Shown one piece after another: positions 1 through 45,716 of a DNA stretch of 45,716 bases. The number at the start of each line of letters is the position of its first letter. The stretch's first letter is position 1. The translations under genes were made by a program, and so were the position numbers. Origin of the DNA: an uncultured Mucilaginibacter sp. (GTDB lineage Bacteria > Bacteroidota > Bacteroidia > Sphingobacteriales > Sphingobacteriaceae); assembly GCF_903913935.1 (NCBI RefSeq), contig NZ_CAIWNH010000017.1:1-45716 (forward strand), read 5' to 3'. The notes beneath the pieces are model-generated. The model saw only the letters and a program-made list of their open reading frames with translations. It was not told the origin of the DNA and ran no database searches.

Positions 1-1030
1 CCTTAAAAATGTACTGGCCATTTTAAAAGGCACCGATCCAAAAGACACCCGCGTTTATATCGTTTCCGGTCATTATGATTCGCGTGTAACAGACGTGATG
101 AACCCCAACGCCGTTGAGCCAGGGGCCAATGATGATGCTTCAGGTACCGCCGTATCCATGGAACTGGCGCGCGTTATGGCCAAAAGATCATTCCCGGCGA
201 CGATCATTTTTATGGCTGTAGTGGGCGAGGAGCAGGGCCTGTACGGTTCCACCAACGTGGCCAAACGTGCCAAAGCCGAAAACTGGAACGTGGATGCAAT
301 GCTCAACAATGATATTGTGGGCAATACCCACGGTATGGAAACTGATTTAAAGGATAACCGCAGTGTAAGGATATTCAGCGAAGGAGTTCCATCCATAGCC
401 GCCGGGAATCAAAAGGATGTCGCTTCCCTGATTGCTTTAGGTGGCGAAAATGACAGCCCCTCGCGCGAGTTGGCAAGGTATGTGAAAGAAACCGGCGAAC
501 GCTATGTTGATCAACTTGATGTAAAACTCATCTACCGGCGCGACCGTTACCTGCGTGGCGGCGATCACGTTTCATTCTTGTTGCAAGGCTTTACCGCGGT
601 GCGTTTTACCGAAATGAACGAGGATTTTACCCGCCAGCACCAGGACATCCGCAACGAAAATGGGGTTGATTACGGTGACCTGCCCGATTTTATTGATTAC
701 AACTACGTCCAAAAGGTAGCCCGGATGAACCTTTCTGTTTTGGCTAACCTTGCCAGTGCACCAGCCGAACCACAGAATGTGGGTATTGTAACCAGCGGCT
801 TAACCAATAAAACCACCTTAAAATGGGAGGCTCCCAAAACCGGTAAAAAACCAGCAGGCTATTATGTACTGATGCGCGAAACCATCAGCCCTTATTGGGA
901 AAAGAAATTTTATGTGACGGATATTACCGCAACACTTGCTTATTCAAAGGATAATTATCTTTTTGCAGTGCAATCTGTTGATGCGGATGGACATGAGAGT
1001 TTGCCGGTGTTTCCGAAGCCGGTGAGATAG
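1..1030 (+). CDS. M28 family zinc metallopeptidase with C-terminal Fn3-like domain (5' truncated)
   Basis: The reading frame is already open at base 2, so the first in-frame GTG/ATG at 95/98 is internal and the true start lies outside the window. The frame shows the M28 zinc-peptidase signature in order: VSGHYDSR (zinc-binding His), GANDDASGTA (bridging Asp), GEEQGLYGS (catalytic Glu-Glu), NNDIVGN (Asp ligand), and a late His in the stretch after RGGDHVSF. M28 enzymes are co-catalytic zinc aminopeptidases or carboxypeptidases, usually secreted in Bacteroidetes. The last 85 or so residues look like a fibronectin type III-like beta domain, common on secreted peptidases. The signal peptide cannot be seen because the 5' end is missing. 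Family assignment is firm; the substrate is unknown. Confidence 0.9.
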   Translation, partial: LKNVLAILKGTDPKDTRVYIVSGHYDSRVTDVMNPNAVEPGANDDASGTAVSMELARVMAKRSFPATIIFMAVVGEEQGLYGSTNVAKRAKAENWNVDAMLNNDIVGNTHGMETDLKDNRSVRIFSEGVPSIAAGNQKDVASLIALGGENDSPSRELARYVKETGERYVDQLDVKLIYRRDRYLRGGDHVSFLLQGFTAVRFTEMNEDFTRQHQDIRNENGVDYGDLPDFIDYNYVQKVARMNLSVLANLASAPAEPQNVGIVTSGLTNKTTLKWEAPKTGKKPAGYYVLMRETISPYWEKKFYVTDITATLAYSKDNYLFAVQSVDADGHESLPVFPKPVR

Positions 1031-1057
1031 TTATTAGTTGATTAGAGACTGGAGATT

Positions 1058-1092
1058 AGTCCGAAAGTCAGTAAAGTCCGGAAGTCCGAAAG
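1058..1092. repeat. AGTCCGAAAGTC-type short intergenic repeat
   Basis: Imperfect units of 7 to 9 bases built on AAGTC(C/A)G. The core GAAAGTCAGTAA recurs in reverse complement at about 1732-1768, on the other side of the membrane-protein frame. It encodes nothing recognisable. Confidence 0.5.
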
Positions 1093-1333
1093 AAGCTGCA
1101 ACTGCCGTTTCGGCAAAAATAACCTAAGTATACAGAAGAGATTATTAGCACAAAGTAAGAAGATAGTTTATTTCATATCCACGATTTTATACACGATTGC
1201 AGAATCAATATTTGACTGTTCATCAATTCTTGTTCCGTGCTTATTAATTCTTTTTCCTTTTAAAATAAAAATTCCGGTTATTGATAAACGGACACTTATT
1301 CTTGTAATTAACTCGGCATTACTTTTAGGTTCA

Positions 1334-1711
1334 GTGCTTTTTATATGCGGATTTGTTCACGAAATAATTACCGATCTTTTTTCCGGTGCGAAATATGTCC
1401 AATATTCGATAAGTGACCGGCTTTTCGGAAGCTATTGGTGGGCTTTTTGGATAGAAATATTTCCGGGATATTTATTGCCTCAGTTATTATGGGTCAGGAA
1501 ATTTCGGAAGACAATTATCAGTTCAGTTATTGTGGTCTTTTTCTGGATTGGAATATCTTTACTTATAAAAATGCCATCATATTTAGCAGACGGGCACTTC
1601 GAATTTAAATACACGGCGTTTGAGTATTTAAAGGAAGCTGTCATTTATATTGTTATTTTATCGGGAATATATTTCTTTTTAAACAAGCAAAGGTCAATAT
1701 CAAAAACTTGA
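1334..1711 (+). CDS. Hypothetical multi-pass membrane protein, start uncertain or 5' damaged
   Basis: The first conventional start in frame is GTG at 1334, but it falls inside a hydrophobic segment. The same frame is open back to 1046 and from about 1154 encodes convincing membrane-protein sequence, with an extra hydrophobic stretch around 1166-1265. No ATG, GTG or TTG occurs in frame between 1046 and 1333; only ATT, ATA and CTG are available. The gene has therefore either lost its 5' end or uses a rare start. The visible part has about four membrane segments and an aromatic stretch reading GSYWWAFWIEIFPGYLLPQL. I do not recognise the family. The frame is flanked on both sides by short AGTC-rich repeats in inverted orientation. 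Confidence 0.5.
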   Translation: MLFICGFVHEIITDLFSGAKYVQYSISDRLFGSYWWAFWIEIFPGYLLPQLLWVRKFRKTIISSVIVVFFWIGISLLIKMPSYLADGHFEFKYTAFEYLKEAVIYIVILSGIYFFLNKQRSISKT

Positions 1712-1731
1712 AAAACAGACCCTGATTTTTC

Positions 1732-1768
1732 TTTCGAACGTTACTGACTTTCCCGACTTCCCGACTTC
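1732..1768. repeat. Inverted partner of the AGTC-type repeat
   Basis: Contains TTACTGACTTTC followed by two CCCGACTT units, the reverse complement of the repeat at 1058-1092. It lies between the convergent ends of the membrane-protein frame and the ABC permease gene. Confidence 0.5.
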
Positions 1769-1771
1769 GCC

Positions 1772-2581
1772 TTACTTCACACTCTTCTTCAGCACAATAA
1801 AATAGCCAGCTATAAATACTATTGTAGCTACAATCAGGCTTACGGCAATGTCTTTGGTAAAAAAATCAACCGTTATTTGTGGCACTCCATCGGGCCCGAT
1901 AGCCGCATTTTTGCCATTTAACAGTGCCTGTATGGCCAAAAAAGGGTGTGAATAAGGAAAAAGGTAAGAGTATTTCCAGTTGTTGGCAATAATATCGCCG
2001 GTAATTGCACAAATAAAACCAATACCCATGGGTTTTAAAAAATCTCGGAATAAAAGACTTAACAGGAATTGGATGGAGAGAATGCCAAGCGAAGACAGGA
2101 ACAGCTTCAAATAAACCCGGGTTAATAAACCTTCAATATGATATTCGCTAAACCTGAGAGAGGGTTTTATCACACTTAACAAGTTGCCAAAACCCAGCGT
2201 AAACAGAACAAATAGCGCCAGGCACAAGAATGTTAAAAATAGCGCATAAAAATATTTGGCAGCATAAACAGAAAGCTTGGATATGGGCAAACTAAATAGC
2301 GATTTCCAGGTATCGGCCCTGTGTTCGATATTATTTACCGAATATGCTATAAATATGATCAGCATAGGGAGAATAAACGATCCCATAATTGCCAAAATTA
2401 ACCCCGAAAATTCTATCCAAAGCGCTACGCCGGACGTGTGCGCCCCATGGTCGCCTTTGCTTAAAAATCCGGAAAAAATCAGAAGGCATATTAACAATGG
2501 CAGCAAAATAGCGCTCCAAAATGCCATTGTTTTACGTGTTTTATAAAACTCAGACCGGAATGATAGAATAAATCCTTGCAT
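1772..2581 (-). CDS. ABC-2 type transporter permease
   Basis: A 269-residue integral membrane protein with about six hydrophobic segments (near residues 22-40, 58-80, 107-130, 160-180, 188-205 and 243-262). It begins with a short cytoplasmic stretch, LSFRSEFYKTRKTMAFW, typical of bacitracin- or lantibiotic-resistance-like ABC-2 permeases. It presumably forms the membrane channel for the ATPase encoded just upstream, whose stop lies 3 bases before this start. Together they form a small exporter operon with the 67-residue protein at 3478-3681. The substrate cannot be read from sequence; antimicrobial peptide or lipid export is typical of the family. This is the last gene of the operon. Confidence 0.85.
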   Translation of the reverse strand: MQGFILSFRSEFYKTRKTMAFWSAILLPLLICLLIFSGFLSKGDHGAHTSGVALWIEFSGLILAIMGSFILPMLIIFIAYSVNNIEHRADTWKSLFSLPISKLSVYAAKYFYALFLTFLCLALFVLFTLGFGNLLSVIKPSLRFSEYHIEGLLTRVYLKLFLSSLGILSIQFLLSLLFRDFLKPMGIGFICAITGDIIANNWKYSYLFPYSHPFLAIQALLNGKNAAIGPDGVPQITVDFFTKDIAVSLIVATIVFIAGYFIVLKKSVK

Positions 2582-2584
2582 GGC

Positions 2585-3484
2585 TCAGGCAGTTTGGGTG
2601 ATGTCTAAAAACAATTTCTCCAGGTCTTTTTGTTGTTTGCTGATGCTGTAAACCGCATAGTCGTTTTTATTCAGTAAGGCGTTCATTTCGCCCATTTGCT
2701 TTTTACTGGCATAAGGCACATAAAAATAATTATCTGTAACCTCGGTCACCTCGTAGTTATTGCGGGTTAAAAGGTTGGCAGCATCCACAGTGTTATCCGT
2801 TTCAACCTGTATCAATGGCTGGCTTAAGGTTTGCAGTTCGCTGATACTTCCCTGGAATAAAAGTTCGCCATTGTTAATAATGCCCACATGGGTGGCCATG
2901 CGTTCAATTTCGCCGAGCAGGTGGCTTGATATAAAAACTGTTTTATTGTGTTTGGTAACCAGTTTGATCAGCAATTCACGGATCTCTATAATGCCGTTGG
3001 GGTCGAGACCGTTGGTGGGCTCATCCAGGATCAGTAATTTAGGGTCGCTCAAAAGCGCCAAAGCAATCCCCAGGCGTTGTTTCATTCCGAGGGAATATTG
3101 CCCTGCCTTTTTATGGGCGGCATTAGTTAAATGCACAAGGTTCAGCATTTCCTCAACACGGCTTTCAGGCACCTGTAGCAGTAAAGCCCGGTTAAGCAGG
3201 TTTTCCCTGCCGCTCATGTGCAGGTATATCGCGGGCTGCTCAATCAGCGAACCAATTTGTGAAAGTATTTTAACCCGGTTGCTTTTCAGCTCCAGGTCGA
3301 ATATATGGATAGAGCCCTGCTGTGTTTTAAGCAGGTTCATCAGCAATTTGATAGTGGTGGTTTTACCGGCGCCGTTTGGTCCCAGAAATCCGTAAATGCT
3401 ACCTTCCGGAACTTGTAGTGATAGTGATTTAACTACTGTTTGATCGCCGAAATTAAATGTCAGGTTATCGGTGGCGATTACCAT
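2585..3484 (-). CDS. ABC transporter ATP-binding protein (BcrA-like)
   Basis: The protein has every nucleotide-binding-domain signature: Walker A GPNGAGKTT, signature YSLGMKQRLG, Walker B LLILDEPTNGLDP, and a switch-loop His in SSHLLGE. The C-terminal part is the variable regulatory tail seen in bacitracin/lantibiotic-type ATPases. I place the start at ATG 3484 (MVIATDNL) rather than eight codons upstream, because that ATG overlaps the stop of the preceding small gene in the arrangement CTATGGTAA, implying translational coupling. It energises the permease at 1772-2581. The export substrate is unknown. Confidence 0.9.
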   Translation of the reverse strand: MVIATDNLTFNFGDQTVVKSLSLQVPEGSIYGFLGPNGAGKTTTIKLLMNLLKTQQGSIHIFDLELKSNRVKILSQIGSLIEQPAIYLHMSGRENLLNRALLLQVPESRVEEMLNLVHLTNAAHKKAGQYSLGMKQRLGIALALLSDPKLLILDEPTNGLDPNGIIEIRELLIKLVTKHNKTVFISSHLLGEIERMATHVGIINNGELLFQGSISELQTLSQPLIQVETDNTVDAANLLTRNNYEVTEVTDNYFYVPYASKKQMGEMNALLNKNDYAVYSISKQQKDLEKLFLDITQTA

Positions 3485-3681
3485 AGTTTTTCTTTGGCTA
3501 CAGCGCAAACGGTTTTTACCAGGCTTACGCTTTTATAGAAAAGTGATGTAGCATGTTCGGTTGTGCCGGCTACGGATTCCCTTTTTTGCTGAAACTGGTA
3601 GCTAACACCCATAATCAATGCAAATAATACCGGAACAAGCAGTAATATAAAAGGGTTTGAATTTGTAATTAGCTTTTTCAT
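3478..3681 (-). CDS. Small single-span membrane protein, first gene of the ABC operon
   Basis: 67 residues: a basic N-terminus, one hydrophobic segment (about residues 12-27, FILLLVPVLFALIMGV), then a polar tail rich in Lys, Ser and Thr. Its stop codon overlaps the ATG of the ABC ATPase, so the two are probably translationally coupled. No known domain is visible. It could be an accessory or immunity-type subunit of the exporter, or simply a membrane-anchored leader. The coding call rests on the plausible membrane topology and tight gene packing. Confidence 0.6.
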   Translation of the reverse strand: MKKLITNSNPFILLLVPVLFALIMGVSYQFQQKRESVAGTTEHATSLFYKSVSLVKTVCAVAKEKLW

Positions 3682-3765
3682 TGTGTGTGATTTGATGATA
3701 CAAAGAAACCTCTAATAATTTGTCTGGTAAAAAGTATTAGACCAACGGGCAGTAATTATAGATGA

Positions 3766-3795
3766 ACCGTTGTTTTAAACAACAAGGCGTTCGTC
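3766..3795. promoter_or_regulatory. Candidate operator in the ABC / LytS-LytTR divergent region
   Basis: A perfect 15-bp palindrome, GTTGTTTTAAACAAC, lies at 3769-3783. It is overlapped by ACCGTT at 3766 and followed by GGCGTTCGTC at 3786. These two GTT-containing half-sites start 20 bases apart and resemble the spaced direct repeats bound by LytTR-domain regulators (AlgR-type ACCGTTCGTC). The site lies between the exporter operon and the LytTR regulator operon. Function is inference. Confidence 0.3.
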
Positions 3796-3880
3796 GGGGA
3801 TAAAAGGCAGTTTATCGATTACGCAAACAACTATATATAATATATACCTTTACAAACTTTCAAAATAATATTTTTATTCG

Positions 3881-4894
3881 ATGAAAATACGCTTGCAGGT
3901 ATTTTGGCATGTAATTATTTGGCTCGCGCTGATGGTGTTTTTTTTGTTTATTGCGCGCAACGGGGCAAAATATAATACTACAGACCTTTTGATCATTTTC
4001 TTATTATATCCCCTGGTCAACATTAGCCTGTTTTATTTGAATTACCTTGTCCTTATCCCCCGGTTTTTAAATAAAAAAAAATATGCCTTTTATGTTGTAG
4101 CTATAGTGGCCACCTTAATAATATATGGTTTGGGCAAGTATGGGATTGCGTCAATATTCCGGGAGAATATTTTGATGCGCGACAAACATCATACCCTCAC
4201 CTTTAGCGAATATTTTATCGCAACATTATTTACAGGTTTGCTTTTTTTAATTTTGAGCGCTGCTTTAAAGTTTGCAATAGACTGGTTTTTAAATGAACGC
4301 ATCCAGCGCGACTTGGAGAACCAGCGCCTAAGCGCCGAACTGGCTTTCCTTAAATCGCAGATCAACCCGCATTTTTTATTTAATTCATTAAACAGCATTT
4401 ATTCGCTGGCGTACCAGCGGTCCGAAACTACACCGGAAGCGATATTAAAACTTTCGGAAATTATGCGTTATATGCTTTATGAGTGTAACGATAACAAGGT
4501 TGACCTGGAAAAAGAACTGCAATATTTACAGAATTACATCGACCTGCAAAAAATCCGGTTTGCGGGTAAGGCGTATATTGATTATAAAATATCGGGCAGT
4601 GTGGATGGCCAGCAAATAGTACCTTTGCTGTTGATCACATTTATTGAAAACGCCTTTAAACATGGGGTTGCCAATAATCCGCTTACCCCAATAAGGTTAT
4701 TGATAGATGTTGACGATGCACATCTGCATTTATACATTCAAAATAAAAAACACAATAATAACGTAGATGCCTCTGGCGGAATAGGGTTGAATAATGTGAA
4801 ACGAAGGCTAAACCTGCTATACCCCGGCAAATATAACCTGGAGATCCAGGATGAAGAAAACACTTACACCGTTGAATTATCATTAGTTTTATAG
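3881..4894 (+). CDS. LytS-type sensor histidine kinase
   Basis: A 337-residue membrane kinase. Four hydrophobic segments (about residues 8-26, 35-60, 68-88 and 110-132) are followed by a short coiled linker. The His_kinase domain follows, with phospho-acceptor His164 in FLKSQINPHFLFNSLNSI, then an HATPase domain with N-box ENAFKHGV and glycine-rich GGIGLNNVKRR. No extracellular sensor domain is present, so it probably senses through its membrane region. The response regulator starts one base after the stop, making a standard two-gene operon. It diverges from the ABC exporter operon, which is a plausible target. Confidence 0.93.
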   Translation: MKIRLQVFWHVIIWLALMVFFLFIARNGAKYNTTDLLIIFLLYPLVNISLFYLNYLVLIPRFLNKKKYAFYVVAIVATLIIYGLGKYGIASIFRENILMRDKHHTLTFSEYFIATLFTGLLFLILSAALKFAIDWFLNERIQRDLENQRLSAELAFLKSQINPHFLFNSLNSIYSLAYQRSETTPEAILKLSEIMRYMLYECNDNKVDLEKELQYLQNYIDLQKIRFAGKAYIDYKISGSVDGQQIVPLLLITFIENAFKHGVANNPLTPIRLLIDVDDAHLHLYIQNKKHNNNVDASGGIGLNNVKRRLNLLYPGKYNLEIQDEENTYTVELSLVL

Positions 4895-4895
4895 C

Positions 4896-5633
4896 ATGAT
4901 CAGATGTATAATAGTTGATGACGAGCCTCTTGCATTGCATGTATTGGAAGATTATATATCCAAAATACCTTTTTTGCATTTGGTAAAAGCCACCACCAAC
5001 CCTATTGAGGCATTAACACTGGTTCAGGAAAAAGAGGCCGACCTGGTTTTTTTAGACGTACAAATGCCCGAGCTTACCGGCATACAATTTTTGAAAATAG
5101 CCAACGGCAAAGCCAAGGTGATTTTGACCACCGCTTATCCGCAATATGCGCTTGAGGGGTATGAACTGGATGTGATAGATTACTTGTTAAAGCCGATAGC
5201 TTTTGATAGGTTTTTTAAAGCTGTTCAAAAAGCCCAGGCCATATTACAGCCCGCAGCTGTTAAACCTGTTGCCCTTGCAGAAAGCACCCCACAAAAGCCA
5301 CAGCAGGAGTTTTTAAGCGATTTTATTTTTGTTAAAACCGAGCATAAGATCCAAAAAGTGTATTTGAACGATATCCTGTTTATTGAAGGTTTGAAAGATT
5401 ATATCTCCATTTTTACCCCTGCCGAAAGGATCATCACCCTGCAGAACATGAAGAAGATGGAAGATGCTTTACCCACTAAATATTTTATGAGGATACACAA
5501 ATCATATATTGTGTCTATCAATAAGATAGACAGTATTGAACGCAGCCGTATTTTTATTGGCGACAAGATCATCCCTGTTGGAGATACCTACCGCGATGAG
5601 TTTTTCAAGATCATTGACGGAAAAAACGTTTAG
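4896..5633 (+). CDS. LytTR-family response regulator
   Basis: A 245-residue two-domain protein. The N-terminal receiver has acidic residues in IVDDE, phospho-acceptor Asp54 in FLDVQMPE and a conserved Lys in YLLKPI. The C-terminal LytTR DNA-binding domain (about residues 145-243) carries DILFIEGLKDYI and FMRIHKSYIV. It is the partner of the kinase encoded immediately upstream. LytTR regulators bind spaced direct repeats, and a candidate site is visible at 3766-3795. Confidence 0.95.
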   Translation: MIRCIIVDDEPLALHVLEDYISKIPFLHLVKATTNPIEALTLVQEKEADLVFLDVQMPELTGIQFLKIANGKAKVILTTAYPQYALEGYELDVIDYLLKPIAFDRFFKAVQKAQAILQPAAVKPVALAESTPQKPQQEFLSDFIFVKTEHKIQKVYLNDILFIEGLKDYISIFTPAERIITLQNMKKMEDALPTKYFMRIHKSYIVSINKIDSIERSRIFIGDKIIPVGDTYRDEFFKIIDGKNV

Positions 5634-5660
5634 CCCCTGGCCCCTAAAGGGGGAGTTATC
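5634..5660. repeat. GC-rich hairpin between convergent genes
   Basis: Contains GCCCCTGGCCCCTAAAGGGGGAG, with the self-complementary core CCCCTAAAGGGG, between the convergent lytTR and traB-like genes. It may end transcription from either side, but no long T-run follows. Confidence 0.4.
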
Positions 5661-5684
5661 TGGCGGCGAACTTGAGTTGAGTTT

Positions 5685-6575
5685 TTAGTTGGTGACGGCT
5701 TTAACTGTGTATCCTTTTAGTCGAAGCTGATTTATAAGGCCGCAATCCCAGAGCAAATGTGCGGCGCCCACGGCTATAAAAGTAGGCTGCTGTTTCATGA
5801 TTGCGGGAAGTTCACGCAGCCAGTTATTATTTCTTGCTCTTATGAACCCATCATATCGTTCATTAGTGAACTCGGCGTTTGAATTTGCCAGGATTTCGAG
5901 GCCATTCAGATTTTGCTCATGATATAACTTAAAGGATTTTTGACGCGATTTACGAACCTGATCAATATGCCTTACCAGATATAGCAAAGACTCTTTTTGT
6001 TTATCCAACGGCGCATCGTATAGCAAACTGTCGTGAAATTTAACAGTTTCAAGGCCGAGGATTTTATATCCCATTTTGCGGCCTTCTTCCCGGAAATATT
6101 TGTCCAAATGATGATTTGTCTTTGACGTGGTTTTTGCTGAAATGAAAACTGACAGCTCGTCGTAAACATAAACCGGTTTATACCGGTTGAATTTCAAAAG
6201 GGGCCAGGGCAGGAAGCGTGTTAGCGTTCTGTCGATTTCTGAAAATTCATCGGGCGTAAATAAATGGCTTAGTGAGTCATGTTTGAGAAAAATATGCGAT
6301 TTGTATTCGAGAGGCTCACTATCCAAATCCGCCTCGGTAGCGACCGCCTTACATTGTTTGAATTTTCCCATCACGTAAGGTAAAGTGTCAAGAAAATTGC
6401 CGCCGATGAGATGGTCTGTGCCGAAAAGGTAGGAGGGAGATGCGAGGCCGTTACCGCTGATCTCCCATAATAAACTATTGTCAAGCGCTATCCTTTTGTA
6501 TTTTGGGCGATTTGACCAGTTGCAGCCGGCAAATACAAAAAAGCAAAAAATAAGGCAGCAGGTTTTCTTCATCAT
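5685..6575 (-). CDS. TraB/GumN family lipoprotein
   Basis: A 296-residue protein that starts with a lipoprotein signal peptide; its lipobox FAGC puts the lipidated Cys near residue 18. The rest matches the TraB/GumN (Tiki-like) family: an early GTDHLIGG motif and a late VGAAHLLWDCGLINQLRLKG motif supply the conserved Gly-His and Ala-His elements proposed to form a metal-dependent hydrolase site. Activity and substrate of the bacterial members are poorly known. Its start ATG overlaps the stop of the upstream plsC-like gene (TAATG), so the two are likely co-translated. Confidence 0.85.
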   Translation of the reverse strand: MMKKTCCLIFCFFVFAGCNWSNRPKYKRIALDNSLLWEISGNGLASPSYLFGTDHLIGGNFLDTLPYVMGKFKQCKAVATEADLDSEPLEYKSHIFLKHDSLSHLFTPDEFSEIDRTLTRFLPWPLLKFNRYKPVYVYDELSVFISAKTTSKTNHHLDKYFREEGRKMGYKILGLETVKFHDSLLYDAPLDKQKESLLYLVRHIDQVRKSRQKSFKLYHEQNLNGLEILANSNAEFTNERYDGFIRARNNNWLRELPAIMKQQPTFIAVGAAHLLWDCGLINQLRLKGYTVKAVTN

Positions 6576-7312
6576 TAAATTTGATGAAGATAGGCTTTTA
6601 TCCTGTCTTCCGCTTCTTTTACCAGGTCTTCCATCGGTTGTCCGTTGGGTTCAATAGGTTCAAGCACATCCCAGGTCATTCTTGTAAAGCTGTAGAGCGG
6701 ATAATATCCGTATTGGGTTATTTTCCAGGTATTATTGATCGCAATGGGAACCAGCAGCGCGTTGGGGCACTTTTTTAACATCGTAGCGATTCCACCAACC
6801 TGGAAAGATTTAACTTTACCATCTTTTGAGCGGGTGCCTTCCGGGAATATTACAGCCGACCAATTGGCTTCCTTCATTTTGGTGGCCAGCTTGATGATCT
6901 CAGAGATCGATTGACGAGAGTCTTTCCGGTCTATATTGGCCCCGCCGCCATATTTTAAATTAAAGGATATGGAGGGAATACCTTTGGTAAGTTCAATTTT
7001 TGATATGAATTTAGCGTGATATTTGCGCAGGTAATAAATCAGCGGCGGGATATCAAACATGCTTTGATGGTTCGCTAAAAAAATAATAGGCCGGCCAATG
7101 GGCAAATTTTGCTTGTTGGTAAAAACCACCGTATTTCCAGCCAGGTAAACCGTTCTTAACAAACAAAGATTTAAAATGTCAACAGACCTTTTGTGCGCCG
7201 CATAACCGAAAACTTTATAACAAAACCATTGGATAGGCTGAAAAATTAGCAGCGCCAAAAAAAAGGTGATGATGACAAGAGGTGATAATATATAGCCGAA
7301 GAACTTTCTCAT
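6575..7312 (-). CDS. 1-acyl-sn-glycerol-3-phosphate acyltransferase (PlsC-like)
   Basis: 245 residues with an N-terminal membrane segment and the acyltransferase signatures NHQSMFDIP (NHxxxxD) and FPEGTRS. PlsC enzymes transfer an acyl chain to lysophosphatidate in membrane phospholipid synthesis; relatives acylate other lipids, so substrate specificity is inferred. I chose ATG 7312 (MRKFFGYI) over a TTG ten codons upstream. A TAATG overlap couples it to the downstream TraB-like lipoprotein gene. Confidence 0.9.
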   Translation of the reverse strand: MRKFFGYILSPLVIITFFLALLIFQPIQWFCYKVFGYAAHKRSVDILNLCLLRTVYLAGNTVVFTNKQNLPIGRPIIFLANHQSMFDIPPLIYYLRKYHAKFISKIELTKGIPSISFNLKYGGGANIDRKDSRQSISEIIKLATKMKEANWSAVIFPEGTRSKDGKVKSFQVGGIATMLKKCPNALLVPIAINNTWKITQYGYYPLYSFTRMTWDVLEPIEPNGQPMEDLVKEAEDRIKAYLHQI

Positions 7313-7353
7313 AAAAGCCTCAAAGTTAGATTTTTTTCTCAAGCTTAAAAACC

Positions 7354-7914
7354 TTACAGCTTGTTTTCCGTCAGCAGTAATTTTACTTTTAAAACTGCCG
7401 CTACAGTCATTGCATCAGTTATTTCACCTTTGCAAACCATCTGGTAAACCTGCTCGAACGGTAGTTTTTTGATGATCAGTTGCTCGGTATCCTCAGGTTC
7501 AGCCTCAAATTGCTGCAGGCCACGGGCAACAAATAAAATGCTTAATTCATCACTTACCGAATTGGACAAGTGCAGGCGTTGAATTTCTGTCCAAATCTCA
7601 GCTTTTAACCCCGTTTCTTCCAAAAGCTCCCGCCTGGCCGAATCGATAGGGTCAACGCCAATAATTCCGCCGCCTTCGGGCATTTCCCAGCTGTATTGCC
7701 CCAGCGGGAAACGATACTGGCCCACCAGGTAGGTGTTCAAATCCTCATCCAGCGGTAAAACGCCGATAGCTAAATTTTTATAATGCACCTTGCCGTAAAT
7801 GCCGGGATTACCCGATGGATTGATCACATGGTACTCGGTTAATTTTATCCAGGGGTTATCGTAAATAATTTGCTCGGAGGTGGTTTTCCAGGGGTTTTCT
7901 TCGGGGTGGCGCAT
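7354..7914 (-). CDS. Nudix hydrolase (ADP-ribose pyrophosphatase-like)
   Basis: A 186-residue Nudix protein resembling ADP-ribose pyrophosphatases, with a typical preceding strand YRFPLGQYSWEMPEGGG. The Nudix box spans residues 81-103 and keeps the essential metal-binding core RELLEETG (Arg95, Glu96, Glu99, Glu100). The first glutamate of the GX5E half is replaced by Val87 (GVDP instead of the usual GEDP). Such enzymes cleave nucleoside-diphosphate-linked substrates such as ADP-ribose. It lies 41 bases upstream of the plsC-like gene on the same strand. Confidence 0.88.
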   Translation of the reverse strand: MRHPEENPWKTTSEQIIYDNPWIKLTEYHVINPSGNPGIYGKVHYKNLAIGVLPLDEDLNTYLVGQYRFPLGQYSWEMPEGGGIIGVDPIDSARRELLEETGLKAEIWTEIQRLHLSNSVSDELSILFVARGLQQFEAEPEDTEQLIIKKLPFEQVYQMVCKGEITDAMTVAAVLKVKLLLTENKL

Positions 7915-7943
7915 GGAGGTAAATATGTTAAATTAATTGCCTG

Positions 7944-8540
7944 TTACTTATACAAGGATGTTCCCCGCAGGTGCTCCTCTTTTGCAACACCATCCCAAAC
8001 GCTTTTCGCGATTTTTTTGATAGGCACAGGCATGGTATCGAATGATTTATCCATTGTTTCGGTATAATTATCCGAATCGAGTTCCGGTATATGAGCTCTT
8101 AACACGGCCTTAATATTTTTATAATGTACCATAACTTTCCAATTGGATCCTTCGCCCATATTGGGATCAAGTTCATACACAAAAAAAGTTTCATAAATTC
8201 CGTCTTTATCTACATCTACTATTATGGTATGCTCATAATAAAGCAGGACATCATCGTCCGAAAAATCCTTTATTTCCCAGTCTTTAACAAATACCCCATT
8301 AATGCTGGTATAAGCAAAACCAAAAATACTGACCTTGTTTATCGGCTTGTCCTGTTTGATTTTGGTTACCAGGTAAATGTGCAGGCCGGCCTTATCCCGG
8401 TACTCATACGCATCAATTGCCTTGCCGGTGTATGAAACAGGGATTTTGTCGTGCAGGATATTTTTAACAAACATTTGCGCCCGGCTGGTTTGCAGGAAAA
8501 GCGATGCGGCAACGGTTACAAAAAAGTATTTAAGACGCAC
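7944..8540 (-). CDS. Hypothetical secreted protein
   Basis: A 198-residue protein starting at GTG 8540, with a clear signal peptide ending near TSRAQ (residues 18-22). The mature part is mostly beta-rich, with a calcium-loop-like DVDKDGIYE around residue 115. No enzymatic motif is visible and I do not recognise the family. It lies 29 bases upstream of the Nudix gene on the same strand, so it may share its transcript. Its likely location is the periplasm or cell surface. Confidence 0.7.
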   Translation of the reverse strand: MRLKYFFVTVAASLFLQTSRAQMFVKNILHDKIPVSYTGKAIDAYEYRDKAGLHIYLVTKIKQDKPINKVSIFGFAYTSINGVFVKDWEIKDFSDDDVLLYYEHTIIVDVDKDGIYETFFVYELDPNMGEGSNWKVMVHYKNIKAVLRAHIPELDSDNYTETMDKSFDTMPVPIKKIAKSVWDGVAKEEHLRGTSLYK

Positions 8541-8573
8541 TTTTGTATTTTGGCTTAAAACTACAAAATAGTT

Positions 8574-9389
8574 CTATCTTCCAAACGCCCAAACCAAAAA
8601 TTTAGGCATGGCTTTGGCCCAGGTGGCAGTATCGTGGTTGCCACCGAACATTTCGACATACCGAACCTCTTCAGGGCGTTTAAAACCTCTATTTTCCAGT
8701 TCTTTGATCAGGTCGATGGTATCGTCGATGCTGTCGATAATGCCGTTTTTGTTGCGGTCGGCCGTTTCATCTTTAGTGCCGGTTTGCAGCCATATTTTTA
8801 GGTCGGGTTTTTCTTTGGTATTTCTGATAATGCTGTGCATAATGCGGTCATTATCGGTATACCCTTTGCTTAAATCCTTACTTCTCCACCAAAAAGAACC
8901 TGAAAATGCGCCTGCCTTATCAAAAAGGGCGGGATTGTGCCAGGCGATGTCCAAAGCGGATAATCCGCCTAACGAAAAACCTGCGAAAGCGGTCGTTTCA
9001 AAACTTTCGATGCTGGTCAGCTTATAAATCGCTGGCAATAACTCTGTTTTTATAAATTCGGTATATAACCCGGCTTTGTCGCCTCGTTTTTTAAAATCAG
9101 GTTTGCCGGCGGTGCCGTATTCGTGCAAACGATTTTCGTCAGCGTGTATGGCGACAACCAGGGTTGGTTTTATCCTTTGGGAATTGGTTAACTCTTCTAA
9201 AGTTTCTTTCAGCTCCAGGCTTTCTATTTCCTGCCCGTCATTCAGGAGCAAAAGGTTCATCGGCTCAACAAATTCAGTTTCTTCGGGTATCAAAAGCGTG
9301 CAGGTAACGTTGCGCTTTAAGTGTTCGGATCTTATTATGATATTTTTTTCAGCTATTGCTATTTCCATCTCCGGCAAATTCCAGTACAT
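8574..9389 (-). CDS. Putative esterase, alpha/beta-hydrolase (esterase D/Fes-like)
   Basis: An alpha/beta-hydrolase of the putative esterase family (esterase D, enterochelin esterase-like). The nucleophile elbow is GFSLGG, an acidic residue lies in the GTKDE region, and a late His occurs in GGNHD. I place the start at ATG 9389 (MYWNLPEM), giving 271 residues. A longer frame from 9485 would take its first 16 codons from the intergenic hairpin repeat at 9438-9483, so that extension is unlikely to be protein. No signal peptide is seen. It diverges from a second esterase that begins the amidoligase cluster. Confidence 0.88.
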   Translation of the reverse strand: MYWNLPEMEIAIAEKNIIIRSEHLKRNVTCTLLIPEETEFVEPMNLLLLNDGQEIESLELKETLEELTNSQRIKPTLVVAIHADENRLHEYGTAGKPDFKKRGDKAGLYTEFIKTELLPAIYKLTSIESFETTAFAGFSLGGLSALDIAWHNPALFDKAGAFSGSFWWRSKDLSKGYTDNDRIMHSIIRNTKEKPDLKIWLQTGTKDETADRNKNGIIDSIDDTIDLIKELENRGFKRPEEVRYVEMFGGNHDTATWAKAMPKFLVWAFGR

Positions 9390-9437
9390 CTCAGTATTCA
9401 ATTTTATTAAAACGGCAAAGGTAAGGTTTTTAAGTTT

Positions 9438-9483
9438 GAAAACCTCGCCTCTCCTTTGGAGAGGAATTAGGTGAGGCGTTTTC
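9438..9483. repeat. Imperfect palindrome (hairpin) between divergent esterase genes
   Basis: The outer arms GAAAACCTCGCC and GGTGAGGCGTTTTC are complementary apart from small bulges, and an inner hairpin CCTCTCCTTTGGAGAGG is nested in one arm. It abuts a 16-bp tandem repeat. Confidence 0.55.
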
Positions 9484-9542
9484 AAATCATCAAATTTTCA
9501 AGTCATCAAATTTTCAAATCATCAAATTTTCAAATCACCAAA
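9479..9542. repeat. Four tandem 16-bp units (VNTR-like)
   Basis: Four head-to-tail copies of TTTTCAAATCATCAAA with at most one or two substitutions each (9479-9494, 9495-9510, 9511-9526, 9527-9542). There is no spacer, so this is not CRISPR. The same unit appears in both orientations in the hairpin at 19247-19320. Confidence 0.85.
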
Positions 9543-9580
9543 TTATTTCTCTAACTTACATTCATTAAACCAACAATACT

Positions 9581-10288
9581 TTGACTGAAAAATATCACCG
9601 CTGGTACTCGCAAATTTTGGGGCTCGATGTAGAAATGCTGGTTTTTGGCGACCGTGGCTACCCGGTTATACTTTTCCCTACTTCGCAGGGCAAATATTAC
9701 CAGAACAAGGATGAAGGGCTGATTGATAGCGTAAAGTGGTTTGTTGATGAAGGCCTGGTAAAAATTTATTGCCCCGAGAGTTTCGACTGGCTTACCTGGT
9801 ATAATAAAGATGTGCATCCATCCGAGCGTGCCCGCCGTTATGCCTGGTATGATAAAATGCTATTGGATGAACTTGCACCCTGGGCAATGCACGAAACTGG
9901 CATCAACAAGGTAGCCACGGCCGGCTGTAGTTTCGGTGGTTACCACGCCGCGAATTTCGCCTTTAAGCACCCGGATAAAACAGGCCATATGTTCAGCATG
10001 AGCTGGGCGTTTGATATCACCCAGTTTACGGATGGTTTTTATAACGATGATGTATTTTATAATAACCCGATAGATTATTTGCCCGGAAGCAGCCAGCCAG
10101 ATCTGTGGCACATGAATATAATTTTGGGGACAGCTGAGCATGATATCTGCAGGGGGGACAATGACCGGTTATCTAATATCTTAAATCGAAAGGGCATCCG
10201 CAATTGGCTGGATGTACGGCCGTTTGCGAGTCATGATTGGCCGGTTTGGAAGGAAATGTTTCCGCATTATTTATCAACGATAAAATAG
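9581..10288 (+). CDS. Esterase-family alpha/beta-hydrolase (TTG start)
   Basis: A 235-residue cytoplasmic alpha/beta-hydrolase. The nucleophile elbow is AGCSFGGYHA, the C-terminal catalytic His lies in FASHDWPVW, and an acidic residue is available in TAEHD. The start is TTG at 9581 (MTEKYHRW); no ATG lies in frame upstream within the homologous part. This type of esterase is often found beside ATP-grasp and carboxylate-amine ligase genes in Bacteroidetes, and here it opens such a cluster. It probably hydrolyses an ester or activated intermediate of the pathway; its substrate is not known. Confidence 0.85.
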   Translation: MTEKYHRWYSQILGLDVEMLVFGDRGYPVILFPTSQGKYYQNKDEGLIDSVKWFVDEGLVKIYCPESFDWLTWYNKDVHPSERARRYAWYDKMLLDELAPWAMHETGINKVATAGCSFGGYHAANFAFKHPDKTGHMFSMSWAFDITQFTDGFYNDDVFYNNPIDYLPGSSQPDLWHMNIILGTAEHDICRGDNDRLSNILNRKGIRNWLDVRPFASHDWPVWKEMFPHYLSTIK

Positions 10289-10403
10289 TTATTGATTTAG
10301 TGAATTAGTGAGTTAGAGAATTAATAAAAACATAGAAGAATTGAATTTGCTACAAAGTACAAAGATTAAATATAAACGAGAGCATTAAAATTACCATCAT
10401 ACC

Positions 10404-11486
10404 ATGAAAAAAATAGGCATCTTATTCGGACAGGAAAATTCATTCCCGCATGCATTTGTTGATCGCATTAACCAGAAGGCAGAAAAAAATATCACTGCAG
10501 AGTTTGTCCACATTGACAAAGTGCAGCAAGCAATCCCACTCGATTATGCAGTAATTGTTGACCGAATCTCGCAGGATGTGCCCTTTTACCGGGCTATGTT
10601 GAAAAATGCTGCGATTTGCGGCACGGCGGTCATCAACAACCCCTTTTGGTGGAGTGCTGATGAGAAATTCTTCAACAATGCGCTGGCCGTTAAAATAGGG
10701 GTGCCGGTACCTAAAACGGTTATCCTGCCATCAAAGGATATGCCGGATGATACCACCGGACAATCATTCCGTAACCTGTCCTATCCTTTAAATTGGGAAG
10801 GTATATTTGATTATGTCGGTTTCCCGGCATACATGAAGCCTTTTGATGGTGGCGGTTGGAAAGAAGTTTATAAACTGCACGATAAGGAAGACTTTTTCGA
10901 CAAATACGCCAACACCAAACAGTACGTAATGATGCTGCAGGAAGAGGTTGTTTTTGATGACTACTTCCGTTGCTATTGCATAGGCGGCAAGCATGTGCGC
11001 ATAATGCAGTACGAGCCGCGCAACCCGCACCACCTGCGCTACGAGCATGGCAAGGCCCCGGCCGAAAAGAAATTGCTGGAGCTGGTTAAAAACTACGTGA
11101 TCAAACTAAATAAATACCTTGGCTACGATTTTAATACCGTTGAATTTGCGATCCGCAATGGCGTGCCTTATGCCATTGATTTTTGTAACCCTGCGCCGGA
11201 TGCGGAAGTAACCAGTGTTGGACAGGAAAATTTTGAATGGGTGGTGGAGACTGCTGCCGATTATGCCATTGAACGCGCCAAAAAGCAAAAGCCTGATATG
11301 GATAATTTAACCTGGGGCGAATTTGTAAAAACAGGCGCCGCAGGGGAGCATTTATTAGCATCTGAAAAAAAGGTAGAGAAAAAAGCCGGTAAAAAAGAAG
11401 CGAGTGAAGGAAAGATAGATCACGAAGTATTGGCAGAAGGCACGATCAAGGAAAAAATAGTAAAGCCGAAAAAGACGACAAAATAA
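10404..11486 (+). CDS. ATP-grasp (RimK-like) ligase
   Basis: 360 residues. The central region has ATP-grasp features: a nucleotide-binding Lys145 in FPAYMKPFDGGGW with the Gly-rich loop at 149-151, a LQEEVVFDDYFRCYCIGG strand pair, and the metal-binding region YAIDFCNPAPDAE. ATP-grasp enzymes join a carboxylate to an amine through an acyl-phosphate. From about residue 315 the protein ends in an unusual low-complexity, Lys/Glu-rich tail. It lies 115 bases after the esterase and before ybdK, interrupted downstream by a MITE-like palindrome. The likely role is amide or peptide bond formation; the substrates are unknown. Confidence 0.85.
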   Translation: MKKIGILFGQENSFPHAFVDRINQKAEKNITAEFVHIDKVQQAIPLDYAVIVDRISQDVPFYRAMLKNAAICGTAVINNPFWWSADEKFFNNALAVKIGVPVPKTVILPSKDMPDDTTGQSFRNLSYPLNWEGIFDYVGFPAYMKPFDGGGWKEVYKLHDKEDFFDKYANTKQYVMMLQEEVVFDDYFRCYCIGGKHVRIMQYEPRNPHHLRYEHGKAPAEKKLLELVKNYVIKLNKYLGYDFNTVEFAIRNGVPYAIDFCNPAPDAEVTSVGQENFEWVVETAADYAIERAKKQKPDMDNLTWGEFVKTGAAGEHLLASEKKVEKKAGKKEASEGKIDHEVLAEGTIKEKIVKPKKTTK

Positions 11487-11506
11487 TATAGCAATTATAG
11501 TGATGG

Positions 11507-11741
11507 GTTTAAAATCTTGAGCATTCGAAACAAAGAACAAATTGCAGCTACCCTCTTTTTTGCCTGCAAAAGAGAGGGTGAACGAGCGTAGCGATGTTCG
11601 GGTGAGTCAACCCCGGGGGACATTACTGCGAATGCATGGCGGCGAGTTTACTCACCCCGGATTCGCTTCGCTCTCCGACCCTCTCTACGGCAAGCCGTAA
11701 AGAGGGTGAAAAAAGTGTTTCGAATGTTCGATGTTTTAAAC
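11507..11741. mobile_element. MITE-like palindromic element with 25-bp terminal inverted repeats
   Basis: The ends are 25-bp inverted repeats (11507-11531 and 11717-11741; 21 of 25 match), beginning GTTTAAAA and finishing CATTCGAAAC. Inside are two hairpins, ACCCTCTTTTTTGC/GCAAAAGAGAGGGT and ACCCTCTCTACGGC/GCCGTAAAGAGGGT. These are linked by a longer imperfect inverted repeat (GGGTGAACGAGCGTAGCGAT against ATTCGCTTCGCTCTCCGACC). It has no coding capacity and fills the 327-base gap between the ATP-grasp gene and ybdK. Confidence 0.6.
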
Positions 11742-11813
11742 AGATCGCGACAGATAATTTAACCTAACAAAACATAGCCTAATAATGGGATTTTTGATAA
11801 ATTATAACCTTTT

Positions 11814-12911
11814 ATGAACGAATTTACCTTAGGTGTTGAAGAAGAATTCATGGTGATTGACCCGGTAAACCGGGAGCTAAAATCGCATGACCAAAAAATT
11901 GTTGAAAGCGCCCAAAAGATCCACGAAGACCAGGTAAAGGCCGAAATGCACCAGGCCGTGGTAGAAGTGGGCACCCATATTTGCCGCAATACCGAAGAGG
12001 CCCGCAAAGAAGTGAGCAAGCTTCGCGGTACTGTTGCCATGTTGGCCGGGGACATAGGTTTACGCATTGGCGCCGCCGGGACGCATCCTTTTTCGCACTG
12101 GCAGCACCAGTTGATCACTGATCATCCCCGATATTTTGAAATTGTAGACGAGATGCAGGAAGCTGCGCGCTCCAACCTGATCTTCGGGCTGCATGTGCAT
12201 GTGGGCATCCAGTCGCGCGATTTGGCCATTCATATTGCCAACCAGGTGCGTTATTTTTTGCCCCACGTATATGCCTTATCTACCAATTCACCTTTTTGGG
12301 AAGGGCGTAATACTGGCTTTAAATCATTCAGAACCAAGGTTTTTGATAAATTCCCGCGTACCGGTATCCCTGATTATTTTAACAGTATTGAGGAATATGA
12401 CAGGTATATCAAGCTTTTGGTGAAAACAAATTGTATTGACAATGCCAAAAAAATATGGTGGGATATCCGGGTTCACCCGTTTTTTGAAACGATTGAATTT
12501 CGCATTTGCGATTGCCCCATGCTGATTGACGAAACGATGGCTTTTGTGGCTTTATTCCAGGCCTTATGCGCCAAACTTTATAAAATGCGGCTCCAGAATA
12601 TGGCTTTTATGACCTATAACCGGGCGCTGATCAACGAAAATAAGTGGCGCGCTGCAAGGTATGGTATTGATGGCAAAATGATCGACTTCGGCAAAGAAAT
12701 GGAAGTAAACACCCGCTCGCTGGTACTGGAGTTGCTTGATTTTGTTGATGAAGTGGTTGACGAATTGGGCTGCCGCGATGACCTGCAATACGTGCATAAA
12801 ATATTAGAAAATGGCACAGGAGCTGACAGACAGTTAGCAGTTTACGAACAAAACCATAACTTTGCAGATGTTGTGGATTACATCACTTCACAAACGCTTA
12901 AAGGGATATAA
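11814..12911 (+). CDS. ybdK: Carboxylate-amine ligase, YbdK/GCS2 family
   Basis: 365 residues, the usual YbdK length. It opens with the family hallmark TLGVEEEFMVID and contains EMHQAVVEVGTHIC, GLHVHVGI (metal- and nucleotide-binding) and FETIEFRICD, the glutamine-synthetase-like catalytic fold of the GCS2 family. Members form gamma-glutamyl or other amide bonds at the expense of ATP; E. coli YbdK has weak glutamate-cysteine ligase activity and its natural substrate is unsettled. The glutamine amidotransferase gene begins six bases after its stop, so the two are co-transcribed. Confidence 0.93.
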   Translation: MNEFTLGVEEEFMVIDPVNRELKSHDQKIVESAQKIHEDQVKAEMHQAVVEVGTHICRNTEEARKEVSKLRGTVAMLAGDIGLRIGAAGTHPFSHWQHQLITDHPRYFEIVDEMQEAARSNLIFGLHVHVGIQSRDLAIHIANQVRYFLPHVYALSTNSPFWEGRNTGFKSFRTKVFDKFPRTGIPDYFNSIEEYDRYIKLLVKTNCIDNAKKIWWDIRVHPFFETIEFRICDCPMLIDETMAFVALFQALCAKLYKMRLQNMAFMTYNRALINENKWRAARYGIDGKMIDFGKEMEVNTRSLVLELLDFVDEVVDELGCRDDLQYVHKILENGTGADRQLAVYEQNHNFADVVDYITSQTLKGI

Positions 12912-12917
12912 AAAATA

Positions 12918-13754
12918 ATGGCACAAAACGATAAACAATCTGTAAAAGTAGCGGTACTGGATCTGTATAATGGGATAGAAAATGAAGGGATGCGCGGGAT
13001 CCGTGAAATTTTGGAGCGTTACCGTGTGAAAAATGAATTAAATTTAACCTACGAAGTTTTCGACGTCCGCAAAAAAGTGGAAGTACCAGGGACGGAATTC
13101 GACATTTATATCTCCAGCGGCGGCCCGGGCGATCCTTTGGAAAGCGAAGGCACCGAATGGGAAAAGAAATATTTTAAGCTGGTGGATGCGCTTGAAGATC
13201 ATAATCTTTCCAGCACTTCGCAAAAAAAGCATGCCTTTTTTATTTGCCATTCTTTCCAGCTCATGTGCCGTAAATATGGTTTGGGTGCAATAAATATGCG
13301 TAAATCGCCCTCTTTTGGGGTTCTGCCTGTTCACGAAACAAATGCAGGCAGGAACGAACCTTTATTTGACGGGCTTGCCGATCCATTTTACGCAGTCGAT
13401 TCCCGGTTTTGGCAGGTCATCCATCCAAATGAAAAGCGTTTTATCGACCTGGGAATGCAATTGCTGGCTATTGAAAAGGAAAGGCCATATGTCGACCTTC
13501 CGCGGGCAATGATGGCTATACGGTTCAGCGATTATTTTTTCTCCACCCAGTTTCACCCGGAAGCAGATGCGGTCGGTATTCGCACTTTGCTATTAAAGGA
13601 AGACAAAAAGAAAGAGGTAGTGAGTGAACACGGCCTGGATAAATACAATGAAATGCTGGAACGGTTGGAGGACCCGGATAAGATCACCCAAACGCAAAAT
13701 ACCATCATCCCTAATTTTTTAGACCAGGCTGTTTTGAGTTTGCAGGAGATATAG
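12918..13754 (+). CDS. Class I glutamine amidotransferase
   Basis: A 278-residue stand-alone class I glutamine amidotransferase. The oxyanion Gly cluster is SSGGPGDP (67-73), the nucleophile is Cys110 in FFICHSFQLMC, and the catalytic pair is His213 and Glu215 in TQFHPEAD, so the triad is intact. Class I domains release ammonia from glutamine or hydrolyse gamma-glutamyl bonds. Tight linkage to ybdK (6 bases) suggests it supplies ammonia to, or trims a gamma-glutamyl group made by, that ligase. About 55 C-terminal residues extend past the core domain. Confidence 0.9.
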   Translation: MAQNDKQSVKVAVLDLYNGIENEGMRGIREILERYRVKNELNLTYEVFDVRKKVEVPGTEFDIYISSGGPGDPLESEGTEWEKKYFKLVDALEDHNLSSTSQKKHAFFICHSFQLMCRKYGLGAINMRKSPSFGVLPVHETNAGRNEPLFDGLADPFYAVDSRFWQVIHPNEKRFIDLGMQLLAIEKERPYVDLPRAMMAIRFSDYFFSTQFHPEADAVGIRTLLLKEDKKKEVVSEHGLDKYNEMLERLEDPDKITQTQNTIIPNFLDQAVLSLQEI

Positions 13755-13765
13755 GCCCCACCCAA

Positions 13766-13794
13766 CCCTCCCCGGATGGGGAGGGCTTTTAAAA
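13766..13794 (+). terminator. Hairpin terminator after the amidotransferase gene
   Basis: CCCTCCCC GGAT GGGGAGGG (stem of 8) followed by CTTTTAAAA. It lies 12 bases after the stop codon and would separate the ybdK-amidotransferase transcript from the nucleotidyltransferase gene. The T-run is short; the same GC-rich hairpin type recurs elsewhere in the window. Confidence 0.5.
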
Positions 13795-13858
13795 TGGCCG
13801 GTGGCGGCAGGAAGTGTTGTATAGGGCCTTTTTGCTTCTAATGTTGATTTAACGATCT

Positions 13859-14149
13859 ATGAACGTGCACGACGTAGAAAAATACCAACGATTGATTTTG
13901 CCTGTTTTAATTCGGTATTCAATTAAACGTGCGGCAATTTTTGGTTCATTGGCGAAGAGCGGAATGAATTCAAATAGTGATTTGGATCTCCTTATAGAAG
14001 CTGAGATAGGATTTACTCTTTTTAAAATGCTTAAACTTCAAGAAGAACTCTCTGAAGTTACAAACAGGAAAGTTGATTTAGTTGAGTACAGTGCACTCAA
14101 GCCATCCATAAGAAACGAAGTGCTTTTGTCCGCGATCGCTATCTTATGA
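13859..14149 (+). CDS. MNT-type nucleotidyltransferase (HEPN/MNT antitoxin-like)
   Basis: 96 residues, the usual size of a minimal nucleotidyltransferase. The catalytic motif is IFGSLAKSGMNSNSDLDLL (GS at 29-30, Asp41, Asp43), with a third acidic residue Asp73 in RKVDLVEY, so the active site appears intact. MntA-type proteins neutralise HEPN RNases by AMPylation or adenylylation. Here the expected HEPN partner is reduced to an 18-codon stub that overlaps the stop (ATGA), so it seems to be an orphan antitoxin. It is inserted between the amidotransferase and second ATP-grasp genes. Confidence 0.85.
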   Translation: MNVHDVEKYQRLILPVLIRYSIKRAAIFGSLAKSGMNSNSDLDLLIEAEIGFTLFKMLKLQEELSEVTNRKVDLVEYSALKPSIRNEVLLSAIAIL

Positions 14150-14202
14150 GTCAGCCTGAGAGGTCGATATTAAAGGAACAATTGGAAAACATGATTGAAT
14201 AA
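14146..14202 (+). pseudogene. HEPN toxin remnant (18-codon stub)
   Basis: ATG at 14146 overlaps the MNT stop codon in ATGA and opens MSQPERSILKEQLENMIE before TAA. This pattern resembles the first helix of HEPN proteins that pair with MNT genes (a basic residue, hydrophobics, then a Glu-Ile ending). The rest of a HEPN domain, including the R-x4-6-H motif, is absent. The stub is short, so the call rests on position, the ATGA overlap and weak similarity. Confidence 0.4.
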
Positions 14203-14217
14203 GCCTGTTTTAAACTT

Positions 14218-15408
14218 ATGGAGCCATCTGCCAGAAAAACATTCAACGAAAAATTTACCGCAGAAAAGTACAATGAGCTTTTGGCGTTGCTAAATAAAGA
14301 CCTTGAAAACCCGATTGCTTTCCGCGTAGCCGAAACGCCGGTTTTTTTGACCGATGATTTTAAAAGCAGGCTCATTACAGCAGGTAACGATATCATTAAC
14401 GTTATCCTTGAACCTGATTTTAAACAACTCACCGAAAGAGCCATCCCCGATAAGTGGCGGCTCCCCAATGAAAATGATCACCCGCATTTTATTGCACTTG
14501 ATTTTGGGGTTTGCAGCGACGAAAACGGCAATATTGTTCCAAAATTGATCGAGTTGCAGGGATTCCCATCCTTGTTTGGTTTCCAGGTTAACCTGGCTAA
14601 AAGCTATGCGAAGGCATTTGATATTACAGACGAATGGTCGGTTTATTTTAGCGGATTAGACGAATCTTCTTATATCGATTTGCTAAAAAGGACAATAATT
14701 GGAGAATATGATCCGGCAGAAGTGGTATTGATGGATGTGAATGCCCATCACCAAAAAACTGCAGTTGATTTTGAACATACCCGAAAATATATTGGTACGC
14801 CCATCGTGTCGCTTGAAGAAATGGAGCAGGACGGTAACCAGCTTTTTTACCGGGCCGGGGGCGAAAGAAAACTGATCAAACGGATCTATAATCGCTTAAT
14901 TTTTGATGAGATAGAAGGCGACCCCGCTGCTTTTGATAAAGTAGTTGATATCCGGCAATCACTGGATGTGGAATGGATAACCCACCCCAACTGGTTTTAC
15001 CGGGTAAGCAAGTTTACCATGCCGTTTTTAAAGGGGGACTACATCCCCAAAACTCAATTTTTACACCAGGTAAAGGATATTCCTGCCGATTTGGAAAACT
15101 ATGTGCTAAAACCACTCTTTTCGTTTGCAGGGCAGGGTGTAATTATTGATGTGCGTAAAAATGACATTGAAAATATAAAGGATCCGGAGAACTGGATCTT
15201 GCAGGAAAAAGTAAATTACGAACCTGTTTTGCATGCGCCGGACGGTGGTGTTAAGATAGAGATCAGGCTATTATACCTTTGGCCAAATGGTGATGAAAAA
15301 CCAACTTTGGCCATTAATTTGGCCCGCTTAAGTAAAGGAAAAATGATAGGCGTTAGGTATAATAAGGATTTTGACTGGGTAGGGGGGACTATCGCATTCA
15401 TGAAATGA
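14218..15408 (+). CDS. ATP-grasp-like ligase (glutathionylspermidine synthase-like)
   Basis: 396 residues. The C-terminal half reads like an ATP-grasp fold, with Lys298 in YVLKPLFSFAGQGVIIDV supplying the nucleotide-binding Lys and glycine loop, then WILQEKV and KIEIRLLYLW as later ATP- and metal-binding strands. The arrangement, with a long N-terminal part containing KLIELQGFPSLFGFQ, recalls glutathionylspermidine synthase-type ligases more than RimK. It closes the amidoligase/esterase cluster and probably joins an amine or amino acid to an acyl acceptor. Family placement below the fold level is inference. Confidence 0.7.
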   Translation: MEPSARKTFNEKFTAEKYNELLALLNKDLENPIAFRVAETPVFLTDDFKSRLITAGNDIINVILEPDFKQLTERAIPDKWRLPNENDHPHFIALDFGVCSDENGNIVPKLIELQGFPSLFGFQVNLAKSYAKAFDITDEWSVYFSGLDESSYIDLLKRTIIGEYDPAEVVLMDVNAHHQKTAVDFEHTRKYIGTPIVSLEEMEQDGNQLFYRAGGERKLIKRIYNRLIFDEIEGDPAAFDKVVDIRQSLDVEWITHPNWFYRVSKFTMPFLKGDYIPKTQFLHQVKDIPADLENYVLKPLFSFAGQGVIIDVRKNDIENIKDPENWILQEKVNYEPVLHAPDGGVKIEIRLLYLWPNGDEKPTLAINLARLSKGKMIGVRYNKDFDWVGGTIAFMK

Positions 15409-15592
15409 TTGACACGAATTTCACGAATAAGGACGAATTTAATGGACACGAATGTCACAAATAAGGACGAATGTTCACGAATCATATCAAGCGGCGGCTC
15501 TCTCATTAGTGAAAATTCGAATCCATTCGTGTAATTCGTGTCAATTCATTAGTGAAATTCAAACAAATTCGTTAATCTTCGTGTCCATTCCT
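15405..15592. repeat. Composite inverted repeat (GACACGAATT-type)
   Basis: Two left units (GACACGAATTTCACGAATAA at 15411; GGACACGAATGTCACAAATA at 15444) face two right units (ATTCGTGTAATTCGTGTCAA at 15525; the second ends CTTCGTGTCCATTC at 15590). The whole can fold into a long imperfect hairpin. Its first bases overlap the 3' end of the second ATP-grasp gene. No coding capacity. Confidence 0.7.
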
Positions 15593-15652
15593 AAACCAAA
15601 TACTATTTAACATGTCTGTACGTATATATATAAATTGTATTAAATTTGTAAC

Positions 15653-15811
15653 GTGAATATCCAGATCATTATAGTAGCCATTTTATTTACCGCAGCACTG
15701 TTTTATGTGGGCAGGCTTGTTTACAGGAATTTGTTTGCAAAAAAAGGCTGTGGCGAAAATTGCAAATGCGGAGTCGATTTTTCGGCAATTGACCAGGTTA
15801 AAAAACCATAA
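15653..15811 (+). CDS. FeoB-associated-type Cys-rich small membrane protein
   Basis: 52 residues from GTG 15653, the only usable start because an in-frame stop lies at 15641. An N-terminal membrane segment (about residues 4-20, IQIIIVAILFTAALFYVG) is followed by basic residues and a Cys cluster, KGCGENCKCG (Cys33, Cys37, Cys39). This matches the layout of FeoB-associated Cys-rich membrane proteins, which normally sit after feoB for Fe(II) uptake. No feo gene is in this window, so it is an orphan here. A TAAATTTG box lies five bases upstream, possibly giving a leaderless transcript. Confidence 0.75.
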   Translation: MNIQIIIVAILFTAALFYVGRLVYRNLFAKKGCGENCKCGVDFSAIDQVKKP

Positions 15812-15871
15812 ATAATATCAAATCCCCCTATTTGATCATTACGTACCTAAATAAATTATTGTAAGAATTTA

Positions 15872-18800
15872 ATGGCTGATAAACAAGTTTTTCAAACGGA
15901 TACCCCTGGCCGGTGGATGCGCTTTAAATGGATTAGCCGTGTGCTGATCATCGTGCTGGTTTGTAGTGTACTCGCGGCAATCATTACCGTAACATCCAAG
16001 CATTATCCAAGTTTACCAAACTTAAATCCCGCACCCAAAAAGCTTACTAAAGAAGAACTCGAGAGCTTAAAAAGGTCAAAAAAATATAAGGATTTCAAAA
16101 TTGATAAAAATGAAATCACCAAGCTGGCACGTACAAGGCACCTGCACCAGCTAAAACGCCCCAATAATAAGGACCGTATCAACGCGGCATTTTATAAGGC
16201 ATGGGAGCCGCAAGCCTATGGCTCACTCGCGTCCAATATCTCTCACCTGGATATGGTGGTTAGCGAAGGTTTCTTTTTATTGCCAAAGCATGATACAATG
16301 GTCGCTAATATTGATACCGGCCTGATAAATCTAAATAGAAAATTTAAGAAGCCCGTTATCGTCTCGCTTTCAAACTACGTTAATTCTGATAAGGAAAAAG
16401 GTAGTTATGATACCAAAGATGTTGAACGAATCATCAAAAGTAAAAAACTTCGTACCCAGCTTATCTATAACATCGCCAGTCAGTTAACCAGGTATAAGTT
16501 CAAAGGAGTCAACCTTGATTTTGATGATTTAAAAGACATCAACAGCAAAAATTATATCACTTTTGAAAATGAGCTTTATGCTATTCTGCACCCGCTGGGT
16601 TTTCTGGTTACGCAAAACGTGGTTCCGGATGATGAAAAGTACCAGTTAGAGCGCCTGCAGCATATCAATGATTTTTTGTTTGTGATGGCGATAGATCAGC
16701 ATAATGACGGAAGCAATGCAGGCGATCTATCAAACCAGCGTTGGGTGGAAGAAATTCTGGATAATGTTTGCTCCCGGATACCTAGTGAAAAAGTTATTTT
16801 AACGGTTCAGGGTGGGGGGTACGACTGGCCCGAAAGCAGTACCGGAAAACCCATGAGTTACCTGGAGGCGATTAGTTACGCACAGGAAAATGGCAGCAAG
16901 ATAACTTTCGATCCGGCCTCAGCTAATCTGCATTATAATTATTATGACCTTGACAGTCTTGAGCATACAGTTTATTTTACTGATGCGGCTACCAATTTTA
17001 ATGTTATCCGTATGGCCGATGATTGGGCGACGGGCGGCGTTGCCCTTTGGCGGCTGGGTGGCGAAGATCCCCGGTTATGGACATTCTTCCAGAAGAATTT
17101 GTCAATAGATTCATTAAAGAAAACGGGTATCGACGTTAAGAGATTAACATCTGTAGGGTTAAATAATAAAATAGATTACGATGGCGACGGCGAAGTGCTC
17201 GACCTGGTAACTACCCCAACTACCGGCAAGATCAATGTGCAGATGGATACTTCCAGTTTTGTGATCACTGCTCAGCAATACATCAAGCTGCCCACAAAAT
17301 ATGTTATCCGCAAATACGGGTACGATCCGGGCAAAATTGTTTTAACGTTTGACGATGGTCCTGACCCTGATTATACGCCAAGGATTCTCGATATCTTAAA
17401 AAAAGAACATGTTCCGGCAGCATTTTTTGTGGTTGGATCAATGGCCGAAAAAAATGTACCCATTCTCCGGCGCGAGTTTGACGAGGGTTACGAAATCGGT
17501 AACCATACGTTTTTTCATCCCGATATTTCCGCAATAAGCCTGCAGCGGGTGAATCTCGAACTGAATGCGACCAGGAAACTGATTGAATCAGTTACAGGCA
17601 GGAGCACCATATTGTTCAGGCCGCCTTTCAATGCGGATGCCGAGCCGCAAACCCTGGCGGAAGTTATACCGGTAGCGGAAAGCAGGAAACAAAGCTATAT
17701 CACCATAGGCGAATCCATTGACCCATGGGACTGGCAGCCGGGTGTAACCGCTGACAGTATTGTTGCCCGTGTTATCAAACAGAAAGATGCCGGTTCGATG
17801 CTATTGCTGCATGACGCAGGTGGTGATACCCGCGAAGAAACTGTAAAAGCGCTGCCGGAAATTATCCATTATTTTAAAAGTCATGGGTACAAATTCACCA
17901 CTATTGCTGATGTTTTGCATAAAAACAAAGCCGACCTGATGCCACCTATTAAGGATGATGCAAATTCAGGCGTGCTTGGCTCGCTATACAATTTTCTGAT
18001 TGAATTTTACTTTTATGGTAACTGGTTCCTTATTTATTTATTCTTTTCTGCTATTTTCCTTGCCGTTGGCCGTGTGATATTGATTGGAATACTTGCGTTA
18101 AGACAATACAGCGAGGATAAGAAAATTGAACAGGCAGTTACTGATCCCGCTAAATTGCCTGCAGTAAGTATCATAGTTCCAGGTTATAACGAAGAAGTAA
18201 CCGCTATTAAAACCATACAAAGTTTATTGAAAACGGAGTACCCCTCATTCGAGATCATTTTTGTTGACGACGGGTCTAAAGATAAAACATACGAACTGGT
18301 AAACAATGCCTACGGAAACCACCCCTTGGTGCAGGTGCTTTCGAAGCCAAACGGGGGCAAGGCTTCGGCGCTCAACTTCGGGATCAGCCATGCCAAAAAT
18401 GATTTTGTGGTTTGTATTGATGCTGATACACAGCTAAAAAATGATGCCGTTTATCATTTGATGAACCATTTTACCGATGAGGAAATTGGCGCCGTTGCCG
18501 GTACTGTTAAAGTTGGAAACGAAACTAACCTGATAACCATGTGGCAGTCGATAGAATACATTACTGCCCAAAATATGGATAGGCGCGCTTTTGACCTGAT
18601 CAATAGCATCACCGTGGTGCCCGGGGCCATTGGCGCATTCCGCAAATCAGCCCTGTACAAAGCCGGTGGCTTTACTTACGATACCCTGGCTGAAGACTGC
18701 GATCTTACCATGCGCATATTAAAGCAAGGCTATGTGGTACGTAATTGCGATGACGCTATTGCCTACACCGAAGCCCCCGAGACGCTTAATGGCTTGCTAA

Positions 18801-19240
18801 AACAGCGTTTCCGTTGGAGCTTTGGCGTGATGCAAAGTTTCTGGAAAAACAAGGACGCGCTTTTCAATAAAAAGTATAAGTTCTTCGGGATGCTGGGCAT
18901 GCCTAATATTTTAGTTTTTCAAATTATTTTGCCTTTGTTTTCTCCGCTTGCTGACCTGTTCATGATTATTGGTTTATTCAGTGATAAGCCGGGTAGGATA
19001 ATTACCTACTACGTTGGATTCGTGCTGATAGACTTCATAGTGGCTATAATTGCCTTTTGGATGCAGAAGGAAGACTATAAAAAATTGGTTTACATTATCC
19101 CGCAGCGCTTTATATGGCGCCAGCTGATGTATTATGTGCTGTTTAAGTCCATCCGCAGGGCATTAAAAGGCGAGTTGCATGGATGGGGCGCGTTAAAACG
19201 TACCGGAAATGTGACTATTAAGAAAGAAGCGACTGTTTAG
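15872..19240 (+). CDS. Tripartite GH18-like / NodB deacetylase / GT2 glycosyltransferase
   Basis: A 1122-residue fusion. A membrane anchor (20-41) precedes a GH18-like barrel (about 100-415). A NodB polysaccharide deacetylase follows (about 487-685), with TFDDGPDP (Asp494/495), HTFFHP (His545/549) and LLHDAGG (His647). After a membrane segment (about 708-745) comes a processive GT2 (about 764-990) with VDDGSKDKT, IDADTQ (850-852), AEDCD (941-942) and QRFRW (978-982), then C-terminal membrane spans. The layout predicts extracytoplasmic hydrolase and deacetylase domains coupled to a cytoplasmic polymerase making a GlcNAc-type polysaccharide. The GH18 catalytic motif is degenerate: NLDFDD where DxDxE is expected. 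The product is inference. Confidence 0.93.
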   Translation: MADKQVFQTDTPGRWMRFKWISRVLIIVLVCSVLAAIITVTSKHYPSLPNLNPAPKKLTKEELESLKRSKKYKDFKIDKNEITKLARTRHLHQLKRPNNKDRINAAFYKAWEPQAYGSLASNISHLDMVVSEGFFLLPKHDTMVANIDTGLINLNRKFKKPVIVSLSNYVNSDKEKGSYDTKDVERIIKSKKLRTQLIYNIASQLTRYKFKGVNLDFDDLKDINSKNYITFENELYAILHPLGFLVTQNVVPDDEKYQLERLQHINDFLFVMAIDQHNDGSNAGDLSNQRWVEEILDNVCSRIPSEKVILTVQGGGYDWPESSTGKPMSYLEAISYAQENGSKITFDPASANLHYNYYDLDSLEHTVYFTDAATNFNVIRMADDWATGGVALWRLGGEDPRLWTFFQKNLSIDSLKKTGIDVKRLTSVGLNNKIDYDGDGEVLDLVTTPTTGKINVQMDTSSFVITAQQYIKLPTKYVIRKYGYDPGKIVLTFDDGPDPDYTPRILDILKKEHVPAAFFVVGSMAEKNVPILRREFDEGYEIGNHTFFHPDISAISLQRVNLELNATRKLIESVTGRSTILFRPPFNADAEPQTLAEVIPVAESRKQSYITIGESIDPWDWQPGVTADSIVARVIKQKDAGSMLLLHDAGGDTREETVKALPEIIHYFKSHGYKFTTIADVLHKNKADLMPPIKDDANSGVLGSLYNFLIEFYFYGNWFLIYLFFSAIFLAVGRVILIGILALRQYSEDKKIEQAVTDPAKLPAVSIIVPGYNEEVTAIKTIQSLLKTEYPSFEIIFVDDGSKDKTYELVNNAYGNHPLVQVLSKPNGGKASALNFGISHAKNDFVVCIDADTQLKNDAVYHLMNHFTDEEIGAVAGTVKVGNETNLITMWQSIEYITAQNMDRRAFDLINSITVVPGAIGAFRKSALYKAGGFTYDTLAEDCDLTMRILKQGYVVRNCDDAIAYTEAPETLNGLLKQRFRWSFGVMQSFWKNKDALFNKKYKFFGMLGMPNILVFQIILPLFSPLADLFMIIGLFSDKPGRIITYYVGFVLIDFIVAIIAFWMQKEDYKKLVYIIPQRFIWRQLMYYVLFKSIRRALKGELHGWGALKRTGNVTIKKEATV

Positions 19241-19246
19241 TCCGAT

Positions 19247-19320
19247 TTTGTGAATTTGAAAATTTGGTAATTTGAAAATGATTTATAATTTTCAAATTAC
19301 CAAATTTTCAAATTGTCAAA
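19247..19320. terminator. Long hairpin between convergent genes, built from the 16-bp repeat unit
   Basis: 33-base arms (19247-19279 and 19288-19320) match at 31 positions across an 8-base loop. Each arm holds copies of the TTTTCAAATTACCAAA unit related to the tandem repeat at 9479-9542. It lies between the convergent glycosyltransferase and ispF genes and could end transcription in both directions, although it is AT-rich and lacks a classical GC stem. Confidence 0.6.
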
Positions 19321-19322
19321 TC

Positions 19323-19805
19323 TCAGTTCTTTTCTATCAAACAAACCGCATAGGCTACAATGCCTTCCTGCCGGCCAATAAAGCCCAATTGTTCGTTAGT
19401 GGTAGCCTTTATGGAGATATCTTCTTCGCTAATGCCTGCGGCTTTGGCTATATTAACCTTCATTGCAGGGATGTGAGGGTTTATTTTGGGGGCCTCGAGG
19501 CAAACCATGGCGTCAATATTACCGATTTGCCAGCCTTTTTCTTTTAAAAGTATTACTACGTTTTGCAATAAAACCAGGCTGCTGATCCCTTTCCACCTCT
19601 CGTCCGTATTGGAAAAATGAAAGCCTATATCGCGCAAATTGGCAGCGCCGAGCAGGGCATCGCAAATAGCATGCAACAATACATCTGCATCTGAATGGCC
19701 AAAAGCCCCGGAAGTATGGTGTAAATCTACGCCGCCTAAAATAAACGGATGCTGATCTTTTAACTGGTGAACATCAAATCCAAACCCAACCCTTAATTTT
19801 GTCAT
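19323..19805 (-). CDS. ispF: 2-C-methyl-D-erythritol 2,4-cyclodiphosphate synthase
   Basis: 160 residues, the usual IspF size. It makes the cyclic diphosphate of the non-mevalonate isoprenoid pathway. Visible signatures are GFGFDVHQL near the start (Asp and His zinc ligands), FGHSDADVLLHAICDALLGAA, IGFHF, and the C-terminal SIKATTNEQLGFIGRQEGI. Its ATG overlaps the stop of porV (ATGA), so the two are translationally linked although their functions are unrelated. Confidence 0.97.
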   Translation of the reverse strand: MTKLRVGFGFDVHQLKDQHPFILGGVDLHHTSGAFGHSDADVLLHAICDALLGAANLRDIGFHFSNTDERWKGISSLVLLQNVVILLKEKGWQIGNIDAMVCLEAPKINPHIPAMKVNIAKAAGISEEDISIKATTNEQLGFIGRQEGIVAYAVCLIEKN

Positions 19806-20992
19806 TGCTTTTTAGCGTTTTTATCTCCGCCAAAGTTAGCACTTAAGGTAAAACGAAGCGTATTTGCTAGCGGGCTATTTTGCTGGCTCGCCGCCAGGTA
19901 CGAGAAGTCAAAATTGAAAATATCATATTTAAAACCTATGCCCATGGTGAGGTAATGCGAGCCCCCATTATTTGGATTTTCATAAAAATAACCAGCCCGT
20001 ACGGCAAATTGCTGGTTGTACCAGTATTCAAGGCCGGTTGAAATGGTAATTTGCTGTAATTCCTGCTTAAAACCTCCCGGTGCGTCAGAAAATGACTGGA
20101 AAATGCCAACCGGTACTGATACGTCATTGCTGACGCCTTTGACGATATTCCCATTGGCATCAGTAATTGGCGGCGTTGGAACCAATAGTTTGTTAAAATC
20201 TGCAGTAAAAGTTAGCTGGTTATAATCATCCAGGTTAATCGTATTGGCAACGCCAATTTTCAGGTTTGCCGGTAAAAAATACTTCGGGCCATTATTGCTG
20301 TAACTGATTTTTGATCCAATATTTGAAATATTCGTTCCGAACGCAAATATCGCATCGGTACCAAATTCCTGGATCTTATGGTTATAGTACAAAGCAACGC
20401 CAGCTGCCACAGCAGTTCCTGCCCTGGCCTGTGCGCCCGTTCCGGTAGCGAAAACAGCATTTGATAAATTTGAGTAGATAAAACCAGCGGTGAGCGCAAG
20501 CGAAAACTCTTCACCAAATTTACGGGCGAATGATCCGTTCAACGCAAATTCGTTTGGCGAATAGGTGCCCAGGTCATTTTGCGTATTGTCCCTGAATTGG
20601 ATGGTGCCGTAGTTGAAATATTTTAAAGATGCACCGAATGTGTTGCGGTCATCAATTTTATGTGCATAACTTAAATAAGACATACTGATGTCCGGGACCA
20701 ATTGGCGTAGCCATGGGCTGTAAGAGAGTGAGACATTGTCATTGTCTTCTAAAAATGCAAGTTTGGCTGGATTCCAGTAATTTGCATTCACGTCTGCTGT
20801 AAGGGCCACGCCGGCTTCGCCTAATGCCCCTGACCGTGAATCGGGGGTAATATTCAAAAACGGAACAGCAGCCAGGGAAGAAGTATTGTATGTAGTACCA
20901 TCAACATTTGGTCCCGTTGTTTGAGCAATTGCCAAAACGGGACATAATATACCACTGAAAATAATTAAAGCTCTGGTAGAGAAAAACATCAT
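19802..20992 (-). CDS. porV: Type IX secretion outer-membrane protein PorV
   Basis: A 396-residue outer-membrane beta-barrel with a signal peptide cleaved near AIAQ (residues 21-24). The N-terminal part carries the PorV/LptO signature LNITPDSRSGALGEAGVA and ANYWNPAKLAF, followed by repeated amphipathic strands, ending in a C-terminal strand RFTLSANFGG. PorV carries type IX cargo from the SprA/Sov translocon to the PorU sortase. In F. johnsoniae porV, porU and gldJ are neighbours; here gldJ is divergent and porU is absent from the window. Confidence 0.93.
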   Translation of the reverse strand: MMFFSTRALIIFSGILCPVLAIAQTTGPNVDGTTYNTSSLAAVPFLNITPDSRSGALGEAGVALTADVNANYWNPAKLAFLEDNDNVSLSYSPWLRQLVPDISMSYLSYAHKIDDRNTFGASLKYFNYGTIQFRDNTQNDLGTYSPNEFALNGSFARKFGEEFSLALTAGFIYSNLSNAVFATGTGAQARAGTAVAAGVALYYNHKIQEFGTDAIFAFGTNISNIGSKISYSNNGPKYFLPANLKIGVANTINLDDYNQLTFTADFNKLLVPTPPITDANGNIVKGVSNDVSVPVGIFQSFSDAPGGFKQELQQITISTGLEYWYNQQFAVRAGYFYENPNNGGSHYLTMGIGFKYDIFNFDFSYLAASQQNSPLANTLRFTLSANFGGDKNAKKQ

Positions 20993-21223
20993 GTGAAATT
21001 TATATTTTTATATTTTAAATAATAAATATATGCTATTTGAAGGCTATTACGTATAAGTTAACCAAGAAGTTTTCCACCATATTATTTGGATTAAATGTAA
21101 CACAATAAGCCTGGATTGCGTTTAAATTCAAATAAAGATTAATATCTTTAAAAGATTTAGGTAATAGAATTAGCATTTTAAGCAAAATGTTATAAATTTA
21201 CATTCCAAAAATAAAGTATAAAT

Positions 21224-22906
21224 ATGAAAGTACTTTTTACGCGAACTGCGATTGTGTTGTTGGGCATTGGCACAGTGATAAGCAGCTGCAGTAAACACGC
21301 GCAATCTTCAAAGACCGGTATTACTTACAATGACAAAAAAACCGGCGGTTACGAACGTTTCAGGAAGACTCACCCAACTCCCGGACCAGGTTTGGTGCCT
21401 ATTGAAGGCGGTACCTTTGTAATGGGCGGTAGTGCCGACCAGGACGTTACGTACGATTACAATAACATAAAACGCAGGGTAACAGTTCCTTCATTTTACA
21501 TGGATGAAACTGAAGTAGCCAACCAGGATTGGATTGATTACATGCACTGGATAAGTGTTACCTATCCGGAGGATCACGAATTATATTACAATGCATTGCC
21601 TGATACTTTGGTTTGGCGTAATGCATTAGCATATAATGAGCCCTATGTTGATAACTATTTAAGGCACCCGGCCTTTCAGGACTACCCTGTTGTGGGTGTT
21701 AGCTGGGACCAGGTGCAGGATTATTGCGTTTGGCGTACTGACCGTGTTAACGAAAATATTTTACGTGAAACCGGGCGTATGGTTGCCTGGAATGACTTAA
21801 ACGGGAATGGCAAAAAAGGCAAAGCAGCTGCGCCCGCAGCATCAAATAAAGATCCTTTTAATACAGATATTTATCTGAATGGTCAATATACGGGCCCCGG
21901 TATTGATGGTAAAAAAATGATAGTTGATTTAAGCCCTAACGCCAAACCAACTACAGGTGCCAACGGAAAAGGTGGAAAAGAGCCTGTAAGGCACGTGCGT
22001 ATGGAAGACGGTATATTAAAACAAGCATATCGTTTACCGTCAGAAGCCGAATGGGAATATGCTGCATTAGGTTTGATAGGCAATACTCAATTTGAAAATA
22101 TTGATGATAATAAAGTTTATCCATGGAATGGTTTAGGTGTACGGTCGTCAAAAAGAGCTACCCGGGGTATGATATTGGCCAACTTTAAACGCGGTTTGGG
22201 CGACAATATGGGTGTAGGCGGATATTTGAATGATAAAGCGGATATTACCGCGCCGGTAAGAGACTTTCCGCCAAACGATTTTGGCTTATATAACATGGCC
22301 GGTAACGTAAATGAATGGGTTCAGGATACCTACCGCCAAACCTCATTTGAAGAAGTTGAAGATTTTAACCCTTTCCGTGGTAACGAGTTTAGCAATAAGC
22401 GTCTGGCTGATGCTTCAAAAGGTTTGTACGCCAAAGATAAGTATGGCCGCCCGATCAAAGATGCTTCTGTATCAAACAAAAAATTGAAATACAGCGAGTT
22501 ACTAGCATTGCAACAGGCACAAAGTGCAAACCCTAACCAGCCAAATACTGCTAACGCAGGAGCAGCTGTGGGTGCGGCTCCCGGTCAGACCCCCGCTGAA
22601 AAAAATGCTTTGGAGGGAAAGAAATTTAATCCTGATAACAGGGGTTATAACGATACAGTAAATACTTCGTTGTATGGAACTACCAGTTTGGTAAGCGATC
22701 ATTCAAAGGTGTATAAAGGCGGTTCATGGAACGATATGGCGTTCTGGTTAAACCCTGCAACCCGTCGTTTTATGAATGAAGACGAGTCAAGTTCAACCGT
22801 TGGCTTCCGTTGTGCAATGACCTTAGTAGGCGAGCCTGAAATTCATCCTGAAGGCAAACCGCATTACAGCATCAAACAATCAAAGAAGTTTAACGCGAAA
22901 CAATAA
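21224..22906 (+). CDS. gldJ: Gliding motility/type IX secretion lipoprotein GldJ
   Basis: A 560-residue lipoprotein; the signal peptide ends at an SSC lipobox (Cys22). The body is the formylglycine-generating-enzyme/sulfatase-modifying fold: VPIEGGTFVMGG, ETEVANQDWIDYM, RLPSEAEWEYAA, GNVNEWVQD and KGGSWNDMAFWLNPATRRF are the family landmarks. GldJ is structural in the type IX/gliding machinery and is needed for GldK stability; it is not known to be catalytic. A low-complexity Ala/Asn/Pro/Gln insert occurs near residues 425-465. It starts 231 bases from porV, transcribed divergently. Confidence 0.93.
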   Translation: MKVLFTRTAIVLLGIGTVISSCSKHAQSSKTGITYNDKKTGGYERFRKTHPTPGPGLVPIEGGTFVMGGSADQDVTYDYNNIKRRVTVPSFYMDETEVANQDWIDYMHWISVTYPEDHELYYNALPDTLVWRNALAYNEPYVDNYLRHPAFQDYPVVGVSWDQVQDYCVWRTDRVNENILRETGRMVAWNDLNGNGKKGKAAAPAASNKDPFNTDIYLNGQYTGPGIDGKKMIVDLSPNAKPTTGANGKGGKEPVRHVRMEDGILKQAYRLPSEAEWEYAALGLIGNTQFENIDDNKVYPWNGLGVRSSKRATRGMILANFKRGLGDNMGVGGYLNDKADITAPVRDFPPNDFGLYNMAGNVNEWVQDTYRQTSFEEVEDFNPFRGNEFSNKRLADASKGLYAKDKYGRPIKDASVSNKKLKYSELLALQQAQSANPNQPNTANAGAAVGAAPGQTPAEKNALEGKKFNPDNRGYNDTVNTSLYGTTSLVSDHSKVYKGGSWNDMAFWLNPATRRFMNEDESSSTVGFRCAMTLVGEPEIHPEGKPHYSIKQSKKFNAKQ

Positions 22907-22925
22907 TTCTAATCTTTAGATATTG

Positions 22926-22960
22926 AAAAGGCTTCCTGAAAAAATCGGGAAGCCTTTTTT
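22926..22960. terminator. Bidirectional intrinsic terminator
   Basis: AAAAGGCTTCC and GGAAGCCTTTTTT form an 11-base stem around a TGAAAAAATCG loop, with an A-run on the left and a T-run on the right. It sits between convergent gldJ and the biotin carrier gene and should stop both. Confidence 0.85.
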
Positions 22961-22984
22961 ATGGATAATAAAAGTTGATCCGGC

Positions 22985-23482
22985 TTAAAATAACATCAGG
23001 ATCTGCCCTTTTTCTACTTTATCCCCAGGTTTTATCTTAACTGTTTTAACCACTACATCCGCCGGCGCTTTGATAATGTTTTCCATTTTCATAGCCTCCA
23101 AAACAAAAAGGTTATCGCCTTTTTTAATGTCCATTCCTTCACTAACAAAAACTTTAAGTACCATGCCGGGCATAGGCGCTTTTATTTCGCTAACCTTAGC
23201 TTCATTAAGGTTACTTAGGCCAAGTTTATCCAGTAAAATATCAAATTGGTCCTTTGCGGTAACTGTATAAATATTGTTGTTTACTTTTATTTCAGCCGTT
23301 TTTTCGGCGCGGTTAAAACTGATCATCTCTGCATTGTACGACTGCAGGTTGTTGATGATATGATAGACGGTATTGTTTAACTGTTTTACGTCTGCCTCAA
23401 TCTTTTCATTATTTATCAACAGGCTATCGCCATTCTTTTCAAGTTCGAAATTGTATTTATCATTTATTTTTACCTTGTACAT
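22985..23482 (-). CDS. Biotin carboxyl carrier protein of an acyl-CoA carboxylase
   Basis: A 165-residue protein whose last 75 or so residues form a biotinyl/lipoyl domain: the MPGMVLKVFVSEGMDIKKGD strands, then biotinylation site EAMKMEN (Lys132), then the KIKPGDKVEKGQ hairpin. The N-terminal half resembles the linker region of acetyl/propionyl-CoA carboxylase subunits. It carries CO2 as carboxybiotin between carboxylase and transferase. The carboxylase and transferase genes are not adjacent. A terminator separates it from gldJ. Confidence 0.92.
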   Translation of the reverse strand: MYKVKINDKYNFELEKNGDSLLINNEKIEADVKQLNNTVYHIINNLQSYNAEMISFNRAEKTAEIKVNNNIYTVTAKDQFDILLDKLGLSNLNEAKVSEIKAPMPGMVLKVFVSEGMDIKKGDNLFVLEAMKMENIIKAPADVVVKTVKIKPGDKVEKGQILMLF

Positions 23483-23550
23483 GGGGGCGGGAGATTAGAG
23501 GTTAGTTAATTGGAGATTGCTTTCGACATTAGTGTTTATGATTATAGTGA

Positions 23551-24252
23551 CTATTGCTGGGTTAAAACATACTCGACCAGGTTAGCGCCCATTTTCAAGG
23601 CTTTTAAGCGCGTTTCCTGTGTATCGCCGGCGTATGTGCCATAATCTTCCCAGCCATTGCCCAGGTCGCACTCATAGGTATAGAAGCAAACCAGGCGGCC
23701 CTTGTATATCAATCCAAAACCTTGTGCGCGTTTATCGTCGTGCTCGTGAATTTTTGGTAAGCCGGATGGAAAATCAAACTTTTGGTGGTAGATTGGATAG
23801 TTAACCGGCAACTCAACAAAATCAAGCTCAGGGAATACTTTTTTCATTTGCGGCCGAACATAAGGGTCGAGGCCATAATTATCGTCGATATGCAAAAAGC
23901 CGCCGCCGGTTAAATATTTCCTTAAGTTTTGCGCTTCCTGGTCCGAAAAAATCACGTTACCATGGCCGGTCATGAAAATAAAAGGATAGTTAAACAATTC
24001 AGCACTGCCAACTTCAACCACGTCATCTTCTGGCTGAAAATTAGTTTTGAGTTTTTCGTTACAAAATTTTATCAGGTTAGGGAGGGCTGTCCGGTCGCCG
24101 TACCAATCGCCGCCACCATTATATTTTAGTTTGGCCATTTTATAGGTAGGTGGGCTAAAACTGGTGATCGCCATTAAAAACACAATAGCGCAAAGCGTCA
24201 ACAAGGGTTTCATCCCCGTCCTTATAAGCGATTTTTTTCGATTAATCATCAA
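23551..24252 (-). CDS. DUF4159 domain protein, membrane-anchored or secreted
   Basis: A 233-residue protein with an N-terminal hydrophobic segment (about residues 15-32) followed by a DUF4159 domain. Recognisable parts are YNGGGDWYGDRTALPNLI, FIFMTGHGNVIFSD, GGGFLHIDDNYG and ALKMGANLVEYVL near the end. The fold resembles a class I glutamine amidotransferase-like domain used in Bacteroidetes MoxR/von Willebrand operons, but no catalytic Cys is evident. It closes the minus-strand run from dedA. Function is unknown. Confidence 0.85.
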   Translation of the reverse strand: MMINRKKSLIRTGMKPLLTLCAIVFLMAITSFSPPTYKMAKLKYNGGGDWYGDRTALPNLIKFCNEKLKTNFQPEDDVVEVGSAELFNYPFIFMTGHGNVIFSDQEAQNLRKYLTGGGFLHIDDNYGLDPYVRPQMKKVFPELDFVELPVNYPIYHQKFDFPSGLPKIHEHDDKRAQGFGLIYKGRLVCFYTYECDLGNGWEDYGTYAGDTQETRLKALKMGANLVEYVLTQQ

Positions 24253-24284
24253 TATTAACTAAGTCAACTAATCTATCAATAAAA

Positions 24285-24998
24285 TCAACTAACTCTGTTT
24301 AAAAAGTTCACTTCAAAACAGGCTTCTAACGCAGCAGTTTCGGTCCTCAAACGGCTTTCGCCTAAAGTTATTGCTTTAAAACCGTATTGCAAAGCCTCGT
24401 CAATTTCGTCGGTCGTAAAGTCGCCTTCGGGCCCAATCAATATCAAATACCGGCCACCTGTTTTCAGCTCATCGGCGATACTGGTTTTGCCTGTTTTTTC
24501 GCAATGTGCAATAAATTTCTGTCCATCAAAAGGGTGGGTAAATAGCTTAGTCAAACTTATCGGCTCATTCAAAAGCGGATGGTAGGCCTTTAACGATTGT
24601 TTAACTGCGGACGTAACCACCTTGTTCAGGCGTTCAGTCTTTACATCTTTTCTTTCCGATCGTTTGCAGATGATGAACGAGATTTCGTCAATGCCTATCT
24701 CTGTTGCTTTCTCCAAAAACCATTCAATACGTTCAATATTTTTGGTTGGGGCAATGGCGATGTGTAAATAGTGGTTTCTTTTATTGAAGTTGTGGGTTAC
24801 GGAAATTATTTGAAGCAATGTTCTTTTTGGATGGGCATCCAAAATGCTTGCGGTATATAAACCACCTTTGCCATCGATCAATTGCAGTTCTGCGCCTTTC
24901 TCAAGCCTGAGTACGCGGGTACAGTGCTTGCTTTCTTCTTCAGTCAGAAAATATTGCTGGCAGGTTGAGTCAATATCTGGCGTATAAAAAAGGTGCAT
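24285..24998 (-). CDS. rsmE: 16S rRNA m3U1498 methyltransferase
   Basis: 237 residues of the SPOUT-class RsmE family. The N-terminal part has the RNA-binding segment EESKHCTRVLRLEKG. The C-terminal knot carries LILIGPEGDFTTDEIDEA and ITLGESRLRTETAALEA, which bind SAM. It methylates N3 of U1498 in 16S rRNA. The start ATG lies 12 bases after the hemolysin-family stop, in one transcript with ppa and dedA. Confidence 0.96.
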   Translation of the reverse strand: MHLFYTPDIDSTCQQYFLTEEESKHCTRVLRLEKGAELQLIDGKGGLYTASILDAHPKRTLLQIISVTHNFNKRNHYLHIAIAPTKNIERIEWFLEKATEIGIDEISFIICKRSERKDVKTERLNKVVTSAVKQSLKAYHPLLNEPISLTKLFTHPFDGQKFIAHCEKTGKTSIADELKTGGRYLILIGPEGDFTTDEIDEALQYGFKAITLGESRLRTETAALEACFEVNFLNRVS

Positions 24999-25010
24999 CG
25001 TTAAAGCAGA

Positions 25011-26348
25011 TCAATGTAAATCTAACGCATCCTCTTCGTTAATCAGCAACTCGAGCTTTACTGACTCAATATTCTGATCGGATTTTTTCAATACCGTGAT
25101 ATTGTAACCATTTGCTTCTTTCTGCTCACCAACATCCGGTATTTTGCCGAAAATGTCACCAAGCCATCCTGATACCGTGTCGAAATCGCCATCTTCCGGC
25201 AAATCATGCGGCAGGTGGCTGTTCACATCGTAGATGGGGGCAAGGGCGTTTACAATAAATTCACGATCGTTTATCGTTTCAACAATTGGTTTTTCTTCAT
25301 CGTATTCATCCTGGATCTCACCCACCAATTCTTCCACAATATCTTCAAGGGTCACCATTCCGGCAGTGCCACCAAACTCGTCCAGCACAATTGCGATCTG
25401 GATACGTTTTTGCTGTAACTCGCTCATCAGGTCGTTGATCCTTTTTGTTTCAGGGATGAAGTAGGGTTTACGGATAATATTTTTTAAAATAATCTCTTCA
25501 TGGTGGGCCAGCAAGGGTAAAATATCCTTTGCATGTACGATTCCCACGATCTTGTCAATAGTTTCATCATATACAGGTATGCGCGAGTAACCTTCCGTTA
25601 TAATAATTTCAAGTAACTCATCTTTCGTAGTGCCGAGTTCTATGCCTGATATTTTAGTACGGGGTACCATGATGTTTTTAACGATGCGCTCGTTAAAATC
25701 AAAAACATTCTGGATGAGCTCATGCTCGGTTGAATCCAGTGCACCTGTTTCCTTTCCCTGGTCTAGGAGGTATTGCAGTTCCTCAGAGCTATGAGACGCT
25801 TCGCCCTGCACCGGGTTGATCCCCATCAGCTTTAAAATAAAATTGGCGAAGCCGTTTAATAACCAGATTACAGGTTTAAACACTACAAAAAAGAAACGCA
25901 GCGGGAGCGAAACTGTCATTACGGTACGCACTGATCGTTGTATGGCGATAGACTTTGGTGCCAATTCGCCGAACACGATGTGAAACACTGTAATAAAAGC
26001 AAATGCCACAATATGGCTTGTATCGACAATAAATATTGATTTTATGTCAAGCCCAAAGGTGAGGAACATCCGCAGCATCAAAGCAGTTACAACGGATTGG
26101 CCCACCCAACCCAAACCAAGAGAGGCAATAGTAATGCCCAGTTGCGTAGCCGCCAGGTAGCCATCAAGGTTGTGTAAAATACCCCGGGCAACTTTTGCTA
26201 CCGGGCTGCCCGATTTTGCCTTAATTTCAACCTGCGAACCGCGGACCCTAACCATAGCAAATTCTGCCGCAACGAAAAAGCCGTTCAGCAAAACCAGGAA
26301 AAAGGTAAGGAAAAGGTAAAAACCGTTTATTTCAAGATCAGGCCCCAT
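25011..26348 (-). CDS. CNNM/HlyC-CorC family membrane protein with CBS domains
   Basis: 445 residues. The N-terminal DUF21/CNNM part (about 1-190) has several membrane segments and FFVAAEFAMVRVRGS plus LDGYLAATQLGITIASLGLGW. Paired CBS domains follow (about 205-325: IMVPRTKISGIELG, YSRIPVYDETIDKIVGIVHAKD, VLDEFGGTAGMVTLEDIVEELVGEI). A CorC/HlyC-associated domain ends the protein (about 350-435). The family is linked to Mg2+/Co2+ efflux and is often called hemolysin-like. It resembles but does not look specifically like GldE. It lies 7 bases after ppa. Confidence 0.92.
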   Translation of the reverse strand: MGPDLEINGFYLFLTFFLVLLNGFFVAAEFAMVRVRGSQVEIKAKSGSPVAKVARGILHNLDGYLAATQLGITIASLGLGWVGQSVVTALMLRMFLTFGLDIKSIFIVDTSHIVAFAFITVFHIVFGELAPKSIAIQRSVRTVMTVSLPLRFFFVVFKPVIWLLNGFANFILKLMGINPVQGEASHSSEELQYLLDQGKETGALDSTEHELIQNVFDFNERIVKNIMVPRTKISGIELGTTKDELLEIIITEGYSRIPVYDETIDKIVGIVHAKDILPLLAHHEEIILKNIIRKPYFIPETKRINDLMSELQQKRIQIAIVLDEFGGTAGMVTLEDIVEELVGEIQDEYDEEKPIVETINDREFIVNALAPIYDVNSHLPHDLPEDGDFDTVSGWLGDIFGKIPDVGEQKEANGYNITVLKKSDQNIESVKLELLINEEDALDLH

Positions 26349-26355
26349 AGTTTAT

Positions 26356-26901
26356 TTATTGGTACACGGGAAAAGTAGACTTATACAATTCCAAACTTTC
26401 TTTGATCACCTTATGTGCATATCGCATCCCTAAAAGGTGTTCAATGGTAACATTCTTACCTTCCAGTTTTTTGTAATCCTTAAAAAAGCGTACAATTTCC
26501 ACCATTACATGCGGAGGAAGTTCGGCAAGGTCGTTGATGTAGTTGATCGACATATCATTTTTTGCTACCGCGATGATCTTATCGTCCTGTTCGCCGTTGT
26601 CAACCATGTGCATAACGCCAATAACTTTTGCCTCGATTATTGACATGGGGAATACATCAATGGAGCAGAGTACGAGTATATCTAAAGGGTCATTGTCATC
26701 ACAATACGTTTGTGGGATAAACCCATAATTAGCCGGGTACATTACCGACGAAAATAAAACCCTGTCTAACTTTAACAGCCCGGATGCTTTGTCGATCTCA
26801 TATTTGGCTTTGGATCCTTTAGGGATCTCAATAATTGCATTAACAATTTCGGGAATATTATCTCCGGGCGAAACCTGGTGCCATGGATGTTGTGTACTCA
26901 T
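26356..26901 (-). CDS. ppa: Inorganic pyrophosphatase
   Basis: A 181-residue family I soluble pyrophosphatase. The landmarks are [38 protein letters not shown] with the DxDPxD metal-binding motif, and a later Asp/Lys region ([11 protein letters not shown]). It hydrolyses PPi to drive biosynthetic reactions. Nine bases separate it from the dedA stop, so it is in the same operon. The assignment is firm. Confidence 0.97.
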
Positions 26902-26910
26902 TTATAAATT

Positions 26911-27558
26911 TTATTTTAACTCTTTAACCTTTTCGCGATTGTGCTGATTTCGCTTGTACAACGCATAAATCAGCGGAACGCTTGTTACTATTATTAAACC
27001 AATTACAATATACTCAATATATTCTTTTAATTGCGGGTACCGTCGGCCTAAAAAATAACCGGATAAGGTAAATGTACATACCCAGGCAATACTGCCCGCA
27101 AAGTTATAAAGTGTGAATTTTTTAATGTCAACTTTAACAACTCCTGCAAAGATAGGTGCAAAAGTTCTAATTATTGGGAAAAATCTCCCTAAAACCAATG
27201 CTTTGCCCCCATGTTTGGCGTAAAATTCCTGCGCAACATTAATATGATGCTTTTTGAAGAAGAAAGAATTGCTTTTATTAAATAAGGCCGGCCCCGTTCG
27301 GTACCCAAACCAGTAGCCGGTATAATTTCCTAAAACGCCAGCTGCAATTAGTGATAAAACAAGGGTATAAATTGAAATATCAAACCTGCCGGTTGAGCAG
27401 AGTAGGCCCGACATGAATAACAAATAGTCGCCAGGTAAAAAGAAACCAAAAAACAGCCCGGTTTCAGCAAAAACAACAATAAGCAGAAAGAAGAACCCTA
27501 AGCTTATAATTGATCGGGCATCTGTTAAATTTTGCAGGTGTTCCCAAAAACTATCCAT
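26911..27558 (-). CDS. DedA family membrane protein
   Basis: A 215-residue polytopic membrane protein with the DedA/SNARE-associated core: VVFAETGLFFGFFLPGD, the conserved GRFFPIIRTFAPIFAGV and GSIAWVCTFTLSGYFLGRR. DedA proteins act in undecaprenyl-phosphate or other lipid flipping and membrane homeostasis, but the substrate of this member is unknown. It leads the ppa-rsmE run and lies 58 bases downstream of nuoN, behind nested inverted repeats. Confidence 0.9.
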   Translation of the reverse strand: MDSFWEHLQNLTDARSIISLGFFFLLIVVFAETGLFFGFFLPGDYLLFMSGLLCSTGRFDISIYTLVLSLIAAGVLGNYTGYWFGYRTGPALFNKSNSFFFKKHHINVAQEFYAKHGGKALVLGRFFPIIRTFAPIFAGVVKVDIKKFTLYNFAGSIAWVCTFTLSGYFLGRRYPQLKEYIEYIVIGLIIVTSVPLIYALYKRNQHNREKVKELK

Positions 27559-27565
27559 TTGCTAT

Positions 27566-27616
27566 ATCTGTAAAACTACAAATATTAAATGAATTTGTAA
27601 TGCTTATGTTACAGAT
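27566..27616. repeat. Nested inverted repeat between nuoN and dedA
   Basis: ATCTGTAA (27566-27573) pairs with TTACAGAT (27609-27616), and TACAAAT (27577-27583) pairs with ATTTGTA (27593-27599). It immediately follows the nuoN stop on the minus strand. It may slow or end nuo transcription, or act in dedA regulation. There is no GC-rich stem. Confidence 0.4.
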
Positions 27617-29002
27617 TTAAATAAGGTTTGAAATAAAGCCCGGGTAGATGCCAATCAGTATAGTTACCAATGCAGCAAAACCTAAAACCAGTTGATAAAA
27701 TACCGGTACAGTAAGCTCGGCGCGTTCAGCATCACGGAAATACATGGCGATAATTACCCTGAAGTAATAAAAGATACTGATAACAGCATTTACCACTGCC
27801 AATAATACCAGCACTAACTTAAACTGCAGTAATGCGCCTGAGAACATAAAGAATTTACCAATAAACCCTGCGGTAAGCGGAATGCCCGCCAGTGAGAGCA
27901 TGGCAATAGTTAACACAACTGCCAGGAAGGGGTTCTTTTTAGCCAACCCGTTAAAGCTCTCAAAATTATCGCTGCCTGATTGTTGCTGAACAAGTATTAA
28001 GGCGCCAAAGGCGATGATAGAGGCAATAGAATAAGCAGTGGCATACATGAATACCGAATTTGCAGAACTTGCACCAAGAGCTACAATAGCAAATAATAAG
28101 TAGCCTGCATGTGATATACTCGAAAAGGCCAGCATTCGTTTAAAGCTTTGCTGGTAAAGCGCAGTAATGTTGCCAATGAAAAGGGTAATAATAGTGATTA
28201 CTAATAACACAGGCACCCAGAAATCAGATACCGGCGCAAAGCAAGCGCTGAACAGGCGTAAAAAAGCTGCAAATGCTGCTGTTTTTGCCACTGTCGACAT
28301 GAACGCTGTAATCAGGGTAGGGGAGCCTTCGTACACATCCGGAGTCCAGAAATGGAAGGGGGCCGCACCTACTTTAAAGCACAAGCCAACTACGATCAGC
28401 AAGATGCCTGCATAAAACATCGGATCGATGCTATGTGGGTTTTGAATCACCCAATTACGGATGGTTTCGAGGTTAAACGAACCTGTAGAGCCATAAATCA
28501 AGGCAATACCAAACAGCAGGAAGCCTGTTGAAAATGCCCCCATAAGGAAGTATTTTAAAGCAGCTTCATTAGAGGCGAAGTCGGTTTTTTTAATACCTGC
28601 AAGGATGTATAAGCTAACCGACATGATCTCGATGCCGATAAACAGCATAACCAGGTTGTAAAAAGAAACCATTACGATAACCCCTGCCAGTGCAAACAGG
28701 ATGATAGCATAATATTCCGCAATATGATTACTGATCTTTTCAAAATAACCGCGTGAAAGTAAGATGATCAGTATAGTCGTAATGATAGTAATGCCTGAAA
28801 ATACAGCTGAAAAATTATTAAACAGCATCATACCACTATAAATCGGGGTAGCGGTGTCAGCCGAAGTATAAGATGCTACAGTAAAGCCCAGCGCGGCAAT
28901 CAACCCAATAAGCGTTACGGGTAGTAATGCTTTTTGGGCTTTGTATAAACCCAGGTATAACAATAGTATAGGAAGAGTAGATATAATTATTAGGGTACTC
29001 AT
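27617..29002 (-). CDS. nuoN: NADH-quinone oxidoreductase subunit N
   Basis: A 461-residue antiporter-like complex I subunit with about 13-14 hydrophobic segments. Family landmarks are IEIMSVSLYILAG, NEAALKYFLMGAFSTGF, HFWTPDVYEGSPT and KRMLAFSSISHAGYLL, containing the conserved Lys and His residues of the proton channel. It is the last subunit gene of the operon; its ATG overlaps the nuoM stop (ATGA), so translation is coupled. Confidence 0.97.
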   Translation of the reverse strand: MSTLIIISTLPILLLYLGLYKAQKALLPVTLIGLIAALGFTVASYTSADTATPIYSGMMLFNNFSAVFSGITIITTILIILLSRGYFEKISNHIAEYYAIILFALAGVIVMVSFYNLVMLFIGIEIMSVSLYILAGIKKTDFASNEAALKYFLMGAFSTGFLLFGIALIYGSTGSFNLETIRNWVIQNPHSIDPMFYAGILLIVVGLCFKVGAAPFHFWTPDVYEGSPTLITAFMSTVAKTAAFAAFLRLFSACFAPVSDFWVPVLLVITIITLFIGNITALYQQSFKRMLAFSSISHAGYLLFAIVALGASSANSVFMYATAYSIASIIAFGALILVQQQSGSDNFESFNGLAKKNPFLAVVLTIAMLSLAGIPLTAGFIGKFFMFSGALLQFKLVLVLLAVVNAVISIFYYFRVIIAMYFRDAERAELTVPVFYQLVLGFAALVTILIGIYPGFISNLI

Positions 29003-30465
29003 AGTTTTTGTTGGTAAAATTTAAAATTCAAGGTTTGAACCAATTTTGTAACTGCGGCGTCTGATATATGAAGTATTGGCTGCGGATAAATGCCAATTAC
29101 AATAATAAGGGCGCAAATGATACAAAGGACCAGTTTCTCAGTACCTGTAATATCAGTAAAAGTGGCAGTTAATGCATTTGTTTCGCCTTGCATTACCTGT
29201 TTATACATCCGCAGCATATAAACCGCGCCAAGTATCATGGTTAAGCCGGCAACCGCAACAAGGTAAATGTTTACCTGGAAAACGCTGTTGAGCAATAAAA
29301 ATTCGCCAACAAAACCATTGGTAAGCGGGAGGGCTACCGTCCCTAATACGATGATTAAAAATGCCAGCGCAAATTTGGGGGCTACTTTTGCGATGCCGCC
29401 CAGCTGGCTGATCTCGCGGGTACCCAAACGGGTGCTGATAATATCCCAGATAAAGAACATACCAATAACATTAATACCATGGCTCAGCATTTGGATCATG
29501 GCGCCCTGCAAACCTTGCACTGACCAGGCAAAGATGCCGGCTGCAATTAAGCCAACGTGTGCAATGGACGAATAAGCCACCAGCCGTTTCCCATCTTTTT
29601 GCCTGATGGCAATAATAGATGCATATACAATGCCGATTACTGCCAGCACAATTACAACGCTATACCATTGCATATAGCCAAGCGGCGCGTTTGGAATTAA
29701 CCAGCGGATAACCCCATAGATGCCCATTTTTAGCATAATACCTGCTAATAGCATGGTGCCGGCTGCTGGCGCTTCGGTATAAGTATCAGGCTGCCAGGTG
29801 TGGAAAGGAAATAGCGGCATCTTTATAGCAAAAGCCAAAAAGAAAGCAAGAAAAACCCATGACTGTTGTTTGGCACCGAGCGCTAAATTATAAAAATGAA
29901 ATATGTCGTAAGTTTTTTCAGGAGTTTGCAGGTACAGGTAAATGATAGCCAGTAACATGATCAGCGAACCTGAGAAAGTATAGATAAAAAACTTGATAGT
30001 TACTTTGATACGGTTTTCGCCGCCCCACAATGAACAGATAAAATAGATAGGGATCAAAGCCGCTTCCCAACCCACATAAAATAAAAATCCGTCTAAAGCG
30101 GTAAACACTACCAGCAAGCCTGCCTGCATAAATAAAATGAGGGCATAAAATGCATTTGCATTTTTGTATTGATGCTTATAGGTGGTTAAAATGATGAGCG
30201 GAACCAATAGCGTCGTCAGCAAAACCATCATCATGCTGATCCCGTCGATCCCTGCGTTAAAATAAATACCAAATTTGGGGATCCAGGGTACATCCGTAAC
30301 AAACTGAAACGATGCATCAGGTACGAATTTGGATAAAAAAAGTGCAGCTACAACCAACTCGGCAACCGCAAAAGTTAAGGCAGCGTGTTTGGCCGCATTG
30401 TTTTTAAATAACAATACCGCAAGGGCTGCAACTACCGGCAAAAAAATTAAAATACTAACCGTCAT
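28999..30465 (-). CDS. nuoM: NADH-quinone oxidoreductase subunit M
   Basis: A 488-residue antiporter-like proton-pumping subunit with about 14 membrane segments. Landmarks are FNAGIDGISMMMVLLT, FYVGWEAALIPIYF (key Glu), FPFHTWQPDTYTEAPAAGTM and LVAYSSIAHVGLI. The start is 26 bases after the nuoL stop and it shares an ATGA overlap with nuoN. Complete in length compared with typical NuoM. Confidence 0.97.
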   Translation of the reverse strand: MTVSILIFLPVVAALAVLLFKNNAAKHAALTFAVAELVVAALFLSKFVPDASFQFVTDVPWIPKFGIYFNAGIDGISMMMVLLTTLLVPLIILTTYKHQYKNANAFYALILFMQAGLLVVFTALDGFLFYVGWEAALIPIYFICSLWGGENRIKVTIKFFIYTFSGSLIMLLAIIYLYLQTPEKTYDIFHFYNLALGAKQQSWVFLAFFLAFAIKMPLFPFHTWQPDTYTEAPAAGTMLLAGIMLKMGIYGVIRWLIPNAPLGYMQWYSVVIVLAVIGIVYASIIAIRQKDGKRLVAYSSIAHVGLIAAGIFAWSVQGLQGAMIQMLSHGINVIGMFFIWDIISTRLGTREISQLGGIAKVAPKFALAFLIIVLGTVALPLTNGFVGEFLLLNSVFQVNIYLVAVAGLTMILGAVYMLRMYKQVMQGETNALTATFTDITGTEKLVLCIICALIIVIGIYPQPILHISDAAVTKLVQTLNFKFYQQKL

Positions 30466-30491
30466 TTTATATTGTAAACGCTAAACGTTTT

Positions 30492-32396
30492 TTAAAATTT
30501 AAAAACAAGTGTCAGGAGTATCGAAATGATCCCCAATACCATCATGAAAATATAAAAACCTACATTACCGGTTTGCAAAAGGCGCAGGCCTTTGCTTGCC
30601 TCAATTGATCCTTTACCCAGTCCATTCACAATTCCGTCTATACCCATTTTATCAACCACTTTATAGGCGAAGTCTGATAGCGCATCCAGTGGTTTCCGGA
30701 TAATCATATCATACAATTCGTCTATGTAAAACTTATGGTAGGATAATTCAGCCAAAGCAGGGCGTTCCTCGGTATCGGCAACAGGCACATGGGCTTTCGT
30801 TACGTATTTGTTGAAAGCGTAAAACAAGGCTATTACGGCCCCGGCAACAGATAGTCCCATCAAGGTCCATTCTGTAGATTGTGTCAAAGGCGTCTCAGTA
30901 AAAATAGCCGCAGACTGTTTAAATACAGGCGCTAAAAACTGGGCCAGCCAATCGTGGCCACCCATAACCTCGGGAATGCCGATCAGACCGCCAACAATGG
31001 ATAATGCTGCCAAAACAATTAGGGGAATGGTCATGGTAGCAGGTGATTCATGCAAATGATGCTCCTGTTCATGTGTGCCGCGGAACTTACCGAAGAAGGT
31101 AAGATACAGCATCCTGAACATATAGAATGAGGTGAACATGGCGGTAATAACACCAATCACCCACATTGCGGGGCTTTGTGCGAACACGTGCGCCAATATC
31201 TCGTCTTTTGAAAAGAAACCAGCAAATGGAGGAATACCTGCAATAGCAATAGTACCGATCAGCATCGTTCTGTAAGTTATAGGTAACTTGTTTTTGAGGC
31301 CGCCCATTTTACGCATATCTTGTTCGCCGCTAACCGCATGGATTACCGAGCCGGCGCCAAGGAATAATAAAGCCTTAAAAAACGCGTGGGTGAGCACATG
31401 GAAGAAAGCGCCGGTATAAGCGCCAACACCCAAACCTAAAAACATATAACCCAACTGCGAAACAGTTGAATAAGCCAGTACTTTTTTAATATCAGTTTGT
31501 GTTAAAGCGATAACAGCTGCTAAAACTGCGGTTGATAAGCCCACGATGGATATGACATGCAGCGTAACCGGCGCCAAAGTAAATAAGATATTTGAGCGGG
31601 CTATCATATAAACACCAGCAGTTACCATGGTTGCGGCATGGATGAGGGCCGAAACAGGTGTCGGGCCGGCCATCGCATCCGGAAGCCAGGTAAACAATGG
31701 TAATTGTGCCGATTTACCAACAGCGCCTACAAACAGTAGTAATGTGATCAAAACGTAAGGTGTACCAGCATACTGGCTGGTGCCTGCTTGCGGGAAGATA
31801 TCTGCAAAGCTGGCACTGTGAAAATATCTCATCAGAATAAATATGCCAATGATAAAGCCCAGATCGCCGATACGGTTCATGATGAATGCTTTTTTAGCGG
31901 CGTCCGCATAATCCGGATTGGTGTACCAGAAACCGATGAGCAGGTAGGAGCACAGCCCTACACCTTCCCAGCCGATGAACATGATCAGGTAATTTGAACC
32001 TAAAACCAGTAAAAGCATAAAGAAGACGAACAGGTTAAGGTATGCGAAAAACTTGCCATAACCCGCGTCATCTTTCATATATCCTATCGAATATAAATGG
32101 ATCAGGAAACCTACACCCGTAATGATGAGCAGTATTAATGCACTTAACTGATCTACCAAAAATGCAAAAGGCAGCTTGTAAATACCTGCTTCAAACCAGG
32201 TAAACAAAGTTACATTGATAGGCGCATGTGTTGAATTGATCTGCAAGAAAAGGCCCAGGCTTAAGCCAAATGAAACCAGTACCATTAAGCTGCCCAAAAA
32301 GCCGATGAGGCCTTTTGACAGCGTGTTGCGGCCTAAGCCGTTAATAATAAAACCGGCTAACGGTAGTACAGGAATAAGCCAGATGTAATTATCCAT
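30492..32396 (-). CDS. nuoL: NADH-quinone oxidoreductase subunit L
   Basis: 634 residues, including the antiporter-like core and the C-terminal lateral helix typical of NuoL. Landmarks are LLVLGSNYLIMFIGWEGVGL, LPLFTWLPDAMAGPTPVSAL, KKVLAYSTVSQLGYMFLG and HAFFKALLFLGAGSVIH. It is the most distal proton pump. It is separated from nuoK by 112 bases that hold a GC-rich hairpin, an unusually large gap for this operon. Confidence 0.97.
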   Translation of the reverse strand: MDNYIWLIPVLPLAGFIINGLGRNTLSKGLIGFLGSLMVLVSFGLSLGLFLQINSTHAPINVTLFTWFEAGIYKLPFAFLVDQLSALILLIITGVGFLIHLYSIGYMKDDAGYGKFFAYLNLFVFFMLLLVLGSNYLIMFIGWEGVGLCSYLLIGFWYTNPDYADAAKKAFIMNRIGDLGFIIGIFILMRYFHSASFADIFPQAGTSQYAGTPYVLITLLLFVGAVGKSAQLPLFTWLPDAMAGPTPVSALIHAATMVTAGVYMIARSNILFTLAPVTLHVISIVGLSTAVLAAVIALTQTDIKKVLAYSTVSQLGYMFLGLGVGAYTGAFFHVLTHAFFKALLFLGAGSVIHAVSGEQDMRKMGGLKNKLPITYRTMLIGTIAIAGIPPFAGFFSKDEILAHVFAQSPAMWVIGVITAMFTSFYMFRMLYLTFFGKFRGTHEQEHHLHESPATMTIPLIVLAALSIVGGLIGIPEVMGGHDWLAQFLAPVFKQSAAIFTETPLTQSTEWTLMGLSVAGAVIALFYAFNKYVTKAHVPVADTEERPALAELSYHKFYIDELYDMIIRKPLDALSDFAYKVVDKMGIDGIVNGLGKGSIEASKGLRLLQTGNVGFYIFMMVLGIISILLTLVFKF

Positions 32397-32400
32397 ATAA

Positions 32401-32440
32401 GCCCCCTCTAAATCTCCCCCGGTGGGGGAGACGTTAAGAT
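32401..32440. repeat. GC-rich hairpin between nuoK and nuoL
   Basis: TCTCCCCC GG TGGGGGAGA is followed on the plus strand by CGTTAAGATTTTTTTT. The nuo genes run on the minus strand, where the hairpin is not followed by a T-run, so it is probably a mobile intergenic repeat or transcript-processing site rather than a nuo terminator. It belongs to the same hairpin style as 5634, 9438 and 13766. Confidence 0.5.
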
Positions 32441-32508
32441 TTTTTTTAAGTTAAATTTTTAAAACAAAACAAATCCGAAATCGAAATTCCGATTTCCGAA
32501 ATTATAAA

Positions 32509-32838
32509 TTACCATTTCAACCTGTTCAGCACGTTGATGTCTATCGAATTTGTATTTCGATAGATCATTACGATGATGGCAAGTCCTATTGCTACTTCTG
32601 CAGCGGCCAGCGCCATGATAAAGAATACGAAAACCTGGCCCGTGGCATCGCCGCGGTAAACGGAAAATGCGGTTAACAGCAGGTTTACCGAGTTCAGCAT
32701 CAACTCAACCGACATAAAGATCACGATCGCATTCCTGCGGATCAAAACACCGATAACCCCTATCGAAAATATGATAGAGCATAACAGGATGTAATGGTTA
32801 AGCGGAATAGCTTGTATGTTTTTTGATATGGTTTCCAT
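32509..32838 (-). CDS. nuoK: NADH-quinone oxidoreductase subunit K
   Basis: 109 residues, three membrane helices, the normal NuoK size. Family motifs include GVLIRRNAIVIFMSVELMLN, with the conserved Glu in helix 2, and FFIMALAAAEVAIGLAI with the second Glu. Its start overlaps the nuoJ stop by one base (TGATG), so the pair is translationally coupled. Confidence 0.96.
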   Translation of the reverse strand: METISKNIQAIPLNHYILLCSIIFSIGVIGVLIRRNAIVIFMSVELMLNSVNLLLTAFSVYRGDATGQVFVFFIMALAAAEVAIGLAIIVMIYRNTNSIDINVLNRLKW

Positions 32839-33335
32839 CAGGTTGTTTTTGGGTCTTTAGTTGCCAGTAAAACAGCGCCAACCATTGCTGACAGCAGCAG
32901 GATGGATGAAACTTCAAATGGCAGTAAATATTCGTTGAACAAAATTTTGCCTAAGTTTTTTACCAGGCCCAGGTTAGGGTCCTGCAGCATTACCGGTTGC
33001 GAAATTTTAAATGCTTTTAAGGCTGCAATGATGGTTGTTAAAAAGCAACCGCCGCCAACAACCGCTGCAAGCTTAATGAGGCCGGATTTGCGGGGCTCAG
33101 ACTCTTTATTCAGGTTGATCAGCATCAGGGTATATAAAAACAATACCAGGATCGCACCCATATATACAATGAAATTTACCACAGCTAAAAACTGTGCATT
33201 CATCAAAATATAATGAATAGTGAAGGTGAAAAATACTAGCACCAGGTAAAGAATGCTATGTACAGGATTTTTCGCAGAGATAACAAGTATCGAAAAAAAG
33301 ATTGACAAAAATGCGATGAAGTAAAATGTACTCAT
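32838..33335 (-). CDS. nuoJ: NADH-quinone oxidoreductase subunit J
   Basis: 165 residues with five hydrophobic segments. Landmarks are NPVHSILYLVLVFF, AQFLAVVNFIVYMGAILVLFLYTLMLIN and SSILLLSAMVGAVLLATKD, all typical of NuoJ. It forms part of the proton-translocating membrane arm and is coupled to nuoK. Fifty-nine bases separate it from nuoI. Confidence 0.95.
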   Translation of the reverse strand: MSTFYFIAFLSIFFSILVISAKNPVHSILYLVLVFFTFTIHYILMNAQFLAVVNFIVYMGAILVLFLYTLMLINLNKESEPRKSGLIKLAAVVGGGCFLTTIIAALKAFKISQPVMLQDPNLGLVKNLGKILFNEYLLPFEVSSILLLSAMVGAVLLATKDPKTT

Positions 33336-33394
33336 GGTTTATATTTACAAAATACCTTACCCTTTAAAGTGCGGGACAAAGGTATAAAACTTCT

Positions 33395-33892
33395 TTATTG
33401 ATTTAATGGGGCTTCTACTAATTTGTCCTTACCGTATATAAAATCTTTTCTCAAATAGTCTGACGTTACGTGCGGGCCATCCAGGTAAATCGCTTCTTTC
33501 GGGCAGGCTTCTTCACATAAGCCGCAAAAAATACAGCGCAGCATATTGATCTCGTAAACTGCTGCATATTTTTCTTCGCGGTATAAATGTTCTTCGCCTT
33601 TCTGGCGTTCAGCAGCTGTCATGGTGATGGCTTCTGCCGGGCATGATAAGGCGCATAAACCGCAGGCGGTGCAACGTTCCTTGCCATTCTCATCGCGTTT
33701 AAGCGAGTGCAGACCCCTGAAATTTTCAGAATATTCGCGTGTTTGCTCAGGATACTGCACGGTTACAGGTTTCCTGAAAAAGTGCCTCATGGTAATGGCC
33801 AGGCCCTGGAAAATGGCAGGCAAATAGATCCGCTCTAAAAAAGTGAGCGGCTTCGATTCCATTACTTTTCGCTTATTACTTAATGCTTCCAT
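33395..33892 (-). CDS. nuoI: NADH-quinone oxidoreductase subunit I
   Basis: 165 residues carrying two ferredoxin-type [4Fe-4S] motifs, CTACGLCALSCPAEAI and CIFCGLCEEACPKEAI, with an RCIFC region just before the second. These form clusters N6a and N6b passing electrons to NuoB. The N-terminus has about ten residues before MESKPLTF, so an internal start is possible. It lies 12 bases after nuoH. Confidence 0.96.
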   Translation of the reverse strand: MEALSNKRKVMESKPLTFLERIYLPAIFQGLAITMRHFFRKPVTVQYPEQTREYSENFRGLHSLKRDENGKERCTACGLCALSCPAEAITMTAAERQKGEEHLYREEKYAAVYEINMLRCIFCGLCEEACPKEAIYLDGPHVTSDYLRKDFIYGKDKLVEAPLNQ

Positions 33893-33904
33893 CTGTTTAA
33901 TCGC

Positions 33905-34948
33905 TTATCTGTTTAAAAAAGTAATAACAATACCGGTAATGACAATATTGGCTATTGCCAGCGGGATCAATGCTTTCCAACCCAGGTCCATTAACTGATC
34001 GTAACGGAAACGGGGGATTGTCCAGCGAACCCACATAAAAAAGAAGATAAAGAAAAATATTTTTGCGAAAAGCGCGACCACACCCAAAATAGCTACCAGG
34101 TTTGGTGAGTGTATCATATCCATAAAAGGGAAATTATAACCGCCAAAATAAAGGGTAGCCATTACCGCACCAGACACGAACATATTGATATACTCAGAAA
34201 ACAGGTAAAACCCAAGTTTCATGGAGGAGTATTCGGTGTGGTAACCACCAATCAGCTCAGTTTCGCATTCAGGAAGGTCGAAAGGGGTACGGTTGGTTTC
34301 TGCAAAAGCACAAACAATAAATAATAAAAAGCCTAATGGCTGTTTAAAAAAGTTCCAGGTAAACCAGCCATGCGCCCAAAAACCATGTTGCTGTTCAGCA
34401 ATCTGGCGCAAGCTCAGGGTACCGGTAACCAATAGGAGGGCGATGATGGCCAGGCCCATTGAAATCTCGTAGCTGATGTTTTGCGATGCTGCACGTATAG
34501 CACCTAATAACGAATATTTGTTATTGGAGGCCCAACCGCCTATCATTACCCCATAAACACCAAGCGAAACCACGCCGAGTATGTAGAGGACGCCTACATT
34601 AATATCAGTAACCTGCAAGTCAATAACATGACCGGCAATGGTTAACTGCTGCCCCCATGGGATAACAGCCGAACCGATACATGCGGTAAATATGGACAGC
34701 GAAGGGCCTGCTATAAACAGGAACTTGCTTGCGCTTGCCGGAATGATCTCTTCTTTTAAAAACATTTTACCACCATCGGCAAAGGGTTGTAAAATACCCC
34801 ATGGACCGGCGCGGTTAGGGCCAAGCCTGTCCTGAAAAAATGCGGCTACTTTACGTTCGGCATAGGTAGAGTATAAAGCAATCAGCAAGCTGATTGCAAA
34901 AATGATCACTACCAGGACAAATTTAATTATGATATCTGCAAGTTCCAT
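33905..34948 (-). CDS. nuoH: NADH-quinone oxidoreductase subunit H
   Basis: 347 residues, eight or so membrane helices. The quinone-site region is AFFQDRLGPNRAGPWGILQP, with LKEEIIPA following, and the loop FAETNRTPFDLPECETELIGGYHTEY is diagnostic. It joins the membrane and peripheral arms at the quinone chamber. Its ATG overlaps the nuoG stop (TAATG). Confidence 0.97.
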   Translation of the reverse strand: MELADIIIKFVLVVIIFAISLLIALYSTYAERKVAAFFQDRLGPNRAGPWGILQPFADGGKMFLKEEIIPASASKFLFIAGPSLSIFTACIGSAVIPWGQQLTIAGHVIDLQVTDINVGVLYILGVVSLGVYGVMIGGWASNNKYSLLGAIRAASQNISYEISMGLAIIALLLVTGTLSLRQIAEQQHGFWAHGWFTWNFFKQPLGFLLFIVCAFAETNRTPFDLPECETELIGGYHTEYSSMKLGFYLFSEYINMFVSGAVMATLYFGGYNFPFMDMIHSPNLVAILGVVALFAKIFFFIFFFMWVRWTIPRFRYDQLMDLGWKALIPLAIANIVITGIVITFLNR

Positions 34949-35949
34949 TATAAGCGTGTTTCCCGTTCAAATTGTTCTTTATTAGCCTCTATCAGCACAG
35001 GATTTGATTTTACCACCGGTAAAGGTATAAAATCATAATGATTAGAACTGATTACCGATTTATGTGATACATGGCGCGGCCCGTCAATCACCCAATCTGA
35101 CGTTTTCTTTTTGTCAAAGCGGCAAGTGTTGCAAATAAATTCTTCCACTTCGCCATATTCATCCTTACGTGCTGTTACACGCAAAACTTCTTCACCTTTA
35201 TACCAAAGGGTTACCTTACCGTTGCAATCTTTATGATCGCATTCTCTGTGCGCTTCAACTGGTTTAGTAAACCAAACACGGTTTTTAAAGCGGAAAGTTT
35301 TGTCAGTTAAGGCGCCAACAGGGCAAACGTCGATCACGTTTCCTGAAAAATCGTTATCAACGGCATGTTGTATATAGGTAGATATTTCAGAATGATCGCC
35401 ACGGTTTAAAATCCCGTGATAACGATGTTCGGTAAGCTGGTTAGCTACGAATACGCAACGATAACAAAGGATACAGCGGGTCATGTGCAGCTGTATTTTA
35501 TCGCCGATATCAATTTTTTCGAAGGTACGACGGTCAAACTCATAACGGGTTTTAACCGCGCCATGCTCAAAACCAAGGTCCTGCAGGTGGCATTCTCCTG
35601 CCTGGTCGCAAATAGGGCAATCCAGCGGGTGGTTTACCAGCAGCATTTCTACGATCCCTTTACGGGCTTCAATAACTTCGGGCGAGGTGATGTTTTGCAC
35701 TTCCATGCCATCCATAACTGTGGTGCGGCATGAAGCCACCAGTTTGGGCATAGGGCGCGGGTCTTTTTCAGATCCTTTGCTCACTTTTACCAAACAGGTA
35801 CGGCATTTACCGCCGCTATCCTTTAGTTTTGAATAATAGCACATCGCAGGCGGAACAATATCGCCACCAATCTGCCTCGCGGCGTTCAGGATGGATGTTC
35901 CCGGTTCTACTTCAATGGCAATGCCATCTATGGTTACTTTAACTGACAT
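34948..35949 (-). CDS. nuoG: NADH-quinone oxidoreductase subunit G, short form
   Basis: Only 333 residues, against about 700-900 for classical NuoG. The N-terminal iron-sulfur part is complete: a [2Fe-2S] set (Cys37, 49, 52, 74), a His-ligated [4Fe-4S] set (His107, Cys111, 114, 120) and a [4Fe-4S] set (Cys159, 162, 165, 209), plus later cysteines at 237, 242, 273 and 276. The large molybdopterin-like domain is missing. The short form is known in Bacteroidetes, so this is not a broken gene. Flanking genes overlap or abut it, consistent with a functional unit. Confidence 0.93.
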   Translation of the reverse strand: MSVKVTIDGIAIEVEPGTSILNAARQIGGDIVPPAMCYYSKLKDSGGKCRTCLVKVSKGSEKDPRPMPKLVASCRTTVMDGMEVQNITSPEVIEARKGIVEMLLVNHPLDCPICDQAGECHLQDLGFEHGAVKTRYEFDRRTFEKIDIGDKIQLHMTRCILCYRCVFVANQLTEHRYHGILNRGDHSEISTYIQHAVDNDFSGNVIDVCPVGALTDKTFRFKNRVWFTKPVEAHRECDHKDCNGKVTLWYKGEEVLRVTARKDEYGEVEEFICNTCRFDKKKTSDWVIDGPRHVSHKSVISSNHYDFIPLPVVKSNPVLIEANKEQFERETRL

Positions 35950-36021
35950 TCTATATTAGTCAAAATTATATTTTCCAACCGTCAATCGCCGCGTTTGCGA
36001 CAGCGACGCTGTTATTATTAT

Positions 36022-37383
36022 TTATGCTACAACTTCCGGTTTCGGCAGCGGATCAGCATAATGCGCCAATCCAAAATTCCTCGTTACCGCTTCCGAAGCA
36101 TTGGTTACATGCCATTCAAATTCGTCCCTGAAATGACGGATGGCGCTGGCCACCGGCCATGCAGCCGCATCGCCCAGCGGACAAATGGTATTTCCTTCAA
36201 TTTTTTTCGATACATCAACCAGCAGGTCCATGTCGCTCATTTTGCCATGGCCGTATTCTAAACGGTGCAATACTTTTTCCATCCACCCGGTACCTTCGCG
36301 GCATGGCGAGCATTGCCCGCAGCTTTCGTGGTGATAAAAACGGGTAAAATTCCATGTATTGCGTACAATGCACTGATCCTCGTCAAAGGCGATAAAACCG
36401 CCTGAGCCCATCATGGTGCCCGTAGCAAAACCACCGTCTGACAATGATTCATAGCTCATCAGGCGTGGTTGGTTATTAATGGTTTTCAGGAAAAGGTTTG
36501 CAGGAAGTATCGGTACGGATGAACCGCCGGCCACAACCGCTTTTAAACGTTTGCCATTGGCGATACCGCCGCAATATTCGTCGGAATATAAAAATTCTTC
36601 GGCTGGCAAGCCCAGGTCAATTTCATAAACGCCAGGATTTTTAACGTTGCCGCCAGCTGAGATCAATTTGGTCCCGGTACTGCGGCCAATGCCTATTTTG
36701 GCATATTCTTCCCCGCCTTCGTTGATGATCGGAACAACTGCTGCAATTGATTCCACGTTATTTACTACTGTAGGGCAGCCATATAAACCGGCAATAGCGG
36801 GAAATGGCGGTTTGATGCGTGGATTACCGCGCTTGCCTTCCAGTGATTCCAGTAAAGCGGTTTCTTCGCCGCAGATATAGGCGCCACCGCCCGGTTGCAC
36901 ATATAGTTCAAGATCGTAGCCTGAGCCTAAAATGTTTTTACCAAGGAAACCAGCATTTTTTGCTTCCGCGATTGCTTTTTCAAGGATTCTGATCTGCGGC
37001 ATCATTTCACCGCGAACGTAGATATAGGATACTTTAGCGCCAAGGGCATAGCTTGCAGTGATCATCCCTTCAATTAATAAGTGGGGGATATAGGTCATCA
37101 GGTAGCGGTCCTTAAAAGTTCCTGGTTCTGATTCATCTGCATTGCAAACCAGGTAGCGGGCAACACCTTCCGGTTTAGCCAGAAAGCTCCATTTCATCCC
37201 GGTAGGGAAACCCGCGCCGCCACGGCCGCGCAGCCCCGATTTCTTAACTTCTTCAACCACTTCGTCGGGCGACATGGTTTTTAAAGCTTTTTCAACCGAA
37301 GCATAGCCGCCTTTTGAGCGGTAAACATCAAAAGTATTGATGCCGGGTACGTTGATGTGTTCTAATAGTAATTTACGTGCCAT
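36022..37383 (-). CDS. nuoF: NADH-quinone oxidoreductase subunit F
   Basis: 453 residues. The NADH/FMN site is GLRGRGGAGFPTGMKWSF, followed by the FMN-binding NADESEPGTFKDR and GGGAYICGEETALLESLEG, and the N3 cluster lies in HESCGQCSPCREGTGW plus TICPLGDAA. It receives electrons from NADH. It lies 5 bases after the 60-residue membrane protein at 37389, so that small gene is within the operon. Confidence 0.97.
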   Translation of the reverse strand: MARKLLLEHINVPGINTFDVYRSKGGYASVEKALKTMSPDEVVEEVKKSGLRGRGGAGFPTGMKWSFLAKPEGVARYLVCNADESEPGTFKDRYLMTYIPHLLIEGMITASYALGAKVSYIYVRGEMMPQIRILEKAIAEAKNAGFLGKNILGSGYDLELYVQPGGGAYICGEETALLESLEGKRGNPRIKPPFPAIAGLYGCPTVVNNVESIAAVVPIINEGGEEYAKIGIGRSTGTKLISAGGNVKNPGVYEIDLGLPAEEFLYSDEYCGGIANGKRLKAVVAGGSSVPILPANLFLKTINNQPRLMSYESLSDGGFATGTMMGSGGFIAFDEDQCIVRNTWNFTRFYHHESCGQCSPCREGTGWMEKVLHRLEYGHGKMSDMDLLVDVSKKIEGNTICPLGDAAAWPVASAIRHFRDEFEWHVTNASEAVTRNFGLAHYADPLPKPEVVA

Positions 37384-37388
37384 TACTG

Positions 37389-37571
37389 TTAATAAATTTT
37401 GCCGGTTAATTTATACCCGGCTATATGTTGTGCCGCACAATTTGACAGAATTAATACGGTAATTAAACCTATGATTAAATTGTTATGCGGCTGAATATTC
37501 CAAAACAAAAACAACATGATCCCGCTGATTAAAGCCGAATCCCATACAATTAATTTTATTCTGTTGTTCAT
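37389..37571 (-). CDS. Small two-span membrane protein in the nuo operon (A)
   Basis: 60 residues, starting at ATG 37571, with two hydrophobic segments (about 7-25 and 32-48) and a short basic tail ending HIAGYKLTGKIY. It lies 31 bases after the companion gene at 37603 and 5 bases before nuoF, so it is transcribed inside the complex I operon. Its C-terminus shares a (H/Q)HI-x2-Y-x2-T-x2-Y pattern with the companion. No known family recognised. It may be an accessory or assembly subunit. Confidence 0.65.
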   Translation of the reverse strand: MNNRIKLIVWDSALISGIMLFLFWNIQPHNNLIIGLITVLILSNCAAQHIAGYKLTGKIY

Positions 37572-37602
37572 TTATTTTTTATCTACTTATAACGTCGCCA
37601 GG

Positions 37603-37785
37603 CTAATACAAGCGTTTTGTATGCCTGTAGTGGTTGATATGCCTGATAATGCTGCTGGCAACAGCAATAATTATCAGGAACTTCAGGAACACCGGTATTT
37701 GATCGATGCTTTCGTTGGTTAAATTGATAACAGCTACGGTTACAACCAATAAAGTATCTGACACAACTAAAGCTGTTCCTGTCAT
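37603..37785 (-). CDS. Small two-span membrane protein in the nuo operon (B)
   Basis: 60 residues from ATG 37785, two bases after the nuoE stop in TAATAATG, so translation is probably coupled. Hydrophobic segments span about 6-20 and 30-48, and the tail RHINHYRHTKRLY echoes the neighbour at 37389. The two look like a diverged tandem pair. No domain recognised. Their fixed place between nuoE and nuoF suggests a link to complex I or its membrane environment. Confidence 0.65.
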   Translation of the reverse strand: MTGTALVVSDTLLVVTVAVINLTNESIDQIPVFLKFLIIIAVASSIIRHINHYRHTKRLY

Positions 37786-37787
37786 TA

Positions 37788-38312
37788 TTAATTTTTGCCT
37801 TTCGCTTTTAATTCCGCAATCAGCTTATCAACCCCCTCGTTTGTTAAATTTTCATAAAATGTATATTCGGGACCAATTTGTAAAACCGGGCCGAAACCGC
37901 AGGCAGCAAGGCATTCAACACCCCGCCAGCTAAACAGGCCGTCGGAAGTAACTTCACCTTCCTTAACGCCCAGTTTCTCTTCAATATGGTCCATTATTTT
38001 TTCAGCGCCCACCAGGCAGCAAGGGCCGGTGCGGCAAACCTCCAATACGTATTTGCCTTGCGGGCGCATAAAGTACATGGAGTAAAAAGTGGCTACTTCG
38101 TATACTTCAATCGATTGGATACTGAGGTATTCAGCAACAGTATCCATAGCAGCTGCGCTAAGCCAACCCAATTCAGCCTGTACAAGGTGCAAAATGGGCA
38201 ATAAAGCCGATTTTTGCTTCCCTTCGGGATAACGGCTTACGATTTCATCGAACTTTTTTAACAGTTCCGGCGAAAATTCAACCGGCGCCTGGGTTTCTTC
38301 AACTCTAAGCAT
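37788..38312 (-). CDS. nuoE: NADH-quinone oxidoreductase subunit E
   Basis: 174 residues with a thioredoxin-like [2Fe-2S] domain. The cluster ligands lie in CRTGPCCLVG and CLAACGFGPVLQI (N1a). The N-terminal helical part, LLPILHLVQAELGWLS, is typical of NuoE. It overlaps the end of nuoD by 8 bases and is followed by the small membrane proteins. Confidence 0.95.
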   Translation of the reverse strand: MLRVEETQAPVEFSPELLKKFDEIVSRYPEGKQKSALLPILHLVQAELGWLSAAAMDTVAEYLSIQSIEVYEVATFYSMYFMRPQGKYVLEVCRTGPCCLVGAEKIMDHIEEKLGVKEGEVTSDGLFSWRGVECLAACGFGPVLQIGPEYTFYENLTNEGVDKLIAELKAKGKN

Positions 38313-39516
38313 CTAACTCTCCGGCTATAACGTTTAAACTACTCATGTTAATTATCGCATCTGATAACAGCATGCCGCGGCTCATCGGCGCGTACATCTG
38401 GTAATTAATGAAGCTTGGCCGGCGGAAATGCAAACGGTAAGGCGAGCGTCCGCCGTCGTTTACCAGGTAAAAGCCCAATTCGCCGTTACCACCTTCAACC
38501 GAGTGGTAAACTTCTGTATTTGGTGTAGGTATTTCGCCCATCACTATTTTAAAGTGATAGATCAGCGCTTCCATATTATTATATACATCCTCTTTCGGAG
38601 GCAGGTAAAAGTCAGGTACATCCGCGTGGAAAATATCCGAAGGCTCGTTTTCAAGTTTAACCAATGCCTGCTCAATCAGGCGCAAGCTTTGCCACATTTC
38701 TTCCTGGCGTACCAGGTAACGGCTGTAAACATCGCCGTTTTCGCCCACGGGTACTTCAAAATCAAATTCCTCATATGAGCAATAAGGGTTCATTGCCCTT
38801 ACATCATAATCAACACCTGTTGCACGTAATATCGGCCCGCTCCAGCTGTAGCTAATCGCGTCTTCGGCGGTTACTGCTGCAACATCCTTGGTACGGTCAA
38901 TAAATATGCGGTTACGTTTGGTGAGGTTTTCAAACTCCTTTAAAACAACCGGGTATTCTTTTAAAAACTTACGCAGTTTTCTGAAAGCGATGGCATTGAA
39001 ATTACGTTCGAAACCGCCTATACGGCCAATATTGGTGGTAAGGCGCGAACCGCAAACCTCTTCGTAAATTTCATAGATAGCCTCGCGGTATTCCATTACG
39101 TAAAAGAAGCCTGTAGCGGCACCTGTATCAACAGCGAGTACGCTGTTACAGATCAAATGGTCGGCAATACGTGCCAGTTCCATAATAATGATCCGCAGGT
39201 AATCAACACGTTTTGGCGTTTGTATGCCCAGTAATTTTTCAACTGTCATGTGCCAGCCCATGTTATTGATGGGCGATGAGCAGTAGTTTAACCTGTCGGT
39301 TAATGGGGTGATCTGGTAAAACGGCCGGTGTTCGGCAATTTTTTCAAAAGCACGGTGGATGTAGCCTATGGTGGATACGCCGCTTACAATTCTTTCGCCA
39401 TCCAGTTGCAGCACATTTTGGAATACACCATGTGTGGCAGGGTGGGTTGGGCCCAGGTTAAGGGTTGAAAGCTCGGTTTGCGGATCGTTATCTGTATATA
39501 CCGGATGGTTCTGCAT
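38305..39516 (-). CDS. nuoD: NADH-quinone oxidoreductase subunit D (49 kDa)
   Basis: 403 residues. Family landmarks are LNLGPTHPATHGVFQ (quinone-site His), YIHRAFEKIAEHRPFYQI, the diagnostic R-x-G region GSRLTTNIGRIGG, and a late LNVIAGELDA. It forms the quinone-binding chamber with NuoB. It is separate from nuoC here, unlike the NuoCD fusion of enterobacteria. The downstream nuoE overlaps its 3' end. Confidence 0.96.
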   Translation of the reverse strand: MQNHPVYTDNDPQTELSTLNLGPTHPATHGVFQNVLQLDGERIVSGVSTIGYIHRAFEKIAEHRPFYQITPLTDRLNYCSSPINNMGWHMTVEKLLGIQTPKRVDYLRIIIMELARIADHLICNSVLAVDTGAATGFFYVMEYREAIYEIYEEVCGSRLTTNIGRIGGFERNFNAIAFRKLRKFLKEYPVVLKEFENLTKRNRIFIDRTKDVAAVTAEDAISYSWSGPILRATGVDYDVRAMNPYCSYEEFDFEVPVGENGDVYSRYLVRQEEMWQSLRLIEQALVKLENEPSDIFHADVPDFYLPPKEDVYNNMEALIYHFKIVMGEIPTPNTEVYHSVEGGNGELGFYLVNDGGRSPYRLHFRRPSFINYQMYAPMSRGMLLSDAIINMSSLNVIAGELDA

Positions 39517-39521
39517 TGCTT

Positions 39522-40025
39522 TTATCTTCCAAAAAAATAATCTTTTTTATCAACACGGTTAGGGTCTTCCAGCGGGAATTCTTTTCGCATCGGGAAGGCC
39601 GTCATGTCGTCAACATTTAATATCCTTCGTAAGTCAGGGTGCCCGTCAAATATCACCCCAAAAAGGTCATACGTTTCGCGTTCCATCCAGTTGGCGCCGT
39701 TCCAGATATTGGTGGCGGTTGGGATATGCACATCGGCATCTTCCAAAAATACCTTTATCCTTCCGCGTACATTATTTACCAGGCTATGCAAATGGTAAAT
39801 TACCCCGATAGGTTTTGGCAGTTCGGGGTAATGGATAGCGGTAATATCTGTTAAATAAATAAACTGTAATGCGGCATCGTTTTTTAACCAGGTTAGCAGA
39901 TCAATGATCTGGTCGCGACCGGTCTCAAAGGTTAATAAGCCAAATGGTTCGCCAAGGAGGGTTACCTGGTCACTATATTTTTCGCTGATCTTTTTTACAA
40001 GATCTTCGTTTGTTAATTTACCCAT
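39522..40025 (-). CDS. nuoC: NADH-quinone oxidoreductase subunit C (30 kDa)
   Basis: 167 residues, the size of a stand-alone NuoC. Conserved segments are ANWMERETYDLFGVIFDGHPDLRRIL and the C-terminal FPMRKEFPLEDPNRVDKKDYFFGR. Its ATG overlaps the nuoB stop (TAATG). Stand-alone C next to D is the common non-fused arrangement. Confidence 0.95.
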   Translation of the reverse strand: MGKLTNEDLVKKISEKYSDQVTLLGEPFGLLTFETGRDQIIDLLTWLKNDAALQFIYLTDITAIHYPELPKPIGVIYHLHSLVNNVRGRIKVFLEDADVHIPTATNIWNGANWMERETYDLFGVIFDGHPDLRRILNVDDMTAFPMRKEFPLEDPNRVDKKDYFFGR

Positions 40026-40567
40026 TATTGAATTCCGTATGAAGCTAGTAGTTCCTGATATTTTGGCTCATTCCTGCGGCGCAAAGTTTCTGATTGCACC
40101 AGTTTTTGAATTTGTATGAAGCCGTCAATAATGGCTTCGGGGCGTGGCGGACAGCCGGGCACGTAAACGTCAACCGGTATCACTTCGTCAATTCCCTGTA
40201 AAACAGAATAAGTATCAAAAATACCGCCGCTTGATGCGCAGGCGCCAACGGCCATTACCCAGCGTGGTTCAGCCATTTGCAGGTAAACCTGGCGCAAAAC
40301 AGGGCCCATTTTTTTGGAGATGGTACCCATCACCATTAAAAGGTCGGCCTGGCGGGGCGAAAAGCTTAACCTTTCGGCGCCAAAACGGGCCAGGTCATAA
40401 TGTGGCGACATAGTAGCCATAAATTCGATCCCGCAGCATGAAGTAGCAAATGGCAGTGGCCATAATGAATATGAACGCGCTAAACCTATTGCTTTATCAA
40501 CCGAAGTAGCAAAGAAACCTGCTCCTTCTACGCCCGCAGGGGCATCAACTAACTGAATTTCACTCAT
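40025..40567 (-). CDS. nuoB: NADH-quinone oxidoreductase subunit B
   Basis: 180 residues. The N2 cluster ligands are the tandem cysteines of ATSCCGIEFMA, a Cys in VGACASSGG and the final VPGCPPRPEAI. It hands electrons to quinone with NuoD. A candidate promoter lies 46 bases upstream of its ATG (40613-40620), because 191 bases separate it from nuoA. Confidence 0.96.
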   Translation of the reverse strand: MSEIQLVDAPAGVEGAGFFATSVDKAIGLARSYSLWPLPFATSCCGIEFMATMSPHYDLARFGAERLSFSPRQADLLMVMGTISKKMGPVLRQVYLQMAEPRWVMAVGACASSGGIFDTYSVLQGIDEVIPVDVYVPGCPPRPEAIIDGFIQIQKLVQSETLRRRNEPKYQELLASYGIQ

Positions 40568-40612
40568 GATCTATATCAAACAAAAACCCGTCCTAAATTG
40601 ACTATGTGGTTG

Positions 40613-40620
40613 CAAATTTA
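40613..40620 (-). promoter_or_regulatory. Candidate Bacteroidetes -7 box upstream of nuoB
   Basis: On the minus strand this reads TAAATTTG, an exact match to the Bacteroidetes TAnnTTTG consensus, ending 45 bases before the nuoB ATG. A clear -33 TTG element is not obvious. It could start the nuoB-N transcript separately from nuoA. Confidence 0.35.
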
Positions 40621-40758
40621 CAATAAATAACTAATGTATAAGATACACTTTGCAATATGGTATTTATATTTAGAATTAGTCTAAACAGGATAATTTAACT
40701 GCAAGCTTATATAAATAACCCCAGGTAGAGGGTGTATTAATACCAGATTGGACAAATG

Positions 40759-41130
40759 TTAATCCCAGTCAAGTGCGCCTTTTTTTATAACATAGATAAA
40801 GCCCAGCAGCAGGGTGCCCATAAAAATGAACATTTCTATCATGCCTTGCTGGCCAAGGTCCTTAAAGTTGACTGCCCAGGGGTACATGAAAATTACTTCC
40901 ACATCAAACAATACAAATAGGATGGCTACCAGGAAATATTTGATGGAGATAGGGGTACGCGCGTTACCGATTACCTCGATACCCGATTCAAAGGTGGTTA
41001 ACTTATCTTTCGTTTTGCGTGTGGGGCCCAATTTATGGGTAAAAAACATGGTGACAACCACAAAGGCCAATGCCACGATCATTTGAAAAATGATGGGCAA
41101 ATAATTTACGGGCAAACTATGTATTTCCAT
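40759..41130 (-). CDS. nuoA: NADH-quinone oxidoreductase subunit A
   Basis: A 123-residue, three-helix membrane subunit. It has FESGIEVIGNARTPISIKYFLVAILFVLFDVEVIFMYPWA, the strongly conserved NuoA core. I chose ATG 41130 (MEIHSLPV) over a TTG five codons upstream. A TATATTTG box on the minus strand lies only five bases before the ATG. The 191-base gap to nuoB is unusual for an otherwise tightly packed operon. Confidence 0.95.
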   Translation of the reverse strand: MEIHSLPVNYLPIIFQMIVALAFVVVTMFFTHKLGPTRKTKDKLTTFESGIEVIGNARTPISIKYFLVAILFVLFDVEVIFMYPWAVNFKDLGQQGMIEMFIFMGTLLLGFIYVIKKGALDWD

Positions 41131-41158
41131 GTTGCAAATATACAAACGGAACGATAAT

Positions 41159-41198
41159 AAAAAAGCCTCCCTGATGTTTTATCAGCGAGGCTTTTTTT
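41159..41198 (-). terminator. Intrinsic terminator after the TPR gene
   Basis: GCCTC C CTGAT and ATCAG C GAGGC pair (10 base pairs, one mismatch) around a GTTTT loop, with an A-run on the left and a T-run on the right. On the minus strand it ends the TPR gene transcript just before nuoA. Confidence 0.8.
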
Positions 41199-41214
41199 AT
41201 TTATGGAATGGGTT

Positions 41215-42951
41215 TTACTTTGCTTTTCCTGAAGTTTGAAAGTAATAGGTAACCCGGGCATCAGTCGGGTCAAGTTCCTTCGCTTTGTTAAAATAATCCA
41301 GGGCTTTGGCGTGGTCCTTATCTTTAAATTCAGCATAGTTGCCTAAATAAACATAGGAATCAACCAAATTACTTTTGGTAGTTTCATCAGGTGTACCGCC
41401 TTTAGCCAATACCAACTGGATGTATTGTTCGTAAAAAGGTTTTGCCAATCCTTTGATGTTGTTCCTGTCGCCTGAATCTTCAAAATCCTTCACCTGCGCC
41501 TGGTAATATACAACGCTAACGTTAGGACTGGCCAGTTTACGCTGAACATAGGTAAAAGCTGAATCGGCTTTTGTAAGCAATGTCGTATCTGGTATATAGG
41601 TCTTAACAGTTTGTGATTTGCGAGCCTGTGCTAAATAGGCTTCGTAAAAACTATAACCCTCGTTAAAATGGTCTTTCAGTTTAGCGTGAGAAGATTTTTG
41701 CCCATAAACATGATAAGCATCTGCTGCTTCCTGGTATTTTTTCAGGCTAAATAAAGAAGTTGCTATATCGCCATAAACATCTACCTGCGTGGTATCCAGT
41801 GTTAAAGCTTTGCGAAGGTCAAGTACGCCTAATGAATCTTTTTTAAGAGCCAGCTCTATCTTGCCTAATTTTAAATAATCTGTAGGGATCAAACGTTTTG
41901 GATCTGCCTGGGTAACCCATTTGGTTAAAGCGGCTTCGCCAGCAGGATAGTCCTTGTTTTCCAGGGCGGCATAACCTAAATAGCGGTAAACCCTTAAGTT
42001 AGATCTTGACGCGCCCGATAGGTCAGTTGCAACCTTTTGCAGGGTTACATAATCTTTTGCGGTGATCAAAAAGTCAGCATAGCGCATTTGCGATTCAACC
42101 GAGTAATCAGTAAGGCTGATGTATTTTTTATAGTTATCAGCTGCTTCCTGAATTTTGGCATCATGTATGGCGGGGTCAGTATCGGCCCAGCGTAAATCAG
42201 TTTCGGCCCATTCGCGATAGGCGGGTCCATAGTTAGGATCGATTGTCAACGCTGCCTTAAACTGGGTTACGGCGCCGTCAAAGTTGTCTGCAAATTTCCA
42301 TAATACACCCTCAGCAACATTTGCTGAAGCCGATTTAGGGTCAATTGCCAATGCTGATGAGTAAGCGCTATAAGCATCATTGCTGCTTAATTGCGAGCGG
42401 TAGGCATCGCCAAGCGCTGTTAATACCTCTGCATCACGCGGATTGGCAGCTTTGCCCTGGTTTAATGCTGCAATAGCAGCATTTGCATCGGCCTGGCTTA
42501 CAGCAGATCCTTTAGGACCAATACTGCTGCCGCTAACAGGTAACAAGTACGACAAACCTATATATAAAAAAGGCGTGCTGTTTTTCTTTCCTGCAAGGGT
42601 TATTGCCGCGTTAAAATTTGTTGTAGCGGTGCTATTGTCTTTTTCAATATGGGCAGCAGCTCCCAAACCAACATAATTTAATGCTGATTTGCTGTTTACA
42701 GCAAGTCCTTTGTTGAAAATCGTTTTGGCTGAGTCCAGATAATCCTGCTTCAGATATACCCAACCCAGGTAAAAATAGTTTTCATCTTTATCTGCCTGCG
42801 TAACCGTCAGGTTTTTTAGCATCGATTTAGCCTTCTGGTATTGTTCGGCATCAATTGCTTTTTTGGCATCTGCTAAACTTTGAGCAAAAACTGATGAACC
42901 TATAAATAACAGTCCTAACCCTGAGGCGGCTATTTTACTGATCATTTTCAT
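41215..42951 (-). CDS. Secreted/periplasmic tetratricopeptide repeat protein
   Basis: 578 residues with a cleavable signal peptide (SVFAQ, residues 20-24). The body is made of repeated 34-residue TPR helices; for example the last one reads AKALDYFNKAKELDPTDARV. The TPR array probably acts as a protein-binding scaffold in the periplasm or at the outer membrane. It follows the PstS-like/TonB/ExbD genes on the same strand, an arrangement seen in other Bacteroidetes. It ends in a clear terminator. Specific partners are unknown. Confidence 0.85.
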   Translation of the reverse strand: MKMISKIAASGLGLLFIGSSVFAQSLADAKKAIDAEQYQKAKSMLKNLTVTQADKDENYFYLGWVYLKQDYLDSAKTIFNKGLAVNSKSALNYVGLGAAAHIEKDNSTATTNFNAAITLAGKKNSTPFLYIGLSYLLPVSGSSIGPKGSAVSQADANAAIAALNQGKAANPRDAEVLTALGDAYRSQLSSNDAYSAYSSALAIDPKSASANVAEGVLWKFADNFDGAVTQFKAALTIDPNYGPAYREWAETDLRWADTDPAIHDAKIQEAADNYKKYISLTDYSVESQMRYADFLITAKDYVTLQKVATDLSGASRSNLRVYRYLGYAALENKDYPAGEAALTKWVTQADPKRLIPTDYLKLGKIELALKKDSLGVLDLRKALTLDTTQVDVYGDIATSLFSLKKYQEAADAYHVYGQKSSHAKLKDHFNEGYSFYEAYLAQARKSQTVKTYIPDTTLLTKADSAFTYVQRKLASPNVSVVYYQAQVKDFEDSGDRNNIKGLAKPFYEQYIQLVLAKGGTPDETTKSNLVDSYVYLGNYAEFKDKDHAKALDYFNKAKELDPTDARVTYYFQTSGKAK

Positions 42952-43275
42952 TTTTATTAGTTAATTCGTTATCGTTTTATGTTTAATTGCGTTCTGTCAG
43001 CAGCAGCATATTTACTTTTTATTTTAATGTTTCAGTAAACCAGCGGTACTTCCCTCATTCTTATAATTGTTTTCTTAGCATTAACTGCTAAATTACTAAT
43101 TAATTGTTTTTTACTGCAACATTGTGACTTTAGAAATGTTTTTCCCCTTGAAACAGTATGTAAAAAAACATTTTTTTTTGGATAATCCTGCAATATTATA
43201 TTTTTTAGATTGATTTTGCCGGTACAAGTTTAAACAAGTTTATACAAAATAAATAAACCCGGTTAACTGTTTCAG
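42952..43275. other. 324-base AT-rich intergenic region with a 10-bp direct repeat
   Basis: No coding frame is convincing here. It lies upstream of the TPR gene and downstream of the PstS-like gene, both on the minus strand, and should hold the TPR promoter. Two copies of ACAAGTTTA (43224-43232 and 43234-43242) lie one helical turn apart; on the minus strand each reads TAAACTTG, one base from the -7 consensus. Confidence 0.35.
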
Positions 43276-44190
43276 TTATTTTACAATATTTATTTGCCTA
43301 TCCGGTATATTATCGGGCAGAATTCCGGATTTTAATACAATCAGCTGCCCTCTTTCACCCCTCATAAACACCTCAAATTTCATTCCTAAACTCATATTGC
43401 CGGTGCAATTAACAATATATAAATCGCGGGTGAGAGGATATTGTTTTAACGCAAGGGTAGTTTGCGATGGTGTAAAATAATCAGGGGAGGCATTTTTTGC
43501 GGTGTCATTTCTCACACCTACAATTTTTATATTATCGACAGCATCGGCGTAGTCTTTATCCGGATCATTAAGCCACGGAAACCCGACAATCCCTATTGAA
43601 TTTGGGTGCTGGCTGACGTATTTGATGACGTCCTTGTTGGATTTGAGGGAGAAAATATTTTTTTGTTTAAGCTCCTTATTGCCGGAAAACTCTTTCAGAT
43701 ACCTCACCAGGCCCGAGTTTGGGTTGTCAAATATGATATTTTTATCCTGCTTAGCCTGTCCGTTAAGCATCTTTTTTACGTCGCTAACGGTAATAGTGGT
43801 GTCGTTGGAGGCTTTGTTAACAATAATGGCGATCGCATCCACAGCAAAGCGGTTCACAATAGTTACCAGGTTGCGGGATTTTAATACTTGTTTTTCCTGC
43901 GGGTTTAACTCGCGTGAGATAAGGACCATCCGAACACTGTCTGCTAAAAGCAGGTTGACAGCGTCATTTTCAGGTGCATAAATTACGCTTGGGCGAGACT
44001 TGGTCTCCAGCGCTTTAAATACATATAATTCCTGGTCGACGATTGGCTGCAGGGATTCATCTACAACCATTGTCAAGCTATCAGCGCTATATTTACCCTT
44101 TTTTAGGGTATTGGTTTTATGCCCGCAGCTTTGGCACAGCAGGAACAGAACAATAAGGCTAACGCCGGGGGTGAAACTATACCTGGTCAT
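43276..44190 (-). CDS. PstS-like phosphate-type substrate-binding lipoprotein
   Basis: A 304-residue lipoprotein (lipobox CQSC). The mature part follows the PBP-like/PstS fold, with VVDESLQPIVDQELYVFKAL, a DAIAIIVNKASND ligand-loop region, and IGIVGFPWLND. In Bacteroidetes such PstS-family proteins commonly follow tonB rather than pst transport genes, so a role in phosphate sensing or with TonB import is possible but unproven. Its start overlaps the end of the 75-residue protein at 44177. Confidence 0.85.
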   Translation of the reverse strand: MTRYSFTPGVSLIVLFLLCQSCGHKTNTLKKGKYSADSLTMVVDESLQPIVDQELYVFKALETKSRPSVIYAPENDAVNLLLADSVRMVLISRELNPQEKQVLKSRNLVTIVNRFAVDAIAIIVNKASNDTTITVSDVKKMLNGQAKQDKNIIFDNPNSGLVRYLKEFSGNKELKQKNIFSLKSNKDVIKYVSQHPNSIGIVGFPWLNDPDKDYADAVDNIKIVGVRNDTAKNASPDYFTPSQTTLALKQYPLTRDLYIVNCTGNMSLGMKFEVFMRGERGQLIVLKSGILPDNIPDRQINIVK

Positions 44191-44404
44191 TGTTTTTTTT
44201 AAATATGCGCGAAATCCGCAGCACCGCGTAGAGGATGATCAATGAACCGAAAAGTATTTTTTGGGTTTTTGGTAAGTTTGAAAACAGTTTGTCGTCAAAG
44301 ATCACCATCAGCCCCCATGCGAAAATTGCTATAAATACTACGGCTCCTAAAATAAGCAAAAATCGCCGGGAGGGCGATTTTTGCTTGTTATTATCTGTAA
44401 ACAT
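44177..44404 (-). CDS. Small two-span membrane protein between tonB and pstS-like gene
   Basis: 75 residues, two hydrophobic segments (about 16-33 and 46-63) and a charged tail. Its stop overlaps the next start by 14 bases, so it is probably translated with the PstS-like gene. Its first 20 codons are overlapped by a strong intrinsic-terminator-like hairpin at 44354-44386, so the first ATG may not be the true start; a TTG follows just after the stem. No known domain. Confidence 0.6.
   Translation of the reverse strand: MFTDNNKQKSPSRRFLLILGAVVFIAIFAWGLMVIFDDKLFSNLPKTQKILFGSLIILYAVLRISRIFKKNNDQV
44354..44386 (-). terminator. Strong terminator-like hairpin overlapping a start codon region
   Basis: A perfect 14-base stem, AAGCAAAAATCGCC with GGCGATTTTTGCTT, around a five-base loop. 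It has the A-run, GC core and T-run of an intrinsic terminator. It follows the tonB stop by about 29 bases on the minus strand but lies inside the first codons of the 75-residue frame. It may end tonB transcription or attenuate the downstream genes. Confidence 0.7.
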
Positions 44405-44414
44405 TTAACTGTTA

Positions 44415-45236
44415 TTATTCTTCAGACGATAGCGTAAAGTTGATAGGTACGCTGTACATTACACGTACAGGGCGACCGTTTTGAATACCTGGTTTCCAGT
44501 GCGGTGAATTTTTTACAACGCGAATTGCTTCTTCATCGCAACCATCACCTATACCACGTACCACTTTGATATCTGTTAACGAACCATCTTTCTCGCAAAC
44601 AAACTGTACAACTACCCTTCCCTGGGTATTGTTTTCCCTTGCAACTGCGGGATAGCGGATGGTTTTTCCAAGATATTTATAAAATGCATCCAGACCTCCG
44701 GGGAACTCAGGGTTTTGCTCAACTGCTGTAAAGATTTTGTTACCATCATCTTCGGTTACTTTCTTTTCTGCTGTTCCAACAGGTTCATCGATTGTAACGT
44801 CTGCTTTTGAGTCGCCTTTCAGGTTTTTCTGACCGGGGTCAGCTACTTCAAGTTCCTTAACGGTTGGTGGTTTTTCCTTTACCTCAGCATCCGGTTTTAC
44901 AACAGGAGGCGGGAATCTTACCTGGTCAACCTTTGGTTTTGGCGGTTCAGGCGGAGGTGGCGGAGGTGGTTTTTTAATATCCACCGGGGGTGGAGCAAGC
45001 ACCACGTTGGTGATCTTCACCTTTTCTTTGGCTTTAGGGATAAAGCCGGAAATAGCGTTGATGATAGTATTTGCAGAAATAATAATAACAAAGGCGATAA
45101 CACCTATGATAAGGGCGGTACGGGTATTGCGCCCGTTGTCCCTTCTTAGTTCATACGCGCCATATGCTTTATTACGACCGGCAAATACGACATCAATCCA
45201 TTCCTGATTAAATATGTCTAATTTTGATCCTAACAT
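44415..45236 (-). CDS. tonB: Energy transducer TonB
   Basis: 273 residues. A short N-terminal cytoplasmic part with the Bacteroidetes-type KAYGAYELRRDN precedes a membrane span (about 41-63). A proline-rich periplasmic linker follows (PPPVDIKKPPPPPPPEPPKP), then a C-terminal TonB domain with EFPGGLDAFYKYLGKTIRYP and RVVVQFVCEKDGSLTDIKVVRG. It links the ExbB/ExbD proton motor to outer-membrane TonB-dependent transporters. It lies downstream of exbD, 46 bases away. Confidence 0.95.
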   Translation of the reverse strand: MLGSKLDIFNQEWIDVVFAGRNKAYGAYELRRDNGRNTRTALIIGVIAFVIIISANTIINAISGFIPKAKEKVKITNVVLAPPPVDIKKPPPPPPPEPPKPKVDQVRFPPPVVKPDAEVKEKPPTVKELEVADPGQKNLKGDSKADVTIDEPVGTAEKKVTEDDGNKIFTAVEQNPEFPGGLDAFYKYLGKTIRYPAVARENNTQGRVVVQFVCEKDGSLTDIKVVRGIGDGCDEEAIRVVKNSPHWKPGIQNGRPVRVMYSVPINFTLSSEE

Positions 45237-45282
45237 TTTTTTAGGCTTTAGTAATTAATTAACGGTTACAGTAAATAAAATA

Positions 45283-45716
45283 TTACTGATAAATATTATT
45301 CTTTTTAAGGTCGTCGATCTCCATTTGTGTGATTTTTACGATCGCATAAATCTGCACGTTGGTGATCTTCATCTCGTCAAGCGCGGAAACCAGGTTTTGG
45401 TAGGTCGATTTATCGCTTGGCTTGATCAATACTTCCATCGTATTATCGGGCGCAGCATGCGTCGATTCAACTTGTTTGGCATTATCGATCAATGCTTTGC
45501 GTAAACCATCTTTACCATAGTGGTCAACTGTAGGTGCTGACTTACCTGGCTCGCCCATATACCATTCTACCTTATTGTTGCTTCCTAAAAGGATTGTCAT
45601 GGAACGGGAGGCTGCAATCGGTAAACTCTGCGTCTTAACGGAGTTATCAGGCATCGCCACGTTCATGGCCTTTGGTTTGTTCAGCGTGGTAGTGTACATA
45701 AAAAAGGTGATCAAAA
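45283..45716 (-). CDS. exbD: ExbD/TolR family protein (5' end outside window)
   Basis: The last 143 codons are visible; the membrane anchor begins with the window edge at ITFFMYTTT. The periplasmic domain has KKVEWY-like strands, AVPVKPSDKSTYQN-type motif (here EVLIKPSDKSTYQNLV), and a C-terminal MKITNVQIYAIVKIT strand, matching ExbD. It is proton-motor partner of the downstream tonB. Bacteroidetes usually have two exbD genes after exbB, so this may be the second copy. Confidence 0.88.
   Translation of the reverse strand, partial: LITFFMYTTTLNKPKAMNVAMPDNSVKTQSLPIAASRSMTILLGSNNKVEWYMGEPGKSAPTVDHYGKDGLRKALIDNAKQVESTHAAPDNTMEVLIKPSDKSTYQNLVSALDEMKITNVQIYAIVKITQMEIDDLKKNNIYQ

Follow-up and report, generated by a model that had tools for sequence, protein, structure and literature searches.

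Small predicted membrane proteins encoded at the nuoE–nuoF junction of the complex I operon in one family of Bacteroidota

Results

Two small genes are located between nuoE and nuoF

The window, a stretch of 45,716 nucleotides from an uncultured Mucilaginibacter sp. (contig NZ_CAIWNH010000017.1), carries a complete nuoA–nuoN cluster on its minus strand, in which all 14 core genes are present besides two small open reading frames, ORF1 and ORF2:

27617..41145, minus strand: nuoA–nuoN cluster enclosing ORF1 and ORF2 (nuoA at 41145, nuoN at 27617)
37788..38312, minus strand: nuoE, one border of the junction (Pfam PF01257, 2.9e-51; TIGR01958, 169.6 bits)
37603..37785, minus strand: ORF1, predicted small membrane protein of subtype A, 60 aa, two predicted membrane segments, C-terminus RHINHYRHTKRLY; 72 bits against profile A1, of which it is itself a row
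37389..37571, minus strand: ORF2, predicted small membrane protein of subtype B, 60 aa, paralogue of ORF1, C-terminus HIAGYKLTGKIY; 78.7 bits against profile A1, of which it is itself a row
36022..37383, minus strand: nuoF, other border of the junction (TIGR01959, 588.7 bits)

The subtypes of ORF1 and ORF2 were called with HMMs that have both proteins among their training rows. Apart from nuoE and nuoF, the nuo names are presumptive, being assigned by gene order, length and recall; the same A-to-N order was seen by tblastn in 80 other operons, with nuoA missing in one cut contig. The nearest named matches of the window's NuoF were those of Pedobacter frigoris (88%) and Olivibacter (87%), which supports placement in the Sphingobacteriaceae. 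A preliminary description had placed two genes of 60 residues each two bases past nuoE and five bases before nuoF, and the coordinates agree, the spacers between nuoE and ORF1, ORF1 and ORF2, and ORF2 and nuoF being 2, 31 and 5 bases.

At least one open reading frame of 58 aa or more was found on this strand in 629 of 5000 dinucleotide shuffles of the 404-base interval, and two non-overlapping ones in none. Chance occurrence was rejected on the basis of these shuffles and of homologues elsewhere; as described below, homologues are present in other genomes and purifying selection acts upon them, which confirms that ORF1 and ORF2 are real genes, as had first been proposed. An RNA element in the interval was also rejected, as no Rfam match at gathering scores was obtained across positions 36800–38400, and a plasmid origin was rejected, as no similar DNA was found in PLSDB.

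ORF1 and ORF2 represent one family of 60-residue proteins

Searches of 60 relatives with ORF1 and with ORF2 converged on the same genes in some of them (e.g., G022 and G032), and the two are paralogues of one family. They had been described as diverged, and are indeed only 19% identical; the identity of ORF1 to the other subtypes defined below is only about 15–27%. The stretch between nuoE and nuoF was taken from every genus genome with a usable nuoE and its spacing was measured, and profile A1 was built from 44 proteins found in these gaps. The reading of gaps from which homologues were collected left out gaps of fewer than 60 bases, duplicates (L001–L019 and L059), the paralogue loci L127–L128, and L169–L208 except L172; L202 is without nuoE. 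Family proteins are about 59–63 residues long, the start being uncertain in a few.

Neither ORF1 nor ORF2 had a Pfam or NCBIfam match at E ≤ 1. For the family, no Nuo family was present among the Pfam and NCBIfam matches listed, in keeping with the earlier statement that the two proteins match none of the 14 Nuo subunits, whose core genes are present separately. The family profile matched no PDB chain below E 0.5, and its PHROG matches were weak and scattered. With PADLOC, ORF1 had no match, and two of 44 family members weakly matched one 4TM effector model (best E 0.0065). Identity with a known family was therefore rejected, since Pfam, NCBIfam, PHROGs, PADLOC and PDB gave scattered weak matches at most. 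Among the titles and abstract openings listed in literature searches, mainly outside the subscription journals, none describes the family.

Conserved residues and predicted topology

Conservation was assessed over 56 distinct proteins drawn from 81 operons, after exclusion of one broken fragment. In all of them (56/56) the first hydrophobic segment contains an Asp and the second has a His at its end, with a Y/F four residues further on; a K/R and a terminal Y/F are likewise present in 56/56. ORF1 and ORF2 match profile A1 and carry all of these residues (Asp in helix 1, His and aromatic at the end of helix 2, K/R, terminal Y/F). Column averages of the 56 proteins displayed two hydrophobic stretches followed by a basic C-terminus, so that the two membrane segments and basic tail first noticed in the window's pair can be seen across the family.

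Most members have K/R near the N-terminus, and the C-terminus is strongly basic. Applied to this arrangement, the positive-inside rule suggests that both ends of the 60-residue proteins lie in the cytoplasm. AlphaFold2 gave one long helix for ORF1 in a run without a real alignment (pLDDT 82, pTM 0.39), and a low-confidence two-helix hairpin for ORF2 aligned with ORF1 only (pLDDT 68, pTM 0.38). As both models are poor, the proposed hairpin rests on hydropathy and not on the models.

The family is patchily distributed and occupies a single position

A NuoE match was obtained in 109 of 120 genomes of the genus; G028 was dropped because its sole match was a 28% paralogue, leaving 108 genomes, the window included. 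At the nuoE–nuoF junction, 58 of these had no copy of the family, 29 had one, 19 had two and 2 had three, with gaps of 179–242, 368–410 and 638–649 bases for one, two and three copies, respectively. When the 120 whole genomes were searched, 73 strong profile matches were found in 50 of them (E ≤ 3.2e-14), and all 73 were located no more than 520 bases downstream of nuoE and on its strand; the remaining genus matches listed were scattered and had E > 0.003.

The search of the taxonomic family covered 201 genomes, of which a count of the listing places 166 in other genera. Strong matches were found in only three of these, belonging to two genera: G184 with two copies, and G168 and G193 with one each. 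All four copies were again between nuoE and nuoF. Strong matches within and beyond the genus are thus linked exclusively to the complex I operon. As nuoE was present in 192 of the 201 genomes, the absence of the small proteins from so many of them is not due to a missing operon. Among 300 genomes of the order, a single further match was obtained, a weak one (G316, 7.3e-5); it is situated in a 183-aa frame, neither nuoE nor nuoF is present in the surrounding 5.5 kb, and it was taken as chance. Among 395 genomes of the class, matches were seen only in the window and its closest relative. Both searches scored only the best 16–21 first-look candidates of each genome, which makes absence less certain at these levels.

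In 47 of the 58 non-carriers, nuoE and nuoF were no more than 60 bases apart. The gap was longer in the other 11, of which four had an unrelated gene of 107–112 residues and seven had no forward frame of 35 residues or more, the sequence being mostly repeat-like. As a check, it had been proposed to look for the same pair between nuoE and nuoF in other Sphingobacteriaceae. The family does recur there, in 50 of the 108 genus genomes and three of other genera, but the exact arrangement of A then B alone is found in only 4 of the 108, the window included. This patchy presence indicates that complex I genes persist without the 60-residue proteins.

Subtypes and their combinations

HMMs distinguished four subtypes, A, B, C and D, with a margin of at least 8 bits for each of the 73 genus copies; the models had been trained on 27 members picked from the family tree, many of which are among the 73. 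Read in gene order, the carriers had A (20 genomes), D+A (8), B (7), A+C (5), A+B (4), C (2), A+A (2; L273 and L274) and C+A+B (2). Type A was present in all 21 multi-copy genomes, different types were combined in 19 of these 21, and type D (8 genomes) never occurred without type A. As the combinations cluster on the Nuo tree, they reflect a handful of events and not 21. Outside the genus, the best-fitting subtypes were A and B for the two copies of G184, B for that of G168 and, less clearly, C for that of G193 (38.1 bits, against 30.0 for A). The fit of these copies to A, B and C points to a subtype split that predates the genus, and we read at least three of the four subtypes as older than it on these scores.

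Selection and evolutionary history

When compared with the window's two closest relatives, dN/dS was 0.06 and 0.12 for ORF1, and 0.13 and 0.41 for ORF2. Other close pairs of 60-residue genes mostly gave 0.04–0.32, with 0.53 for L268/L275. In most pairs NuoE and NuoF were under tighter constraint than the small proteins, the mean divergence of which was about three times that of the Nuo proteins. Their distances nevertheless followed Nuo distances, with Mantel r of 0.78 for type A (32 rows) and 0.84 for type B (11 rows).

The Nuo tree was made from 11 concatenated Nuo proteins (81 rows, 3810 columns) and comprised the window, 78 other genus genomes and two of genus g26, one of which (L293, a carrier) has a broken copy. 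Its genus rows represent 40 of the 50 carriers and 39 of the 58 non-carriers; operons were chosen by size of contig, and non-carriers were also thinned for near-duplicates. Presence of the family requires at least 11 changes on this tree. Taken together, the distribution and subtypes suggest that the family has long been present, that its subtypes separated early and that it was lost repeatedly, and exchange between species may also form part of the history. A type B copy after nuoE in G168 (L223/L293) has an in-frame TAG in its first helix and is apparently decaying.

One instance of replacement was resolved at the nucleotide level. The Nuo proteins of operons L273 and L274 are 99.4% identical, with no amino-acid difference in NuoE, and the first small gene has been kept (dN/dS 0.15). 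The body of the second small gene, however, has a dS of 1.25 and a dN of 0.52, with 43–52% identity in 60-base windows, while the adjoining windows on either side are 90–100% identical. A second gene so diverged between near-identical flanks indicates that one copy was replaced by a diverged relative. The event, seen for L059/L273 and L062/L274 between flanks that are 88–100% identical in 60-base windows, is a clean case of a single 60-residue gene being exchanged as a cassette.

Co-variation with the Nuo core and other genes at nuo junctions

Nuo columns tracking presence of the family were sought across nine carrier/non-carrier pairs, hand-picked from the tree, and compared with flipped controls. 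For all 14 subunits, no excess was found: 44, 5 and 1 columns fitted at least 4, 5 and 6 pairs, against control means of 42.6, 6.7 and 0.76, and 39, 77 and 46 of 100 controls, respectively, were as high as observed. The same comparison on 11 subunits with 60 sampled flips (100 were sampled for 14 subunits) was likewise negative. Rows were missing for NuoA (2), NuoB (1) and NuoG (5) of 81. As the columns were no more numerous than in the flips, no co-adaptation of the core was seen, and nine pairs give this comparison low power.

Other small genes are also carried within nuo operons. Cargo was present between nuoF and nuoG in L253, L254, L289, L306, L309, L312–L315, L317, L321, L326, L329 and L330, which we take to be Uma2-like, gamma-glutamylcyclotransferase-like and four-helix-bundle proteins, and between nuoM and nuoN in L278, L301, L310, L319 and L332, presumably four-helix-bundle proteins. 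Some of the gamma-glutamylcyclotransferase-like genes have a partner of 102–104 residues. Eight further nuoF–nuoG gaps of 420–459 bases had no ATG frame of 55 residues or more, and that of L323 had such a frame in reverse only. This cargo has no evident link to complex I, so position alone is weak evidence of a role there; an exclusive position is stronger.

At the nuoE–nuoF junction itself, a second, unrelated basic family of 107–112 residues (MASQKDKDYH...DKRRRNxTRKSNQ) was seen in L032, L061, L073, L079 and L339 (G274). The four of these junctions that were read had no 60-residue gene, and for G274 none was among the matches listed. The larger family was found nowhere beyond nuoE–nuoF in the 120 genus and 201 family genomes, and for the members tried Pfam gave nothing above noise and PDB nothing below E 1. 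With two private families at one site, it is a real alternative to a role in complex I that this junction collects such small genes. Two further frames were noted between nuoE and nuoF: one of 71 residues in L142, a Bacteroidetes MAG outside the family, which differs from the 60-residue proteins, has two hydrophobic stretches by eye and gave no Pfam match above noise; and one of 215 residues in L168, which we take to be SAM methyltransferase-like.

Discussion

The sequence evidence points to a genuine family of small proteins, linked to complex I within a single family of Bacteroidota. Confinement to one junction, selection at the protein level and invariant residues make a protein dedicated to complex I the best reading, and its lack in more than half of the genus genomes marks it as optional. 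We therefore consider, with a probability of about one half, that the 60-residue proteins may be optional small membrane proteins dedicated to complex I, most likely accessory subunits or stabilisers. The preliminary description had suggested accessory or assembly factors, or else a regulatory pair. Exclusive linkage favours the first suggestion, which is tempered by the lack of any copy in 58 of 108 genus genomes; no support was found for a regulatory pair.

In the mechanism we envisage, each protein would most likely fold as a helical hairpin whose two ends face the cytoplasm. The Asp, one turn into helix 1, and the His, at the cytoplasmic end of helix 2, would lie at a similar depth and could pair, and the basic aromatic tail (~H-I-N-Y-Y-K-x-T-G/K-K-I-Y) would lie on the cytoplasmic face of the membrane, on the side of the peripheral arm. 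Probably translated from the NuoE/NuoF message, the proteins would bind to complex I, or to an intermediate of its assembly, and stabilise the enzyme or its attachment to the membrane, much as TorE and NapE do for respiratory enzymes of other kinds. The four subtypes might then correspond to non-identical partners or slots, with type A as the common partner.

Several results count against a role in complex I. The pair L268/L275 evolves fast (0.53), a copy was replaced between L273 and L274, the ORF1 model is not a hairpin, 58 of 108 genus genomes are without a copy, the core co-variation comparison was negative, and unrelated cargo is carried at other nuo junctions. Some of these observations are what would be expected of independent small membrane proteins, such as immunity, phage exclusion or toxin-like proteins, that reside in a strongly expressed operon and are exchanged as cassettes: presence is patchy with at least 11 changes, copy number ranges from 0 to 3, the order of types varies, a single copy was replaced in near-identical operons, and nuoF–nuoG and nuoM–nuoN hold unrelated genes. 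A free cassette, however, would be expected elsewhere in 120 genomes, and 73/73 strong matches were at one junction; furthermore, types A and B mostly track Nuo distances (Mantel r 0.78 and 0.84), PADLOC offered a single family, to which 2 of 44 members had weak matches (best E 0.0065), and the PHROG matches were weak and scattered. We regard parked cassettes as an unlikely explanation, though one to be taken seriously.

It was also possible that the proteins are dedicated assembly factors, which act on an intermediate, for example in membrane docking of the E-F-G module, and then leave. The evidence from linkage and conservation is equal to that for a bound subunit, membrane-like proteins placed among genes of the peripheral, NADH-oxidising part would make sense for such a task, and dispensability suits a helper. 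No known assembly factor, however, was among the family-scan matches listed, and this explanation is likewise judged unlikely.

An origin or survival by local tandem duplication, with a minor or conditional role, weak selection and frequent loss, would account for the many presence changes (at least 11), the broken G168 copy with its in-frame TAG and a mean divergence about three times that of Nuo. It is harder to reconcile with residues that are invariant across very diverged subtypes and with a subtype split that predates the genus, and we think it improbable. That the genes are translated spacers which tune nuoF translation or couple it to nuoE, with a protein product of little weight, is suggested by genes that in most carriers start and stop a few bases from nuoE and nuoF or overlap nuoE, but is very improbable given that dN/dS well below 1 in most pairs and residues kept in 56/56 require a working protein, that 47 of 58 non-carriers have nuoE and nuoF within 60 bases and so need no spacer, and that no Rfam element is present in the interval.

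If the proteins are indeed dedicated to complex I, a more speculative extension would see them as a modular, swappable add-on, in which a type A hairpin and a lineage-specific B, C or D partner sit close to where the membrane arm meets the cytoplasm, and Asp and His (and Tyr) are at the depth of menaquinone entry. On this view, fast evolution, gain and loss, and swapping would be signs that the quinone site is being tuned, or that the enzyme is being shielded from competitors' complex I inhibitors. We hold this to be a long shot.

As there are close species with and without the proteins, their role could be measured by simple deletion and transplantation. The profile also provides a diagnostic for dozens of proteins that have had no family, and the case shows a single junction of a conserved operon gaining, losing and exchanging small genes.

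Very small membrane subunits are known from respiratory or related complexes, such as CydX of cytochrome bd and NdhP and NdhQ of cyanobacterial NDH-1. The 60-residue family resembles these in size and setting, but they are single-helix proteins, whereas two helices are predicted here, and no CydX or Ndh family was among the Pfam and NCBIfam matches listed for it. No family model of the extra complex I subunits of Paracoccus or Thermus was among those matches either, nor was a NapE or TorE family present among 25 of the 26 weak Pfam matches or the seven NCBIfam matches.

According to the part of the source available, bacterial complex I carries extras such as NDUFS4, NDUFS6, NDUFA12 and PIMT in Paracoccus and Nqo15 and Nqo16 in Thermus, and the three ancestral ones stabilise the N-module and are absent from most prokaryotic enzymes (PMC11522691). 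The 60-residue proteins would likewise be lineage-specific extras on a 14-subunit bacterial enzyme, but the Paracoccus and Thermus extras are on the peripheral arm or heel, and in that part of the source none is described as a small two-helix membrane protein (PMC11522691). If bound to complex I, the family would thus add small, optional, membrane-embedded extra subunits to an enzyme whose extras, as that part of the account has them, are on the peripheral arm or heel (PMC11522691).

The closest parallel in kind is offered by TorE, a basic membrane protein of 56 aa encoded beside its respiratory enzyme, and by the TorE/NapE homologues, operon-encoded small membrane proteins that strengthen a respiratory complex and occur in no more than about 43% and 68% of the respective systems (PMC6134056). 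The 60-residue proteins are also small and basic, encoded beside respiratory genes and present in part of the systems; unlike them, TorE is described as a predicted single helix with a c-type cytochrome partner (PMC6134056), whereas the present family has two predicted helices, several subtypes and a place in the complex I operon. From these comparisons the family appears to be new as a family, and of a known kind, that of the optional small membrane helpers of respiratory enzymes.
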